The notes: generated by a model not told the origin, from the letters alone. A stretch of DNA of 64,000 bases from Acidimicrobiia bacterium (GCA_030584185.1 CP129495.1:1205628-1269627), one strand, 5' to 3'; shown: positions 1-64,000, numbered from the stretch's first letter. Program-made: numbers and translations.

Positions 1-1
1 C

Positions 2-1414
2 CCCTACTACGAGCGGCCGGGTCCCCTCCGCCTGGTGCTCGCCGGTCTCACCGCCCAGTCCTACCCGCGGCACCTGATCGAGATCGTCGTCGCCGACGAC
101 GGCTCCACGGCACCGCCCGAGGTCGACGGGATCGAGGGGCTGCCGACCACCACGGTGGTGGCTCAACCCGATCTGGGGTTCCGCCTAGCCGCTGCTCGCA
201 ACCTGGGCGCTCGCCATGCCGGAGGGGAGATCCTCGTCTTCCTCGACTCCGACATGATCCCCGCCAGAACCCTGGTCGAGGCGCACGCCCGATGGCACCA
301 CGCCGCATCCGGCCTGGTCACCATCGGGATGCGGCGCCACGGCGACTTCACCGGGGTCGAACCCGACGCCGTCGCCGGGGCGGTCGCCGGCGGGACACTG
401 GAGTCTCTCGCCGGCACCGGCCCCCACGAGAGGCCCGCATGGATCGTCGACCACCTGCGAAGAACTGAAGACCTAACCCGCCACTCCGAGGATGCCTACC
501 GAATTGCCAGCGGCGGCAACCTCGGGGTCTGCCGCAACCTGTTCGAGGAGGCCGGCGGATTCGATGAGTCGTTCAAGCAGTGGGGAGGCGAGGACAACGA
601 GTTCGGCTACCGGCTGATGCAGCTGGGAGCGGTGGTGATCCCGGAGCCGGCGGCGCTGGCCTGGCATGACGGTCCCGGCGAAGAGCCTTCCGAGCAGGAG
701 ATGCGCTCGCTGCGGTCGCAGCGGCGGCGGCTGCGACACCTGATCGCCGACCCCGGGTACCGCCAGCCGGCACCGGGAAGGACCTACGAGCGACCGGCCG
801 TCGTCGTGGAGGTGCCGGCCGACGGAGCCACCCTCGGTGTCGTCGAGGCGTGTGTCGGCACCATCCTGGCCGGCGACTTCCACGACCTCGTGGTGGCGGT
901 GACCGGGGTAGGCGCCGAGGACGCAGTCGCCCTACACCGCGAGTTCGACCCGGATCCGCGGGTGCGGGTCGACCCCGGCGTCGAGGAGCTGGCCGCCCTG
1001 GAGCGATTCGCCTGGATGGTGGCCCGGCTGAGTTCGCCCACCCTGGTCGGGCCATGCTCCCTCGGCGCCATCGTGGATGTCATGAAGGCCGACGGCCCGG
1101 GTGTGGTGCGCGCCGACCTCGGTGGCGCGACCATGGACTGCATCAAGGTACGGGCGCGAGCCCGGGCCGAGATGGCACAGGCGATCGCCCCCGTGCCCGA
1201 ACGACGCGACATTGCGGCCAATCTGTTCGGGAGCGCCGACTTCGAACCCGAGTCACTCGGACCGGTGATACGCCCCGATTCCGCCCACCTGCTGGCCGAG
1301 AACCGGTCGCTGCGGGGGTACGCCGAGTCGCTTTCCGGGCGCAAGGCGATCCGCATCGCCGACCTGCTCGGACGGCTGATGCGTCCCTGGCGGTGGCGCA
1401 GGCGTCGTTCCTGA
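2..1414 (+). CDS. Glycosyltransferase family 2, 5' end outside the window
   Basis: A GT-A-fold glycosyltransferase that transfers sugar from a nucleotide sugar, probably onto a surface polysaccharide. The nucleotide-binding motif VVADDGS, a DSD metal-site motif (LDSDM) and the acceptor-side WGGEDNEFGYR are visible in the expected GT2 order. The last 200 residues have no feature I recognise and end in a basic tail. A GTG lies at 35, but the frame stays open to base 2 and reads PYYERPG before it, which is typical GT2 sequence, so the true start lies upstream of the window. An epimerase gene follows 27 bp downstream. Family assignment is firm; the sugar transferred is unknown. Confidence 0.88.
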   Translation, partial: PYYERPGPLRLVLAGLTAQSYPRHLIEIVVADDGSTAPPEVDGIEGLPTTTVVAQPDLGFRLAAARNLGARHAGGEILVFLDSDMIPARTLVEAHARWHHAASGLVTIGMRRHGDFTGVEPDAVAGAVAGGTLESLAGTGPHERPAWIVDHLRRTEDLTRHSEDAYRIASGGNLGVCRNLFEEAGGFDESFKQWGGEDNEFGYRLMQLGAVVIPEPAALAWHDGPGEEPSEQEMRSLRSQRRRLRHLIADPGYRQPAPGRTYERPAVVVEVPADGATLGVVEACVGTILAGDFHDLVVAVTGVGAEDAVALHREFDPDPRVRVDPGVEELAALERFAWMVARLSSPTLVGPCSLGAIVDVMKADGPGVVRADLGGATMDCIKVRARARAEMAQAIAPVPERRDIAANLFGSADFEPESLGPVIRPDSAHLLAENRSLRGYAESLSGRKAIRIADLLGRLMRPWRWRRRRS

Positions 1415-1428
1415 CGAGCCGATGCATC

Positions 1429-1434
1429 TAGTGT
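1429..1434 (+). promoter_or_regulatory. -10 box TAGTGT for a leaderless epimerase mRNA
   Basis: TAGTGT stands 7 nt before the ATG at 1442 and no Shine-Dalgarno sequence is seen. The same TANNNT-N6-8-start layout recurs at many genes in this window. Confidence 0.5.
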
Positions 1435-1441
1435 CCCCGGC

Positions 1442-2383
1442 ATGATCCTCGTCACCGGTGCCACCGGATTCGTCGGCAGGGCGGTCATGGGGCGCATGCC
1501 GGAGGCCACCGGAGTGTCGACCCGCGACCTCGACCTGCGCCACCCGGAGGCGGTCACCCAGTACTTCTCCGATCATCGCCCGGAGGTCGTGGTCCACCTC
1601 GCTGCTCGTGTCGGGGGGATCCTGGAGAACACCGATCACCCCGCCGACATGATCCTCGACAACGTGCTCATCGATGGCGGCGTCCTCGGGGCGATGCGCC
1701 ACTTCCCCCCGCGACACGCAGTGACCATTCTCTCCGCGTGCATGTACCCGGACTCGGTGGACGAGGACCTCTACCCGATGACCGAGGACCTCATAGACCG
1801 GGGGCCGCCACCGCCCTCCAATGCCCCGTACGCCGGTGCCAAGCGAGCGTTGTGGTACGCCATCACCGCCCTCCACGACCAGTACCGGATCCCCTACACC
1901 GCCCTGGTCCCGGTGAACATCTATGGGCCGTTCGATCATTTCGGATCCCGAAAGTCCCACTTCCTGGCGGCGGCGGTGCACAAGATCGAGGCCGCTCGTG
2001 AAGCAGGCGATCCCGAGGTCGAGTTCCTCGGCACCGGCCGCCCGATCCGTCAGCATGTTCTCAACCTCGACCTCGCAGCCCTCATCGCCCACCTCGTCGA
2101 GACCGGACCTCTCGACGCCACGGTGAATGTGGGGCCGGCCGAGTGCCAGTCGATCGCCGAACTCGCACACCTGGTGGCCGAGGTCGCCGGCTTCGAGGGC
2201 CTGATCGTGTTCCCGGGTACCGGGCCGGATGGCCAGTACCGCAAAGACGTCGATGTCTCGCGCCTCCACTCCATGGTCCCCGGGTGGGCCGACATCGAGA
2301 CCCCCCTGCGCGACGGGATCGCCCTCACCGTCGACCGGTATCGCCAGGATGCCGGTGATGCCGCAGGCACCGAAGCGCGATAG
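1442..2383 (+). CDS. NAD(P)-dependent sugar-nucleotide epimerase/reductase, GDP-L-fucose synthase-like
   Basis: A short-chain dehydrogenase of the extended type, most like GDP-L-fucose synthase (Fcl/WcaG), which epimerises and reduces GDP-4-keto-6-deoxymannose. The Rossmann motif GATGFVG is at residues 6-12, a SACMYP motif at about 98-103 carries the catalytic Ser and Cys region, and the catalytic YAGAK (Tyr130, Lys134) follows. At 313 residues the length is normal. It lies between a glycosyltransferase and the PP-loop gene cluster, so it probably supplies a deoxysugar nucleotide for the same glycan. No GDP-mannose dehydratase is in view, so the exact substrate is inferred. Confidence 0.85.
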   Translation: MILVTGATGFVGRAVMGRMPEATGVSTRDLDLRHPEAVTQYFSDHRPEVVVHLAARVGGILENTDHPADMILDNVLIDGGVLGAMRHFPPRHAVTILSACMYPDSVDEDLYPMTEDLIDRGPPPPSNAPYAGAKRALWYAITALHDQYRIPYTALVPVNIYGPFDHFGSRKSHFLAAAVHKIEAAREAGDPEVEFLGTGRPIRQHVLNLDLAALIAHLVETGPLDATVNVGPAECQSIAELAHLVAEVAGFEGLIVFPGTGPDGQYRKDVDVSRLHSMVPGWADIETPLRDGIALTVDRYRQDAGDAAGTEAR

Positions 2384-2437
2384 CCCGTCGATGGAATCGA
2401 CACTGCAGCTCGTACTCGCGTTCCGCGACGCCAACAC

Positions 2438-3697
2438 ATGAGGGCGTCCTGGAGAGTTGGCGAGGCGGTCGCCACCCTCGACCTGCGTCTCGATCCCGAC
2501 GATCGGGCCGTAAGTTCCGGGCAGGAGGGTGCCCGCGTCCGCCTGGCGGGCACCGAGTCCAGGTTCGAGGCCGAGATCGGCGGCACCGTGCACCCCGACC
2601 TCTTCGCCCTCCTCACGCTGGCACTCGCCGGGCCCTTCATCGCCTCGCGCCTCGACCTCGACCGCGGGGTGTCGCCCGAGTTCGCCGACGAGGTCGCCAA
2701 TGCCCTTGGCTTCGCCGTCCGGCCGGTAGATCGTTCGACGAGCCCACGATCTTCGGGGGGTACGATCGGAATCTCGTTCGGGGGGGGAACCGATTCGACG
2801 GCCGCCGCCCTCGCGCTCCCCGCCAACAGCCCACTCATCCACCTTCGCCGGCTCTCCAGCCGGCGCGTTCCCAACCTCCACACCCGCTATCGGGCCGACG
2901 TCCTGGAAGCGGTGGTCAAGCAGTTCTCCGGCTTCGGGCGCCAGGTCCACATCGGATACAGCGACTGCGAGTTCCTCGTCGCCGCCCCCCATCCCACCCT
3001 GGCCTCGTGGCCGGGGATCGCTGCCATCTCCATCCTCCTCGCCGACCGACTCGACCTGGGTGGCATCGCCGTCGGCGCAGTCCTCGGGTCGGCGTACATG
3101 CCCAACGGACGCTTCCGCGAGATCCCTGCCGGAGAGGCCTGGCGTCGACTCTTCGATGCCGTCGGGCTCACCCTGATCCGCCCGGTCGCCGGCCTCACCG
3201 AGGTCTCCACCAGCCGGATCGTCGCCGCTTCACCGTACCGAGGGATGACACGATCCTGCACCTTCGGCGGCCCCGATGCCCCTTGCTTCTCCTGCATGAA
3301 GTGCCTGCGCAAGGAGCTGGTGGTGGCGGCTGCCGCCGGGCGCGAACCCGACCGGCGGCTGCTTCGCAACCTCACCGCAGATCATCCCGTCACCAGGGAG
3401 CTGGTGGCGGGGACCGCCATCCCCGGGCTCAACGTGATCGAGTACCTCCTCAACCGGGTCGACCTGAGGGGCCATCCTCTGGAGGCGGCCGTCGAGAGGC
3501 TTCGCCACCCACGGGAAGACACCGAGTGGGTGGGGCGCCACTTCTACCCGGCGATCCCCGAGAACGTACCGAAGCGATTGCGTCGAGACGTGACCGATGC
3601 CATTCACTCGGTGGTGGAGCCGATGACCCCGGGAGACCTGGAGCTGGTCCGCAGTTGGGATTCCACGAGCCGATTCGGACCCTCGGCTGACCGCTGA
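2438..3697 (+). CDS. PP-loop ATPase with QueC-type Cys4 motif, paralogue 1 of 4
   Basis: First of four consecutive paralogues of 419-430 residues. A roughly 110-residue N-terminal domain, with a shared HPDxxAL...RGVS pattern, precedes a PP-loop nucleotide-binding core and a Cys cluster C-x8-C-x2-C-x2-C (Cys274, 283, 286, 289). That spacing matches the zinc site of QueC, 7-cyano-7-deazaguanine synthase. The family adenylates carboxyl or carbonyl groups before nitrogen or sulfur transfer. In this copy the usual SGGxDS reads GGGTDS (residues 115-120), losing the first Ser and inserting one residue, so it is the most divergent of the four and may differ in activity. No queuosine genes are nearby. 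The context is glycan synthesis, and the substrate is unknown. Confidence 0.8.
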   Translation: MRASWRVGEAVATLDLRLDPDDRAVSSGQEGARVRLAGTESRFEAEIGGTVHPDLFALLTLALAGPFIASRLDLDRGVSPEFADEVANALGFAVRPVDRSTSPRSSGGTIGISFGGGTDSTAAALALPANSPLIHLRRLSSRRVPNLHTRYRADVLEAVVKQFSGFGRQVHIGYSDCEFLVAAPHPTLASWPGIAAISILLADRLDLGGIAVGAVLGSAYMPNGRFREIPAGEAWRRLFDAVGLTLIRPVAGLTEVSTSRIVAASPYRGMTRSCTFGGPDAPCFSCMKCLRKELVVAAAAGREPDRRLLRNLTADHPVTRELVAGTAIPGLNVIEYLLNRVDLRGHPLEAAVERLRHPREDTEWVGRHFYPAIPENVPKRLRRDVTDAIHSVVEPMTPGDLELVRSWDSTSRFGPSADR

Positions 3698-3766
3698 GAT
3701 CGAGGATGGCCGCCTCGCCAGGCACCAGCCCATGCCGAGCCGGTATGGTGCCCGGCTGGGAGATAC

Positions 3767-5050
3767 ATGCGCGCCGGATTCCGCCACCAGGGAGACCACG
3801 CCGTCTTTCGGCTCGATCTCCTACCCGGAGAGGCGACTGCTGCCGTCGGGCAATACGACATGCGGATCGCGCTGACGACGGGTCAGTTCCGGGTCGAACT
3901 CCCTCGACGGGTTGATGAGCCCCATCCCGATGTGGCGGCCCTTTCCGCCCTCACCGCAGCCAGGCCCTGGACCGCCCGAACCCTGCGTCTGGATCGGGGC
4001 GTCTCGGCCCACTTCGCCGGGACGGTCGAGGCCGCTCTGGGGATCTCGGTCGAGCCCATCGACCCGATGCTGCCGCGACGAGAGCGGGGGAGCCGGACCG
4101 CACTCCTCTACTCGGGTGGACCCGACAGCCTCACCGCCGAGACGCTGCTCGGGCCCGGCCTGGCGTTCATCCACATGACCCGGGCGAAGCACCCGCGTGT
4201 CCCCAACCGGGCCACCCATCACCGGGACGACATCGCCCGGGATCTCGCCCGACAGGCCGCCGGGCGCGGCGAGGAGGTGCACTTCATCCGATCCGACGTC
4301 GAGTTCGTCTGCTCACGACCTCATCCCACATTCCCCCATGCCATGACATGGGCCCTCGGTCCCCTGCTTCTCGCCGATGATCTCGACCTGGGCGGCGTGG
4401 TCTACGGGCTGGACCTCTCCCACATGTACGTCGGCCGGGGGTTTCGATGGCGCCCCTTCGCCGCCGAGGACGATCGCTGGGTGCGCGTGTTCGCTGCAGT
4501 GGGGCTGGAGATGCTGCTGCCAGTGGCCGGTGTCTCCGAGGTGATCACCACCAGGCTCGGCGCCCGGCACCGCCTCTCCGACCTCTCCCGGTCGTGCACC
4601 CTTGGCGACCGGCGCGGCCCCTGCCTGGGATGTGTCAAGTGTGCCCGCAAGGAGCTGCTCAAGGCGGCGGTCGAGGCACGCCCCATGACCGTCGAGGCCC
4701 TCGACCGACTCGCCGCCAGCCCGAGGGTGGTCGAGTTCCTCTCGCGAACCCCGGTGCAGAACCAGCACACCTTCGAGTACGGCCTGGCCCGCGTGCCCGG
4801 CCTGGAGGGATCGGTGTTCCAGCCACTGCGCGACGCCCTGCGACCGACCGTCGAGGACACCTTGTGGCTGGAGGCGATCTACGGGCCAGCTCTGAACCTC
4901 CTGCCCGCCGAGGAGGCCGCCCGCCTGGTCGCCCGGGCCGCGGCGGAGGGCGTGCGGTTCATGACCCACGACGAGGAGGCACGCGTCGAATCGTGGGTGG
5001 CCCGCTCCGGAGCCGCCGGTAGTGCCCGGAACCTCACACCAGCCGGCTGA
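3767..5050 (+). CDS. PP-loop ATPase with QueC-type Cys4 motif, paralogue 2 of 4
   Basis: Same architecture as the preceding gene, 427 residues. The P-loop SGGPDS is intact at residues 116-121, and Cys277, 286, 289 and 292 form C-x8-C-x2-C-x2-C followed by a conserved ARKEL helix. The start ATG at 3767 follows a gggag sequence 4 nt upstream, and the protein begins directly with the family's N-terminal FRLDLLPGE-like strand. The 3' end overlaps by 17 bp the convergent small coiled-coil gene. An intact PP-loop suggests that it hydrolyses ATP to AMP and pyrophosphate. The reaction product cannot be read from the sequence. Confidence 0.8.
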   Translation: MRAGFRHQGDHAVFRLDLLPGEATAAVGQYDMRIALTTGQFRVELPRRVDEPHPDVAALSALTAARPWTARTLRLDRGVSAHFAGTVEAALGISVEPIDPMLPRRERGSRTALLYSGGPDSLTAETLLGPGLAFIHMTRAKHPRVPNRATHHRDDIARDLARQAAGRGEEVHFIRSDVEFVCSRPHPTFPHAMTWALGPLLLADDLDLGGVVYGLDLSHMYVGRGFRWRPFAAEDDRWVRVFAAVGLEMLLPVAGVSEVITTRLGARHRLSDLSRSCTLGDRRGPCLGCVKCARKELLKAAVEARPMTVEALDRLAASPRVVEFLSRTPVQNQHTFEYGLARVPGLEGSVFQPLRDALRPTVEDTLWLEAIYGPALNLLPAEEAARLVARAAAEGVRFMTHDEEARVESWVARSGAAGSARNLTPAG

Positions 5051-5408
5051 TCGGATCGGTCTCCAGACCGATCGTCGCAGCGACCCGGTCGATCTCCTGC
5101 CACATCAGCACCTCGGTCTGCAGGATCAACTCGATGGCTCGGCCAGATTCGACTGCGAGGCGATGGGCCTCGAACAGCTTCTTGCGCATCTCGTGCGGGT
5201 TCTCGGCGGCAATGAAGTCCGATCCCTTGCGCGCCAACCCTTCGATACCTGCCATAAGGCTGCCGACCTCGGCACGGAGGCTCTCCAAATCGGCACGGGC
5301 ATCATCGACCTCGGCGCGCAGAGCAGACAGCAGCTCCTCGGCCTGTTCCAACGTGGCGTACCTCCGGTCGAGGGTCGCCTTGGTGCGTTCCCGCAGCCTG
5401 CGGATCAT
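5034..5408 (-). CDS. Small coiled-coil protein inside the PP-loop cluster
   Basis: A 124-residue protein of unknown function on the strand opposite its neighbours. It is rich in Glu, Ala, Leu and Arg and has no Cys or signal peptide. The first 65 residues have heptad-like hydrophobic spacing consistent with a coiled coil. Support for a real gene comes from a Shine-Dalgarno sequence (caggaggc) 6 nt before the ATG and from TACACT at 5434-5439 (minus strand) as a possible -10 box. The 3' end overlaps the end of PP-loop paralogue 2 by 17 bp. It could be an adaptor or oligomerisation partner for cluster proteins, but that is only positional inference. Confidence 0.6.
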   Translation of the reverse strand: MIRRLRERTKATLDRRYATLEQAEELLSALRAEVDDARADLESLRAEVGSLMAGIEGLARKGSDFIAAENPHEMRKKLFEAHRLAVESGRAIELILQTEVLMWQEIDRVAATIGLETDPISRLV

Positions 5409-5463
5409 GATCGAAGCCTCCTGAAGTCCTGGGCGAGTGTACGGGCCGCCGTTGGGCCGGCCC

Positions 5464-5469
5464 TAGTCT
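5464..5469 (+). promoter_or_regulatory. -10 box TAGTCT for PP-loop paralogue 3
   Basis: TAGTCT is followed by 6 nt (cgcccg) and the ATG at 5476, with no Shine-Dalgarno sequence. This predicts a leaderless transcript. Confidence 0.55.
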
Positions 5470-5475
5470 CGCCCG

Positions 5476-6759
5476 ATGCGGGTCTCCGTCAGGTGGGAGG
5501 GCGCCACCGCCAGGTTCCGGATCGACCTCCTCCCAGGGGAAGAGTTGAGGGGCACAGGTCAGTTCCACATGACCGTCGAACTCGTGGCGCAGCAGTTCCG
5601 CCTCACACTTCCCGAGCCGATCCCCGAACCCCACCCCGATCTCGTGGCCCTGGCGGCGCTCACCGTGGCCCGGCCCTGGACACGGCACACCATGATGGTC
5701 GAAAGGGGGGTGTCCCCCCGGTTCGCCGAAGCAGTGGAGAGGGCTCTCGGTATCGAGGTGTGCCCCGTCGACTCCCACCTGACGTCGCGCACCCCGGGCC
5801 CCGGAAGAATCCTTTCCTACTCCGGCGGGCCGGACAGCATCGCCTCCCGCCTCCTGCTCGGCCCGCTCCCCCTCTGGCACCTTGTACGGGTCACATCGCG
5901 GTCGGTGCCGAACCGCGCCGGACACATCACCGCCGGGGTGACCCGCCGCCTCGTCGAGAGCGCCGCCGGCCTGGGCGAGGAGGTCGTGCTGGTCGAATCC
6001 GACCTCGAGTTCGTTGCAGCCCGTCCCTTTCCCACCTATCCGCAGACCGAGGCTGTGCTGGCAGGCCCGGTACTCGCCGCCGACAAGGTCGGCCTGGGGA
6101 CTCTCGCCCTGGGCCGGACTCTCAACGGCACATATGTCCTTCCTGAGGTAGGGGCCCGCCGTCCCGACCCCGAGATGGCCTGGATCGAGGCGTTCGCCGC
6201 CGCCGGCGTGAACCTGGTGTACCCGGTGGCTTCGATGTTCGAGGTGGTGACCCGACCCCTGGCGTCCCGGACACCGCTCGGCACCCTGGCGCGCTCGTGT
6301 GCAAGAGGCAACTACTCCACGCCGTGCCTCTCATGTCGCAAGTGCGCGTGGTCGCAGCTGCTCCTCGCCGCTCTGGACGAACGGCCCATGGAACCGACTG
6401 CCCTGAAGCGGTTGGCCGCTTCGCGGGAAGTGATCGCCGACTTCTCCGGAGGGCCTCCCTATCCGTCCCAGCCCGTCCTCGAGTACGCCCTGGCGCGGGT
6501 TCCCGAGCTGGAGGGAACCGTGTTCGACGAACCGCTACGAATCCTCAGGCCAACCCGCGAGGCGACGGCCTGGACCGAGCGCTACCACCCGGGGGCGATC
6601 GCCGAGATGGCCGCCCCCATCGGGCAGGAACTGACCGTCGCCCTCGAAGGCGCCGGCGTGGAGCCGATGACCCCGCGAGAACAGGAGATGCTCCTCGGCT
6701 GGGTGGCCGAACCGGCGGCACGTACGACCGACAGTGGTCAGCCGAGCAGGGGCTCCTAG
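5476..6759 (+). CDS. PP-loop ATPase with QueC-type Cys4 motif, paralogue 3 of 4
   Basis: 427 residues with the family layout. SGGPDS is intact at 116-121 and Cys275, 284, 287 and 290 give the C-x8-C-x2-C-x2-C zinc-type motif. After the last Cys it reads AWSQL where the paralogues have RKEL or LKEL, so the helix behind the zinc site is altered. It starts at ATG 5476 and appears to have its own leaderless promoter, which separates it from the two copies upstream. The stop codon TAG is also the first half of the next gene's -10 box. Related to QueC-like enzymes by motif only; the role in glycan synthesis is inferred from context. Confidence 0.8.
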   Translation: MRVSVRWEGATARFRIDLLPGEELRGTGQFHMTVELVAQQFRLTLPEPIPEPHPDLVALAALTVARPWTRHTMMVERGVSPRFAEAVERALGIEVCPVDSHLTSRTPGPGRILSYSGGPDSIASRLLLGPLPLWHLVRVTSRSVPNRAGHITAGVTRRLVESAAGLGEEVVLVESDLEFVAARPFPTYPQTEAVLAGPVLAADKVGLGTLALGRTLNGTYVLPEVGARRPDPEMAWIEAFAAAGVNLVYPVASMFEVVTRPLASRTPLGTLARSCARGNYSTPCLSCRKCAWSQLLLAALDERPMEPTALKRLAASREVIADFSGGPPYPSQPVLEYALARVPELEGTVFDEPLRILRPTREATAWTERYHPGAIAEMAAPIGQELTVALEGAGVEPMTPREQEMLLGWVAEPAARTTDSGQPSRGS

Positions 6760-6762
6760 TCT
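6757..6762 (+). promoter_or_regulatory. -10 box TAGTCT for PP-loop paralogue 4, overlapping the stop of paralogue 3
   Basis: TAGTCT lies 7 nt before the ATG at 6770. Its first three bases are the stop codon of the preceding gene. The sequence tagtctcgc is shared with the box before paralogue 3. Confidence 0.5.
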
Positions 6763-6769
6763 CGCGCCA

Positions 6770-8062
6770 ATGCGTGTCGCCGTCGGCGTGGAGGGGCACG
6801 AAGTCCTATTCCGCCTGGAGCTACTTCCGGGTGAGTTGCCGCGTGGCCACGGCCAGTTCCACATGGAGGTCATCTTCGGGGTGCCCGAGTTCCGGGTGAG
6901 GCTGCCGATGGCACCCGGCGACCTGCACCCCGACCTGGTGGCGCTCACAGCCTTGACCGTCGTGCGGCCCTGGTCGCATGAGCTGCGGATGGTGGGATTG
7001 GCCGTGTCTCAGAAGTTCGCAGGCGCCGTTCATCAGGCGTTCGGCATCGAGGTCGGACCCGTCGACCCGGCACTGACTCCGCGTAGAGCCATCGGGCGAC
7101 CGGCAATCTCCTACTCGGGGGGACCCGATTCGATGGCGGCAGAGTCGCTGGTCGGTCCGGGGATCCCGTTGATCCACATGGTGCGCATCCCACACCGTCG
7201 GGTTCCCTATCGCACGGCCCGCCACCGGGGCGACGTCCACAGGGCGCTGGTCGAACATGCCCTCGCCGCTGGCGAGGAGGTCCACTTCTTCGAGTCGGAC
7301 CTCGAGTTCGTGGTGGTTCGTCCTCACCCGACCTTCCCTCAGTGGCCCTCGATCCTCGTTGGCCCGATCCTCCTGGCAGACCTGCTCCAGCTGGCAAGCA
7401 TCACATACGGGCGGACACAGAACGGGATGTACCTCGACGAGGGGCGCCGGTTCAACCCGGCTGCCGACTCCGAGCTCGCCTGGGTGGAGGTGTTCGCGGC
7501 CGCCGGACTCGACCTGCTGTACCCCACGGCCGGCCTCTCCGAGGCCTCGACCCTGCGCCTCGCCTCACGGCACCGACTCGGTGATCTCAGTCGTTCCTGC
7601 ATGCTCGGCGACCATCGCGGCCCGTGTCTCACCTGCCGCAAGTGTGCCCTCAAGGAACTGCTGCGAGCCGCCATCTCGGGCGCTCCTCTGCCCTTCGAAA
7701 CCGACCGGAGGCTCGGCGCTTCTCCGTCCGTCGTCGAGTACCTGGAGACACCTCCCTACTACCACCAGTACCTCCTCGAGTACGGGCTGCCCCGGGTGCC
7801 CGGGATCGAAGCCACCGTGTTCGGCCTCGCCGCCCGCCATCTGCGGTCGACGGTCGAGGAGACCGCGTGGATGGATCGCTACTACCCGCCAGCTCTCGAC
7901 CTGCTACCCGGGCCGCTCGCAAACCAGGTGGAGTCGCGGCTGCTCGAGGAGGGCATCGAGGTCATGACCGAGCGAGACATCGAGCTGTTCGAGTCCTGGC
8001 ACCCGGGTCGAGCCCTCCGCGCCGATCGGCAGCCTCAGCCGGCGGCGCTCGACCCTTCGTAA
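6770..8062 (+). CDS. PP-loop ATPase with QueC-type Cys4 motif, paralogue 4 of 4
   Basis: 430 residues. SGGPDS lies at 116-121 and Cys277, 286, 289 and 292 form the QueC-like cluster. The open frame extends upstream to 6734, but ATG 6770 fits both the leaderless -10 box and the N-terminus of the paralogues (MRVxV...FRLELLPGE). Its 3' end overlaps the convergent ABC-ATPase gene by 28 bp. Of the four, copies 2 and 4 keep identical spacing between P-loop and Cys cluster. The family resembles enzymes that activate an acid with ATP, but no glutaminase or ammonia-supply subunit is seen nearby. Confidence 0.8.
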   Translation: MRVAVGVEGHEVLFRLELLPGELPRGHGQFHMEVIFGVPEFRVRLPMAPGDLHPDLVALTALTVVRPWSHELRMVGLAVSQKFAGAVHQAFGIEVGPVDPALTPRRAIGRPAISYSGGPDSMAAESLVGPGIPLIHMVRIPHRRVPYRTARHRGDVHRALVEHALAAGEEVHFFESDLEFVVVRPHPTFPQWPSILVGPILLADLLQLASITYGRTQNGMYLDEGRRFNPAADSELAWVEVFAAAGLDLLYPTAGLSEASTLRLASRHRLGDLSRSCMLGDHRGPCLTCRKCALKELLRAAISGAPLPFETDRRLGASPSVVEYLETPPYYHQYLLEYGLPRVPGIEATVFGLAARHLRSTVEETAWMDRYYPPALDLLPGPLANQVESRLLEEGIEVMTERDIELFESWHPGRALRADRQPQPAALDPS

Positions 8063-8778
8063 GCGGCGACCACTTCCTCGACCTCTCCCTGCATCTTCAC
8101 CCGTCCATGGTCGAGCCACAGGACGCGCTGGCACAGCTTCCGAATCGTCGGCATGGCGTGGGATACGACGATCACCGAGGCGCCGCTGTCGATGAGGTCC
8201 CGCATCCGCTGCTCCGACTTCGCCCGGAAGCTCTGGTCGCCCACCGACAGCACCTCGTCGACGATCAGCACGTCCGAGACGGCATCGGTGGCAACGGCGA
8301 AGGCCAGCCGGGCGACCATTCCCGACGAGAAGGCACGGGTGGGCACATCCACGAACTCGGTCAGCTCCGCCCACTCCATGATCCCGGGGAGGCGCTCTCG
8401 CATCTCGGCCTGTGACCTGCCGAGCAGCGCCCCGTAAAGCATCACGTTCTCGCGAGCCGTGGACTCGGGGTTGAATCCGGCACCAAGGGAGATCATCGCC
8501 GCAACGGTCCCCCGCACCACCACTCGACCGCTCGTCGGCGGCAACACCCTGGCGATCACCTTCATCAGGGTGCTCTTGCCGGCGCCGTTTGGTCCTATCA
8601 CGCCGACGATCTCGCCTGGCCGCACGGTGAGCGTGACACCATCGAGTCCCCAGAGCACTTCGCGCTCCACCTGCCCCTTGAAGAGGTTGATGGCGAACTC
8701 CTTGAAGGTCCCGACCCGCTGACGGTCGAGCCGGTACGCCAGGCGCACGTCGGTCACTTCGACTGCGGGGACGCTCAC
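8035..8778 (-). CDS. wzt: Polysaccharide ABC exporter, ATP-binding subunit (Wzt/TagH type)
   Basis: The ATPase of an export system that moves lipid-linked or finished polysaccharide across the membrane. Walker A GPNGAGKS, the signature region [12 protein letters not shown], Walker [13 protein letters not shown] and the switch His in VVSHAM are all present. The N-terminal region containing GTFKEFAI is typical of Wzt/TagH. At 247 residues it lacks the C-terminal carbohydrate-binding domain of long Wzt proteins. The open frame runs further upstream, but the GTG at 8778 overlaps the permease stop codon (GTGA) and starts the protein properly. It is cotranscribed with the permease and exports a glycan whose chain-terminal modification is not read by this ATPase. 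Confidence 0.9.
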
Positions 8779-9602
8779 AGCGACACCACCACGTTCTTCC
8801 AGTTGCGGGAGAACACCCACACGCCGAGGGCGAAGGCCAGCAACCCGCTTCCGACGGCTACTCCCACGGACGCCCAGGAGAACAGGTCTCCATAGGCAAA
8901 GGCGCGGAACATCACGATGTGGTGATAGAGAGGGTTGAGGTCGAGGAGCACGCGCCAGCCTTCGGGGATGATCTCTGCGTAATAGAAGGTCGCAGCCATG
9001 TAGGTGGCGAGTTGGGTGAGGACCTTGACCAGGTCGAACACGTCGTAGAAGAGCACAGCCAGTGAGGCCACCACCAGACCGAGGCCGGCGACGAAGAGGA
9101 GCATGGCCGCGATCGACACCGGGACGAACAGGAACGTGATGGGGATCCCGACACCCTGCACCAGTTGGATCAACACCAGCGGCACCAGGCTGATCATGAA
9201 GTTGATGGCAGCGGCGATGGCGGCGGCGAAAGAGAAGACTTCGGGCGGAACGAACACCTTCGCCAGTACGCCGCGGGCGTCGACGATGCCGGAGCCGGCG
9301 GCGCCGATCCCCTGCGCGAAGAAGCCGGCGAGAAGCACCCCCGCCGTCAGATAGACGATGAAAGGCGCCGCCCCTCCGGGCCGGTCGAACAACTGCGAGA
9401 ACACGATCCAGAAGACCGCCACCGTCAGCAATGGGTTGAGAAGCGTCCACCACACCCCCAAGACGGACCGCTTGTAGCGCACGGTCAGGTCGCGGGTGAC
9501 CAGGAGGCGGATCAGGCCTCGGTACTCCCAGAGGTGGCGCAGCTCGGTGAAGGGGGCTCGCCGCTGCGCCGAGTCGTATAGGGCAGCAGATCTCGCGACC
9601 AA
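8775..9602 (-). CDS. wzm: Polysaccharide ABC exporter, permease subunit (Wzm/TagG type)
   Basis: An ABC-2-type membrane permease of 275 residues with about six hydrophobic segments after a cytoplasmic N-terminal helix (LRHLWEYRGLIRLLVTRDL), and the conserved RYKRSVLGVWWTLLNPL entrance to the first segment. It pairs with the overlapping ATPase gene. The start used is TTG 9602; no better codon lies before the conserved region. Upstream on the minus strand, TAGTGT at 9647-9652 could be a -10 box. The context of glycosyltransferases and an epimerase supports a role in exporting a capsule, teichoic-acid-like or other surface glycan. Confidence 0.88.
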   Translation of the reverse strand: MVARSAALYDSAQRRAPFTELRHLWEYRGLIRLLVTRDLTVRYKRSVLGVWWTLLNPLLTVAVFWIVFSQLFDRPGGAAPFIVYLTAGVLLAGFFAQGIGAAGSGIVDARGVLAKVFVPPEVFSFAAAIAAAINFMISLVPLVLIQLVQGVGIPITFLFVPVSIAAMLLFVAGLGLVVASLAVLFYDVFDLVKVLTQLATYMAATFYYAEIIPEGWRVLLDLNPLYHHIVMFRAFAYGDLFSWASVGVAVGSGLLAFALGVWVFSRNWKNVVVSL

Positions 9603-9779
9603 CTCAGCCTCACGATCGGGTGTTCACGCCGGGGGGCGCCCCGCGACACTACTAGGGGTCGGGGGCTTCGAGGCCTCATGCCCAGTCACGGCGGCTTCGG
9701 TGGGCTCTACGCCGGGGTGGGTGGTGGTCTGAAGGGGTGGTGGGGGCGCAAGCGCGACCTGCCTTGTGGCAAGCCCGAT

Positions 9780-10000
9780 TCATTACCGATGCTGTTTCTG
9801 CCCCCATCCCCCTTCGGGGTACTCCCTCCGACGGGGGGAGGAAAGACCGAGCGAAGGGCCGACGGCGACGTTCCCTCCCCCGTAGGGGGAGGTGGCCCAG
9901 AGGGCCGGAGGGGGCAGCACGCGACACAGGTCTGGCGACGTTCCCCCCTGCGGGGGGAGGAGAGACAGGACCGACCTTGCAGTAACCACTCCGGTGGGGG
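9780..10000. repeat. Cluster of palindromic GC-rich repeats in the 9603-10069 intergenic gap
   Basis: The gap between the exporter and the phosphate transporter holds at least three members of the dispersed repeat family described at 32461-33260. They are an inverted (type B) unit near 9795-9843 (ccccttcggggt hairpin then a ccctcc/ggggggagg hairpin), a type A unit near 9871-9917 (cctcccccgtagggggagg plus ggcccagagggcc) and a third partial unit near 9930-9960. No credible gene is seen between 9603 and 10069; short reading frames here are repeat by-products. Confidence 0.75.
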
Positions 10001-10036
10001 GAGGAAAGCACCGCCCGACCCCCGACGCCTCATCTC

Positions 10037-10042
10037 TAGGAT
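10037..10042 (+). promoter_or_regulatory. Possible -10 box for the NptA-like gene
   Basis: TAGGAT lies 27 nt before the ATG at 10070, and a gggggag Shine-Dalgarno sequence lies 3 nt before the ATG. No convincing -35 element was seen. Confidence 0.3.
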
Positions 10043-10069
10043 TGATCGTCGCGTGGGCGACGGGGGAGC

Positions 10070-11209
10070 ATGACCGACGCAACCGATCAGCCGACCCTGC
10101 CGTCCTGGGCGCGAACGGCGCTGGTCGTCGGCCTCCTCTACGCCTTTCTCGCCGGGGTCAAGGCCCTCGAATCCGGCATCGGTGGCCTCGGCGAAGGATT
10201 CACCGATCGCATCTTCGAAGGCGTCTCCAACCCGTTCGCCGGCCTCTTCGTGGGGGTCCTGGGCACGGTGATCGTCCAATCGTCCTCGGTGAGCACCGCC
10301 ACCATCGTCGGCCTGGTCGGTGCCGGCACCCTCTCAGTCGAGGCAGCGGTCCCGATGATCATGGGCGCCAACATCGGCACAACGGTGACCAACACCCTGG
10401 TCTCAATGGGGTACATGCGCGGAGGGCACGAGTTCCGACGGGCCTTCGCCGGGGCCACCATGCACGACTTCTTCAACCTGATCTGTGTAGCCGTCCTGCT
10501 CCCGATCGAGCTCGCCACCGACTTCCTGGCGCGTACCGCCACCTGGCTCACCTCGGTGTTTCGATCCACCTCCGTCGGTGTCATCGGCCACGGCGATAGC
10601 CCCATCAAGGTGGCGGTGGGGAAACCGGCAAAGGTACTGTCCGGGCTGCTCGAGGACATCGGGCTCTCGCCGAGCGCCGTCGGCACCATCCTCCTCGTAG
10701 TCGGCTTGGTGGTCATCCTCGTCTCGCTCGCCGCCATCACCCACAACATGCGGCGACTCATGATGGGCGGCATCGAACGATCCATGAACGCCGTGCTGGC
10801 ACGAGGCGGCGGCCTCGCCGGCATGGCGGTCGGAGTGGTGATGACGGTCGCCGTGCAGAGCTCGAGCATCACCACGTCGATCCTGATTCCCATGATCGCC
10901 GCCGGAGTGCTCACCATCCCCAATGCCTTCCCCATCACCCTCGGCGCCAACCTGGGGACGACGGTGACGGCTCTCCTGGCGTCATTGGCGGCCACTCGCC
11001 CCGAAGGGCTCACCATCGCACTGGTGCACCTCCTGTTCAACGCCGTCGGGGTACTCATCGTGTACCCGGTGGCCCGAATGCGGCGGATACCGATCGCCCT
11101 GGCCGAGGGCCTGGCGCGCGCCGCCGACGAACGCAGATCCCTCGTATTCCTCTACGTGGTGGGAGGATTCGTCGTCGTACCTCTGCTCGGTGTGCTACTT
11201 CTTCGTTGA
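10070..11209 (+). CDS. Na+/phosphate cotransporter family protein (NptA/PF02690 type)
   Basis: A 379-residue membrane protein that probably takes up phosphate with sodium. It shows the internal duplication typical of the family: two QSSS motifs (VIVQSSSVST and VAVQSSSITT), each followed by a GANIGTTVT or GANLGTTVT motif, in two sets of hydrophobic segments. Unlike many family members it has no C-terminal PhoU domain; that function is encoded by the next gene 13 bp downstream. ATG 10070 has a gggggag Shine-Dalgarno sequence. The two genes form one operon. Confidence 0.9.
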   Translation: MTDATDQPTLPSWARTALVVGLLYAFLAGVKALESGIGGLGEGFTDRIFEGVSNPFAGLFVGVLGTVIVQSSSVSTATIVGLVGAGTLSVEAAVPMIMGANIGTTVTNTLVSMGYMRGGHEFRRAFAGATMHDFFNLICVAVLLPIELATDFLARTATWLTSVFRSTSVGVIGHGDSPIKVAVGKPAKVLSGLLEDIGLSPSAVGTILLVVGLVVILVSLAAITHNMRRLMMGGIERSMNAVLARGGGLAGMAVGVVMTVAVQSSSITTSILIPMIAAGVLTIPNAFPITLGANLGTTVTALLASLAATRPEGLTIALVHLLFNAVGVLIVYPVARMRRIPIALAEGLARAADERRSLVFLYVVGGFVVVPLLGVLLLR

Positions 11210-11222
11210 GAGGAGACGGACC

Positions 11223-11897
11223 ATGGTGCTGGAACTGTTCAAGGGCGGGGGCGACGAAGGCCTAGCCGTCACGTCGGCCCGCATCGCCGAGATGCTGGTC
11301 GACTGCAGGCACACCTTCGACCTGGCGTTCGGCGCCCTCCTCGACGGGGTGGAGCCGGCGAGCGTGGGGAAGGAGGTTCGCAAGACCGACGTGGGGGTCA
11401 ACAAGGCCGAACGCGCCGTCAGGCGCGAGCTCCTGGTACATGTGAGCGTGCGGGGGACGACCGCCAACATCCCGATGGTGTTGGCGTCGATGAGCGTGGT
11501 AAAGGATGCCGAGCGAATTGGCGACTACGCCAAGAACATCTGGGACCTCGCCGCAGAAGGGATCGACCTCTCCGACGCTCCCGACCGTGAGGTCCTCTCC
11601 GGATGGCGGGATCGGGTCTCGGCGGCCATCGGCGAGGTATCTCGCGCCTTCGTGGAGCGCGACACGGAGTCGGCCCACCGGCTACTCAAGGAGTTCGACG
11701 GACTCCTCGACGAGTGTGACCAGATCATCTCGGCCCAGATCAACTCGACCGGATCACCCAGGGACGCCGTGCCACGCGCCCTGCTGTTCCGCTATGTGAA
11801 GAGGATCGTCGCCCATCTGATGAATGTGCTCACCTCGTTGGTGATGCCGCTCGACCGCCTCGACTACTACGACGAGAAGAAGGCCGACCGGGACTGA
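11223..11897 (+). CDS. PhoU-like protein paired with the NptA-like transporter
   Basis: 224 residues, predicted all-helical, with the PhoU-type pattern VxxxERIGDYAKNIWDLA around residue 100, which in PhoU binds metal through Glu and Asp. It probably restrains the transporter when phosphate is plentiful. The reading frame opens at 11190, overlapping the transporter, but ATG 11223 follows a strong gagaggag Shine-Dalgarno sequence and is preferred. The middle (LLVHVSVRG) and the C-terminal half (LFRYVKRIVAHLMNV) also fit the family. Confident at the family level. Confidence 0.85.
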   Translation: MVLELFKGGGDEGLAVTSARIAEMLVDCRHTFDLAFGALLDGVEPASVGKEVRKTDVGVNKAERAVRRELLVHVSVRGTTANIPMVLASMSVVKDAERIGDYAKNIWDLAAEGIDLSDAPDREVLSGWRDRVSAAIGEVSRAFVERDTESAHRLLKEFDGLLDECDQIISAQINSTGSPRDAVPRALLFRYVKRIVAHLMNVLTSLVMPLDRLDYYDEKKADRD

Positions 11898-11904
11898 ACG
11901 CGGC

Positions 11905-11945
11905 GTTTCCTCCCCGACGGGGGAACGCGCGACATTGGCCTGGCG
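11905..11945. repeat. Partial copy of the dispersed palindromic repeat
   Basis: The short piece gtttcctccccgacggggga, continuing to cgcgcgacattggcctggcgac, matches the first hairpin and flank of the repeat family between two convergent genes. It may serve as a bidirectional terminator. Confidence 0.45.
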
Positions 11946-11952
11946 ACAATCC

Positions 11953-13554
11953 CTACAGCCTGCGTTCCGACCGGCTCCAGTGGATCACCGGCCTAACCAC
12001 CACCCGGGCCGGCTCGCCGGGAGACTGCGGCTGCACCACACCGGTGGCAGCGATCAGGTCCTCCACCCGACGCTCCCAAGAGTGCTCCTCCAGGGCCCGA
12101 CTCCGATCGGGCCGAGGCGCCGAAAGGGCAGACTCCACCGCGACCAGGAACTCCGCCGAGCGATACACCCCGTCCATCCCGTCCAGGGAGCGCAGGGGTG
12201 GCGCCGCCACCGGCACTCCGCACGCCAGGTACTCGAACACCTTCAGGGGGCTCACCGCGTGCGTGGTTGGCGAGACAACGAACGGAAGCAGGCCCACGTC
12301 GAACCGGCACACGTAGGCGGGCAGATCCGCCTGCGCCTTGAGCCCGAGGAGATGGACGTTCCCCGGCAGCGGCCGCCGCCGCGCCGGCGGATCGCCGATC
12401 AGCACCACTCGACCCTCGGGCCACCTCTCGGCCACCGCCGCCACCGCCTCCCAGTCGAGCCAGTCCCCGTAGAGCGAGCCGTGATAACCGAACAGCGGCC
12501 CATCCCCGCGGGGGAGATCCTCGGGAGCCGGCCCCGGCTCGACACCGAACACGTCGGCGTTGACCGCGTTGGGGATCACCACCGTCTCCCGACCAACCGC
12601 AGCCGCCACCGGCATCAGATCGGGGGCGGAGACGACCACGGAGTCCGCCTGGCGCAGGAACCTCTCCTCCACATCGCGCCGGTACCAGTCGCCGCCCAGG
12701 GCCGGGTCCGACCACAGGTCGATGACGTCGTAACACACGGACCATCCTTCCAGTGGCGCCGCCACCGCATCCAGGTAGGCGGGCGCAGGGACCTCCACCA
12801 GGATCAGACCCCCCCGGGCGGCGCGCGCCAACAGGGTCGGCAGGTGCACCTGATCGGCGCGCTGCTGCTCCAGGCGCAGATGGACGAACCGGAGTCCGAG
12901 ATCGACCGACTCGTGGGTGCCTGCCAGGGCGACGAACACCACGTGGAAGCCGCGCCGGAGCGCCTCGAGGGCGATCTGGGCGCCACGCCCGCCGCCACCC
13001 ACGTCGTGGATCGGCACCGCCGCCAGCACCACCACCACCGGCACCTCGATGGGGTCATGGCGTCGGGGATCGACCTCGGCCGACACCTCGGGAATCAGCG
13101 CCAGCCGATGCCCGGCGCCGGCCATCCGGTGCCACAGCCCGGTCAGGTCGTCGCCTTCCCCGGCGCCGACGTCGGCCATCACCTCGGCGGAGACCAGGGC
13201 GGCACTCGGCTGCAGGGAGGGCTCCACGCGGCGCCGCCCCACCAGACGGGGCCTGTCGGTGAGAGCGGCGAACGCTGCCGAGGCGCCGCTCGCGGCTATC
13301 GCCCGTCGCAGGGCGGGCAGCCGGGAGGCATCGCCGAGAGCCACCGGATCCCCCCGGGGAGCACCACCTCCCGGCAGCGCGCCGACGCGATAGGTGTCGG
13401 GCGTGGTCGCCAGCCACCGCCGCACCTCCCGGTCTGACGAGACGAACACGTCGACGTTGCTGCGCACCTGGCGCGAGTGCTGATGCAGCCGGTAGCGGGC
13501 CATGATCCGATCGGGCACCAGCGGACGGATCAGCCGCTTCAGCCACATGGGCAT
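11953..13554 (-). CDS. Glycosyltransferase, GT4-like GT-B fold, with extra N-terminal region
   Basis: 533 residues starting at ATG 13554, which overlaps the upstream stop as TGATG; the longer open frame is upstream-gene sequence read out of frame. The C-terminal two-thirds is a GT-B glycosyltransferase: VVIPNAVNADVF before the nucleotide-binding domain, GYHGSLYGDWLDWE, and the donor-binding HAVSPLKVFEYLACGVPV, whose E-x7-E-like element binds the nucleotide sugar. The first 150 residues (WLKRLIRPLVPDR...) lack a recognised domain. It is the last gene of a three-gene glycosyltransferase operon. Donor and acceptor cannot be told from sequence. Confidence 0.85.
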   Translation of the reverse strand: MPMWLKRLIRPLVPDRIMARYRLHQHSRQVRSNVDVFVSSDREVRRWLATTPDTYRVGALPGGGAPRGDPVALGDASRLPALRRAIAASGASAAFAALTDRPRLVGRRRVEPSLQPSAALVSAEVMADVGAGEGDDLTGLWHRMAGAGHRLALIPEVSAEVDPRRHDPIEVPVVVVLAAVPIHDVGGGGRGAQIALEALRRGFHVVFVALAGTHESVDLGLRFVHLRLEQQRADQVHLPTLLARAARGGLILVEVPAPAYLDAVAAPLEGWSVCYDVIDLWSDPALGGDWYRRDVEERFLRQADSVVVSAPDLMPVAAAVGRETVVIPNAVNADVFGVEPGPAPEDLPRGDGPLFGYHGSLYGDWLDWEAVAAVAERWPEGRVVLIGDPPARRRPLPGNVHLLGLKAQADLPAYVCRFDVGLLPFVVSPTTHAVSPLKVFEYLACGVPVAAPPLRSLDGMDGVYRSAEFLVAVESALSAPRPDRSRALEEHSWERRVEDLIAATGVVQPQSPGEPARVVVRPVIHWSRSERRL

Positions 13555-16118
13555 CACCGCACCGCCCAGTCGGGGATCCGCCCCGCCTCCTCGGGCCGAT
13601 GGCGGACCACGGTCATCCCCTCCGGCACCACCCCCGGATCCACCATCCACTCGGGATCGGGACAGGAGCCGACGGCCAGGTCGCCGGCGGGGAGCCCATC
13701 CGGGAGTGTCCACGGGCCGGATCCGGGATCGACCACCGCCCACCGCCGCCACACCGGGATCCCCGCAGCCACCCGGCAGGCGGCGCCGGGTGCTGATTCC
13801 AGGGCGTCGGCCACCCGCACCAGGTCGGCGACGGTGACGCTCCGGCCCCGGACGTCGGCCAGGTACTTTCCCCTACTGCCGGTCACCGCGGCGCACAGCC
13901 CGGCCGTGGCGTCGACCGGCACCACTTCGGCGGAAGCCCCACCGTCGATCCGGGTGCCGCCGTCGGTCAGCAGCACCAGCAGCGGATACCACTCGGCCTT
14001 CAGCCGCTCCAACTCCGAGCGGCGGTACTGGGCTGGGTGACGGGCGATGATCCTCCCCGCCGCCTCCTCGAAGTCTGCCTCGCTCTCCACCGACATCGAC
14101 ACCCCGTGCTTGCGGTACCGGTAGAGCGGCCGGGGCACCCGCACCTGGCCCCACCCGGCGGCGTCGAGCCGCATCCACATGTCCCAGTCCTCGTGCCCCT
14201 TGCGCATGGTCTCGTCGTACCCCCCGGCCGACTCCCAGGCGGCCCGGCGCATCAGCACGCACTGCAGCACACCGTTGGAGAGGCGCTGCCAGAAGGGATT
14301 GAAGGGACGGGTCGCCCACATTCCGTACACGTCGCCGAACAGCACCGCCCAGCAGTGGGCGAAGCCGGCTCCGGGGTCGCCCTCGATGGCGGAGAGCAGG
14401 GTGGACACGTACTCGGGCAGCAGCTCGTCGTCGGCGTCGAGGGTCACCAAGAACTCACCCCTGGCCGCAGAGATCCCGGCGTTGCGCGCCCCGGGCAGCC
14501 CCCGGTTCTCCTGTCGCAGCAGCCGGATGCGGGGCCACTCTCCGAGGCGGTCCAGCACCGCAACGGTCTCCTCATCGGTGGAGCCGTCGTCGACGAGGAC
14601 GATCTCCCACGACTCGAAGTCCTGTTCGAACACGCTGCGCACCGCCCCCTCCACCCACCGGCCCTGCTCGAAGCAGGGGATGACGACGCTCACCCGCGGG
14701 GTCTCCACATCGGGGAACTCCCCGGCCGCAACGCGCCGCTCCAGACGCCGCCACTCCCGCTCCCGCTCCCGCCGCTCCTTCTCGGCAGGCCAGGAGGCGG
14801 CGCTGCGGTACCGCTCCTTGATCCGCCGCGGGACCACCCACACGGCGAGCCGGGCGAGAGGCGCCGGCAGGATCCTCAACAGCCGGCGAGCCACGCCGGC
14901 CCCGCGCGGCGGTGGGGGCTCCAGCAGGCCTGCGACGCCCTGCACGGCCGCCGTGGCCAGGCCGGCCTGGCTCTGGTGATGACGCGGCGCCGGGAGCCGG
15001 CCCCGGTAGGCCTCGACCGGGTCCCCCACGGCCGGCGCCGCAGCGGCAGCGAGACGACCGAGGCGTTCCAGGTCGTCGGCGGCGGCCCGCAGCGCCGCCT
15101 CCAGGCCCCGCACAGTGCCGTCGTACTTGGCTACGCCCACCGCTTCGTCGAGCCCCGCAAAGGCCGGGATCTCCGGGGCGATCACCGGCAGGCCGGCCCG
15201 GCGGACCTCGTGCAGGGCGGCGCAGAACGTCTCGAACCGGCTGGGCACGATCACCGCCCAGGCCGTGGCCATCGACTCCAGGGCCCGACGCCGGGGGAGC
15301 GCCCCCTCGAACCTCACTCCGCTCCGCAGGCGATCCGGTATCCGGTCGATGAGCATCTCGACCATCGACCGGTTCTCGGTGGCCGACCAGCCGTCCCCCC
15401 CGATGAAGCGCACCCGAACCCCGTCCATGTCGTCGAACAGTGGGAGCGCCGCCTCGAGGGCGTCGTGAGAGCCCTTGACCTCGCTCAGCCGCCCGTACAC
15501 GACGAACTCGGGGGCCGGCGCCGGAGACCAACGCACCGGCGACACCACCGGCACCGGCGGCGGACCGACCACGATGCGCACCGCCTCGATCCCGTAGCGT
15601 TCTCGGGCCCACCCGGCCAAGGCGGCCGAAGGGGCGATGACGACGTCCGCCATCCCGAACACCGTCCGCTCCATCTCGGCGAGCGAATCCAACGGGGGCG
15701 GCAGTGCACCCATCGCCGCCCCCATCGCCTCCACCGGGCCGTGCAGGCGGACCCCGATACGGATGTTCTCCATGCCCAGCTCGTTGCGATGGGTGAGAGC
15801 CCACCAGGCGGGAACGTCGAAGTCGGGGAACTCGACCAGGGAGGGAGGCTCGCCCTCACCGAGCAGGGTCGCCAGGGCCTCGGCGAGCAGCCGGGACCGC
15901 TCCACGTACCACCGCAGGGATCCATCCGGCTCCGGGAGGTCGACGACGCTCAGCTCGAACCTGTCATCTCGGACCTGACCGGCGCCGGGAGCACCGAGCA
16001 GGACCTGCACCCGGTTGCCGGCCGCCGCCAGGCGCGCCGCCACCTCCGCCACCACGACGCCCGCCCCTCCCGGGTACGCGGGCTCCAGCTCGGAGGTCAC
16101 GAACACGAAACGCGACAT
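13554..16118 (-). CDS. Bifunctional glycosyltransferase: GT4-like (GT-B) plus GT2 (GT-A)
   Basis: 854 residues with two catalytic modules. Residues 1-370 form a GT-B enzyme (FVFVTSELEPAYPGGAGVVV at the N-terminus; GRLSEVKGSHDALEAA and VIVPSRFETFCAALHEVRRA in the donor domain). After a basic linker (RIKERYRSAASW), residues about 480-750 form a GT2 domain with VSVVIPCFEQGRWVE, VLVDDGSTDEE, LDADDE and GHEDWDMWMRL. The remaining 100 residues are a small alpha/beta tail. Two linked activities suggest consecutive sugar additions to one acceptor. ATG 16118 overlaps the upstream stop (TGATG), so translation is coupled. Confidence 0.88.
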   Translation of the reverse strand: MSRFVFVTSELEPAYPGGAGVVVAEVAARLAAAGNRVQVLLGAPGAGQVRDDRFELSVVDLPEPDGSLRWYVERSRLLAEALATLLGEGEPPSLVEFPDFDVPAWWALTHRNELGMENIRIGVRLHGPVEAMGAAMGALPPPLDSLAEMERTVFGMADVVIAPSAALAGWARERYGIEAVRIVVGPPPVPVVSPVRWSPAPAPEFVVYGRLSEVKGSHDALEAALPLFDDMDGVRVRFIGGDGWSATENRSMVEMLIDRIPDRLRSGVRFEGALPRRRALESMATAWAVIVPSRFETFCAALHEVRRAGLPVIAPEIPAFAGLDEAVGVAKYDGTVRGLEAALRAAADDLERLGRLAAAAAPAVGDPVEAYRGRLPAPRHHQSQAGLATAAVQGVAGLLEPPPPRGAGVARRLLRILPAPLARLAVWVVPRRIKERYRSAASWPAEKERREREREWRRLERRVAAGEFPDVETPRVSVVIPCFEQGRWVEGAVRSVFEQDFESWEIVLVDDGSTDEETVAVLDRLGEWPRIRLLRQENRGLPGARNAGISAARGEFLVTLDADDELLPEYVSTLLSAIEGDPGAGFAHCWAVLFGDVYGMWATRPFNPFWQRLSNGVLQCVLMRRAAWESAGGYDETMRKGHEDWDMWMRLDAAGWGQVRVPRPLYRYRKHGVSMSVESEADFEEAAGRIIARHPAQYRRSELERLKAEWYPLLVLLTDGGTRIDGGASAEVVPVDATAGLCAAVTGSRGKYLADVRGRSVTVADLVRVADALESAPGAACRVAAGIPVWRRWAVVDPGSGPWTLPDGLPAGDLAVGSCPDPEWMVDPGVVPEGMTVVRHRPEEAGRIPDWAVR

Positions 16119-17404
16119 CAGGGCACCCTCCTCGACCCCTGTCGGTCCAACCGCTCCAGCAGCGGGGCGATCCTCTCGTCCCAGGAGGCGCCGGCGGCGG
16201 CGGCGCGCAGGGCCGCCCGCCCGTCGTCGTCGACCTCCAGTGCCGTGTGCAAGGCGGCGGCGAAGGCGACCGGATCGGCAGCCACCGCAACCCCCGGAAC
16301 CCCTTCGCAGGCGGGGAGTGGTGTCGACACGACGGGTACCCCGGCGGCGAGGAGCTCGAACAGCTTCAGGGGACTCACCCCTCGGGTCATGTCGTCGACC
16401 ACGAACCAGATGGCACCCACGTCGAAGGCGGCCACATAGGCAGGGATCGCATCGCTCGGCCTCTCACCCAGCGACACCACGTTGCGCGGCATGGCATCGA
16501 GATCCGACCGCACCTCCGGGGACACCGGACCCACCAGCACCAACCACCAGTCGGGGTTGTCGGCGGCGACCGCCGCCAGCAGGTCGAAGTCGAACCAGCG
16601 GGCGACGGCGCCGTGATACCCGATGATCGGTGCCGTGTCGGGAAGGTCCGGTGGACGCTGCGTGTGTGCAGCGAAGCGATGCAACTCGACGCCGTTCTCG
16701 ACGAGCAGGATGTCGTCGCGCTCGGCGCCATGGCGGTCGGCCAGCACCGGCGACGAGGCGATGACGACGTCGGCAGTCTCCATGACAGCAGGATGATGGG
16801 ACCGCACCCGGCTCGGTTCCGGCATGCCGACCTCGTCGGCGTCGTAGATGGACAGGTCGTCGAGCACGTCGTAGACGATCACGGGATCATGGAACCGCGA
16901 GAAGAGATCCCGGAGCGGGGCGAAGTGGGTGTAGAGGATGGTGTGACCGGCCGGAACCTCGTCCAGGGACGGCACGATGGTCACACCGTCGGCGACTCGC
17001 CTCCGGGACTCCCGGGGATCGACGAAGAACACCGGATGGCCCGCCCGGGCGAAGGCGGCCAGCAGGTACTGCGGACGCTGGCGCATCACGTCCCACCTCG
17101 CCCAGGTGGGGAGGTACACGACGGGACGCAACGAACCGGATGCGGGGGGCGGGCCGCCGGGCGCGCCCGTCATCTGACGGCGCAGCCGTCGCATCCCCGG
17201 AACCCGGCGCAGGGAGCGCCGCAACGGCCCCGGAAGCCGGTATGCCAGGCGAGCGAACCTTCGCCCGATTCCACTCACCGGCCACCGCGTCGGCGTCTGC
17301 GGCTCGGCGAACCACCGACGGCCGGGAGGAATCGCCCCCGCCAACGGCTCGGGCACGGGTGCGATAGGTGGGGGGTCAAGCCGGTTTCGGCCACGCCGGG
17401 ACAA
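16118..17404 (-). CDS. Glycosyltransferase, GT-B fold (WDxxxQRPQ type)
   Basis: A 428-residue glycosyltransferase. The N-terminal domain holds WARWDVMRQRPQYLLAAFA, typical of a large bacterial surface-glycan family, and the C-terminal domain holds IIGYHGAVARWFDFDLL and the donor-site TRGVSPLKLFELLAAGVPV. It resembles the last gene of this operon in its C-terminal half. The start is uncertain: the longest frame opens with TTG at 17404, and the first 90 residues are proline- and arginine-rich and not conserved-looking, so a later start (GTG at residue 17 or ATG at residue 78) is possible. First gene of the three-gene operon. Confidence 0.82.
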   Translation of the reverse strand: MSRRGRNRLDPPPIAPVPEPLAGAIPPGRRWFAEPQTPTRWPVSGIGRRFARLAYRLPGPLRRSLRRVPGMRRLRRQMTGAPGGPPPASGSLRPVVYLPTWARWDVMRQRPQYLLAAFARAGHPVFFVDPRESRRRVADGVTIVPSLDEVPAGHTILYTHFAPLRDLFSRFHDPVIVYDVLDDLSIYDADEVGMPEPSRVRSHHPAVMETADVVIASSPVLADRHGAERDDILLVENGVELHRFAAHTQRPPDLPDTAPIIGYHGAVARWFDFDLLAAVAADNPDWWLVLVGPVSPEVRSDLDAMPRNVVSLGERPSDAIPAYVAAFDVGAIWFVVDDMTRGVSPLKLFELLAAGVPVVSTPLPACEGVPGVAVAADPVAFAAALHTALEVDDDGRAALRAAAAGASWDERIAPLLERLDRQGSRRVP

Positions 17405-17452
17405 TACCGGTGAGTGGGGGTAGCGCCGGGGAGTCCACTAAACCACCGGGCA

Positions 17453-17644
17453 ATGGCGCCCGATGATCCCCACATGCTCGTCTGCGCCAACTGTGCACGG
17501 CCGATCCGGTTCCAGGGGGCCGGATGGGGTCATGTGGACCCGGCAAGCCGCTGCACCAGCCCCAAGGTCGCCTGGCCGCCGCCGACGAGCGGTGACGACG
17601 AGCCGGATCGGCGTCAGTCCCCCTCTTCCCGCCGCTCCTCGTAG
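17453..17644 (+). CDS. Possible small zinc-binding protein
   Basis: A 63-residue reading frame with CANCARP, a GWGHV segment and a further Cys (RCTS), the layout C-x2-C...H...C seen in small actinobacterial zinc-ribbon proteins. The C-terminal half is Pro/Ser-rich and low in information. It overlaps the 3' end of the convergent GNAT gene by 31 bp. No good Shine-Dalgarno sequence or -10 box was found; ATG 17474 is an alternative start. Codon use alone does not settle it, so treat as tentative. Confidence 0.35.
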   Translation: MAPDDPHMLVCANCARPIRFQGAGWGHVDPASRCTSPKVAWPPPTSGDDEPDRRQSPSSRRSS

Positions 17645-18111
17645 GGCTCGAATCCGGCCCACTGGTAGGTGAGCAGCCCGCGTGGATGCTCCCGGCTCGA
17701 CGATCGCACCCACACCCGATCCGGTTCATGGTCCCAGGCGGTCTCGACCGCCGACGCCAGCAGCATCTTGCCCAGGCCCCGCCCGATGAACTCGGGAGCC
17801 AGGCCGAAGCGGGCGAGCTCGACCTCGCCGACGGCGCGGCGATCCAACTCGAAGAACCCGGCCGGGACCCCTCCGATGAAGAGCACGAACACCTCCACCG
17901 CAGGATCGGCAAGCCTTTCGATCAGTTCGGCGTCGGACCTGGTGTCGAGCCCGGGCCAGCCCCAGCCGTCTCCCACCGTGGCGTGCAGATACCGGTAGAA
18001 GCGCGGGTCGGGCTCCTCGAGGCGGAGCAGCATCCCCGACCGGTGCGGCCGGGTAAAGGTCAGAGACGGACGAGAACGCATCTCCAGGTAGGTGGTGATC
18101 ACCTCTGCCAT
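17614..18111 (-). CDS. GNAT family N-acetyltransferase
   Basis: 165 residues. The GNAT acetyl-CoA motif is seen as FGLAPEFIGRGLGKMLL (the Q/RxxGxG/A type P-loop, here IGRGLG), preceded by a beta strand (VFVLFIGGVPAGFFEL) and followed by the C-terminal YQWAGFEPYEE. It transfers acetyl from acetyl-CoA to an amine of unknown substrate. The frame extends upstream to a TTG at 18156, but ATG 18111 (MAEVITTYLEM) starts the conserved part. The neighbours give no substrate hint. Confidence 0.8.
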   Translation of the reverse strand: MAEVITTYLEMRSRPSLTFTRPHRSGMLLRLEEPDPRFYRYLHATVGDGWGWPGLDTRSDAELIERLADPAVEVFVLFIGGVPAGFFELDRRAVGEVELARFGLAPEFIGRGLGKMLLASAVETAWDHEPDRVWVRSSSREHPRGLLTYQWAGFEPYEERREEGD

Positions 18112-18248
18112 CGGGCCTCCGGGGCCAAGTGTGGCCCGCCCCGGGGCAATGCTCAACCGGAACCCCGGCGCGGCGGGCCGATCTCTATGATCCCGTCTCC
18201 ATCAATACGACCCGTTCGGGGCGGCGGGCCTGCACCCAAAGGAGGGCC

Positions 18249-19076
18249 GTGTCCGCCGTTCCCACACGCCGAGAGTTGATCGCCTGGCTCGCCGCATTCA
18301 CATTGCTGATCACGGTCGTCGTCGGCCTGAGGATGGACGAGGCGCGCTCGTACACTGTTGGGCCATCCACCGCCGTCGCCTATGTGGCAACCGGCGCCAA
18401 CTATCCCGACGCCCTGGCGGCCTCGTCGGCGGCGGCGCTCGGCCTGGGCCCGGTGCTGCTCACCGAGAAGGACTCGATCCCATCCGCAACCATGGGCGAA
18501 CTCACCCGGCTCGATCCACAGAAGATCTACCTGATGGGCGGGACCGCTGTGATCTCTTCCGGCGTCGAGAGCCAGCTGGTGACCCTCTTCGGCGCCGGCC
18601 GGGTGGAGCGGATCTCCGGCAACAACCGCTACGAGACCGCCGCCGCCCTGTCGGCGGCCACCTTCCCCACCAGTGGCCTCTATCCGAGGGCGGCGTATGC
18701 GGCCAACGACTCTCTTCCCGACGGCACCGGCGGCGAAAGCCAGATCCTGCTGACCTTGAACATCGATGCACCGTCTCGCGGCTACCTGCTCATCGACGCC
18801 GGGGCCGACGCCTACTACGGTCCGGCGCTTGCCAGCAGGTGCTGGGTGGCGGTCGACTCGAGCGCCCCGGTCACCGGATCCGTGCGCTACTTCACCCTCA
18901 ACGGCAGCCTCGCCGACAACGGCGAGGAGGACTGCACCACCGAGGTCGGCGAGATCGTGGACGCCGGGACCCACGTGGTCACCTTTCGCACCAATGCCGC
19001 GGCGGGAGTGAAGTTCAGTGGCGGCGCCCTGACGGTGCTGTGGGTGCCATTCGGACCGTTCGGGGAGCGACCCTGA
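18249..19076 (+). CDS. Secreted protein with a single CWB2 cell-wall-binding domain
   Basis: 275 residues. An N-terminal hydrophobic segment (LIAWLAAFTLLITVVVGL) acts as signal or anchor. Then comes one cell-wall-binding repeat 2 domain: VAYVATGANYPDALAASSAA, VLLTEKD, IYLMGGTAVIS and RISGNNRYETAAAL. The last 120 residues are a beta-rich domain without a recognised family and with two Cys. Start GTG 18249 follows aaaggaggg. The domain is homologous to those of the five-gene array at 22.8-31.1 kb, but this protein lacks the seven repeats. It is likely exported and wall-associated; the function of the C-terminal domain is unknown. Confidence 0.75.
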   Translation: MSAVPTRRELIAWLAAFTLLITVVVGLRMDEARSYTVGPSTAVAYVATGANYPDALAASSAAALGLGPVLLTEKDSIPSATMGELTRLDPQKIYLMGGTAVISSGVESQLVTLFGAGRVERISGNNRYETAAALSAATFPTSGLYPRAAYAANDSLPDGTGGESQILLTLNIDAPSRGYLLIDAGADAYYGPALASRCWVAVDSSAPVTGSVRYFTLNGSLADNGEEDCTTEVGEIVDAGTHVVTFRTNAAAGVKFSGGALTVLWVPFGPFGERP

Positions 19077-19139
19077 CGGCGCCGACTGCCGCACCGCTGC
19101 GGCATCCGACGCGGTGACCGCACCGCGACCTGCCCCGCC

Positions 19140-20063
19140 TCAACCGGAGTGTCCGATGGTCACCAGGACCGGGCGATGCGCCGACCCGAAGGCCGGGCCG
19201 GTGTGGCGACCTTCGGATCCCAGGCCGGCGGTGTGAAGCAAGTGGTCGATGGGGATCGAGAGCGGTCCCCATCCGTCGGGCCATGTCGGCTGAAGCCCCG
19301 ACCCGGCGAGGGTGTCGATCAGGCCGCCCCGCTCGCGGAGGGTGACGAAGGCGTGGGACCACGGTGTGGCATTGAGGTCCCCGACCACCACCACCTCGCC
19401 GTCGCGTCCCGCCACCCAGTCGGCGGCGTCGGAGAGCATCCGGTCGCGACGCCCGGATCGAGCGGCATCGGTGGGCGACGGCGGGTGCAGCCCGAGGATC
19501 TCGATGCGCTCGCCGTCCAGGTTGACGGCAAGCGCCGCAGCCTCGCCTCCGAGGCGGACCTCGACCACCCCGGGGAGCAGCGAGGGTCGCGCCAGCACGG
19601 TCACCCCGGCCACCCGGCCGCGAGGCACGATGGTCACCAGCCGCAGCGGCAGGTCGGCGGCGCGGATGGCGTCCTCCCACTCGAACGACGACTCGAACAG
19701 GAAGACGACGTCGGGATCCTCGGCGGCGATGAATCCGACCACCTCCTCCCGGTTCGGGTTGCTCACCCCGACGTTGAACACCATCACCTCGATCCGGTCG
19801 GCTCCCGTGATGCCGGGACCGCCGAACAACAGGTGGGGCACCACCACGACGGCGTTGACCACACCTGCGGCCAGGACCAACACGGCCAGGCCCCGCTGCC
19901 CGGCCAGAGCCACCAGACCGAGCAGCAGGGTGATCGCCGCCAGCTGCGGGCGAAAGTTGGCGGCGAGGTCGAGGAACCACACGAGCGACCCGAAGAAGGC
20001 GAGCAGCCCGAGCGCCGCCGGGACCGTTGCCATCCACCCGGCCACGAGGCAGACGCGGCGCAA
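19140..20063 (-). CDS. Membrane-anchored endonuclease/exonuclease/phosphatase (EEP) family protein
   Basis: 307 residues. The first 80 contain three hydrophobic segments, and the rest is an EEP-fold phosphoesterase: VMVFNVGVSNPN, the metal-binding Glu in VFLFESS, LGLHPPSP, VVVGDLNATPWS (catalytic Asp and Asn) and the final FGSAHRPVLV His. Related actinobacterial proteins are predicted to act outside the membrane on nucleic acid or phospholipid head groups. The start is TTG 20063 in the available frame; M11 is an alternative. It lies 26 bp downstream of the M20 peptidase gene and is probably cotranscribed. Confidence 0.82.
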   Translation of the reverse strand: MRRVCLVAGWMATVPAALGLLAFFGSLVWFLDLAANFRPQLAAITLLLGLVALAGQRGLAVLVLAAGVVNAVVVVPHLLFGGPGITGADRIEVMVFNVGVSNPNREEVVGFIAAEDPDVVFLFESSFEWEDAIRAADLPLRLVTIVPRGRVAGVTVLARPSLLPGVVEVRLGGEAAALAVNLDGERIEILGLHPPSPTDAARSGRRDRMLSDAADWVAGRDGEVVVVGDLNATPWSHAFVTLRERGGLIDTLAGSGLQPTWPDGWGPLSIPIDHLLHTAGLGSEGRHTGPAFGSAHRPVLVTIGHSG

Positions 20064-20089
20064 CGGCGATCCCGCCGCTGCGGGTTCGA

Positions 20090-21559
20090 TCAGGACCGCC
20101 CCCCGGCTCGGATGAGCAGCGTCCGGTAGAAGGAGACGGCTGCGGCGGCGTCGGCGACACGCACCCGCTCCCCGGTCCCGTGGACCCGGCCCAGGTCCTC
20201 GGTGGTCACCTGGAACGGGGCGAACCGGTACACGCCGTCGGCGATCGGGGTGAAGTACCGCGAGTCGGTTGCCCCGAGCAGGATCCAGGGGGTGGGGGTG
20301 GCGCGGGGGAAGACCTCGCCCACGGTGGATGCGATCAGGTGGAAGCCTTCGGTGTCGGTCGACGAAGGCGGGGCCGGATCGGACGACTTGCCGAAGTCGA
20401 TGGCACGCACCCGGACCTCGTCCCCCACCACCGACCGGACGTGATCGATCACCCCGGTGGCGGTGTCCCCGGGAAGGATCCGGAAGTTGACGATTGCCGA
20501 AGCCTCCTGTGGCAGCACGTTGGATTTCACCCCTCCCCGGATGACGGTGGCCGCCGCCGTGGTGCGGATCAGGGCGTTGGTCTCGTGGGATCGGGTGAGG
20601 AGCCGCTCGATGAGCTTGCCGGTGATCTCCAGCCGGCTCAGCATCCAGCGCCGGGGACCCCGGCTCACCGATGCCAGCACCTCGAAGAACTCGCGCTGCG
20701 GTCCCAGGCGGGTCGGCATCGGGTTGTCCTCGATGGCCTTCACCGCGGCCGCCACCCGACCCACCGCCGTGTGCGGCGGCGGCATCGACGAGTGCCCGCC
20801 CTCGCCGGAGGCGCTGATCTCGAGATCCAGTGAGGCCTTCTCGCCGATGCCGATCAGGCCCAGGGGCGGCACGCCGGGCATCAGGTCGGAGACCACGGCG
20901 CCGCCCTCGTCGAGCACGAACCGGAGCCGGACGCCGCGTTCACCGAGCATCTCGGCCACCACCGCCGCCCCCCGGGCACCACCCACCTCCTCATCGTGGC
21001 CGAACAGCAGGTGGACGGTGGAGGCCGGGGTGAAGCCTTCGCCGAGCAGGGCCTCCACCGCCTCCAGGATGGCGATCAGCGACCCCTTGTCGTCGAGGGT
21101 TCCGCGGCCCCATAGGAACCCGTCGGCGACCTCCCCCGAGAAGGGGGGCTTCTCCCAGTCGTCCTCGGTCCCCTCCTCGACCGGGACCACGTCCTGGTGG
21201 GCCATCAGCAGGATCGGCGAGGTCGTGGGATCGGACCCCTCCCAGGTGAAGAACAGCGTGTGCCCGCCCACAACCTCCAGGTGGAGGCTCCGGTGGACCA
21301 ACGGATAGGTCTGGGCGAGGAAGGCGGCGAACTGCGTGAACGGTTCGGGGTCGAATCCATCCTCGGACGACATCGTGGGGATGCGGACGGCGGCCGCGAG
21401 GTGCTCGAGGAAGGCGGTGCCGTCGGCTGCAGGCGCCACCGCAGTTGTCGGCACCTCGCCTGCTTCGCGGCCACCGCTCCATCGCCGGCGCAGGGCGGCC
21501 GCAGCGGCGGCGCCGACCCCGACCCCGGCGATGATCCCCGTCTTCTTGCGCGAGGTCAT
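20090..21559 (-). CDS. M20 family metallopeptidase, carboxypeptidase S / PM20D1-like
   Basis: 489 residues. Zinc-binding motifs of clan MH are complete: LLMAHQDVVP, GRGTLDDKGS, FGHDEEVGG and a later His in the C-terminal catalytic lobe. The lid domain has GGHSSMPPPHTAVGR. The N-terminal helix (IIAGVGVGAAAAAALRRRW) suggests membrane association. Family members hydrolyse peptides or N-acyl amino acids. The ATG at 21559 is 6 nt after TACCAT on the minus strand, a leaderless layout. The EEP gene follows in the same direction. Confidence 0.88.
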   Translation of the reverse strand: MTSRKKTGIIAGVGVGAAAAAALRRRWSGGREAGEVPTTAVAPAADGTAFLEHLAAAVRIPTMSSEDGFDPEPFTQFAAFLAQTYPLVHRSLHLEVVGGHTLFFTWEGSDPTTSPILLMAHQDVVPVEEGTEDDWEKPPFSGEVADGFLWGRGTLDDKGSLIAILEAVEALLGEGFTPASTVHLLFGHDEEVGGARGAAVVAEMLGERGVRLRFVLDEGGAVVSDLMPGVPPLGLIGIGEKASLDLEISASGEGGHSSMPPPHTAVGRVAAAVKAIEDNPMPTRLGPQREFFEVLASVSRGPRRWMLSRLEITGKLIERLLTRSHETNALIRTTAAATVIRGGVKSNVLPQEASAIVNFRILPGDTATGVIDHVRSVVGDEVRVRAIDFGKSSDPAPPSSTDTEGFHLIASTVGEVFPRATPTPWILLGATDSRYFTPIADGVYRFAPFQVTTEDLGRVHGTGERVRVADAAAAVSFYRTLLIRAGGRS

Positions 21560-21565
21560 GGGGGG

Positions 21566-21571
21566 ATGGTA
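21566..21571 (-). promoter_or_regulatory. -10 box TACCAT for the M20 peptidase
   Basis: TACCAT on the minus strand is 6 nt before the ATG at 21559, with no Shine-Dalgarno sequence. It lies back to back with the promoter of the hydrolase gene at 21635. Confidence 0.5.
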
Positions 21572-21620
21572 CGTGGTTGCGATCGGCGGGGCGTGCTCGG
21601 TGGCCGGGCGCCGGTCGGGT

Positions 21621-21626
21621 TATCTT
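21621..21626 (+). promoter_or_regulatory. -10 box TATCTT for the ABHD18-like hydrolase
   Basis: TATCTT is 8 nt before the ATG at 21635. It is divergent from the M20 peptidase box 50 bp away. Confidence 0.45.
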
Positions 21627-21634
21627 CCGTGGCG

Positions 21635-22624
21635 ATGCACTGGCTCGACCGTGCCGCCGAGTTCACCACCGCCCGGCTCCCCACACACAAGCGGGCCTTC
21701 CACCTCGGGTGGGGGGACGGCGGCGTCGTCGACTGGTACCTGGAGAACGCCGGGCGGGTGCCCCCGATCGCCGATGCCGAGGTCCGCCTGCGTCCGGCGC
21801 GGCGCAGTGGTCGAGTGGTGATGCGCGACATCTGGTTCGAGAGCCCGTTCGACATGCTTCCCGAGGCAATCCGCCGGGTGCAGGCTCGCTGGCTGTCCCC
21901 GATCCCCGAGGCGGACAGGGTCGTCCTGCTCCACGCCGCCTGGAACGACGAGGACTACCGCACCCGGATGCGGATCGCCGGCGACCTGCTCTCGCGGGGG
22001 ATCGGCGCCGTCATCGTGCAGCATCCCTACTACGGGGAGCGGCGGCGCAACGGTGCCCTGGGCACACCGGTTCCCCTGGTGAGCGACTTCTGCCTGATGG
22101 GACGGGGCGGGGTGCTCGAGGGGCGGGTGCTGGCGCGGTTCCTCCACCGGCGCGGCCTGCGGGTAGGGGTCGCCGGGTACAGCATGGGGGGCAACATCGC
22201 CGGGTTCGTGGGTGCCCTGGTCGATTTCCCGGTCGCCATCGCCGCCGTGGCGGCGCCGTACGCCGCCGGACCGGCATTCATGCACGGGCTATTGCGCTCG
22301 GCCATCCCATGGGAGGCGCTGGGCGGCGAACACCCCGAGGTGGTGGAGCGCCTCTCGAGGGTGCTCCACGCCGGATCGATCCTCAACCATCCTCCGCCAC
22401 CCCACACCGCCGCAGCCGTGCTCCTTGCCGGGACCAAGGACGGCTTCGTGCCCACCGCCGCCACCCAGGCGATCCATCACCACTGGCCCGGTTCGAAGAT
22501 GGAGTGGGTCAACGCCGGGCATGCCAGCCTTCTGTGGCGCAAGAGGGACCTGATCGCCGCCACCATCGCCGAGGCACTCGACCGGCTCGATCGGCTCGGG
22601 GGGTCGCCCCCCGATGAGGGGTGA
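21635..22624 (+). CDS. Alpha/beta hydrolase, ABHD18-like
   Basis: 329 residues of serine-hydrolase type. The nucleophile elbow is GYSMGGN, a VLLAGTKDGFVP segment carries the acid, and NAGHASLLWRKRD near the end carries the His. The N-terminal half (HLGWGDGGVVDWYLENAG...FESPFDMLPEA) is typical of ABHD18, whose eukaryotic member acts on cardiolipin; bacterial substrates are not known to me. The frame is open far upstream but ATG 21635 fits the leaderless promoter. A degraded second copy of its C-terminal end lies at about 31200-31400, beyond the CWB2 array. Confidence 0.8.
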   Translation: MHWLDRAAEFTTARLPTHKRAFHLGWGDGGVVDWYLENAGRVPPIADAEVRLRPARRSGRVVMRDIWFESPFDMLPEAIRRVQARWLSPIPEADRVVLLHAAWNDEDYRTRMRIAGDLLSRGIGAVIVQHPYYGERRRNGALGTPVPLVSDFCLMGRGGVLEGRVLARFLHRRGLRVGVAGYSMGGNIAGFVGALVDFPVAIAAVAAPYAAGPAFMHGLLRSAIPWEALGGEHPEVVERLSRVLHAGSILNHPPPPHTAAAVLLAGTKDGFVPTAATQAIHHHWPGSKMEWVNAGHASLLWRKRDLIAATIAEALDRLDRLGGSPPDEG

Positions 22625-22654
22625 CCTGGGGGGCGAAGGGTGCGAGGAGAGCCT

Positions 22655-22748
22655 GGCGGAGTTCCCTCCCCGGGGAGGTGGTCCGATGGGCCGCAGGGGG
22701 CAGCGTTCCCTCCCCGGGGAGGTGGCCCGAAGGGCCGGAGGGGGCACT
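22655..22748. repeat. Two tandem type A palindromic repeats
   Basis: Two copies of the dispersed element, each a cctccccggggagg hairpin followed by ggtccgatgggcc or ggcccgaagggcc and agggggca. They sit between the hydrolase stop and the promoter of the first array gene. Confidence 0.7.
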
Positions 22749-22788
22749 GGCGCTACCAAGGTGTGCGACGCGACCCGTTCAGAATGCG

Positions 22789-22794
22789 TAGCCT
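22789..22794 (+). promoter_or_regulatory. -10 box TAGCCT of array gene 1
   Basis: The stretch from about 22765 to 22845, including gcgtagcctgccggga, is nearly repeated upstream of array gene 5 (29425-29509), so both genes probably share promoter and leader control. Confidence 0.5.
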
Positions 22795-22827
22795 GCCGGG
22801 AATCACAGGGGCGCACTCACAGGAGGG

Positions 22828-22845
22828 GGCAGTCAGGAGACTGCC
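22828..22845 (+). promoter_or_regulatory. Hairpin carrying the Shine-Dalgarno sequence next to the start of array gene 1
   Basis: GGCAGTC, loop AGGA, GACTGCC: a perfect 7-bp stem whose 3' arm touches the ATG at 22846. A second AGGAGG lies just before the stem (22821-22826). An identical hairpin precedes array gene 5. Confidence 0.6.
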
Positions 22846-24378
22846 ATGTTCGCTCGTCCATCGATCCGGCCGATTACGTCGGTTCGAGTCCTGCTCGTCG
22901 TGCTGGTGACCGCCCTCGTCGGGACCCTCTACCGGGTGGCGGGAGCGGACTCACCTGATCCTCAGGCCGCCGAGGTGGCTTACATCGCCACCGGGACCAA
23001 CTTCCCCGACGCCCTCGGTGCCGGCCCTGCGGCTGCACTTGGCAACGGCCCGATCCTGCTGGTCCAGACCGACTCGGTGCCGTCGCAGACCACAACCGAG
23101 CTGAACCGGCTGAAGCCCAGGCTGATCGTGATAGTCGGGGGCACGGCGGTGGTCTCGACGACGGTGGAGAACACGCTGAAGGGCCTGTCGTTCGGTCCGA
23201 CCGTGATCCGGGTTTCGGGATCGAACCGGTATGCGACTGCGGCTGCGATCTCCGAGTCGGCGTTTCCGTGCGCCGACGGCGACGTGATGGCTGGACGAGA
23301 CCGCACCGGTGTGGTGTGCCGCCCGGCGTTGTCGGGGATGTGGAACACCCAGAAGGTCGTCGAGACAGGGTTCGTCGGCTACGACACCTCGCTGGCGATC
23401 GACGCCTTCGGCAATCCGGCGATCTCCTACTACGACGGCACCACCACCGACCTGATGCTGGTCAGGTGTTCGGATCCAGCTTGTGCCGGGTCCAAGACCA
23501 TCACCACTGTGGACCCCAATCTCTCGAACGGTCGCTACTCGTCGCTGGTGCTGGACTCCTCGGGCTTCCCGGTGATCTCCTACCACGACGCCAGCAGCGG
23601 CTTCCTGAAGCTGGCACGCTGCTCGAATCTCACCTGCACCGCCAAGACGCTGACCACGGTGGATGCGTCGTTCTCCGTCGGCAGCCACACCTCGCTGGCC
23701 TTGGACTCGTCCGGGCTCCCGGTGATCTCCTACCACGACGCCGACGGAATGGATCTGAAACTGGCCCGCTGCTCAAATGCCACCTGCAGTTCCGCAACGC
23801 TCGTGAGCGTGGACAGCGGATCGGCTGAAGTCGGCTGGTTCACATCGCTGGTCCTGGACTCGTCGGGGTTCCCGGTCATCTCCTACTACGACATGACCAA
23901 CACAGCTCTGAAACTGGCCCGCTGTTCTGATGCAACCTGCACCGCGAGGACGCTGACGACGGTGGACTCGAGCGGCGATGTCGGATTCGAGTCGTCGGTC
24001 GCCCTGGACACGTCGGGGTTTCCGGTGATCTCCTACCACGACGGGACCAACGGAGATCTGAAGCTGGCACGGTGCACCAACTCGGCATGCACCACGAACA
24101 CGCTGACCGTCGTGGACTCGACCGGCACGGTCGGGCGCATGTCCTCCCTGGTACTCGACAGGTCGCGCTTCCCGGTGATCTCCTACTACGACGGCAGTAA
24201 CGAGGACTTGAAGGTGGCCCGCTGCTCCAACGCGACCTGCTCATCGGCGACGATCACCACGGTGGACTCGGCTGGAACCGTCGGGTTCTACACGTCCCTG
24301 GCGCTCGACCCCGCCGGCAATCCGGTGATCTCCTACCAGGACTTCTCCAGCGTCGACCTGAAGCTGGCTTCGTTCTGA
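22846..24378 (+). CDS. CWB2 plus seven-repeat secreted protein, array gene 1
   Basis: 510 residues. A signal peptide (VRVLLVVLVTALVGTLYRVAGA, likely cut after AGA) precedes one CWB2 domain at about 40-140 ([44 protein letters not shown]). After a short Cys-containing linker come seven repeats of 46-50 residues, pattern [19 protein letters not shown], then DLKLARC-x4-C. The last repeat ends the protein at DLKLASF. Seven units of this size suggest a seven-bladed beta-propeller held to the cell wall by CWB2. The body is almost identical to array gene 3 and of equal length, while the 5' region matches gene 5. Ligand unknown. Confidence 0.75.
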   Translation: MFARPSIRPITSVRVLLVVLVTALVGTLYRVAGADSPDPQAAEVAYIATGTNFPDALGAGPAAALGNGPILLVQTDSVPSQTTTELNRLKPRLIVIVGGTAVVSTTVENTLKGLSFGPTVIRVSGSNRYATAAAISESAFPCADGDVMAGRDRTGVVCRPALSGMWNTQKVVETGFVGYDTSLAIDAFGNPAISYYDGTTTDLMLVRCSDPACAGSKTITTVDPNLSNGRYSSLVLDSSGFPVISYHDASSGFLKLARCSNLTCTAKTLTTVDASFSVGSHTSLALDSSGLPVISYHDADGMDLKLARCSNATCSSATLVSVDSGSAEVGWFTSLVLDSSGFPVISYYDMTNTALKLARCSDATCTARTLTTVDSSGDVGFESSVALDTSGFPVISYHDGTNGDLKLARCTNSACTTNTLTVVDSTGTVGRMSSLVLDRSRFPVISYYDGSNEDLKVARCSNATCSSATITTVDSAGTVGFYTSLALDPAGNPVISYQDFSSVDLKLASF

Positions 24379-24393
24379 GCGCCTGGTGAGAGG

Positions 24394-24422
24394 GGTTGGG
24401 GCCGGGCGGGCCGGCCCCAACC
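24394..24422 (+). terminator. Rho-independent-like hairpin after array gene 1
   Basis: A perfect 12-bp stem GGTTGGGGCCGG / CCGGCCCCAACC with loop gcggg lies 16 bp after the stop codon, without a clear T run. Similar hairpins follow array genes 3, 4 and 5. Confidence 0.65.
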
Positions 24423-24451
24423 TTCCACGCCCCGGCCGCGCGCCGCTCGCC

Positions 24452-24457
24452 TATTCT
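24452..24457 (+). promoter_or_regulatory. -10 box TATTCT of array gene 2
   Basis: TATTCT is 51 nt before the start codon; array genes 3 and 4 have TAGCCT or TAGTCT at exactly the same distance. Confidence 0.4.
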
Positions 24458-24502
24458 CTCGTCTCAACGCGGCCCCGCCACGGGCTTACCAAGGAGGGGA
24501 AC

Positions 24503-26026
24503 ATGTCCCTGTCGAAGCCGCCGGCGCTTCCGCTCCGTGCCCTGCTCGTGGTGCTGGTGACCCTCATGGCCGGTGTGCTGTACGGGGTGGCGGGGGCGGA
24601 CTCGCCGGATCCCCGCGGCACCGAGGTGGCTTACATCGCCACCGGGACCAACTTCCCCGACGCCCTGGGTGCGGGCCCTGCGGCTGCACTTGGCAACGGC
24701 CCGATCCTGCTGGTCCAGACCGACGCCGTGCCTTCTCAGACCACGGACGAGTTGAACCGTCTGAAGCCGCGCCTGATCGTGATCGTGGGTGGCACCGCAG
24801 TGGTGTCGACAGGTGTGGAGAACACGTTGAAGGGCCTTTCGTTCGGTCCCACGGTGCTGCGGGTGTCGGGTGCGAACCGGTATGCGACGGCGGCTGCGAT
24901 CTCGGAGTCGGCGTTTCCGTGTGGTGATGGCGAGGTGATGGCGGGAAGGGACCGCTCGGGTGGGGTGTGCCAGGACCCGCTTACGGGAATGTGGAGCATC
25001 CAGACGGTGGATTCGGGAGGAGATGTAGGCATCTACGTGTCGCTGGTCCTGGACGCCTTCGGCGATCCGGTGATCTCCTACCGCGACGAGACCAACACGG
25101 ATCTGATGTTGGCGCGCTGTTCGGATCCGGCCTGTTCGGGTACCAAGACGATCACCACGCTGGAGTCGTCGAACTCCTACTACCCGTCGCTGGCCCTGGA
25201 CTCGTCCGGGCTCCCGGTGATCTCCTACTACGACGCCGGCCCGGATGATCTGGAGCTGGTGCGGTGCAACGACCTCACCTGCGGTTCGAAGACCACGACC
25301 ACGGTGGATTCCAGCGGCTCCGTCGGTCTGCACACCTCGCTGGTCCTGGACTCGTCGGGCTTCCCGGTTATCTCCTACCGCAGCTTCTCCAGCGGTGACC
25401 TGAAGCTGGCCCGGTGCCACGACGCCACCTGCACCACCAAGACGATCGCCACCGTCGAGGACTCCTTCGACACCGGCTACTGGACCTCGTTGGTGCTCGA
25501 CACCTCCGGGTTCCCGATCATCTCCTACTACGACGCCTCCGCCCGGGATCTGAGGCTGGCGCGCTGCGCCGATCTCACCTGCTCGTCCAAGACGCTCCAG
25601 ACGGTCGACAGCGAGGTCTTCGATGTCGGCAAGTACTCGTCGCTGGCCCTGGACCGGTCCGGGTTCCCGATCATCTCCTACTACGACGTCACCAACGCCG
25701 ACCTGAAGGTCGCCCGATGCAGCGACGCCGCGTGCACGACCAGCGTCCGGACCGCCGTCGATCCGGGGAACTTGGTGGGAACGTACACGTCGCTGGTTCT
25801 CGACGTCGCGGACAACCCGGTGATCTCCTACTACGACGAGGCCAACGGGGACCTCAAGCTGGCCCACTGCAGGAACCCCGCCTGCACGAGCGGCACCGTG
25901 ATCGTCACGGTCCCCTCACTCGGCGATGTCGGCAAGTACTCGTCGCTGGCGCTCGACCCTGCGGGCAACCCGGTGATCGCCTACTACGACGGCTTCAACA
26001 CAGACCTGGCACTGGCTTCGTTCTGA
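24503..26026 (+). CDS. CWB2 plus seven-repeat secreted protein, array gene 2
   Basis: 507 residues with the same order as gene 1: signal peptide (RALLVVLVTLMAGVLYGVAGA), one CWB2 domain, seven ISYYD-type repeats ending in DLALASF. It is more divergent from genes 1 and 3 in the repeats; the third unit reads VISYRSFSSGD, losing the usual acidic residue after ISY. Most repeats keep Cys-x4-Cys. ATG 24503 follows aaggagggg by 3 nt and is preferred over the longer frame from 24386. The gene has its own promoter-like box and a weaker terminator, so it is probably transcribed singly. Confidence 0.75.
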   Translation: MSLSKPPALPLRALLVVLVTLMAGVLYGVAGADSPDPRGTEVAYIATGTNFPDALGAGPAAALGNGPILLVQTDAVPSQTTDELNRLKPRLIVIVGGTAVVSTGVENTLKGLSFGPTVLRVSGANRYATAAAISESAFPCGDGEVMAGRDRSGGVCQDPLTGMWSIQTVDSGGDVGIYVSLVLDAFGDPVISYRDETNTDLMLARCSDPACSGTKTITTLESSNSYYPSLALDSSGLPVISYYDAGPDDLELVRCNDLTCGSKTTTTVDSSGSVGLHTSLVLDSSGFPVISYRSFSSGDLKLARCHDATCTTKTIATVEDSFDTGYWTSLVLDTSGFPIISYYDASARDLRLARCADLTCSSKTLQTVDSEVFDVGKYSSLALDRSGFPIISYYDVTNADLKVARCSDAACTTSVRTAVDPGNLVGTYTSLVLDVADNPVISYYDEANGDLKLAHCRNPACTSGTVIVTVPSLGDVGKYSSLALDPAGNPVIAYYDGFNTDLALASF

Positions 26027-26116
26027 GCGGAGCGTGAGGGAGGTGGGCGGGTCGGCCTGCCAGCCCCGAACGGTCACCGCTCGGCCACCTCCATACGGAG
26101 GCTCGGTGCCCGGTAC

Positions 26117-26122
26117 TAGCCT
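26117..26122 (+). promoter_or_regulatory. -10 box TAGCCT of array gene 3
   Basis: TAGCCT is 51 nt before the ATG at 26168. The leader ends with cgagacaggaggc, shared with array gene 4. Confidence 0.4.
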
Positions 26123-26167
26123 CCCGCCCCATTGCGACCCCGATGTGGGGCGAGACAGGAGGCAGTG

Positions 26168-27700
26168 ATGTCCGTGCGCGCGTCGATCCGGCCGAGGGGT
26201 TTGCTCCTTGCGCTGCTCGTCGTGTTGGTGACCGCCCTGGTGGGGACTCTGTATCGGGTGGCGGTCGCAGATGCACCTGATCCTCAGGCCGCCGAGGTGG
26301 CTTACATCGCCACCGGGACGAACTTCCCCGACGCCCTCGGTGCCGGCCCTGCGGCTGCACTTGGCAACGGCCCGATCCTGCTGGTCCAAACCGACTCGGT
26401 GCCGTCGCAGACCACAACCGAGCTGAACCGGCTGAAGCCCAGGCTGATCGTGATAGTCGGGGGCACGGCGGTGGTCTCGACGACGGTGGAGAACACGCTG
26501 AAGGGCCTGTCGTTCGGTCCGACCGTGATCCGGGTTTCGGGATCGAACCGGTATGCGACTGCGGCTGCCATCTCCGAGTCGGCGTTTCCGTGCGCCGACG
26601 GCGACGTGATGGCTGGACGAGACCGCACCGGTGTGGTGTGCCGCCCGGCGTTGTCGGGGATGTGGAACACCCAGAAGGTCGTCGAGACAGGGTTCGTCGG
26701 CTACGACACCTCGCTTGCGCTGGACGCCTTCGGCAATCCGGCGATCTCCTACTACGACGGCACCGCCACGGACCTGATGCTGGTCAGGTGTTCGGATCCG
26801 GCCTGCGCCGGGTCCAAGACGATCACCACCGTTGACCCGAATCTCTCGAACGGTCGCTACTCGTCGCTGGTGCTGGACTCCTCGGGCTTCCCGGTGATCT
26901 CCTACCACGACGCCAGCAGCGGCTACCTGAAGCTGGCACGCTGCTCGAATCTCACCTGCACCGCCAAGACGCTGACCACGGTGGATGCGTCGTTCTCCGT
27001 CGGCAGCCACACCTCGCTTGCCCTGGACTCGTCCGGGTTCCCGGTGATCTCCTACCACGACGCCGACGGCATGGATCTGAAACTGGCCCGCTGCTCGAAT
27101 GCCACGTGCAGTTCCGCGACGCTCGTGAGCGTGGACAGCGGATTGGCCGAGGTCGGCTGGTTCACGTCGCTGGTCCTGGACTCGTCGGGGTTCCCGGTGA
27201 TCTCCTACTACGACATGACCAACACGGCTCTGAAACTGGCCCGCTGTTCGGATGCCACCTGCACCGCGAGGACGCTCACGACGGTGGACTCGGGAGTCGA
27301 TGTCGGCTTCGAGTCGTCGGTCGCCCTGGACACGTCGGGGTTTCCGGTGATCTCCTACCACGACGGGACCAACGGAGATCTGAAGCTGGCACGGTGCACC
27401 AACTCGGCATGCACCACGAACACGCTGACCGTCGTGGACTCGACCGGCACGGTCGGGCGCATGTCCTCCCTGGTACTCGACAGGTCGGGCTTCCCGGTGA
27501 TCTCCTACTACGACGGCAGTAACGAGGACTTGAAGGTGGCCCGCTGCTCCAACGCCACCTGCACGGCCAAGACCGTCGTCACGGTGGACTCGACCGGAAA
27601 TGTCGGCATGAACACATCACTGGCCCTGGACCCGACCGGCAACCCGGTGATCTCCTATTGGGACGTGACCAACAACGACCTGAAGCTGGCCTCGTTCTGA
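26168..27700 (+). CDS. CWB2 plus seven-repeat secreted protein, array gene 3
   Basis: 510 residues, colinear with gene 1 without an indel (every position offset by 3322 bp). From about residue 35 to residue 465 the two differ by few residues and very few bases, while signal peptide and last repeat differ. Features are as in gene 1: signal peptide ending VAVADA, CWB2 domain with [13 protein letters not shown], seven repeats with Cys-x4-Cys, end at DLKLASF. ATG 26168 has acaggaggcagtg before it. The near-identity suggests recent duplication or gene conversion. Binding partner unknown. Confidence 0.75.
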   Translation: MSVRASIRPRGLLLALLVVLVTALVGTLYRVAVADAPDPQAAEVAYIATGTNFPDALGAGPAAALGNGPILLVQTDSVPSQTTTELNRLKPRLIVIVGGTAVVSTTVENTLKGLSFGPTVIRVSGSNRYATAAAISESAFPCADGDVMAGRDRTGVVCRPALSGMWNTQKVVETGFVGYDTSLALDAFGNPAISYYDGTATDLMLVRCSDPACAGSKTITTVDPNLSNGRYSSLVLDSSGFPVISYHDASSGYLKLARCSNLTCTAKTLTTVDASFSVGSHTSLALDSSGFPVISYHDADGMDLKLARCSNATCSSATLVSVDSGLAEVGWFTSLVLDSSGFPVISYYDMTNTALKLARCSDATCTARTLTTVDSGVDVGFESSVALDTSGFPVISYHDGTNGDLKLARCTNSACTTNTLTVVDSTGTVGRMSSLVLDRSGFPVISYYDGSNEDLKVARCSNATCTAKTVVTVDSTGNVGMNTSLALDPTGNPVISYWDVTNNDLKLASF

Positions 27701-27709
27701 GTGCTCGGT

Positions 27710-27749
27710 GAGCGGGGGTGGGGCCGGACGGACCGGCCCTGCCCCGCTC
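27710..27749 (+). terminator. Terminator hairpin after array gene 3
   Basis: GAGCGGGG and GGGGCCGG pair with CCGGCCC and GCCCCGCTC around loop acgga, with a small internal mismatch, starting 10 bp after the stop. Confidence 0.6.
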
Positions 27750-27795
27750 AGGTCTCCTGGGGGTCATCACGCCGACCGGGCCGTGCCCGACGGCC

Positions 27796-27801
27796 TAGTC
27801 T
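27796..27801 (+). promoter_or_regulatory. -10 box TAGTCT of array gene 4
   Basis: TAGTCT is 51 nt before the ATG at 27847, the same spacing as for array genes 2 and 3. Confidence 0.4.
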
Positions 27802-27846
27802 CCGCCGTCGAGATGACCCGATCCCGGGTCGAGACAGGAGGCTGCG

Positions 27847-29370
27847 ATGCCCGCGCGCGTGTCGATCCGGCAGACGGGCCCGGTTCTCGTCCTGGCGGTG
27901 GTGGTGGTGACGGCTCTGGTCGGGTTGCTGTACCGGGTGGCGGTGGCGGATTCGCCGGATCCCCGCGGCGCCGAGGTGGCTTACATCGCCACCGGGACCA
28001 ACTTCCCCGACGCGCTGGGTGCGGGCCCTGTGGCTGCACTTGGCAACGGCCCGATCCTGCTGGTCCAAACCGACTCGGTGCCGTCGCAGACCACAACCGA
28101 GCTGAACCGGCTCGAGCCCAGGCTGATCGTGATCGTCGGGGGCACGGCGGTGGTATCGACGACGGTGGAGAACACGCTGAAGGCCCTGTCGTTCGGTCCG
28201 ACCGTGATCCGGGTGTCGGGTTCGAACCGGTATGCGACCGCGGCTGCGATCTCGCAGCAGGCGTTTCCGTGTGCCGATGGTGAGGTGATGGCGGGACGAG
28301 ACCGCAGCGGTGTGGTGTGCCGCCCGGCGTTGTCGGGGATGTGGAACACCCAGACGGTCGACTCGACCGGGACCGTCGGCTGGTACCCGTCGCTGGCTCT
28401 GGACGCCTTCGGCAACCCGGTGATCGCCTACTACGACGCCACCAACCATGATCTCGAGCTGGCCCGCTGTCATGATGCCGGCTGCACTGGCAAGACGCTC
28501 ACGACTGTTGATTCGTCCGGCTTCGTCGGGAAATACCCGTCACTGGCGTTGGACGGGTCCGGGTTCCCGGTGATCTCCTACCACGACGAAAGCAACGGCG
28601 ATCTGAAGCTGGCCCGGTGCTCGAACCTCAATTGCACCAGCAAGACGCTCACGACGGTGGACCCCGACCACGCGGGCTGGTTCACGTCGCTGGTGTTGAA
28701 CGCATCCGGAAACGCGGTGATCTCCTACTTCGACTACACCAGCACGGACCTGAAGCTTGCCCGCTGCGAGGACGCCAACTGCACCACCAGCACACGGACC
28801 ACGGTCGACACGACCGACAACGTCGGCTGGTACACGTCGCTGGTGTTGGACGCGGCCGGGCTCCCGGTGATCTCCTACCTCGACGCCGCGTTCGGGAGCC
28901 TGGAGCTGGCCCGCTGCTCCAACGCGACCTGCACGACAAAGACGCTCACCACCGTGGATGCTGCCGCCGGCCTCGGCTCCTACACATCGCTGGCGCTGGA
29001 TGCATCGGGCTTCCCGGTGATCTCCTACTACGACGCCATAGAGGCCGACCTGATGGTGGCCCGCTGCTCCAACGCGACCTGCACGACCAAGACGCTCACC
29101 ACGGTGGACTCGGCCGGCACCGTCGGCTTCGAATCGTCTCTGGTGCTCGACCCCACCGGGAACCCGTTGATCTCCTACTACGACCTCACCAACCAGGATC
29201 TGAAGCTGGTGCGATGCTCGAACGCGACCTGCACGTCCAGGAAGATCGTCACGGCCGACTCGACCGGTGACGTCGGCTGGTACACCTCGCTGGTGCTCGA
29301 CCCTGGAGGCAACCCGGTCGTCGCCTACTACGACGGCAGCGGCCTCGACCTCCGGGTCGCCTCCTACTGA
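27847..29370 (+). CDS. CWB2 plus seven-repeat secreted protein, array gene 4
   Basis: 507 residues. Signal peptide ([22 protein letters not shown]), one CWB2 domain in which SESAF of genes 1-3 reads SQQAF (shared with gene 5), and seven repeats. The repeats differ from the other copies in their exposed positions ([33 protein letters not shown]), suggesting different binding surfaces on the same scaffold. The protein ends at DLRVASY. ATG 27847 follows acaggaggctgcg. It is preceded and followed by its own promoter-like and terminator-like sequences. Confidence 0.75.
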
Positions 29371-29383
29371 GCGCCCGGTGAGC

Positions 29384-29416
29384 GGGGGTGGGGTCGGACG
29401 GGCCGGCTCCACCCCT
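29384..29416 (+). terminator. Terminator hairpin after array gene 4
   Basis: GGGGTGGGGTCGG pairs imperfectly with CCGGCTCCACCCC around acggg, 14 bp after the stop. Confidence 0.55.
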
Positions 29417-29451
29417 TGGGGGTTGTGGCGACGCGACGGGTTCTGGTTGCG

Positions 29452-29457
29452 TAGCCT
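29452..29457 (+). promoter_or_regulatory. -10 box TAGCCT of array gene 5
   Basis: The sequence gcgtagcctgccgggac and its surroundings repeat the promoter region of array gene 1. Confidence 0.5.
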
Positions 29458-29491
29458 GCCGGGACGCACAGGGGCGCACTCACAGGGAGGG

Positions 29492-29509
29492 GGCAGTCAG
29501 GAGACTGCC
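29492..29509 (+). promoter_or_regulatory. Hairpin carrying the Shine-Dalgarno sequence next to the start of array gene 5
   Basis: Identical to that of array gene 1: GGCAGTC, AGGA loop, GACTGCC, directly before the ATG at 29510, with gggaggg just upstream. Confidence 0.6.
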
Positions 29510-31063
29510 ATGTCAGCTCGTTCGTCCATCCGGCCGATGGCGCCGGTTCGTGTCCTGCTCGTGGTGTTGATGATCCTGGTGGGGTTTGGGGTGGCGGGTG
29601 CGGATTCGCCGGATCCCCGTGGCGCCGACGTGGCTTACATCGCCACCGGGACCAACTTCCCAGACGCCCTGGGTGCGGGCCCTGCGGCTGCTTTGGGCAG
29701 CGGGCCGATCCTGCTGGTCCAAACCGACTCGGTGCCGTCGCAGACCACAACCGAGCTGAACCGGCTCGAGCCCAGGCTGATCGTGATCGTCGGGGGCACG
29801 GCAGCGGTCTCGACGACGGTGGAGAACACGCTGAAGGGCCTGTCGTTCGGTCCGACCGTGATCCGGGTGTCGGGTTCGAACCGGTATGCGACTGCGGCTG
29901 CGATCTCGCAGCAGGCGTTTCCGTGCGCCGAGGGTGAGGTGATGGCGGGACGCGACCGCCAGGGTGTGGTGTGTCGTCCGGAGCTGTCGGGGAACTGGAG
30001 CACCCAGGAGGTCGACTCGACCGGGACCGTCGGCGCTTACACGTCGATCGCTCTGGACGCCTTCGGCAACCCGGTGATCTCCTATCACGACTCCACCAAC
30101 ACGTCGTTGAAGCTGGCGCACTGTGACGACCCGGCGTGTTCGGGTGGTGGCGAGTCGATCGTCACCGTGGACAACACCGCCAATCTCGGCTACTACACGT
30201 CGCTGGCTTTGGATTCTTCTGGGTACCCGGTGATCGCCTACTACGACGCCACCAACACTTCGTTGAAGCTGGCACACTGCAACGACCCGAACTGTTCGAG
30301 TGGTGGCGAGTCGATCGTCACCGTGGACAACACCGCCAATCTCGGCTGGTACACGTCGCTGGTGCTCGACTCCTCCGGGAACCCGGTGATCGCCTACCAC
30401 GACGTCACCAGCGCCTCGTTGAAGCTGGCGCACTGTGACGATGCGAACTGTTCGGGTGGCGGCGAGTCGATCGTCACCGTGGACAACACCGCCGATGTCG
30501 GCTACACCCCGTCGCTGGTTCTCGACGCCGCCGGGAACCCGGTGATCTCCTACTACGACTCCTCGAACTCCTCGTTGAAGCTGGCGCACTGCAACGACGC
30601 GAACTGTTCGAGTGGTGGCGATTCGCTCGTCACCGTGGACAACGATGCCGAGCTCGGCCGGTACACGTCGCTGGTGCTCGACTCCACCGGGTACCCGGTG
30701 ATCTCCTACTACGACAACGCCAACACCTCGTTGAAGCTGGCGCACTGCAACGACGCGAACTGTTCGAGTGGTGGCGATTCGATCGTCACGGTGGACAACA
30801 CCGCCGATGTCGGCTGGTACACGTCGCTGGTGCTCGATTCCGCCGGGAACCCGGTGATCTCCTACTACGACCTCACCAACTCGGCCCTGAAGGTGGCGCA
30901 GTGTGACGACGCGAACTGTTCGGGTGGTGGCGAGTCGATCGTCACCGTGGACAACACCGCCACCGTCGGCTGGGACTCGTCGCTGGTGCTCGACCCGGCC
31001 GGCAATCCGGTCGTCTCCTACTACGACGCCACCAACGGCGACCTGAATGTGACCTCGTTCTGA
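29510..31063 (+). CDS. CWB2 plus seven-repeat secreted protein, array gene 5
   Basis: 517 residues, the most homogenised repeats of the family. After a shortened signal peptide (VRVLLVVLMILVGFGVAGA) and the CWB2 domain come seven units, of which the inner ones are almost identical to each other: SLKLAHC-x4-C, then a Gly-rich turn (SGGGESIVTVDNTA). The inserted Gly/Ser turn makes units slightly longer than in genes 1-4. It ends at DLNVTSF. The near-identity of inner units at DNA level indicates recent repeat expansion or homogenisation within the gene. The longer frame from 29267 overlaps gene 4 and is not used; ATG 29510 has the hairpin Shine-Dalgarno sequence. Confidence 0.75.
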   Translation: MSARSSIRPMAPVRVLLVVLMILVGFGVAGADSPDPRGADVAYIATGTNFPDALGAGPAAALGSGPILLVQTDSVPSQTTTELNRLEPRLIVIVGGTAAVSTTVENTLKGLSFGPTVIRVSGSNRYATAAAISQQAFPCAEGEVMAGRDRQGVVCRPELSGNWSTQEVDSTGTVGAYTSIALDAFGNPVISYHDSTNTSLKLAHCDDPACSGGGESIVTVDNTANLGYYTSLALDSSGYPVIAYYDATNTSLKLAHCNDPNCSSGGESIVTVDNTANLGWYTSLVLDSSGNPVIAYHDVTSASLKLAHCDDANCSGGGESIVTVDNTADVGYTPSLVLDAAGNPVISYYDSSNSSLKLAHCNDANCSSGGDSLVTVDNDAELGRYTSLVLDSTGYPVISYYDNANTSLKLAHCNDANCSSGGDSIVTVDNTADVGWYTSLVLDSAGNPVISYYDLTNSALKVAQCDDANCSGGGESIVTVDNTATVGWDSSLVLDPAGNPVVSYYDATNGDLNVTSF

Positions 31064-31076
31064 GCGCCCGGTGAGA

Positions 31077-31110
31077 GGGGGTGGGGCCGGACGGACCGGC
31101 CCTGCCCCCC
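31077..31110 (+). terminator. Terminator hairpin after array gene 5
   Basis: GGGGGTGGGGCCGG pairs with CCGGCCCTGCCCCCC around loop acgga, about 14 bp past the stop codon. Confidence 0.6.
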
Positions 31111-31189
31111 GGAAGCCCCCACACATCTCGGGGAGGCCGCCCTCCCGAGCCGGCAACCGGTGTCATGTCGGGCCGCCACCGCGCCTTGC

Positions 31190-31400
31190 GGTGGGGACGC
31201 TCCCCGCCCAAGTCAACGGCGGCTTCGTGCACACCGACGCCACCACCGAGTTGCGCGACCATCGCTGGCGCGGATCGGAGATGGAGGTGCCGACTCCGGC
31301 CACACCGCACACCTGTGGCGCGAGCGGGACCTGATCGCAGCTTCCGTCGCCTAGGCGTTCCGCCGGCTCGGTCGCCTCGGTGATGCCCCGTTGCCGAAGA
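31190..31400 (+). pseudogene. Frameshifted remnant of an ABHD18-like hydrolase gene
   Basis: In one frame the stretch reads GGFVHTDATTELRDHRWRGS, matching DGFVPTAATQAIHHHWPGSK of the intact hydrolase encoded at 21635. After a frame change near 31290 it reads GHTAHLWRERDLIAASVA, matching GHASLLWRKRDLIAATIAEA. An in-frame TAG follows at 31352-31354, and beyond it homology continues (FRRLGRLGDAP against DRLDRLGGSPP). Only the C-terminal quarter is left and no start is seen. The rest of the 31064-31419 gap holds the array terminator and no other gene. Confidence 0.7.
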
Positions 31401-31407
31401 CGGCGGA

Positions 31408-31413
31408 TAGCCT
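31408..31413 (+). promoter_or_regulatory. -10 box TAGCCT for the LigD-type polymerase
   Basis: TAGCCT is 6 nt before the GTG at 31420, with no Shine-Dalgarno sequence. Confidence 0.5.
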
Positions 31414-31419
31414 GGGCGG

Positions 31420-32403
31420 GTGAGCGAGACCCGGGTCGAGGTGGCGGGGCGCACCGTGCGGGTTTCCAGCCCCGAGCGCGTGCTCTTCCCCGAGACCGGG
31501 ATCACCAAGCTCGATCTGGTGGGCCACTACCTCCGGTGTGCCCCCGGTGCCGTGCGAGGGGTGTGGCGGAGGCCGACCTCCCTGAAGCGCTGGCCAGGAG
31601 GAGCGTCACACGACTTCTTCTTCACCAAGCGGGCACCAGGGGCGATCACCCACTCCCACCCGGTCCGGTTCCCATCCGCTCGGTTCGGGGTGATGCCCTA
31701 CGTCGAGGACGCCACCGACATCGTGGAGCAGGTGCAGCTCGGGGTCATCGACCTGAACCCGTGGAACGTTCGCATCTCCGACCTCGACCATCCCGACGAG
31801 CTCCGGTTCGACCTAGACCCGACCCCGGGGTTCGGCTTCGAGCACTGCAGCGCAGTCGCCGGGGAACTCCGAGTCCTCCTCGAGGAGATTGGCCTGATCG
31901 GCTGGCCCAAGACCTCCGGATCGCGTGGCATCCACGTCTACGTGAGGATCGAGCCTCTCTGGGATCAGTTCCAGGTGAGGCGTGCCGGCCTTGCGTTGGC
32001 GAGGGAGTTGGAGCGACGCACCGACCTGGTCACCACGGCGTGGTGGAAGGAGGAGCGCTCCGGGGTGTTCATCGACTACAACCAGAACGGCCCGGACCGT
32101 ACCGTCGCCTCGGCGTACTCGGTGCGCCACACCGGCCTGGTGTCGACGCCGTTCGCATGGGGGGAACTGGACACGATCGACCCGACGGCGATGACCATTC
32201 CAGAGTTCGCCTCCCGATGGGAGGCTGTCGGCGACGTGACCGCCGGAATCGACGCGGCCTCCGGAGACCTCTCGCCGGTGATGCGGATGGTCGATGCCGA
32301 CGAGGATCGGGGCTTGGGGGACGCCCCCTGGCCACCTCACTTCCCGAAGATGCCCGGGGAGCCTATGCGCGTCCAGCCGAGCCGCCGTCGACCCGAGAAG
32401 TGA
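31420..32403 (+). CDS. Stand-alone LigD-type polymerase/primase domain protein
   Basis: 327 residues corresponding to the polymerase domain of LigD, an archaeo-eukaryotic primase-type enzyme that fills gaps during non-homologous end joining. The catalytic metal motif is RFDLDPTPG, with the third acidic residue expected near FIDYNQN. SGSRGIHVYV is the conserved Ser-His loop, and FFFTKRAPGAITH lies near the 5'-phosphate pocket. It lacks ligase and phosphoesterase domains; a ligase lies convergently on the other strand. No ku gene is in the window. It starts with GTG 31420 after a leaderless box. Confidence 0.9.
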   Translation: MSETRVEVAGRTVRVSSPERVLFPETGITKLDLVGHYLRCAPGAVRGVWRRPTSLKRWPGGASHDFFFTKRAPGAITHSHPVRFPSARFGVMPYVEDATDIVEQVQLGVIDLNPWNVRISDLDHPDELRFDLDPTPGFGFEHCSAVAGELRVLLEEIGLIGWPKTSGSRGIHVYVRIEPLWDQFQVRRAGLALARELERRTDLVTTAWWKEERSGVFIDYNQNGPDRTVASAYSVRHTGLVSTPFAWGELDTIDPTAMTIPEFASRWEAVGDVTAGIDAASGDLSPVMRMVDADEDRGLGDAPWPPHFPKMPGEPMRVQPSRRRPEK

Positions 32404-32460
32404 GCCACCAACCTGGTGGAAGCAACGGACCACCGGGGCAAGACGCAGCGTAGGTCTGGC

Positions 32461-33260
32461 GACATGCCCTCACCCGGGAGGTGACCCGAAGGGCCGGAGG
32501 GGGCACAGACGCGACACGGCTCATGGCAGGCTCGGGTATGGACCGCCGTTGCTTCTGCCCCCCTCCCGGCTTCGCCGGACTCCCCCCTACGGGGGGAGAA
32601 AACACCGGGCAGGAGGGACGACATGCCCTCCCCGGGCGGTGGCCCGAAGGGCCGAAGGGGGCACAGACGCGACCAGGCATGTGCCGCGTTCCCTCCCCCG
32701 CAGGGGGAGGTGGCCCGAAGGGCCGAAGGGGGCACAGACGCGACCAGGCATGTGCCGCGTTGCCTCCCCCGCAGGGGGAGGTGGCCCGAAGGGCCGAAGG
32801 GGGCACAGACGCGACCAGGCATGTGCCGCGTTGCCTCCCCCGAAGGGGGAGGTGGCCCGGAGGGCCGGAGGGGGCACAGGCGCGACACGGCATGTGCCGC
32901 GTTGCCTCCCCCGAAGGGGGAGGTGGCCCGGAGGGCCGGAGGGGGCACAGGCGCGACACGGCTCATGGCAGGCTCGGGTATGGACCGCCGTTGCTTCTGC
33001 CCCCTCCCGGCTTCGCCGGACTCCCCCCTACGGGGGGAGGAAACACCGGCCCGGGAGGTCGACATGCCCTCCTCGGGAGGTGACCCGAAGGGCCGAAAGG
33101 GGCACAGACGCGACCAGGCATGCGCCGCGTTCCCTCCCCCGCAGGGGGAGGTGGCCCGAAGGGCCGAAGGGGGCAACCCGCGACACGGCTCATGGCAGGC
33201 TCGGGTATGGACCGCCGTTGCTTCTGCCCCCTCCCGGCTTCGCCGGACTCCCCCCTATGA
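32461..33260. repeat. Array of palindromic repeats with 71-bp period
   Basis: Type A units contain a cctcccccgaagggggagg hairpin, then a ggcccgaagggcc hairpin, then gagggggca and a linker with gcgaccaggcatgtgccgcg. Their ggcccg motifs start at 32483, 32641, 32712, 32783, 32854, 32925, 33082 and 33153; adjacent ones are exactly 71 bp apart. Three type B units (starting near 32519, 32961 and 33189) carry related hairpins in inverted orientation after ctcatggcaggctcgggtat. The array fills the 32404-33281 gap; open frames across it are repeat artefacts. The remaining flanks show nothing recognisable. Confidence 0.85.
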
Positions 33261-33281
33261 GGCAAGGGAGGAAGACGGCGC

Positions 33282-34301
33282 TCAGGCCCCCACCACCGCC
33301 GAGAATCCCAGGCCAGACGGACGCTGCAACTGTTCCATGGTGCAGTCCCTTGCCTCCTTGTCGGGTCGCCAGCGCTCGAACCTGGTGGCGTGCCGGAAGC
33401 GGCCCCCTGTCAGCTGGTCGTATGAGACCTCGACGACCAGCTCCGGTCGGACCGGCACCCACGAAAGGTCCTTGTCCCCGCTCCACCTGCTCTCGGCGCC
33501 AGGCCGCCGCACCGCACCGTCGGGACCGAACGCGTCGGCGGCAACCATCCCCTCGAGCCGCTCCATGATCGCCACCCGATCGCTCGCCGGGAACCCGGAG
33601 CAATGTCCGATGAAGTGCAACCCGGCCCCGGCGTACAGACCGAGCAGGATCGAGCCCACGCCCGTACCGACGGTGTGGAGGCGATAGCCGCCGACCACGC
33701 AGTCCACGGTTCGCCGATGCTTCACCTTCACCATCGCCCGCTCACCCTCCCGGTAAGGAGCGTCGATCGCCTTGGCCACGATCCCGTCGCAGCCCGACGC
33801 CTCAAGCTCGTCGAACCAGCGCTCGGCGACGGTGCGGTCAACGGTGGAAGGCGTCAGGTGCCACCTACCTGGCATGGGGAACAAGGATTCGAGCTCCGCC
33901 CTGCGGCGCGTGAACGGCTCGCCCCTCAGGTCCTCGCCCCCCACCGCCAGCAGGTCGAAGGCGACCAGGTCCGCTGGGGTCTCCAGTGACAGCCTCTCGA
34001 TCCGCGACGTCGCCGGATGGATCCGGTTCTGGAGGCCATCGAAGTCGAGTCGGTCGCCCTTGACCACCACTACCTCACCGTCGACCACGGTGCCGGCAGG
34101 CAGACCCTCGAGCGACGGCCCCAACTCCGGGAAGTAGCGGAGCAGCGGCTTGTGGTTGCGGGAGTCGAGGCGCACCGGCACGCTCCAGGCGATCGCCCTG
34201 AAGCCGTCCCACTTGGGCTCATATGCCCAGTCGCCTTCCGGGATGGCATCCCGGGTGCGAGCCTCCACCGGGGTGATCGGCGGCAGAAACGGGTGTGCCA
34301 T
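33282..34301 (-). CDS. ATP-dependent DNA ligase (LigC/LigD ligase-domain type)
   Basis: 339 residues. Ligase motif I is EPKWDGFRA with the adenylated Lys. Motif III-like VAFDLLAV, motif IV DGIVAK and motif V VKVKHRRTVD follow, with an OB-fold C-terminal domain to about residue 320. It seals nicks using ATP, probably with the polymerase encoded convergently at 31420 in a split form of LigD. The length suits stand-alone LigC. The ATG at 34301 is 6 nt from TAGCCT on the minus strand. Confidence 0.92.
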   Translation of the reverse strand: MAHPFLPPITPVEARTRDAIPEGDWAYEPKWDGFRAIAWSVPVRLDSRNHKPLLRYFPELGPSLEGLPAGTVVDGEVVVVKGDRLDFDGLQNRIHPATSRIERLSLETPADLVAFDLLAVGGEDLRGEPFTRRRAELESLFPMPGRWHLTPSTVDRTVAERWFDELEASGCDGIVAKAIDAPYREGERAMVKVKHRRTVDCVVGGYRLHTVGTGVGSILLGLYAGAGLHFIGHCSGFPASDRVAIMERLEGMVAADAFGPDGAVRRPGAESRWSGDKDLSWVPVRPELVVEVSYDQLTGGRFRHATRFERWRPDKEARDCTMEQLQRPSGLGFSAVVGA

Positions 34302-34307
34302 GGAATG

Positions 34308-34313
34308 AGGCTA
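34308..34313 (-). promoter_or_regulatory. -10 box TAGCCT for the DNA ligase
   Basis: TAGCCT on the minus strand is 6 nt before the ATG at 34301, leaderless layout. Confidence 0.5.
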
Positions 34314-34364
34314 TGCCCACGACCGTCGCAAGCGATGGGTGATCGTGGCGGCGCCTCCGTCCGC

Positions 34365-35303
34365 TCAGACGAACACCGGAACGACGGCGAAGTACCCGAC
34401 GATCAGGGCCACCGCCTCGACCCTGCTCACCCGCCGACCGGTGTGGAGGAACCACCACACGATCACGGAGCACACGGTGGCGGCGATCACTGCGGTCACC
34501 CGTACCGAGACGTCATCGACGAGTGCCGGTTCCACCGTCATTGCCAGGCCTCCCACGAACAGGGCGTTGAACAGGTTGCTGCCGAGAAGGTTTCCCAGGA
34601 CGAGGTCGGTCTCATGGCGACGGGCCGACTGCACCACGGTCACCAACTCCGGGAGCGAAGTCCCGACCGCCACCATGGTCAAACCGACGAACCCCTCGGA
34701 GAGCCCCGCCCGTCCCGCCAGGTCCAATGCCCCCCAGAGCAGGGCCTGGGCACCGGCAAGGGTGCCCACCAGGCCCAGGCCGGTGCGCAGCACCTCGACA
34801 CGGGTCGTTCGCACGGCCGGCGTGACCAGGTCGTCGAGCTCGAGACCGACGGGGTCGCGCCCACTCATGGCCGACTTCAGGAGGACAACCACCACGATCA
34901 CCATCGCCGCGACGAGAAGTGCTCCCAAGAGCCTGTTCGGCACCTGCATCGCCAGGCCGAGGCCACCCGTCGCCACCAGCGCCAGGGGGGCCTCGCGCCG
35001 CACAACCCCGGAGGTCACAGTGAGCGGTGTGATCAGTGCACCGATACCTAGGAGGAGGGAGAGGTTGGCCAGGTTCGAACCGAGCACGTTGCCCGCTGCC
35101 ACCTCGACCCTGCCCTGGCCGGCCGCCAGCAGCGAGACCAGCAGTTCGGGTGCACTCGTACCGAACCCGACCACTACCACGCCGACCACCACCGCCGGCA
35201 CACGGAGCAGCCGAGCGAGTGCGGCGGCACCGATCACGAACTGATCGGCGGCGTAGGCGAGCAGCAGGACTCCGAACGCTACGGCGGCGATGGCGAGCAG
35301 CAT
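34365..35303 (-). CDS. Calcium/sodium antiporter family protein (CaCA, YrbG-like)
   Basis: 312 residues, about ten hydrophobic segments, with the two inverted alpha repeats of the family: GFGTSAPELLVS with GNVLGSNLANLSLLLG in the first half, and VGTSLPELVT with GNLLGSNLFNAL in the second. It exchanges Na+ or H+ against Ca2+ across the membrane. ATG 35303 is 7 nt from TACTCT on the minus strand. It is divergent from dnaK with about 240 bp between the starts. Confidence 0.9.
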   Translation of the reverse strand: MLLAIAAVAFGVLLLAYAADQFVIGAAALARLLRVPAVVVGVVVVGFGTSAPELLVSLLAAGQGRVEVAAGNVLGSNLANLSLLLGIGALITPLTVTSGVVRREAPLALVATGGLGLAMQVPNRLLGALLVAAMVIVVVVLLKSAMSGRDPVGLELDDLVTPAVRTTRVEVLRTGLGLVGTLAGAQALLWGALDLAGRAGLSEGFVGLTMVAVGTSLPELVTVVQSARRHETDLVLGNLLGSNLFNALFVGGLAMTVEPALVDDVSVRVTAVIAATVCSVIVWWFLHTGRRVSRVEAVALIVGYFAVVPVFV

Positions 35304-35310
35304 CGTGTGC

Positions 35311-35316
35311 AGAGTA
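35311..35316 (-). promoter_or_regulatory. -10 box TACTCT for the antiporter
   Basis: TACTCT on the minus strand is 7 nt before the ATG at 35303. Confidence 0.45.
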
Positions 35317-35378
35317 GAGGTGGGTGATCCGGGAGCCAGGCCTGTCGGGCGGGGACCATCGGCTCCATGGGTCTGACG

Positions 35379-35428
35379 ACATGCCCTCCCCCGAAGGGGG
35401 AGGTGGCCCGAAGGACCGGAGGGGGCGC
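35379..35428. repeat. Single type A palindromic repeat
   Basis: Complete unit with cctcccccgaagggggagg and ggcccgaaggacc hairpins and a gagggggc tail, placed between two divergent promoters, so it cannot be acting as a terminator for either gene. Confidence 0.7.
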
Positions 35429-35454
35429 CTGGAATAGCGGTAGAGTGTCCGGGA

Positions 35455-35484
35455 ATTGATAACGAGTCACTCAGGTTCTACACT
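35455..35484 (+). promoter_or_regulatory. dnaK promoter with HAIR-like HspR operator
   Basis: TTGATA (35456-35461) and TACACT (35479-35484) are separated by 17 bp, a good housekeeping promoter. Overlapping it, ATTGATA-N7-ACTCAGG (35455-35475) resembles the HspR box CTTGAGT-N7-ACTCAAG, with 6 of 7 matches in the right arm and a TTGA core in the left. HspR is encoded at the end of the same operon, so this fits autorepression released by heat. Confidence 0.65.
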
Positions 35485-35546
35485 ACGCAGACACTAAGAA
35501 CATACCCGGAAGGCGTCGCCGCGCCCATCGGATCAAGAGGAGCATC

Positions 35547-37376
35547 ATGTCGCGAGCAGTCGGAATCGATCTCGGCACCACAAACTCCGTGGTCGCCGTC
35601 TACGAGGGCGGCGAGCCCACAATCGTCGCCAACGCCGAAGGGGCGCGCACCACGCCATCCGTCGTCGCCTTCTCCAAGGGCGGAGAGGTGCTGGTCGGCG
35701 AAGTGGCCAAGCGCCAGGCGATCACCAACCCGGACCGCACGGTCCGCTCGGTGAAGCGCCACATGGGCACCGACTGGTCCATCGAGATCGACGCCAAGTC
35801 GTACAGCCCTCAGGAGATCAGTGCCCGCATCCTGATGAAGCTGAAGCGGGACGCCGAGGCCTATCTGGGATCGCCGGTCACGCAGGCCGTGATCACAGTT
35901 CCCGCCTACTTCGGCGACGCCCAGCGCCAGGCCACCAAGGAGGCCGGACAGATCGCCGGGCTCGAGGTCCTGCGGATCATCAACGAGCCAACCGCCGCCT
36001 CCCTGGCCTACGGGCTCGACAAGGAGGGGCAGGATCAGACGATCCTGGTCTACGACCTCGGTGGGGGCACCTTCGACGTCTCGGTGCTCGAGATCGGCGA
36101 GGGCGTCTTCGAGGTGAAGGCGACCGCAGGAAACACCAGCCTGGGCGGCGACGACTGGGACCAGCGGGTCATCGACTGGATCGCCAAGCAGTTCAAGGAC
36201 GAGCACGGCGTCGATCTGTCCAAGGACAAGATGGCCCTGCAGCGCCTCAAGGAGGCGGCGGAGAAGGCGAAGATCGAGCTGTCCCAGGTCGCCTCCACCG
36301 ACATCAACCTGCCGTTCGTCACCGCAACTCCTGACGCCGAGGGGAACATGCAGCCGCTGCACCTCCAGGCGACGCTGACCCGCTCCGAGTTCGACCGGAT
36401 CACCAAGGACCTCGTCGAGTCCACCCGCAAGCCGGTGGAGCAGGCGATCAAAGACGCCGGGATCAAGGTGTCGGACATCGACCATGTCATCCTCGTCGGC
36501 GGCTCGACCCGCATGCCTGCGGTGCAGGACCTCGTCAAGTCGCTGACCGGCAAGGAGCCGCACAAGGGCGTCAACCCAGACGAGGTGGTCGCCGCCGGCG
36601 CCGCCCTGCAGGCGGGAGTGCTCAAGGGCGACGTCAAGGACATCCTCCTGCTCGATGTCACCCCGCTCACCCTCGGCATCGAGACCATGGGCGGCGTGTT
36701 CACCAAGATGATCGAGCGCAACACCACCATCCCGACGCGCCGTTCCGAGATCTTCACCACCGCGGCGGACAATCAGCCCGAGGTGGAGGTCCACGTGCTC
36801 CAGGGCGAGTCCGAGATGGCGGATCGCAACGCCAGCCTGGGCCGGTTCAACCTGACGGGCATCGCTCCGGCGCGACGCGGGGTGCCTCAGATCGAGGTGA
36901 CCTTCGACATCGACGCCAACGGCATCGTGGCCGTGTCGGCCAAGGACCTGGGCACCGGCAAGACCCAGCAGATCACGATCACCGGGGGCACCGCACTGCC
37001 CAAGGACAAGATAGAGGAGATGGTCCGGGAGGCCGAGGCACACGCCAACGAGGATCACGCCCGACGCCTGCTGGCGGACGCCCGCAACCGGGCCGACCAC
37101 GCCGGCTACCAGGTCGGGGCCCAGCTCGAGGAGCACGGAGACAAGCTCTCCGCCGAAGAGCGCGCCGCCGTGGACGACAAGGTGGCGGCCCTCAAGAAGC
37201 TGCTCGAGGATCCGGCTGTCGAGGCCAGCGATCTGGACTCGGCCACCGACGACCTGCTCGGCGCAGCCCAGGTCCTGGGGCAGAAGATCTACGAGGCGAC
37301 TCAGGCCGAGGTGCCGGCCGGTGACGACGACGACGTCGTCGAGGCCGAGATCGTCGAGGAGGGCGAGGGCTCGTGA
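35547..37376 (+). CDS. dnaK: Chaperone DnaK (Hsp70)
   Basis: 609 residues. ATPase domain with GIDLGTTNS at the start, [33 protein letters not shown] and [11 protein letters not shown]. The substrate-binding domain starts with [13 protein letters not shown], and the C-terminal tail is acidic ([17 protein letters not shown]). ATP-driven folding of proteins together with DnaJ and GrpE, which are encoded next with 4-bp overlaps. ATG 35547 follows aagaggagcatc. The promoter carries an HspR-type operator. First gene of dnaK-grpE-dnaJ-hspR-nnrE. Confidence 0.98.
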
Positions 37377-37921
37377 GCACGGCCGACGAGACCGCCGACG
37401 AGGTGGTGGTCGGCGAAGTCGTCGACCTCCCCGAGATCGACCTCGGCGGTTCATCCGATGAGAACGGAGCGCCCCCCGAGGCGGCGGCTCTTCTCGACGA
37501 CCTGCGGCGGGTGGCAGCCGACTTCGAGAACTTTCGCAAGCGGACCGCACGGGAGCGAGAGGATCTGATCGCCAGGGCCTCACAGCGGCTGGTGGAGAGG
37601 CTGCTCCCGGTGCTCGACTCGTTCGACTCCGCCTTGAGCGTCGAGGTGGACACCCCGGCCGCCGAAAAGTTGCAGGCCGGTATCCGCTCCACCCATCAGC
37701 AGCTGCTCGACGTCCTCAGGGCCGAAGGCCTGGAGGTCGTGGGCGCGACCGGGAAGCCGTTCGATCCCGAGGTCCACGAGGCGGTGGCCGGCGGCGGAAC
37801 CGGCCATCTGGTGGTCGGCGAAGAGCTCCGCCGCGGCTATCTGATGCGGGGGCGGGTCATCCGGCCGGCACTGGTGGCGGTTACCGCCTCCGACCCGTCA
37901 GAGGAACCGGAGACGATGTGA
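37373..37921 (+). CDS. grpE: Nucleotide exchange factor GrpE
   Basis: 182 residues. A long N-terminal helix ([22 protein letters not shown]) is the dimerisation coiled coil; the C-terminal beta part holds [11 protein letters not shown] and [17 protein letters not shown]. It releases ADP from DnaK. The GTG start at 37373 overlaps the dnaK stop (GTGA), so translation is coupled. Length is normal and the acidic N-terminal extension is typical. Confidence 0.96.
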
Positions 37922-38841
37922 CCCCAAGGCGCGAGTGGCTGGAGCGCGACTACTACGAGGTGCTCGGCGTGAGTCGCGACGCGCCCGCCAAGGAGATCAA
38001 GAAGGCATACCGGGCCTTGGCGCAGAAGTACCACCCGGACAACAACCCCGGGGATGCCGGGGCCGAGGCCCGATTCAAGGAGGTGGGCGAGGCGTATCAG
38101 GTCCTCTCCGACCCCAAGGATCGCGCCGAGTACGACAGGGTGCGCGAGGCCTTCAGTCGAGGCGCCTACGCCGGAGGCCCCGGAGGACAGACCCAGTACG
38201 TCCACGTAGAGGACCTGGGCGACCTGGGAGACCTCCTGGGCAGAGCCGGATTCGGCGGGTTCGGCGACATCTTCGGCGGTGGGCGAACCCGCCGGCCACA
38301 GCCCGGCGCCGATCTGGAGTCGGAGATTCGGCTCTCATTTCACGAGGCCATCGAAGGCGTCACCCGCAAGGTCGCGGTCGACCGGGGTGGCCGGCGAAGC
38401 GAGGTGACGGTGAAGATCCCGTCTGCCGTCGACGACGGTGCCCGGATCAGGGTCCGGGGCAGGGGGGAGCCCGGGCGCAGCGGCGGGCCGGCCGGTGACC
38501 TTTATGTCCGGGTTCGGGTCGCCGACCACCCGGTGTTCACCCGCCTCGGACGCAACCTCAAGGTGAAGGCACCCATCTCCTACCCCGACGCCGTCCTGGG
38601 GACCACCATCACCGTGCCCAACCTGACCGGCACCGTGACCCTCAAGGTCCCGCCGGGGACCCAGCACGGCACCGTGCTGCGCGCCAAGGGCAAGGGCATC
38701 GAGACGCCACGCGGCACCGGCGACCTCCTGGTCGCCGTGGAGGTACAGATTCCCCAGCAGGTCGATCCCGACCAGCGCGAGCTGCTCGAGCGCCTGCGAG
38801 CCCTGGAGACAGAAGCCAGCCCGACCCACCTGGGGGTGTGA
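37918..38841 (+). CDS. dnaJ: DnaJ-family co-chaperone without zinc finger (class B / CbpA type)
   Basis: 307 residues. J domain at residues 10-75 with the HPD triad (KYHPDNN), then a short Gly/Phe-rich stretch ([12 protein letters not shown]), then directly the two C-terminal beta domains ([25 protein letters not shown]). No CxxCxGxG zinc motif is present, so it is a class B protein although it sits in the dnaK operon. It delivers substrates to DnaK and stimulates its ATPase. GTG start overlapping the grpE stop. Confidence 0.93.
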
Positions 38842-39233
38842 CCATGGTCAGCGATTCCCAAGAAGCCGTGTACATCATCTCGGTGGCCGCCGAGCTGGGC
38901 GGGGTTCATCCCCAGACACTGCGCATCTACGAGCGGCGTGGACTGCTCAACCCGTACCGCACCCCGGGTGGAACCCGGCGCTACTCCGACCGCGACCTGG
39001 AGCAGCTCGGCCTCATCCAGGAGCTCACCGCCGAAGGGGTCAACCTGGAGGGGGTCAAGCGGATCATCGAACTGCGCGATGAGATCGAGCGCCTGCAGCA
39101 TCAGGTGAGCCGCCTGCGGCGTCTTCTCGGCGAGGCCGAGCAGCGGAATGCCGCAGGCGAGAGACCGCCGTCGGTCATGGGAGGCAGGCGAAATCTGCCC
39201 GACCTGCCCCGCGGCGACCTGCTCGACCGATGA
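38838..39233 (+). CDS. hspR: Heat-shock repressor HspR (MerR family)
   Basis: 131 residues. MerR-type winged helix: [40 protein letters not shown], then a C-terminal coiled coil ([20 protein letters not shown]). It is the expected repressor of dnaK and clpB in actinobacteria, binding HAIR elements and using DnaK as co-repressor; a HAIR-like site is seen at the dnaK promoter. GTG 38838 overlaps the dnaJ stop by 4 bp like the other junctions; ATG 38844 is the alternative start. Confidence 0.93.
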
Positions 39234-39925
39234 CCATCCCCCTGGTGGGCGGGGTCCCCGCGATCTCCGCCCACCAGATGCGCCGGGTCGACGAGATCAT
39301 GATCGACCAGCTCGGCATCGACCTGCCGCGGATGATGGAGAACGCGGGCCTGCAACTCGCCGCCCTCGCCCGGCGCAGATACCGGTTCGACACGGTGGCG
39401 ATCCTGGCCGGCAGCGGCGGCAACGGTGGCGGCGGCCTGGTCGCCGCCCGCCATCTGGCGAACCGCGGCGTGACGGTGACGGTGACCACCGGCCGTCCGC
39501 CCGGCGTGATGACCGAGGTGCCTCGCCGTCAGTACGACATCCTCGAAAGGATGGGGGTGCGCATCACCGACGAGCCGGAGGCCGCCGACCTGGTGATAGA
39601 CGCCCTGATCGGCTACTCGTTGACAGGTGACCCGCGGGGGCGGGCCGCCGACCTGATCGCCTGGGCCAACGGCCAGCCCGCCCCGGTCCTGGCGCTCGAC
39701 GTGCCCTCCGGTCTCGACGCCACCACCGGTCGGGTGGGCGACCCATGCGTCGTCGCCGATGCCACGCTCACCCTGGCCCTACCCAAGACCGGCCTCGAGG
39801 CGGCACCGCACATCGTCGGGGCGCTGTATCTGGCCGACATCTCGGTCCATCGCTCGGTGTACCGCGAGATGGGAGTCGACCTCGTGGACCCGTTCTCCGC
39901 CGGGCCGATCGTGCGCCTCCGCTGA
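39230..39925 (+). CDS. nnrE: NAD(P)H-hydrate epimerase-like protein (YjeF N-terminal domain)
   Basis: 231 residues covering only the YjeF N-terminal domain, which repairs hydrated NAD(P)H by epimerisation. Family features are MMENAGLQLA, a nucleotide-binding glycine loop, DLVIDALIGYSLTG and LALDVPSGLDATTG. The usual loop GNNGGDG reads GGNGGGG here, losing one Asn and the Asp, so activity may be altered. The dehydratase (C-terminal) domain is absent. ATG 39230 overlaps the hspR stop (ATGA), and a strong terminator follows. Its place as last gene of the chaperone operon implies heat induction. Confidence 0.85.
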   Translation: MTIPLVGGVPAISAHQMRRVDEIMIDQLGIDLPRMMENAGLQLAALARRRYRFDTVAILAGSGGNGGGGLVAARHLANRGVTVTVTTGRPPGVMTEVPRRQYDILERMGVRITDEPEAADLVIDALIGYSLTGDPRGRAADLIAWANGQPAPVLALDVPSGLDATTGRVGDPCVVADATLTLALPKTGLEAAPHIVGALYLADISVHRSVYREMGVDLVDPFSAGPIVRLR

Positions 39926-39949
39926 CCGCTGCCGAGCTGCGGACGCGAA

Positions 39950-39976
39950 GGGGCCCCGGCCGGTGGCCGGGGCCCC
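39950..39976 (+). terminator. Terminator of the dnaK operon
   Basis: Perfect 12-bp stem GGGGCCCCGGCC / GGCCGGGGCCCC with loop ggt, about 25 bp after the last stop, followed by a short caaacg and no T run. Confidence 0.7.
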
Positions 39977-40005
39977 CAAACGCCAGGGAGGATGGCGTCA
40001 CACGC

Positions 40006-40290
40006 TCAGGCCTGCACCTCGACGCCCCGCCAGAAGGCGATGCGTCCGGCGACCCTCATGGCTGCCGGGGAGGGATCCGGGTAGTACCAGGCGGCCGCAG
40101 GAAGCGTCTCGCCACCTACGACGACGTCGTGGTATCGGGCGGCTCCCTTCCAGTGGCAGACCGAAGACCGGTCGCTCGGAGCGAGCAGGTCCTGGTTCAC
40201 CGACGCTTCGGGGAAGTAGTGGTACCCGTCGACGACGACCGTGTCGTCGCTCTCGGCTATCGCCACACCCCTCCAGACCGCCTTGGCCAT
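40006..40290 (-). CDS. DUF427 domain protein
   Basis: 94 residues nearly all DUF427: MAKAVWRGVAIAESDDTVVV, DGYHYFPEASVN, SVCHWKGAARYHDV and AAWYYPDPSPAA...RIAFWRGVEV. The biochemical role of the family is not established to my knowledge. ATG 40290 follows aaggagcgttc; the open frame upstream is noncoding. A gap of 46 bp separates it from the mscL end upstream, so the two may share a transcript. Confidence 0.9.
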   Translation of the reverse strand: MAKAVWRGVAIAESDDTVVVDGYHYFPEASVNQDLLAPSDRSSVCHWKGAARYHDVVVGGETLPAAAWYYPDPSPAAMRVAGRIAFWRGVEVQA

Positions 40291-40336
40291 GAACGCTCCT
40301 TGCTTCCTTCCCCGGGGAACGCCCAATCGCGCGGAG

Positions 40337-40657
40337 TCATTCCCCTTCGCCGGCTGGGCGCCCGGTTCGGGCGATCAGGGCGTTCACCGGCCTCACCACG
40401 AGGAAGAACAGTGCCGCCGCCACCAACACGAAGTTGGTCACCTGGGTCAGGAACCTGCCGTAGTGGAACACGGCGTCGTTGATCTCGAAGGTGAGCCCGT
40501 CGAACGACGGCTCGCCCACGATGGCTGCAATCAGCGGCATCAGCATCCCCTCGACCAGGGCGTTGACCACGGCGGTGAAGGCCACGGCGAGCACCAGGCC
40601 CACCGCGATCTCGATCAGGTTTCCGCGCATCAGGAACTTCTTGAAATCGGTGAACAC
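40337..40657 (-). CDS. mscL: Large-conductance mechanosensitive channel MscL
   Basis: 106 residues. TM1 is in FKKFLMRGNLIEIAVGLVLA and continues AFTAVVNALVEGMLMPLIAAI with the pore-lining small residues. The periplasmic loop is short (PSFDGLTFEINDAVFHYG), and TM2 is FVLVAAALFFLVVRPVNAL. A safety valve under hypo-osmotic shock. GTG 40657 has gaggaaggga as Shine-Dalgarno sequence; the longer frame upstream is read against the AAA gene and rejected. Shorter than the E. coli protein mainly at the C-terminal helix. Confidence 0.93.
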   Translation of the reverse strand: MFTDFKKFLMRGNLIEIAVGLVLAVAFTAVVNALVEGMLMPLIAAIVGEPSFDGLTFEINDAVFHYGRFLTQVTNFVLVAAALFFLVVRPVNALIARTGRPAGEGE

Positions 40658-40717
40658 TCGCTTCCCTTCCTCGACGTGGGCGGATGCTACGGCTACACCC
40701 CGGGCGGCGACGGGCCG

Positions 40718-42196
40718 ATGAGAAGGCCGATGGACAACGCCGCCGACCTGCGAGTGCTCCTCGGCTCGGCCCACCCTCTGGTGTTTGCCGTGGTGCGAGA
40801 TGAGACCCGGTTCCTCGACCTGCTCCGACGCGAGGCGGGTTCGGTCGGGGCACCCGTCTGGGTGTGGACGGCGGCCTCGGGACTTGCCCGGGAGGGTCAC
40901 GGACCCCAGTACGGCACCCGCGATCCGGTAACGGCGCTCGCCCTTGTATGCGACCTCACCGAACCCGGGGTGTTCGTGTTCGCCGACGGTCACCACGCTC
41001 TCGCCGATCCGGTGGTGGTCCGGGCCGTCAAGGACGCATCGGCCCGGCTGCGGCCGCTGCAGACGATCGTGATCACCGGGCCGGAGCGCAGCATCCCCGT
41101 CGAGCTGGAGCCGATCGCCACCGCCTGGGAGCTGCAGCCACCCGACGTGGCGGCACTCAAGCAACTCGTCCGTCGCACCGTCAACCACCTCGCCAGGCGC
41201 GGGCACGCCATCCTCCTCGACGACGCCGGCCTGGATGCCCTTGCAGCCTCACTGCGCGGACTCGACCTGGCGGCGGCGGATAGAGCCCTGCAACGTGCCG
41301 TGCTCGTGGACGGACGGCTCGACTCCGACGACCTGTCGCGGGTCAACGCCGAGCGATTCTCCGGTCTCGGACTCGACGGCGTGCTGGAACTGATCGAGAG
41401 CGAGCATCGGAAGCTCGATGCGGTCGCCGGCCTGAACGGCCTCAAAACCTGGCTGGCGACACGCGGGGCCGCCGTCGGCTCGGCCCGCGCCAGGGATCTG
41501 GGGATCGACCCGCCGCGCGGGGTGCTGCTCACCGGGATCCCCGGCTGCGGCAAGTCGTTCGTCGCCAAGACCCTGGCCGCCACCTGGGGCGTTCCTCTGT
41601 TGCTGCTCGATCCGGCTCGTCTGTACCGCAAGTACGTGGGCGAGTCCGAGCAGCGGCTGGAGCGTGCCCTGGAGGCGGCGACGGCGATGGCGCCCAGCGT
41701 CCTGTGGATCGACGAGATCGAGAAGGGCTTCGCAGCCGGTGACGGCGACTCCGGCGTGTCGACGCGCATCCTGGGGACGTTCCTGCGGTGGCTGCAGGAC
41801 CGGCCCGACGGTGTGTTCGTGGCCGCCACCGCCAACGACGTGTCGGCCCTGCCCCCAGAGCTTCTGCGCAAGGGCCGCTTCGACGAGGTGTTCTTCGTCG
41901 ACCTGCCCGAACTCGACGCCCGCCTCGCCATCCTTCGCGGTGAACTCGAATCGCGGGGCCATGATCCGGGTCGCTTCGATCTGGACCTCCTCGCCGAGGC
42001 GATGGAGGGATTCTCCGGTGCGGAGATCCAGGCCGTCGTGATCGGGGCCCTCTATCGGGCCTTCGCAGCCGACGCCCTCCCGTCCGACGACGACCTGCTC
42101 GCCGAGGTCAAGTCGACGGTGCCCCTCTCCCGCAGCCGCGCCGAGGAGGTGTCGGCGCTGCGCGCCTGGGCCCGCGGGCGAGCGGTCCCCGCCTGA
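40718..42196 (+). CDS. AAA ATPase, Ycf46-like
   Basis: 492 residues. The N-terminal 240 form the non-AAA region typical of Ycf46 (VFVFADGHHALADPVVVRAV, then QTIVITGPERSIPVELEP). The AAA module has Walker A GIPGCGKSF at about 273, Walker B SVLWIDEIEKGF, sensor VAATANDVSALPPELLRKGR and the arginine-finger-type GRFDEVF. Ycf46 proteins are linked to bicarbonate or photosynthetic regulation in cyanobacteria, but in actinobacteria the role is unknown. ATG 40718 or 40730 is the start; the longer frame overlaps mscL. Divergent from mscL by 60 bp. Confidence 0.87.
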   Translation: MRRPMDNAADLRVLLGSAHPLVFAVVRDETRFLDLLRREAGSVGAPVWVWTAASGLAREGHGPQYGTRDPVTALALVCDLTEPGVFVFADGHHALADPVVVRAVKDASARLRPLQTIVITGPERSIPVELEPIATAWELQPPDVAALKQLVRRTVNHLARRGHAILLDDAGLDALAASLRGLDLAAADRALQRAVLVDGRLDSDDLSRVNAERFSGLGLDGVLELIESEHRKLDAVAGLNGLKTWLATRGAAVGSARARDLGIDPPRGVLLTGIPGCGKSFVAKTLAATWGVPLLLLDPARLYRKYVGESEQRLERALEAATAMAPSVLWIDEIEKGFAAGDGDSGVSTRILGTFLRWLQDRPDGVFVAATANDVSALPPELLRKGRFDEVFFVDLPELDARLAILRGELESRGHDPGRFDLDLLAEAMEGFSGAEIQAVVIGALYRAFAADALPSDDDLLAEVKSTVPLSRSRAEEVSALRAWARGRAVPA

Positions 42197-42208
42197 GCGC
42201 CGGTTCTC

Positions 42209-42934
42209 TCAGCCGACCTGGATCTCGAACAGCGGCAGACCCGAGCCTTCCAACTCGGCCTCGAAGATGCCGGGAACATCGGCGATGAACCGCAGGACCG
42301 CCGGGGTCCCCGGCTCCATCTCCAGCATGATGTCGTATCCGTGCAGGTGGATGGCGTCGGCCACGTCGGCCGTGATCGTCACCTCAACGAAGTCGCCCAC
42401 CGAGGCGCTCAGTCGCCCGTCGATGCCCGACACCGTCCCGCCGGCGACCGTGATCGCAGCCGTCACGTCCGGCATCGTCGCCTCGCCCGACACCTCGAAG
42501 ACGCTGCTGCCGCCGATCACCTCGCCCCCCGCCGTGTAGTCGGCGTGGGCGTTGTTGGCCAGCGTCACCCGGGCGGTGTGGGTGCCGGGCTGCAGGTCGG
42601 CGACCTGGACGATCGATTGGTACGCCATCGAGATCAGCCGATCGTCCACCCAGACGTGGGTGTGGCCCTGTCCCGGCACATGATCGATTCGATCGGGTGA
42701 GGAGAACTCGAAGTTGGTGATCTCGGCCCGCACCTCCCAGAGCCCGGGAGTGTCAGCCTCGGTCACCGTCACCTCGACGGTCGGGACCTGGCCGCCATCC
42801 CACTCGAACCCGGCGGACACGCCGTGATCGTGCTCGTGGTCATGGGCGGCGGTCGTGGTGGTGGTGGCCGCGGTGCCGCCGCACGAGGCGAGCAGCACGG
42901 CCAGCAGCGCCGGGACGGTGATTCTGTTCCACAT
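42209..42934 (-). CDS. Lipoprotein with His-rich linker and C-terminal cupredoxin-like domain
   Basis: 241 residues. Signal peptide with lipobox LLASC (Cys about 17), then a Thr-rich linker and HDHEHDHG, which could bind metal. A middle beta domain contains HTHVWVDDRLISM, and the C-terminal domain (FVEVTITADVADAIHLHGYD...IFEAELEGSGLPLFEIQVG) resembles a cupredoxin without a complete copper site. Anchored outside the membrane; perhaps metal handling. ATG 42934 is 8 nt from TAGCCT on the minus strand. Function unassigned. Confidence 0.7.
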   Translation of the reverse strand: MWNRITVPALLAVLLASCGGTAATTTTTAAHDHEHDHGVSAGFEWDGGQVPTVEVTVTEADTPGLWEVRAEITNFEFSSPDRIDHVPGQGHTHVWVDDRLISMAYQSIVQVADLQPGTHTARVTLANNAHADYTAGGEVIGGSSVFEVSGEATMPDVTAAITVAGGTVSGIDGRLSASVGDFVEVTITADVADAIHLHGYDIMLEMEPGTPAVLRFIADVPGIFEAELEGSGLPLFEIQVG

Positions 42935-42942
42935 GGGCGGGG

Positions 42943-42948
42943 AGGCTA
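42943..42948 (-). promoter_or_regulatory. -10 box TAGCCT for the lipoprotein gene
   Basis: TAGCCT on the minus strand, 8 nt before the ATG at 42934. Confidence 0.4.
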
Positions 42949-43020
42949 GGCCGGTTCGGGGGAGACGCATGTCATTGCACGAACCGAGCCGTGACCCGAC
43001 TGTCAGACATCTATTGCGCC

Positions 43021-43026
43021 TACACT
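43021..43026 (+). promoter_or_regulatory. Possible -10 box of clpB with HAIR half-site
   Basis: TACACT is directly continued by caac, so ACTCAA (half of an HspR box) overlaps it. The other half-site is not recognisable at the expected distance, so HspR control of clpB is only suggested. Confidence 0.3.
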
Positions 43027-43083
43027 CAACTTTTCTGGAATGACTAGGATGAAGTAGATGTTGTGGGGAAGGAAGGAGGAGCG

Positions 43084-45651
<2,568 letters not shown>

Positions 45652-45676
45652 TCGGTCGGCATGAGGGTTGTCGCCC

Positions 45677-45682
45677 TACCAT
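45677..45682 (+). promoter_or_regulatory. -10 box TACCAT for the AMIN-like gene
   Basis: TACCAT is 6 nt before the ATG at 45689. Confidence 0.5.
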
Positions 45683-45688
45683 CGGACC

Positions 45689-46405
45689 ATGGCCTCCAAA
45701 CGCTCCTCCGAACTGGCGATACCGATCCTGGGCGGTGTGCTGGTCGCCCTGATCGCCCTCCTGCTCATCGTCCTGCTCACCCGTGACGATGGGCCTGCGG
45801 CTTCGCCGACGACATCGGAGGCGACGACCACCACGGCCGCCGAGGGGACGACCACGACCTCCGGGGACATGACCACCACCACGGCCGGCGTCACCACCAG
45901 CGAGGCGGCCACGACGACCACCGCCAGCACCACGACGGTGGCTGCCACCACCACGGCCGCCTTCGGTGGGGACACCGCCACCAAGTCGAACTCGACCATC
46001 ACCGGCAGCCCGGGAGGGAGCCTCACCGACGTTCGGCTCGGGCAGCACCCGGCCTTCGTGCGGGTGGTGTTCGAGTTCGTGGGCAGCGGCGAGCCGATCT
46101 GGGACGTCGGCTACGCCTCTCCGCCGTTCGTCGGAGGTGGTTCCGGCGAGGTGGTGCCGGTGGACGGCACCCATTTCCTACTGGTGCACGTGGCTCCCGG
46201 AGCCCGCTACGACTCCGACTACAACCTGACCTACCTGGGACCGACCGAGATCGACCCCGGCTACCCGCCGATCGACGAGGTGGTGTTCGTCGACGACTTC
46301 GAAGCCGACATGACCTGGGTCATCGGTCTGACCGGTGAGCGGCCGTTCCTGGCGTATGTGCTGCAGAGCCCGCTCCGCCTCGTGATCGACATCGCGGCGC
46401 CGTAG
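45689..46405 (+). CDS. Membrane-anchored protein with Thr-rich linker and AMIN-like domain
   Basis: 238 residues. An N-terminal TM segment (IPILGGVLVALIALLLIVLL) is followed by about 70 residues made almost only of Thr, Ala, Ser and Glu, a flexible wall-spanning linker. The C-terminal 130 residues (LTDVRLGQHPAFVRVVFEF...FLAYVLQSPLRLVIDI) resemble the AMIN-like domain of actinobacterial secreted proteins, which is thought to contact cell-wall glycans. Start ATG 45689 fits the leaderless box; the frame upstream is not used. Partner unknown. Confidence 0.75.
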   Translation: MASKRSSELAIPILGGVLVALIALLLIVLLTRDDGPAASPTTSEATTTTAAEGTTTTSGDMTTTTAGVTTSEAATTTTASTTTVAATTTAAFGGDTATKSNSTITGSPGGSLTDVRLGQHPAFVRVVFEFVGSGEPIWDVGYASPPFVGGGSGEVVPVDGTHFLLVHVAPGARYDSDYNLTYLGPTEIDPGYPPIDEVVFVDDFEADMTWVIGLTGERPFLAYVLQSPLRLVIDIAAP

Positions 46406-46410
46406 GGGCG

Positions 46411-46531
46411 TCTTCTTCTCCCGAGAAGCGGAGGGGGCACCACGCGACCCAGGTCCAGCAAGGCCTTGTTCATGACACATCTTGGTTCTGCCCCCCTGCC
46501 GGCTTCGCCGTACTCCCCCGTGTGGAGGGGG
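46411..46531. repeat. Degenerate copies of the dispersed palindromic repeat
   Basis: A degenerate type A remnant (cttctcccgagaag, then gagggggcac) directly follows the AMIN-like gene and may terminate it. A type B unit (ttctgcccccctgccggcttcgccg, then ctcccccgtgtggaggggg) follows at about 46485-46531. Confidence 0.6.
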
Positions 46532-46540
46532 CCAAGGCGC

Positions 46541-46584
46541 TACCTTGCTTCGCAAGGGAGCAGGTGCTATCTTGCAACGCAAGA
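46541..46584 (+). promoter_or_regulatory. PadR-type tandem operators on the padR promoter
   Basis: Two palindromes, CCTTGC-ttc-GCAAGG (46543-46557) and TCTTGC-aac-GCAAGA (46570-46584), have centres 27 bp apart. The first covers a -35-like TTGCTT (46545-46550) and the second a -10 box TATCTT (46568-46573), 17 bp apart. The layout predicts direct autorepression by the PadR protein encoded next. Confidence 0.65.
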
Positions 46585-46586
46585 CA

Positions 46587-46916
46587 GTGGAACGGACCAG
46601 CCAACTGCTCAAGGGTGTGCTCGACATGTGCCTTCTCGCCGTGATCGCCGAGGAGCCGTCCTACGGCTACGAGATGGCGCGCAAGCTGGAGCACCGCGGC
46701 CTCGCCCTCGTCGGTGAGGGCAGCATCTACCCTTTGCTCAGCCGGTTACAGAGCCGGGGATTGGTCGAAACCTTCATGCAGGACTCCAACGAGGGCCCTC
46801 CACGCAAGTACTACCGCATCGCCCGAGAGGGCAGCAGGCAGCTCGCCGCCTGGATCGACGAGTGGAGATCCCTGGCGGACTCGGTGTCGAGCGTGATCGG
46901 TGGAGGTTCGGCATGA
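46587..46916 (+). CDS. PadR family transcriptional regulator
   Basis: 109 residues. PadR winged helix: VERTSQLLKGVLDMCLLAVI, SYGYEMARKLEHRGL, EGSIYPLLSRLQSRGLVE and RKYYRIAREG. It probably represses its own operon through the two palindromes that overlap the promoter. GTG 46587 aligns with the usual PadR N-terminus; the longer frame runs through repeat DNA. Its stop overlaps the next start (ATGA). The next protein begins with a HAAS-like domain, the common PadR partner. Confidence 0.88.
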   Translation: MERTSQLLKGVLDMCLLAVIAEEPSYGYEMARKLEHRGLALVGEGSIYPLLSRLQSRGLVETFMQDSNEGPPRKYYRIAREGSRQLAAWIDEWRSLADSVSSVIGGGSA

Positions 46917-47707
46917 CCGACCACTCGGTCATCGAGAGCCTCACCAGCGACTGCGAGCGGTACTGGAAGGCCGCAGGCCTCCGCCGGCGCGAGGTCGAGG
47001 AGATGCGCCTCGAACTGGAGCGCCACCTCCTCGACGCCGCTGCCGAGGGCCGCGACCCGCGCTCGGTGGTGGGTGACGATCCCGCGGTCTTCGCCCGGGA
47101 GTGGGCCTCCGAGAAGCGCGGCGGCTCCGACGGGCTCCCCAAGTGGGAAGAGGTGTTCCGCGCCCGCCGCAGAGGGCTTCGCTGGACCGACCTGGCGATG
47201 CTCGGTGCAGTCGGTGTCGGAATCGCATTCGCTCTCACCACCAGAAACGAAGGAGGTAGCACCGTGGACAACGAGACCTGGCGCTGGATCTGGGTTGGAG
47301 CCGCCCTGTTCCTGGCCTTTGCGGAGATGGCCACCGCCGGCTTCTTCATGTTGCCCTTTGCCGTCGGTGCCCTCGTGGCCGCCGTGCTGGCCTTCGTCGA
47401 CGTGGCCCCCGCCGCCCAGATGGGGGTGTTCATCGTCGTGTCGACCGCCTCGCTCATCCTGCTGCAGAAGTTCGTTCGCAAGGAGGACGAGAAGCAGCCG
47501 CCCGTCGGCGCAAACCGACTGGTCGGCCAGCGAGCGGTGGTAGTCGAGGCCCTCGACAGGGTCACCGGGATGGGCCGGGTCCGCATGGAGACCGAGCTCT
47601 GGCGGGCGGTCCCGGCTTTGGGCGTGGAGGACCCGGTCGCCGAAGGAACCCATGTCCGCGTGATCGACGTGACGGGAACCCGCCTGGTGGTGGAACCAAT
47701 CGACTGA
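46913..47707 (+). CDS. HAAS-like domain fused in frame to an NfeD protein
   Basis: 264 residues. Residues 1-75 ([20 protein letters not shown]...[10 protein letters not shown]) form a small helical domain like HAAS domains that pair with PadR regulators, followed by one TM segment ([17 protein letters not shown]). Residues 118-264 are a complete short NfeD protein: two or three TM segments ([21 protein letters not shown]...) and an OB-fold ([20 protein letters not shown]...[16 protein letters not shown]). Within the ORF aaggaggtagcacc precedes GTG 47264, so NfeD could also be made alone (147 residues). NfeD works with stomatin-like proteins, encoded next. Confidence 0.75.
47252..47266 (+). 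promoter_or_regulatory. Internal Shine-Dalgarno sequence and GTG start for NfeD
   Basis: The sequence gaaggaggtagcaccgtg lies in frame inside the fusion gene and marks the start of a normal NfeD protein, giving a second possible product. Confidence 0.55.
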
Positions 47708-47735
47708 GGGCGACGCCCTAGAAGGAGGAGACCTG

Positions 47736-48671
47736 ATGGACCAGATCGACCCGACCCTCGTGGTCCTGATCGTGATCGGCATCGCCTTGCTGCTCTACGC
47801 CGCCAAGGCGCTCAAGATCGTGGCCCAGTTCGAGAAGGGCCTGGTGGAGCGGTTCGGACGCTTCGAGAGGATGGTGGACCCGGGACTGCGATTCATCGTC
47901 CCGTTCATCGAGCGCATCCGGCGGGTGGACATGCGCGAGCAGGTGGTCGACGTCCCGCCTCAGGAGGTGATCACCAAGGACAACGTGGTGGTCACCGTCG
48001 ACGCCGTCGTGTACTACCAGGCGACCGACCCGGTGAAGCTGAAGTACAACGTGGCCAACTTCATCCTGGCTGCCACCAAGCTCGCCCAGACCAACCTGAG
48101 GAACATCGTCGGGGAACTACAGCTCGACGAGGCGCTCACGTCGCGCGACATGATCAATGCCCAGCTGCGCTCGGTGCTCGACGAGGCCACCGACGTGTGG
48201 GGCACACGGGTGGTTCGAGTGGAGATCCAGCGGATCGACCCGCCGGCGGACATCACCGAGGCGATGCACCGCCAGATGAAGGCGGAGCGCGACCGACGCG
48301 CCACCGTGACCGAGGCCGAAGGCGAGAAGCGGGCGGCCATCCTCCGGGCCGAAGGAGTGAAGGAAGCGGACATCCTCGAGGCACAGGGTCAGGCGCAGGC
48401 TATCAAGGAGGTCGCCGACGCCGAGCAGTTCCGGCTGCTGACCGTCGCCGAAGGCGAGGGCCAGGCCATCGAGCGGGTCTTCCAGGCGATCCACACCGGT
48501 GACCCGACCCCCGACCTGATCGCCATCCGCTATCTGGAGGCACTGCAGAAGATCGCCGACGGTCAGGCCACGAAGATCTTCCTGCCCGCCGAGATGAGCG
48601 GCATCCTGGGCAGCATCGGAGCCATCAAGGAGCTGTGGACCGACGATCCGCAGGCGAGCGGCAAGAAGTAG
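47736..48671 (+). CDS. SPFH/stomatin family membrane protein (QmcA-like)
   Basis: 311 residues. N-terminal TM ([20 protein letters not shown]), SPFH domain ([40 protein letters not shown]), and the long helical region [30 protein letters not shown] rich in Ala, Glu and Arg. It forms membrane microdomain scaffolds, usually with NfeD. ATG 47736 follows gaaggaggagacctg, 28 bp after the NfeD stop. Last gene of the padR operon; a terminator follows. Confidence 0.92.
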
Positions 48672-48676
48672 CCGGT

Positions 48677-48707
48677 CCCGGTGCGGGCGCGCATGCCCCG
48701 CACCGGG
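48677..48707. terminator. Bidirectional terminator between stomatin and oxidoreductase genes
   Basis: Perfect 11-bp stem CCCGGTGCGGG / CCCGCACCGGG with a 9-nt loop, placed between two convergent genes and followed by ctta. Confidence 0.65.
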
Positions 48708-48712
48708 CTTAC

Positions 48713-49879
48713 TCAGATGAGGCGGCCCGAGTGTTCCCGAACCGGGATGCCGTCGATCACCCGCTGCGGTCCGAGCCGGCTCAGGTCGAGGGCATGGGGC
48801 AGCCCGAGGATCGACTCCGCCAGGTGACGGCCCACTGCGGGAGCCTGTTGGAACCCGTGGCCGGAGAACCCGGTCGCCATGTACAGGCCGCTCATCCCGG
48901 GCCAGCGCCCGATGATGGCGTTGCCATCCAGGGTGTTCACCGCGTACAGGCCTGCCCACGAAGTCTCGACCCGCAGGCGGTCGAACGCCGGAAGGTGGGC
49001 AACCAGTTCCGGCCACACCCGATCCTCGAACCTCCCACGCGAGGCCGGAGTGAAGTCGTAGCCGACCGGGTCGTCGGGCAACGACCAGGCCATGTTCCAG
49101 ATGCACTCCGACACCGGGATGGCGTACGCTCCAGAGGGAAGGAACACCGCCGGCATCCCGGCGGTCGGCACCGTGGAAGCCACCACGTAGACGGTGCGGC
49201 GCACCGGGACCACGGGGAGGTCCACCCCGATCGGCAGCAACAGGTCGGCGGTCCATGCGCCTGCGGTCACCAACACCGCCCCTGCTGCCAGGTCGCCGTC
49301 GCCAGTGCGCACCCGGGGAGCAGGGCCGCCGGAGTCGACAAGTGCCAGAGCCTCGGTTTCGGCGTACTCGACCCCCATCTCGATCGCCTTGTTGCGGTAG
49401 CCCCTGAGGACGGCGGTGGGATCGACGCCGCCGTCGCTCCTCCCCAGGGTGCCTCCTGCCAGCCCTTCGGTTCGCAACGACGGGAAGACCTCGGCGATGG
49501 AGGCTGGCTCCAGCCACTCGACGTCACATCCGAGCGACCGTTGCAGTTCCAGGCCCTGGAGTGCGACCTCCCGACCCGCCTCGTCGACCAGGAACAGGTT
49601 GCCCTCCCGACGGGGAGCGGACTCCGGCCTGAACGCCGTCGTCGCCATGTCCTCGGAGAAAGTGGCCATCACCTCCATCGTGTGTTGCGAGATGCGGATG
49701 TTCTCCTCGAGGTTGAACTGGATCCGGACGTTGCCCTCGGAGAGGACGGTCGAGGCGTATCGGTAGGAGGCATCCCGTTCCAACACCAGCACCGAGATCG
49801 CCGGGTCGAAACGGCGAAGGTGGTAGGCGGCGGAGGAGCCCATCACCCCTCCACCCACGATGACGACGTCGTGGTTCAT
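48713..49879 (-). CDS. FAD-dependent oxidoreductase of the DAO family
   Basis: 388 residues. FAD-binding GGGVMGSSAAYHL at the N-terminus with the acidic end of beta 2 (VLVLERD). The segment YASTVLSEGNVRIQFNLEENI is typical of sarcosine/dimethylglycine-type oxidoreductases and FOXRED1-like proteins. The C-terminal Gly-rich motif GLYMATGFSGHGFQQAP closes the FAD site. It likely oxidises a secondary or tertiary amine or amino acid, but the substrate is unknown. ATG 49879; TATCGT lies further upstream on the minus strand. Divergent from the VOC gene by 68 bp. Confidence 0.87.
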   Translation of the reverse strand: MNHDVVIVGGGVMGSSAAYHLRRFDPAISVLVLERDASYRYASTVLSEGNVRIQFNLEENIRISQHTMEVMATFSEDMATTAFRPESAPRREGNLFLVDEAGREVALQGLELQRSLGCDVEWLEPASIAEVFPSLRTEGLAGGTLGRSDGGVDPTAVLRGYRNKAIEMGVEYAETEALALVDSGGPAPRVRTGDGDLAAGAVLVTAGAWTADLLLPIGVDLPVVPVRRTVYVVASTVPTAGMPAVFLPSGAYAIPVSECIWNMAWSLPDDPVGYDFTPASRGRFEDRVWPELVAHLPAFDRLRVETSWAGLYAVNTLDGNAIIGRWPGMSGLYMATGFSGHGFQQAPAVGRHLAESILGLPHALDLSRLGPQRVIDGIPVREHSGRLI

Positions 49880-49935
49880 CGGCTGCCCATCGGAGCGGAG
49901 GGCGACGATACAGGCACATCGTCGGACCCGGGGCG

Positions 49936-49941
49936 TATCGT
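49936..49941 (+). promoter_or_regulatory. -10 box TATCGT for the VOC gene
   Basis: TATCGT is 6 nt before the ATG at 49948. Confidence 0.5.
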
Positions 49942-49947
49942 GTCCCC

Positions 49948-50349
49948 ATGGAGATCCTCTTCGTTGCCGGAGTGGCGGTGATCACGCCCGATCCCGAGGC
50001 GAGCGCCCGCCTGTATCGCGACGCCCTGGGGCTTCCGCTGGAGGACGACGGCGGCTATCTGCACTCCGCTGATGTGGGGGGCGTCAAGCACTTCGGGGTG
50101 TGGCCGCTGCCGGCGGCGGCTCAGGCATGCTTCGGAGTCGACGACTGGCCCCCCGACATCCCGCCGCCGTCGGCCACGATCGAGTTCGAGGTGGCGGACG
50201 TGGCGAGTGCGGCGGCCGAACTCGAAGCCAGGGGATACCGGCTGTTGCACCCGGCCCGCACCGAGCCCTGGGGTCAAACCGTGGCCAGGCTCATGAGCCC
50301 GGAGGGCCTGCTCGTCGGGCTCTCCTTCGCCCCCTGGTTCCACGAGTAA
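49948..50349 (+). CDS. VOC (glyoxalase/bleomycin resistance) family protein
   Basis: 133 residues with the two beta-alpha-beta3 modules of the family: VAVITPDPEASARLYRDALGLPL and ATIEFEVADVASAAAELEARGY, ending RLMSPEGLLVGLSFAPW. The metal-binding set (His/Glu positions) is not complete by eye, so it could be non-catalytic or ligand-binding. Leaderless promoter. It lies convergent to the M20 amidohydrolase gene with a 3-bp gap. Confidence 0.8.
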   Translation: MEILFVAGVAVITPDPEASARLYRDALGLPLEDDGGYLHSADVGGVKHFGVWPLPAAAQACFGVDDWPPDIPPPSATIEFEVADVASAAAELEARGYRLLHPARTEPWGQTVARLMSPEGLLVGLSFAPWFHE

Positions 50350-50352
50350 CCC

Positions 50353-51504
50353 TCAGGGACGGCTCAGCTCACCCCAGCGATCACCCGCAGCCAGGTCCAC
50401 GATCGTCCACGCCATGGCCAGGGCGCCGTCGCGCATCGCCTTCTCCCCATCGGGGGTGATGGTATGGGCGGCGAACTCGGGCTGATGGTTGACCGCGCCC
50501 CCGGTTGCCATCCCGATCATCGGGTGGATCGACGGCACGACGTGGCTGACGTTGCCCATGTCGGTGCTGCCCGCGGTCGAAGAGGGCCGGTCCTTGGACC
50601 TTCCCATCTTCCGCCCCAGCGCTTCGCTGTTGGCGGCGAACAGCTCCACCATCAGCGGCTCACTGAGGATGTCCTCGTACTCATGCCCCGACTGCGAGTA
50701 CTCGACGGTGCACCCGGTGGACGCCGCCGCCGCACCTGCCATGGCCTCGAACCGGTCGACCAGGACCGCCAGGCGCTCCTTGGTGAGCGCCCGCACGTAC
50801 CACTCGGCCTCCACCCGGCTGGGGATGATGTTGGGGGCGTCGCCTCCGTGGGTGACGATCCCGTGCATCTTGTCGGTGGGCAGCATCTGCTGACGGAATG
50901 TGGAGACGTTTACGTACAGCTGGACGAAGGCGTCGAGGGCGTTGATCCCCTCCCAGGGGGCGGCCGAAGCGTGTGCGTCCTTGCCCCGGAAGATCACCTT
51001 GAAGTGCTTGATGGCCAGGGCGACCGGGTCCACCTCGTCCTCGGGAGCGGGGTGGATCATCAGCGCCGCGGCGGCGTCGGCGAACGCTCCGGCATGGATC
51101 AGGTCCACCTTGCCGCCCTTCGCCTCCTCTGCCGGCGTGCCCAGGACGGTGATGCGGAAACCCAGCTCTTCGGCCAGGTCCTTCACCGCCACGCCGGCGC
51201 CCAGAGCCGAGGTGGCGATGATGTTGTGGCCGCAGGCGTGGCCGACACCGGGCAGTGCGTCGTACTCGGCGCACACGATCACCTCGGGGCCCGACGAGCC
51301 TGCCCTGGCGGCGAAGGCGGTTTCCAGCCCGAACGCCGGGTACTCGACGGTGAAACCCTGGGCCTCGAGGAACCCGGCGAGTCGCCGCGACGACTCGCGC
51401 TCCTCGTAGGCGACCTCGGGGTTCTGATACATCCAGCGGCTGATCTGCTTCAGCTCGTCCTCGACCGCTTCGAACCGGCTCACCGCCCGCTGCTTGGCAT
51501 CCAT
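50353..51504 (-). CDS. M20 family amidohydrolase (AbgB/PM20D2-like)
   Basis: 383 residues. The metal-binding set of the aminoacylase-type M20D group is present: YDALPGVGHACGHNI with CGH, GTPAEEAKGGK, HAS in KDAHASAAPWEG, and a C-terminal His near GGAVNHQPEFAAH. The group removes acyl or aminobenzoyl groups from amino acids or dipeptides. ATG 51504 follows ggagaagtacccaa. The frame from 51768 is the complement of the divergent CMD gene and is rejected. Possibly linked to the oxidoreductase and VOC genes. Confidence 0.87.
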   Translation of the reverse strand: MDAKQRAVSRFEAVEDELKQISRWMYQNPEVAYEERESSRRLAGFLEAQGFTVEYPAFGLETAFAARAGSSGPEVIVCAEYDALPGVGHACGHNIIATSALGAGVAVKDLAEELGFRITVLGTPAEEAKGGKVDLIHAGAFADAAAALMIHPAPEDEVDPVALAIKHFKVIFRGKDAHASAAPWEGINALDAFVQLYVNVSTFRQQMLPTDKMHGIVTHGGDAPNIIPSRVEAEWYVRALTKERLAVLVDRFEAMAGAAAASTGCTVEYSQSGHEYEDILSEPLMVELFAANSEALGRKMGRSKDRPSSTAGSTDMGNVSHVVPSIHPMIGMATGGAVNHQPEFAAHTITPDGEKAMRDGALAMAWTIVDLAAGDRWGELSRP

Positions 51505-51567
51505 TTGGGTACTTCTCCCCGGGTGATCGACGATGTCCGGACCGTACCATCGCCGCAGGAGGTGAAC

Positions 51568-51921
51568 ATGGGACATTGGGAGGAGGTCCTGGTCGATCTC
51601 AGGGCGCCGTCGAAGGAACTGCGGGAGCACATACCGGAGGTGTACAAGGGGTTCGCCCAGATGCACTCGGCCTCGCTCGCCGACGGTGCGCTGTCGACCC
51701 GGACCAAGGAGCTGATCGCCCTGGCGATCGCGGTGGCGGTGCGCTGCGACGGGTGCATCTCGTCTCACGCCAAGGCGGCGTTCCGCAACGGGGCGACACC
51801 CCAGGAAGTGGCCGAGACCCTGGGCGTGAACCTCATGATGGGGGGTGGCCCGGCCACGATCTACGCCCCCCGCGCCTGGGAGGCGTACCGGGAGTTCGCC
51901 GAGAAGGCCGCAACCTCCTGA
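51568..51921 (+). CDS. Carboxymuconolactone decarboxylase / AhpD-like protein
   Basis: 117 residues. CMD/AhpD fold with the redox motif RCDGCISSHAKAA (Cys-x2-Cys-x3-His) after LSTRTKELIALAIAVAV, and PQEVAETLGVNLMMGGGPA. The CxxC with nearby His suggests a peroxidase-reducing or other thiol activity rather than true decarboxylation. ATG 51568 follows caggaggtgaac, with TACCAT further upstream. Divergent from the M20 gene by 63 bp. Confidence 0.88.
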   Translation: MGHWEEVLVDLRAPSKELREHIPEVYKGFAQMHSASLADGALSTRTKELIALAIAVAVRCDGCISSHAKAAFRNGATPQEVAETLGVNLMMGGGPATIYAPRAWEAYREFAEKAATS

Positions 51922-51959
51922 GCCCGGGCTCGCCAGGCATTCTCCGATCCCGGCGGCGG

Positions 51960-51965
51960 TATCCT
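51960..51965 (+). promoter_or_regulatory. -10 box TATCCT for the TetR gene
   Basis: TATCCT is 6 nt before the GTG at 51972. Confidence 0.5.
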
Positions 51966-51971
51966 CGCGCC

Positions 51972-52583
51972 GTGCCCCGGATTCGCGCCGCCAACATCGC
52001 CGCCCACAAGGAGGCCACCCGCCGCGACCTGCTCGAGGCCGCCGGCGCGCTGTTTCGCGCCCTCGGGTACCAGGACACCGGGCTCTCGGACATCGCCTCG
52101 TACGCCGGCATCGGCCGCACCACCATCTACGAGTACTTCTCCGACAAGGAGGACGTGCTCGCCACCCTGGTGGAGGAAGCCATGCCCGGGGTCATCTCCG
52201 GGATGCTCGCCGACCTCCCGGAGGAGGTGGGAGCGGGACCTCGTCTGGCCGAGCTGCTGGTCCGGGGGACCGCCTTCGTCTCCACCGATGAGGCGCTCGG
52301 CGCCGAGCTGATGCGCCAACTACCCGTCCTCTCCCCGGCCACCCAGCGCCGGATCCGGGCCGCCCACGCCCCGCTGGAGCACGAGATCGTCGCCCTGTGC
52401 CGGCAGGGCATGGAGGAAGGGGTCTTCAGGCGGCTCGACCCCGAGGAAACCGGCCGACTGGTGTTCGCCGTGATGACCGCCGCATCGCAGAGCCTGATCC
52501 GCGATCGCGACGCCAAACAGCGGATGCACGAGGCGGCCGACACGCTGGTCGCCTTCGTGTTCCGGGGCATCGCCGCCACCTGA
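51972..52583 (+). CDS. TetR family transcriptional regulator
   Basis: 203 residues. DNA-binding domain at residues 10-60: RRDLLEAAGALFRALGYQDT, then LSDIASYAGIGRTTIYEYFSDKEDVLATL. The C-terminal ligand domain is all-helical (MRQLPVLSPATQRRIRAAHAPLEHEIVALC) and gives no hint of ligand. GTG 51972 fits the leaderless box; the frame from 51576 belongs to the CMD region. It might control the adjacent CMD/AhpD or amidohydrolase genes. Confidence 0.88.
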   Translation: MPRIRAANIAAHKEATRRDLLEAAGALFRALGYQDTGLSDIASYAGIGRTTIYEYFSDKEDVLATLVEEAMPGVISGMLADLPEEVGAGPRLAELLVRGTAFVSTDEALGAELMRQLPVLSPATQRRIRAAHAPLEHEIVALCRQGMEEGVFRRLDPEETGRLVFAVMTAASQSLIRDRDAKQRMHEAADTLVAFVFRGIAAT

Positions 52584-52661
52584 CCTCGCCGGGCCAAAGG
52601 TCCCATCGGCTCGGGACCGTTGCCCCTGGCAGGTAATTGTTGAGTCATGGACTATGCCACT

Positions 52662-53054
52662 ATGCGACTCGAGGTGATGAAGAAGAGTGAACTGGCGCTG
52701 CAGGCGCTGCGCACCATGAGCGCCACCGACGGCAACCTCGGCGGCAGCGATCTGGCCGACCGGCTCGGAACCACCAGACAGTTCCTCCCCCAGGTGCTCG
52801 CCCCTCTGGTGCGGGCAGGCTGGGTGGAGAGCATTCCTGGCCCCGGCGGCGGATACCGCCTCGCGGCCGACGTCTCCCGGCTCACGCTGCTCGACCTGAT
52901 CGAAACCGTCGAAGGACCGCTTGACGACGGCCACTGCGTCCTGCGGGGCCGCCGGCAGGAGTGCGACGAGTCGTGCGCGCTGCACGACGCCTGGACCGAG
53001 GCCCGCGACCTACTGCGCTCCCGCCTCGGCGCCGCCCCGATCATCGGGGCATGA
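52662..53054 (+). CDS. Rrf2 family regulator, NsrR/IscR-like
   Basis: 130 residues from ATG 52662 (ATG 52647 and 52677 are alternatives). Winged helix: MRLEVMKKSELALQALRTMS, LADRLGTTRQFLPQVLAPLVRAG and PGPGGGYRLA. Three Cys near the end of the domain, in HCVLRGRRQECDESCALHDAW, match the iron-sulfur cluster ligands of Rrf2 sensors. The next gene is a copper nitrite reductase, so it likely senses nitric oxide or cluster status and controls nitrite reduction. Confidence 0.85.
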   Translation: MRLEVMKKSELALQALRTMSATDGNLGGSDLADRLGTTRQFLPQVLAPLVRAGWVESIPGPGGGYRLAADVSRLTLLDLIETVEGPLDDGHCVLRGRRQECDESCALHDAWTEARDLLRSRLGAAPIIGA

Positions 53055-53091
53055 GATCTCCCAACTGGAGAATGAAAGGAGAAGCAAGACA

Positions 53092-54636
53092 ATGAACGAC
53101 GGCTTCTGGCAGAAGGCGTGGCAGTTCGCTCTGCTGTTCGCCGTGATCGCCATGCTGGCGGCATCGATAGTCGTCCAGCAGGGTGACCTGTCCCGGGCCG
53201 ACGTGCGCGAGATGATCGCCGAAGAGGGGCTCGGCGGGGACGGGGGCGGCAGCGATGCCTACCCGTCCGACCGGGACATCCGGCCCGTACTTACCCCCAT
53301 CGCGCAGCTCACGGCTGCGCCCGACGACGAAATCCACGCCACGTACGCGCCGAACGTCCCACCAGCAGCAGACCGCTCGGAGCAGCGGATCTGGCAAGTC
53401 CACATCGAATCGATCGAAGGAGTGTGCCCCCTCGACCCGGCAAGCGGGGTGACCACCACGATGTGGGGGTTCCGACTCGCCGGCGACGACGAGGTCGTCT
53501 GCGGATCGCCGGGACCGGTCCTGAGAGGCCGGGTCGGAGACGTGGTCGAGATCACGCTCACCAACCTCGACGGGAACACCAACCCGCACAACATCGACTT
53601 CCACGCCGTGACCGGCATGGGTGGTGGCGCCGAGGCGCTCAGCGTGAACCCGGGAGAGTCGGCCACGATCCAGATCAGGCTCCTGTACCCGGGCGCATTC
53701 ATGTACCACTGCGCCTACGGCGACGTGCCGGTTCACATCGCTCACGGGATGTACGGCATGTTCATCGTCGACCCGGAGACACCGCTGCCGGCGGTGGATC
53801 ACGAGTGGGCGATCATGCAGTCGGAGTGGTACGTCGGCGAACCCGATGCCAGCGGCTTCGCCTCCATGGATCGGGCGGCGATGTTGGCCGAGGAGCCGAG
53901 GTACGTCACCTTCAATGGCCGCACCGACGCACTCACCGGTGACAACACCCTGGAGATGGAGGTGGGCGAGGAGGCGAGGATCTACTTCGTCAACCAGGGG
54001 CTCAATCTGAGCTCCAACTTCCACCCGATCGGATCCCACTGGGACGTGGTGTATCCGGAGGCGGCCACCCACCCTGCCAACCCCGTGATCCGGGGCTCGC
54101 AGTCGACGCTGGTGGTGGCCGGAGGCGGTACGGTGGTCGAGGTCGACGCCCTGGTGCCTTCCACGATGATCCTCGTGGACCACGCCCTGGTGCGAACCTT
54201 CTACAAGGGCGCCATCGGCACCATCGTGGTCTCGGGGGACGAGCAGCCGGAACTGTTCGGCGTCCTCGAGGCGGGATCGGGAGGCGAAGGCGGCCACGAC
54301 ATGACCAGCGACACGACTGTTGCGCCGGCGGATGGCGCTCAGGTGGTCATCCCGAGCGGCGCCTGGGATCCCGCCAACGCAGCCAGTGCCTACGACCCGA
54401 TCGAGATCACAGTCGAGGCGGGCACCACGGTGACCTGGACCAACGACGACACGATGGTGCACACGGTCACATCCGGCAGTTCGGACGGCTCGATCGGCTC
54501 GCCTGACGGCTTGTTCGACTCCGGCTTCCTGAACCCGGGAGACACCTTCTCCTTCACGTTCACCACGCCGGGGACCTACGAGTACTACTGCACCCCCCAC
54601 CCGTGGATGCGGGCTCGGGTGACGGTCACCGAGTAG
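53092..54636 (+). CDS. nirK: Copper nitrite reductase NirK with extra C-terminal cupredoxin domain
   Basis: 514 residues. N-terminal membrane anchor (FALLFAVIAMLAASIVV). Two cupredoxin domains hold all expected ligands: His166 (type 1) with Asp169 and His171 (type 2) in PHNIDFHAV, His206-Cys207 in MYHCAYGDVPVHIAHGM with His215 and Met220, a His in SNFHPIGSHWDVVY, and a domain-2 type 2 His in LVDHALVRTFYKG. After a linker, residues about 420-514 form a third cupredoxin with its own type 1 site (HTVTSG and YYCTPHPWM), a possible built-in electron donor. It reduces nitrite to nitric oxide outside the membrane. ATG 53092 follows aaaggagaagcaagaca. Confidence 0.9.
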   Translation: MNDGFWQKAWQFALLFAVIAMLAASIVVQQGDLSRADVREMIAEEGLGGDGGGSDAYPSDRDIRPVLTPIAQLTAAPDDEIHATYAPNVPPAADRSEQRIWQVHIESIEGVCPLDPASGVTTTMWGFRLAGDDEVVCGSPGPVLRGRVGDVVEITLTNLDGNTNPHNIDFHAVTGMGGGAEALSVNPGESATIQIRLLYPGAFMYHCAYGDVPVHIAHGMYGMFIVDPETPLPAVDHEWAIMQSEWYVGEPDASGFASMDRAAMLAEEPRYVTFNGRTDALTGDNTLEMEVGEEARIYFVNQGLNLSSNFHPIGSHWDVVYPEAATHPANPVIRGSQSTLVVAGGGTVVEVDALVPSTMILVDHALVRTFYKGAIGTIVVSGDEQPELFGVLEAGSGGEGGHDMTSDTTVAPADGAQVVIPSGAWDPANAASAYDPIEITVEAGTTVTWTNDDTMVHTVTSGSSDGSIGSPDGLFDSGFLNPGDTFSFTFTTPGTYEYYCTPHPWMRARVTVTE

Positions 54637-54656
54637 GGGCGACAGACCGTCGAGAG

Positions 54657-54686
54657 TGCGGCCCGGGCCCGATGGCCCGGGCCGCA
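54657..54686 (+). terminator. Terminator after nirK
   Basis: Perfect 13-bp stem TGCGGCCCGGGCC / GGCCCGGGCCGCA with loop cgat, 20 bp after the stop codon. Confidence 0.7.
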
Positions 54687-54697
54687 TCGCGTCGGCG

Positions 54698-54703
54698 TAA
54701 CCT
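54698..54703 (+). promoter_or_regulatory. -10 box TAACCT for the amidohydrolase
   Basis: TAACCT is 6 nt before the ATG at 54710. Confidence 0.5.
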
Positions 54704-54709
54704 CACGCC

Positions 54710-55921
54710 ATGACCCGCACGCTCTTCACCAACTGCAGCATCTTCGACGGCAGCGGCAGCGATCCGGCGCCTGGCGACCTGGTCGTGTCCGAGGGACGGA
54801 TCCTCGAGGTGGGGACCGGGCTCGACGGCGACGAATCGATAGACCTGGGCGGCCGCACGCTCCTGCCGGGTCTGTTCGACTGCCACGTCCACGTGATGAT
54901 CTCCCACATCAACCTGTTCGCCTTGATGCAGCGTCCGTTCTCGCTCGGATTCTACGAGGCGGCCGCCAACCTGAAGGCGACGCTCGAGGCGGGGATCACC
55001 ACGGTGCGCGATGCCGGCGGGGCCGACCTCGGAGTCAAGGCCGCCGTAGACGGTGGTCTGATCCCCGGGCCGCGCATGCAGATCTCGCTGGGGATGCTCA
55101 GCCAGACCGGCGGTCATGGTGACGGGTGGCTTCCCTCCGGCCAGCGCCTCCACCTCCTCCAGGCGCATCCCGGTGTTCCGGCGACGATCGTGGACGGGCC
55201 CGAGGAGATGCGCCAGAAGGTGCGCCAGCTGATCTCGATGGGGGCGGATGTGATCAAGGTGGCCACTTCGGGCGGTGTGCTGTCACCGCGCGATGATCCG
55301 CGCCACGCCCACTTCACCCCGGAGGAGCTGTCGGCGCTGGTGGAGACGGCCACCGGCCTGGGCCGATGGGTGATGGCCCACGCCCAGGCCTACGAGGGCA
55401 TCAAGAACGCCGTTCGCTCCGGTATCCGATCCATCGAGCACGGCATCTACCTCGACGACGAGGCCATCGGCCTCATGCTGGAGCGGGGGACCTTCCTGGT
55501 CCCCACACTGGTCGCCCCAACCGGGGTGATCCGTGCCGCCGAGGCGGGTGCAGCCATTCCCGAGGAGTCGGTGCGCAAGGCGCGCGACGTGATCGAGACC
55601 CATCGCGACTCGTTCCGCAGGGCAGTGGAGGCCGGGGTGAAGGTGGCGATGGGCACCGACAGCGGGGTCACGCCACATGGCGAGAACCTCGACGAGCTGG
55701 TTCTGATGGAGGAAGGCGGTATGACCCCCGCCCAGGTGCTGGCGGCGACCACATCGGTTGCGGCCGAGTGCATGGACGTGGCCACCGATCGGGGCACGAT
55801 CGCTCCCGGGATGCGCGCCGACCTGACGGTGGTCGACGGCGACCCCTATCAGCTGGCCGGGCTGCGGGCCCGCATCGCCGCCGTGTTCAAGGACGGAAGC
55901 CTGGTCGCCGGCGCCGTCTGA
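54710..55921 (+). CDS. Metal-dependent amidohydrolase (prolidase/imidazolonepropionase-like group)
   Basis: 403 residues. Amidohydrolase barrel with DCHVHV (metal ligands), the likely carboxylated Lys in DVIKVATSGGV, VMAHAQAYEGI and IEHGIYLD His residues, and the final Asp in MGTDSGVTPHG. The close group includes Xaa-Pro dipeptidases and organophosphate hydrolases. Secretion signals are absent. Leaderless start at 54710. The substrate is not evident from its neighbours. Confidence 0.88.
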   Translation: MTRTLFTNCSIFDGSGSDPAPGDLVVSEGRILEVGTGLDGDESIDLGGRTLLPGLFDCHVHVMISHINLFALMQRPFSLGFYEAAANLKATLEAGITTVRDAGGADLGVKAAVDGGLIPGPRMQISLGMLSQTGGHGDGWLPSGQRLHLLQAHPGVPATIVDGPEEMRQKVRQLISMGADVIKVATSGGVLSPRDDPRHAHFTPEELSALVETATGLGRWVMAHAQAYEGIKNAVRSGIRSIEHGIYLDDEAIGLMLERGTFLVPTLVAPTGVIRAAEAGAAIPEESVRKARDVIETHRDSFRRAVEAGVKVAMGTDSGVTPHGENLDELVLMEEGGMTPAQVLAATTSVAAECMDVATDRGTIAPGMRADLTVVDGDPYQLAGLRARIAAVFKDGSLVAGAV

Positions 55922-56049
55922 GAGGTTCCGAAGTCCGATGTATGCAGCGCCGACGCTATCGTGGCGCCCTGAACAAGCGACTCCGGAGAGCCACTCCCGT
56001 GGAAGAACACACGATCGCACGGCGTGCCACACGCCGTCCCGAAGGGGCC

Positions 56050-56523
56050 ATGTCGGTGCTGGCAGTTTCTGATGCGCCGTGCATCCGCACCGAGATCCTG
56101 CACTTTCGCACCAACACAGGCAACGAGTTCTGGGATCTGACCGAGATCACACGCGAGGTCGTCGCCCGCAGCGGCGTCCGCCATGGTCAGGTGACCGTCC
56201 ACACGCCTCACACCACCACCACGATCGTCCTCAACGAGTCCGAGACCGGATTCTTGAACGACTTCCGGCGGATGATCGACGGGATGATCCCTGTCGAGGG
56301 TTACTACGAGCACGACGACCACACCCTGCGCACCGAGAACCTGCAGGAGGACGAGTTCCTCAACGGCCACGCCCACTGCCGGCAGATGCTGGTGGGATCG
56401 GCCAGCGTCACCATTCCGGTGGTCGACGGCGAGGTGCTCCTCGGCACCTGGCAGAAGGTGCTGTTCGGAGAGTTCGACCAGGCGCGGGAGCGCCGTGTGG
56501 TGGTTCACGCCCAGGGAGTGTGA
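56050..56523 (+). CDS. YjbQ family protein (UPF0047)
   Basis: 157 residues. Family signs are FRTNTGNEFWDLTEITREVV, VTVHTPHTTTTIVLNE, GHAHCRQMLVGSASVTIPV and GTWQKVLFGEFDQARER. Members have weak thiamine-phosphate synthase activity, but the physiological role is open. ATG 56050 is used; the frame continues upstream to about 55957, where TATCGT-N6-CTG gives a possible leaderless start with a poor start codon. It probably has its own promoter. Confidence 0.87.
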   Translation: MSVLAVSDAPCIRTEILHFRTNTGNEFWDLTEITREVVARSGVRHGQVTVHTPHTTTTIVLNESETGFLNDFRRMIDGMIPVEGYYEHDDHTLRTENLQEDEFLNGHAHCRQMLVGSASVTIPVVDGEVLLGTWQKVLFGEFDQARERRVVVHAQGV

Positions 56524-59175
<2,652 letters not shown>

Positions 59176-59186
<11 letters not shown>

Positions 59187-59200
59187 GCCACGATCGCCGG
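59176..59200 (+). terminator. Weak hairpin around the purB stop codon
   Basis: CCGGCGA / TCGCCGG arms of 7 bp with an 11-nt loop holding the stop codon; possible attenuating terminator. Confidence 0.35.
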
Positions 59201-59246
59201 ACGGGGTGCACCCCCGGCTTCGAGGACACGACGGCGGAAGCCGCTG

Positions 59247-60128
59247 ATGCCCGACCCGATGCATCGACGGGCGGTGGTCCTGGCGCTCGTCGTGACCGTC
59301 CTGTGGTCCTCCTCCTGGGTGATCATCAAGCTGGGGATGGACGACCAGGGCCTGCGCCCCATCACCTTCGCCGGTCTTCGCTACTCCGCCGCCGCCCTGG
59401 TGCTGCTCGGAGTGACCGCCAGCCGGCCGGCGGCCCGCGCCGCGATGAGGGCGGTAGGCCGGTCCGAGATGCTGACCCTGATCACCCTGGGGGTGGTGCT
59501 CTACGCCGTGGCGCAGAGTGCCCAGTTCATAGCCCTCGACCTCCAACCGGCTGCCTCCACCGGGCTGGTCCTGGCCATGACCCCACTGCTGGTGATGGCC
59601 GCCTCGCAGCGTTCCCTCGCCGAGGCTCCGGCGCGCAGGCATCTCGCCGGCGGCGTGCTGGTGGCCATCGGAGCGGTTCTCTACTTCTCGGGAGCGCTCG
59701 AGGCGACCGGACCGGGCATGGCGGCAGCCATGGTGTGCCTTGCAGCCAACGCAGTGGGTTCGCTGTTGGGACGATCGGCCAACCGGGCCCATCACACCTC
59801 GCCGCTGGTGGTCACCACCGTCTCCATGTCGGTGGGGGCGATCCTCATGCTGGGTGCCGGGATCGGCCTCGAGGGTGTGCCTTCCCTCAGCGCCGTCGGG
59901 GTGCTCATGATCCTGTGGCTGGCGGTGGTCAACACGGCGCTCGGCTTCACCCTCTGGAACGCATCGCTGCGCCACCTCACCGCCGGCGAGTCGGCAGTCA
60001 TCAACAACACCATGCTGGTGCAGATCGCAGTCGCCGCCTGGATCTTCCTCGAAGAGGTGCCGGGACCGCTACAGGTCGCCGGGATCCTGCTGGTCACCTA
60101 CGGGGTGGTCCACAGCCAGCGCGGCTGA
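59247..60128 (+). CDS. EamA-family (DMT) transporter
   Basis: 293 residues with ten hydrophobic segments in two EamA repeats (VVTVLWSSSWVIIKLGM, then RPITFAGLRYSAAALVLL; second repeat ends TALGFTLWNASLRHL and VINNTMLVQIAVAAWIFLEE). Probably exports a small metabolite. The 3' end overlaps by 60 bp the convergent SURF1 gene. No clear Shine-Dalgarno sequence precedes ATG 59247; ATG 59259 (second Met) is also possible. Confidence 0.87.
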   Translation: MPDPMHRRAVVLALVVTVLWSSSWVIIKLGMDDQGLRPITFAGLRYSAAALVLLGVTASRPAARAAMRAVGRSEMLTLITLGVVLYAVAQSAQFIALDLQPAASTGLVLAMTPLLVMAASQRSLAEAPARRHLAGGVLVAIGAVLYFSGALEATGPGMAAAMVCLAANAVGSLLGRSANRAHHTSPLVVTTVSMSVGAILMLGAGIGLEGVPSLSAVGVLMILWLAVVNTALGFTLWNASLRHLTAGESAVINNTMLVQIAVAAWIFLEEVPGPLQVAGILLVTYGVVHSQRG

Positions 60129-60794
60129 GCGGATCGTCTTGCGCAGCAGGATCGGGTAACCGACCACGACCACTCCAGCAAACAGGAACCACTGCACCGC
60201 ATAGGCGATGTGGGGACCCAAGGCGATCTCGGGGGTGGGAGGCAGCAGCGGCGCAACGCCCTCGCCGCCCACCTCGGTGGCGAGCAGCAGATAGCCGTCG
60301 AGAAGCAGGTACGAGGCGAACGGCTGCACGATCCACGGGTCGATTCGCCGCACCACTTCGCGCAGGCCGCCGGGATCGTCGCTTCCCTTCTCGGCGGGCC
60401 ACAGCGTTCCCTCGATGGTGAGCACGCCCTCGGGTGGACCGGGCATGTCGGCTCCTGCAGGGATCCACCCCCTGTCGACCAGCACCCCGAACCCGTCGGC
60501 GAACACGAACGGGGTGAGCACATGGTGGCCCGACACCCCCTGGCGGGAACGCAACACCGAGACCTGCAGGGCGGCGTCGAAGGCCCCGGTGGCGTAGACC
60601 CGCTGGTACGCCGCCTCCTCCACCTGCTCGATGGGGGTGGGCGCCACATCCTGGGCGGAGGCGACCTGGTCCCGAATGGCCACCTTCTCGGCGTGGCGAT
60701 CCAACTGCCACAGCCCGAGATCGACGAACCCGACGACGGCGATCACCGCCAGGAGGTGACCGACCAGCCACACCGGCCGCAGGAGGACCTTCAT
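60069..60794 (-). CDS. SURF1 family cytochrome oxidase assembly protein
   Basis: 241 residues. TM1 near the start (AVIAVVGFVDLGLWQLDRHAEK), the periplasmic domain with VYATGAFD, VLVDRGWIPAG and PHIAYAVQWFLFAGVVVVGY as TM2. It helps insertion of heme into cytochrome c oxidase. ATG 60794 is 6 nt from TACGAT on the minus strand. It overlaps the EamA gene end by 60 bp. Confidence 0.9.
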   Translation of the reverse strand: MKVLLRPVWLVGHLLAVIAVVGFVDLGLWQLDRHAEKVAIRDQVASAQDVAPTPIEQVEEAAYQRVYATGAFDAALQVSVLRSRQGVSGHHVLTPFVFADGFGVLVDRGWIPAGADMPGPPEGVLTIEGTLWPAEKGSDDPGGLREVVRRIDPWIVQPFASYLLLDGYLLLATEVGGEGVAPLLPPTPEIALGPHIAYAVQWFLFAGVVVVGYPILLRKTIRSAALAVDHPVGDQQDPGDL

Positions 60795-60800
60795 GAAGGG

Positions 60801-60806
60801 ATCGTA
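60801..60806 (-). promoter_or_regulatory. -10 box TACGAT for SURF1
   Basis: TACGAT on the minus strand is 6 nt before the ATG at 60794. Confidence 0.5.
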
Positions 60807-60845
60807 TTGGTCGAGAGACCCCGGCGGTCGTCGGGGTGGAGCGGA

Positions 60846-61637
60846 TCAGCCGGCAGTGTCGGCCTCCTTCGGCGCCTCGATCAGCAAGCCCTGCAGGGCA
60901 TGGCCTACGAGGCCCTGGTGGTCGAAGAGACGGCTCTGTGCCAGGCCGATGCCGCCTGCGAGATCGGTGCGCGAGTCAAGGCACACCCACTCGCCCACCG
61001 CCGGGCGCAGCAGATGGACGCTGAGGTCGCCGTTGATGAACAGCCAGGTCCAGGGGACCACCCGGCTCATGCCGTTGCCGAAATCGGAGAGCGCCGCCAC
61101 CCGTTGCAGCGGTGAGGGCTCCTCCCCGGCGAAGAGAGGCCTCATCAGGCGCATCCATACGGTGGCGGGACCGGTCTCGTAGAAGTCCCCGGCGACGAAT
61201 CGGGCCTCAACCGCCCTGCTGTGGAACCACTCGCCGTCCTCCTGCCTGATCCGGTACGGCGCAAGACCCTCCGGGTCGGGTGGCACCGGGAGCGACGGGT
61301 GCTCCGGGACCGACACCTCCTTGGACCGGATCCGCAGCGCCGATGCCCGGGCCATCTCGTCGTCGTCCACCAGCAGCGATGCCTCGACAACCTGGATCCG
61401 CCTGCCGTCGCGCACCACCCGGGTGGCGACCCGCATCGGCCGTGTCGGCACAGGGCGCATGATGTCGACGGTGAGCCTGGTCACCGTCATCTCCACGACG
61501 GCGGGAACCCTCTCCACCGCTCGGGCGAACAGCGCCGCCACCGGCCCCCCGTGCAGGGCGTCCTCGTACCAGCCGGCGCGGGCGATGGGCGTGGGAACAC
61601 AGACTTCGCCGTCGACCTCGAAGACGGCCCCGCTCAC
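60846..61637 (-). CDS. Acyl-CoA thioesterase family protein (double hot-dog, TesB-like)
   Basis: 263 residues. First hot-dog: PTPIARAGWYEDALHGGPVAALFARAVE, then VTRLTVDIMRPVP. Second: WMRLMRPLFAGEE, then PWTWLFINGDLSVHLLRPAVGEWVCLDSRT. It probably hydrolyses acyl-CoA. GTG 61637 overlaps the stop of the acyl-CoA dehydrogenase gene (GTGA), so the two act on the same acyl-CoA pathway. The longer frame upstream is rejected. Confidence 0.85.
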   Translation of the reverse strand: MSGAVFEVDGEVCVPTPIARAGWYEDALHGGPVAALFARAVERVPAVVEMTVTRLTVDIMRPVPTRPMRVATRVVRDGRRIQVVEASLLVDDDEMARASALRIRSKEVSVPEHPSLPVPPDPEGLAPYRIRQEDGEWFHSRAVEARFVAGDFYETGPATVWMRLMRPLFAGEEPSPLQRVAALSDFGNGMSRVVPWTWLFINGDLSVHLLRPAVGEWVCLDSRTDLAGGIGLAQSRLFDHQGLVGHALQGLLIEAPKEADTAG

Positions 61638-62848
61638 ACCGGCTCCGCGAAACGTCGCAGCTCGCGCCGGGCCACCGACCGGTTGTGCACCTCGTCGGGC
61701 CCGTCGGCGATGGAGAGGCTGCGGGCATGGGCGTACAGCTCGGCGAGGGGGAACACCTGGCTCACCCCGGCGCCGCCGAGCGTCTGGATTGCCCGGTCGA
61801 TCACCCAGGCGGCCATGCGGGGCACCACCACCTTGATGGCGGCGATCTCGATGCGAGCACCCTTGACCCCGACGGTGTCGATCAGCCAGGCGGTCTTCAG
61901 GACCAGGAGCCGGGCCTGCTCGATGCGGATGCGCGACTCGGCGATCCAGTCCTGGACCACCCCGTGCTCGGCGATCGGCCGGCCGAAGGTGCTGCGCCGC
62001 AGGGCGCGCCGGCACATGATGTCGAAGGCCCGCTCGGCCATCCCGATGAGGCGCATGCAGTGGTGGATCCGGCCGGGCCCGAGGCGCGCCTGGGCGATGG
62101 CGAACCCGCCACCCTCCTCACCCAGCAGGTTCTCCTTGGGGACCCGGACGTCGTCGTAGTGGATCTCGGGGTGCCCGCCCCGCTCGTGGTACCCGAACAC
62201 CGACATGTCCCGGAGCACCTTCACGCCGGGGGCGTCCATGGGCACCAGCACCATGCTCTGGCGGTGGTAGGGGTCGGCGTCGGGGTTGGTCACCCCCATC
62301 ACGATCGCCACCTTGCAGCGCGGGGACATGGCCCCGCTCGACCACCACTTGGTCCCCTGGATCACGTAGTAATCGCCATCGGACTCGATCCGACAGGCGA
62401 TGTTGGTGGCATCCGACGAGGCCACCGCCGGCTCGGTCATCGAGAAACAGGAGCGGATCTCGCCTTCGAGCAGGGGCTCCAGCCATCGTTCCTGCTGGTC
62501 CCGGGTCCCGAACATGGCGAGGATCTCCATGTTCCCGGTGTCGGGGGCGGAGCAGTTGGTCGCCTCGGGAGCCAGGTAGGGGCTCCAGCCGGAGATCTCC
62601 GCAAGCGGGGCGTACTCGAGCACCGAGAGCCCGGCGCCACGGGGATCGTGGGGAAGGAACATGTTCCACAGCCGGCGGCGGCGGGCCTCCTGCTTCAGTT
62701 CGACCAGGACCGGGGGGATGTCATGCGGATCGGCGGCCGCAGCCACCTCCGTCTGGTATCTGGTCTCGGCGGGAAGGATCGCCTCGTCCAGGAACGCCTT
62801 CATGCGGTCCTGCCACTCCTGCGCCCTGGCATCGAATCCGAACTCCAC
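61634..62848 (-). CDS. Acyl-CoA dehydrogenase (ACAD10/11-like)
   Basis: 404 residues. N-terminal helical domain (FLDEAILPAETRYQTEV), middle beta domain with CFSMTEPAVASSDATN and GTKWWSSGAMSP, and a C-terminal helical domain with QARLGPGRIHHCMRLIG, RSTFGRPIAEHGVVQD, QTLGGAGVSQ and a final LSIADGPDEVHNRSVAR. FAD-dependent desaturation of an acyl-CoA. GTG 62848 follows gggaggg. The reading frame extends far upstream to 63622 but antisense to the rhomboid gene, so it is rejected. Confidence 0.9.
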   Translation of the reverse strand: MEFGFDARAQEWQDRMKAFLDEAILPAETRYQTEVAAAADPHDIPPVLVELKQEARRRRLWNMFLPHDPRGAGLSVLEYAPLAEISGWSPYLAPEATNCSAPDTGNMEILAMFGTRDQQERWLEPLLEGEIRSCFSMTEPAVASSDATNIACRIESDGDYYVIQGTKWWSSGAMSPRCKVAIVMGVTNPDADPYHRQSMVLVPMDAPGVKVLRDMSVFGYHERGGHPEIHYDDVRVPKENLLGEEGGGFAIAQARLGPGRIHHCMRLIGMAERAFDIMCRRALRRSTFGRPIAEHGVVQDWIAESRIRIEQARLLVLKTAWLIDTVGVKGARIEIAAIKVVVPRMAAWVIDRAIQTLGGAGVSQVFPLAELYAHARSLSIADGPDEVHNRSVARRELRRFAEPV

Positions 62849-62925
62849 TGATTCCCTCCCGGGGGGTCGGGGTGAGTGTAAGGGCAGCCCCGCCGGGGAA
62901 GGTCGTGTCGCCGCGCGCTGCCCGT

Positions 62926-62931
62926 TAGGGT
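62926..62931 (+). promoter_or_regulatory. -10 box TAGGGT for the rhomboid gene
   Basis: TAGGGT is 7 nt before the GTG at 62939. Confidence 0.45.
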
Positions 62932-62938
62932 TCCGCCG

Positions 62939-63760
62939 GTGACCGCCACCCCGCCCGCCACCTGCTACCGCCACCCAGATCGCGCCACCAGGCTCTCCTG
63001 CTCGTCCTGTGGAAGACCGATCTGCGTCGAATGCTCGCGCGACTCGGCGGTGGGACAGAAGTGCCCAGAGTGTGCCGCCCCCGAGGGGAGGCATCGCGTC
63101 GTGACCGCCGCCCAGATGCGGGGCCGGCGGGCGGCGCCGGTCGCCTTTGGCCTGATCGCAGTCAACGCCGCCATCTACCTGCTGGGACAGATCGACCCCG
63201 AACTGGGCCGCCGGATGTTCGCCGAGGGCGCCCAGCACCCGGCCCTCATCGACTCCGGGGAGTGGTGGCGCGCTCTCACCGCCGTGTTCCTGCACGGCAG
63301 TCTCACCCACGTGTTGTTCAACATGTGGGCGCTCTACCTGTTCGGTCCTGCCCTCGAGATCCGCTTCGGCTCGGCGGCGTTCGGGGCGATGTACCTCGCC
63401 TCCGGGCTGGGCGGCAGCGCCGTCTACCACCTGGTGGGTAGGGAGGCGTTCGCCGTCGGCGCTTCGGGGGCCATCTTCGGGCTGATGGGGGCCCTGCTCG
63501 CATCCACCTACCGGCAGCGGCACACTCCGGCCGGACGGGCCGTCTTCTCCCAGCTGACGATGCTGCTCGCCATCAACCTGCTGATTCCGGCGATCGTCCC
63601 CAACGTCGCCTGGGAGGCCCACCTGGGCGGGTTGCTGGCCGGCGCCCTCATCGCCTCGGGGTGGGACCGCCTCCCCATCTCCGGTCCGGGCGCCACGACG
63701 CGCCGGGTCGCCGTGGCGGTGGCGGTGGCGGTGGTGGCGATCGCCGTCATCCTGCTCTGA
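62939..63760 (+). CDS. Rhomboid family intramembrane protease with N-terminal zinc-binding domain
   Basis: 273 residues. Residues 1-48 hold a Cys/His cluster (CYRHPDRATRLSCSSCGRP, then ICVECSR and CPEC), a B-box-like zinc finger. The rhomboid core follows with about six TM segments: HGSLTHVLFNMWALYLFG, catalytic Ser in GASGAIFGLMGALLAS, and the His in WEAHLGGLLAGALIA. It cleaves membrane proteins within the bilayer. Leaderless GTG start at 62939. The zinc domain may bind protein partners on the cytoplasmic side. Confidence 0.9.
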   Translation: MTATPPATCYRHPDRATRLSCSSCGRPICVECSRDSAVGQKCPECAAPEGRHRVVTAAQMRGRRAAPVAFGLIAVNAAIYLLGQIDPELGRRMFAEGAQHPALIDSGEWWRALTAVFLHGSLTHVLFNMWALYLFGPALEIRFGSAAFGAMYLASGLGGSAVYHLVGREAFAVGASGAIFGLMGALLASTYRQRHTPAGRAVFSQLTMLLAINLLIPAIVPNVAWEAHLGGLLAGALIASGWDRLPISGPGATTRRVAVAVAVAVVAIAVILL

Positions 63761-63789
63761 GCGGACGGGCGTTCACCACCGCAGAGGCG

Positions 63790-63795
63790 TACCCT
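63790..63795 (+). promoter_or_regulatory. -10 box TACCCT for the last gene
   Basis: TACCCT is 6 nt before the GTG at 63802. Confidence 0.45.
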
Positions 63796-63801
63796 CGCGT
63801 C

Positions 63802-64000
63802 GTGCCCGACCTGCTCGACCTCATCCGGCAATCGGTGATCGGCCGCGACGACGTCGTGGCGGGGCCGTTCGGCCCGCGCCGGGTCACCTACGCCGACTAC
63901 ACGGCTTCGGGCCGGTCCCTGGAGTTCATCGAGGACTTCATCCGGGATCAGGTGCTCCCCCTCTACGCCAACACCCACACCGAGTCGTCGGGCACCGGGC
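63802..64000 (+). CDS. PLP-dependent aminotransferase class V-like protein, 3' end outside the window
   Basis: Only the first 66 residues are visible (VPDLLDLIRQSVIGRDD, then YADYTASGRSLEFIEDFI, then PLYANTHTESSGTG). The YxDYTASG and YANTHTESSGTG motifs are typical of a cysteine-desulfurase-like family in which the substrate-binding loop precedes the PLP domain. The GTG start has a leaderless box. The PLP lysine lies beyond the window, so the activity is inferred. Confidence 0.75.
   Translation, partial: MPDLLDLIRQSVIGRDDVVAGPFGPRRVTYADYTASGRSLEFIEDFIRDQVLPLYANTHTESSGTG

Follow-up and report, generated by a model that had tools for sequence, protein, structure and literature searches.

The Acidimicrobiia genome studied here (G000) contains a cluster of five tandem genes that encode putatively secreted proteins with a single CWB2 domain, a cysteine hairpin and a predicted seven-bladed β-propeller. 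The family is real and coherent, and its architecture is a variant of CWB2-anchored surface proteins. The reading that we prefer, to which we assign a probability of roughly 45%, is that the propeller serves as a closed-ring binding head and that a CWB2 trefoil is formed across three chains on the cell wall. According to this model, three polypeptides would each contribute one PILL-bearing CWB2 domain to a trefoil on the wall glycopolymer, and this anchor would hold up three propellers. The N- and C-terminal strands of each propeller would zip the ring shut, the head would be swappable, and it would bind its ligand, for which a glycan or some other polymer of the surface is the likeliest candidate, via the loops between strands d and a and between strands b and c. 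The trimer, the wall attachment and the ligand of these proteins are putative.

Gene organization and domain content

The five tandem genes proposed in the preliminary description are real. They correspond to five open reading frames of 507-517 residues on the plus strand, located at positions 22846-31063 in the window, which is the whole 64,000-nucleotide stretch of DNA that was analyzed. In genes 2, 3 and 5, the start was shifted inward to a start codon preceded by an AGGAG-like site, which in gene 2 is AGGAGGGG. The longer mechanical starts of genes 2 and 3 are intergenic, while that of gene 5 is placed inside gene 4. The genes thereby span positions 22846-24378 (gene 1, g1; 510 aa), 24503-26026 (gene 2, g2; 507 aa), 26168-27700 (gene 3, g3; 510 aa, a near duplicate of g1), 27847-29370 (gene 4, g4; 507 aa) and 29510-31063 (gene 5, g5; 517 aa). 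The N-terminal helix of g4, residues 13-28 in the structural model, is hydrophobic, and this helix, together with a cleavage-like site recognized by eye, is the basis for the assignment of a putative signal peptide.

Each protein contains one CWB2 domain, as had been claimed. The domain matched PF04122 in 5/5 proteins, with 62-67 bits against a cut-off of 24.9 and E-values of about 1e-16 to 1e-18. It is located at 22972-23262 in g1 (aa 43-139, E 1e-17), 24623-24913 in g2, 26294-26584 in g3, 27973-28263 in g4 and 29627-29917 in g5. The domains in all five genes were also identified with our own CWB2 model, and g4 matched the CWB2 domains of Cwp6 (phmmer whole-protein E 2.7e-14). Searches against NCBIfam gave partial matches to the S-layer protein SlpA in the CWB2 region, along with weak partial matches in other regions, and every score was far below the cut-off. 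The CWB2 domain is followed by a linker with a Cys(x15)Cys hairpin (C142-C158 in g1, 23269-23319), for which strands are predicted in the model of g4. The propeller occupies positions 23341-24375 in g1, 24992-26023 in g2, 26663-27697 in g3, 28342-29367 in g4 and 29996-31060 in g5, where the blades are 52 residues each. Short matches of 12-30 residues to the Pfam families DUF1936, PyrI_C, Myotub-related and OTU1_UBXL on the cysteine repeats recurred along the blades and were rejected as compositional; none of them was significant as a single stretch.

A stem-loop was identified on the plus strand after g1 (24379-24440, z -2.6), g3 (27701-27762, z -3.1), g4 (29371-29432, z -1.9) and g5 (31064-31125, z -2.0), and a weak one after g2 (26027-26088, z -0.2). 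Because four of the five genes are followed by a stem-loop, and all five have their own ribosome site upstream, the genes are likely to represent separate transcription units. A search of the window against Rfam gave no match.

Two further paralogs are present in the genome as a tandem pair on the opposite strand (878-881 kb), about 350 kb from the five. Each contains one CWB2 domain and seven blades, and their propellers are 52-53% identical to that of g4. The identity among the paralogs is 88-100% in CWB2 and 49-66% in the propeller for most pairs. The propellers of g1 and g3 are 93% identical and their CWB2 domains 100% identical, while g5 contains the propeller that is most diverged from g4.

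Structure of the propeller

The preliminary description attributed exactly seven repeats to each protein, running to the last residue, and a blade HMM showed that this holds in all five. Two details needed correction. The repeats are spaced by 48-54 residues instead of 46-50, and the Cys-x4-Cys motif, said to occur in all seven repeats, is present in six of the seven repeats per protein (42/49 blades over the seven paralogs). It is the C-terminal repeat that lacks the motif in every one of the seven paralogs. The seventh conserved cysteine pair sits in the linker before the propeller (C142/C158 in g4), with the two residues 16 positions apart. The linker pair and the six Cx4C pairs thus account for the cysteines, of which there are exactly 14 in 7/7 paralogs.

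AlphaFold2 models were made for g4 and g5 from an alignment of the five genes, which is shallow and has near-identical repeats; AlphaFold2 may favor tidy rings when run on five close sequences of this kind. The model of g4 contains 28 strands (7 x 4) from residue 167 on, with a pLDDT mostly near 90-95 in the propeller. The strands follow the same order in the model of g5, and the propeller pLDDT is mostly 80-95 over the two models, while it is about 50 in the CWB2 portions. In g4, a strand at residues 167-172 precedes blade 1, and blade 7, the last one, contributes just three strands of its own. The N-terminal strand is therefore predicted to be strand d of blade 7, and the propeller segment of g1 is likewise read as this strand followed by blades 1-7. 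The Cx4C motif in the other blades spans the turn between strands c and d in the g4 model, and blade 7 would lack it because its strands c and d come from opposite ends of the chain. We infer that there is one disulfide across the c-d turn in each of blades 1-6, in addition to a disulfide in the preceding hairpin.

A Foldseek search grouped the g4 model with seven-bladed propellers and placed the PLL lectins of Photorhabdus at the top, with a best E-value of 2.5e-14 and TM scores of about 0.72-0.78 depending on the target. In comparisons with VIA-align, the propeller of CylK had a Z-score of 34.8, followed by the PLL lectins (Z about 29-32, rmsd 2.5-2.8 Å over about 310 residues) and by integrin alpha and streptogramin lyase (Z 29-30). 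The alignments to known closed rings span residues 160-507 of the g4 model, with Z-scores of 29-35. The closure of a seven-bladed ring, first suggested from the repeat number, is strongly indicated by the two models, the structure matches and the blade number in distant homologs.

Blade number and anchors in the homologs

Since the five genes are duplicates, the number of seven that they share is not independent evidence, and distant homologs were therefore used instead. These were collected from 84,980 species genomes (10 loci), 395 genomes of the class and 396 genomes of the phylum, and their blades were counted with an iterated blade profile. Seven blades were found in 35 complete open reading frames, including the seven paralogs described above, and thirteen or fourteen blade matches were found in three, which we read as two rings. 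The open reading frames with seven or about fourteen blades are encoded by genomes from the same phylum, the archaea, Planctomycetota and Elusimicrobia. There are two genuine exceptions with six repeats, one from Methanoregula with long insertions (L018) and the other from Planctomycetota (L019). The other counts of five, six, and eight appear mostly to represent missed or spurious single matches, because they coincide with a doubled spacing or with isolated weak matches. Apart from the two homologs with six repeats, the repeat number does not vary widely.

Judging from these sequences, the number of blades is strongly conserved from phylum to phylum, in contrast to the remainder of the protein, which varies. 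The homologous heads are combined with SLH domains (L079), collagen-like stretches (L077, L108), PKD domains (L016), an amidase and RTX repeats (L101), CWB2 domains and, as recognized by eye, a PEP-CTERM-like tail (L019). The propeller head illustrates how the ring size of a blade family is preserved as the head moves from one surface anchor to another, unrelated one. The closest propeller outside this genome (59%) belongs to a protein in G009 (L076), in which a stalk of HDHDGTY repeats is followed by a hairpin and a propeller. This protein contains the same kind of cysteine hairpin before the propeller, but it has no CWB2 domain and its stalk consists of tail-fiber-like repeats.

A lineage of single CWB2 domains

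CWB2 domains normally occur in sets of three. The genome contains 41 CWB2 matches over the cut-off. Tandem CWB2 domains of the usual kind are found in about ten proteins and a single domain in eleven, seven of which are the propeller proteins. Three tandem CWB2 domains are absent from all seven propeller paralogs, which have one copy each. Other CWB2 proteins have different C-terminal heads, in which there is no Pfam match. A putatively secreted protein with a single CWB2 and a different head is also encoded in the window (L117; 18129-19076, plus strand; PF04122 E 6e-16), and its domain groups with the other singles.

The combination of CWB2 with a propeller had been described as unusual, which is correct only for the form seen here. 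The pairing recurs with tandem CWB2 domains in three other genomes. A protein in G013, from the same family, has three CWB2 domains and then propeller blades that are ended by the contig edge (L097). Two proteins were identified in G620, from the same phylum (L098 and L099), one of which consists of a ring, a PKD domain and three CWB2 domains, while the other, L099, combines three CWB2 domains with about fourteen blades. In G630, also from the phylum, a protein with a ring shows two CWB2 matches (L100). In all of these, blades of the same family and CWB2 are joined in a single polypeptide, but the CWB2 domains, which are N- or C-terminal, number two or three rather than one. Moreover, the single CWB2 also bears other heads, both here and in the sister genus. 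However, among the 138 genomes of the order, this genome alone was found to encode a single CWB2 combined with a propeller.

Within this set of 138 genomes, the proteins in G013 match just the front half of the architecture (to model position 145), while the proteins in G009 match just the back half (from position 134), which includes the cysteine hairpin and the propeller. Because the two halves separate in this manner, with the hairpin on the side of the propeller, the combination reads as a putative fusion of two modules that are carried apart by sister genera, and the hairpin reads as part of the head module.

CWB2 is present in just two of the 14 genomes in the family, G000 and G013, and we inferred a tree from the 59 domains in these two genomes. 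Fifteen singles from the two genera group together, with 1 change, in 88% of the bootstrap trees, and the support for this group is moderate (81/70). The triplet repeats, whether first, second or third, fall outside the singles and are largely sorted by position; the exception is one repeat of the triplet-propeller protein in G013, which adjoins the singles. The single CWB2 thus represents a lineage of its own that is shared with the sister genus G013, in which it carries other heads. Since the singles group apart from the triplet repeats in the tree, they are unlikely to have arisen by recent truncation of these triplets.

Possible assembly of the anchor

Nearly all that is understood about anchoring by CWB2 comes from C. 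difficile, in which three non-interchangeable copies are found in one chain. The finding of a stable single-CWB2 lineage, with several heads in two genera, raises the question of whether the anchor can form between chains. The PILL motif is invariant in the CWB2 domains of 7/7 paralogs. Collagen-like segments trimerize in known cases, and the homologous heads on collagen-like stalks therefore point toward a trimer too. In C. difficile, the PILL motif is the contact of the trimer, and crystal structures show a trefoil in which the polymer is bound across all three CWB2 domains (PMC5842191). The most straightforward way for a lone CWB2 to function would be to join two more on separate chains. 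A phage endolysin offers a precedent for binding by a single CWB2-derived domain that depends on self-association, although as a dimer (PMC9045149). The CWB2 domains of Cwp6 (PDB 5j72; phmmer E 2.7e-14) and Cwp8 (PDB 5j6q) share the PILL motif with the proteins described here, but the members of the Cwp family have three tandem copies where these have one, and their heads are an amidase or other domains, with no propeller.

If correct, an anchor formed between chains would offer a simple means of achieving multivalent display. Because the anchors of the paralogs are nearly identical, trimers with different heads are conceivable, and near-uniform anchors with diverging heads would allow such mixed trimers. 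That the trefoil gives rise to three-headed surface binders, possibly as hetero-trimers of the paralogs, is a tentative proposal with odds clearly below even. The three CWB2 repeats in C. difficile are not interchangeable (PMC4973711), and a homotrimer would therefore need symmetric contacts, which counts against it.

Alternatively, the single CWB2 may be a weak monomeric or dimeric wall binder, by which one or two copies of the same binding head are displayed. Proteins in which CWB2 is present once or twice have been described as less common forms (PMC5817068), and the single, simplified CWB2-like domain of the phage endolysin CD16/50L must self-associate into a homodimer to bind (PMC9045149). 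CD16/50L resembles the proteins studied here, by its description, in that one CWB2-derived unit would need self-association to bind a surface polysaccharide, but it is a homodimer and a phage enzyme. This alternative is possible but somewhat unlikely, as anchoring in C. difficile needs all three CWB2 domains and is abolished by the deletion of one (PMC4973711), and as PILL, the contact of the trimer, is conserved in 7/7 paralogs. It is less probable still that the CWB2 domains of the singles no longer bind the wall and that the proteins are simply secreted. Willing et al. recovered proteins with fewer than three CWB2 domains in the supernatant (PMC4973711), which is consistent with secretion. 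However, CWB2 is the most conserved part of the paralogs (88-100% against 49-66% for most propeller pairs), and the single CWB2 persists in two genera with several heads.

Putative function of the propeller

The residues that are invariant in the propeller over the seven paralogs are mostly Leu, Asp, Val, Gly, Cys, Ser, Pro and Tyr, in addition to one Lys. None of the invariant residues is a His, Arg or Glu, which makes a catalytic role unlikely. The entropy is 2.0 bits in the d-a loops and 2.5 bits in the b-c loops, as compared to 1.1 bits in the a-b loops and 1.7 bits in the c-d loops on the other face. The d-a and b-c loops share one face of a propeller, and their variability is what would be expected if this face served in binding and had diverged among the paralogs. 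We infer from these patterns that the propeller is a non-enzymatic binding head with variable loops on one face. The putative role as an adhesin or binding protein that was put forward in the preliminary description fits the evidence. No ligand site was identified in the propeller, and the Trp pockets of the PLL lectins are not conserved.

A more specific alternative is that the propeller is a PLL-type lectin with sugar pockets between the blades. The PLL family provides the top matches in Foldseek and the top matches after the CylK propeller in VIA-align, and the set of diverged paralogs resembles the five PLL paralogs of Photorhabdus (PMC12203525). We nevertheless consider this identity unlikely. 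In the PLL sites, a Trp residue stacks on the sugar (PMC6943638), but this residue is not kept per blade in the paralogs, in which any Trp is present in 16/49 blades. The PLL/PHL lectins of Photorhabdus thus share the seven-bladed fold, here as seen in the model only, and the occurrence as a set of paralogs, but the sequence identity is just about 10% and the lectins have no wall anchor. Furthermore, the propellers of integrin alpha and streptogramin lyase score almost equally.

The BNR_4, GH145, PL25 and sialidase families use catalytic His/Arg/Glu/Tyr residues, and it is highly improbable that the propeller is a carbohydrate-active enzyme of this type: BNR_4 (PF15892) scored above the cut-off in g5 (40.5 vs 27.3 bits) and the propeller rings of BT3686 (GH145) and the PL25 ulvan lyase match with 12-17% identity, but the weak Pfam match covers about 42/272 model positions, corresponding to one blade, the other genes are below the cut-off, and neither His nor Arg is conserved across the propellers.

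Divergence of anchors and heads

Searches with the propeller gave no match in phages and two weak matches only in plasmids, with about 25% identity, and there is therefore no sign of an origin from mobile elements. Duplication would have produced seven paralogs with near-uniform anchors and diverged heads. At 4-fold sites, g1 and g4 are more alike in CWB2 than in the propeller (0.87 vs 0.59, p 5e-5), and an excess likeness in CWB2 was also seen for g1-g5 and g3-g4, but the contrast was not significant in any pair with g2; the pairs in this comparison are not independent. The g2 pairs led us to reject strong gene conversion of the anchors, and any such conversion would appear to have been partial at most.

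Related surface proteins

Propeller-headed surface proteins in tandem copies are recurrent: locus L108 (1145-5829 in locus coordinates), from a different family of the same phylum, encodes three tandem proteins that each combine a collagen-like stalk with seven blades. Proteins that each have about fourteen blades of the same family as those of g1-g5, the five tandem propeller genes, are encoded at L099 (1481-5098) and at L103 (973-3615); we read these blades as two putative rings per protein, and L099 ends in three CWB2 wall-anchoring domains.

Secreted single-CWB2 proteins with a non-propeller head are encoded at 18129-19076 on the plus strand and also at L069, L070 (from 2049), L114 and L117. 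Their C-terminal heads of about 130 residues are similar to each other across two genera and matched nothing in Pfam; judged by eye, the head is perhaps a C1q/TNF-like jelly roll.

Repeats at and near the tandem genes

A perfect 18-base inverted repeat, GGCAGTCAGGAGACTGCC, lies immediately 5' of the ATG of g1 (22828-22845) and g5 (29492-29509) and occurs nowhere else in the genome. Its loop contains the AGGA of the ribosome site. A role in translation control is possible; the fold of the repeat showed no significant gain over shuffled sequences.

A G+C-rich palindromic repeat, GGGGAGGTGGCCCGAAGGGCCGGAGGG, and its relatives occur at 36 places on both strands of the genome (none in the reversed control), including 22655-22742 and about 32475-33267. 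The latter copies cluster with a 71-base spacing between the separate, convergent genes for the LigD primase-polymerase (31420-32403, plus strand) and the ATP-dependent ligase (33282-34301, minus strand), where they give rise to long spurious ORFs.
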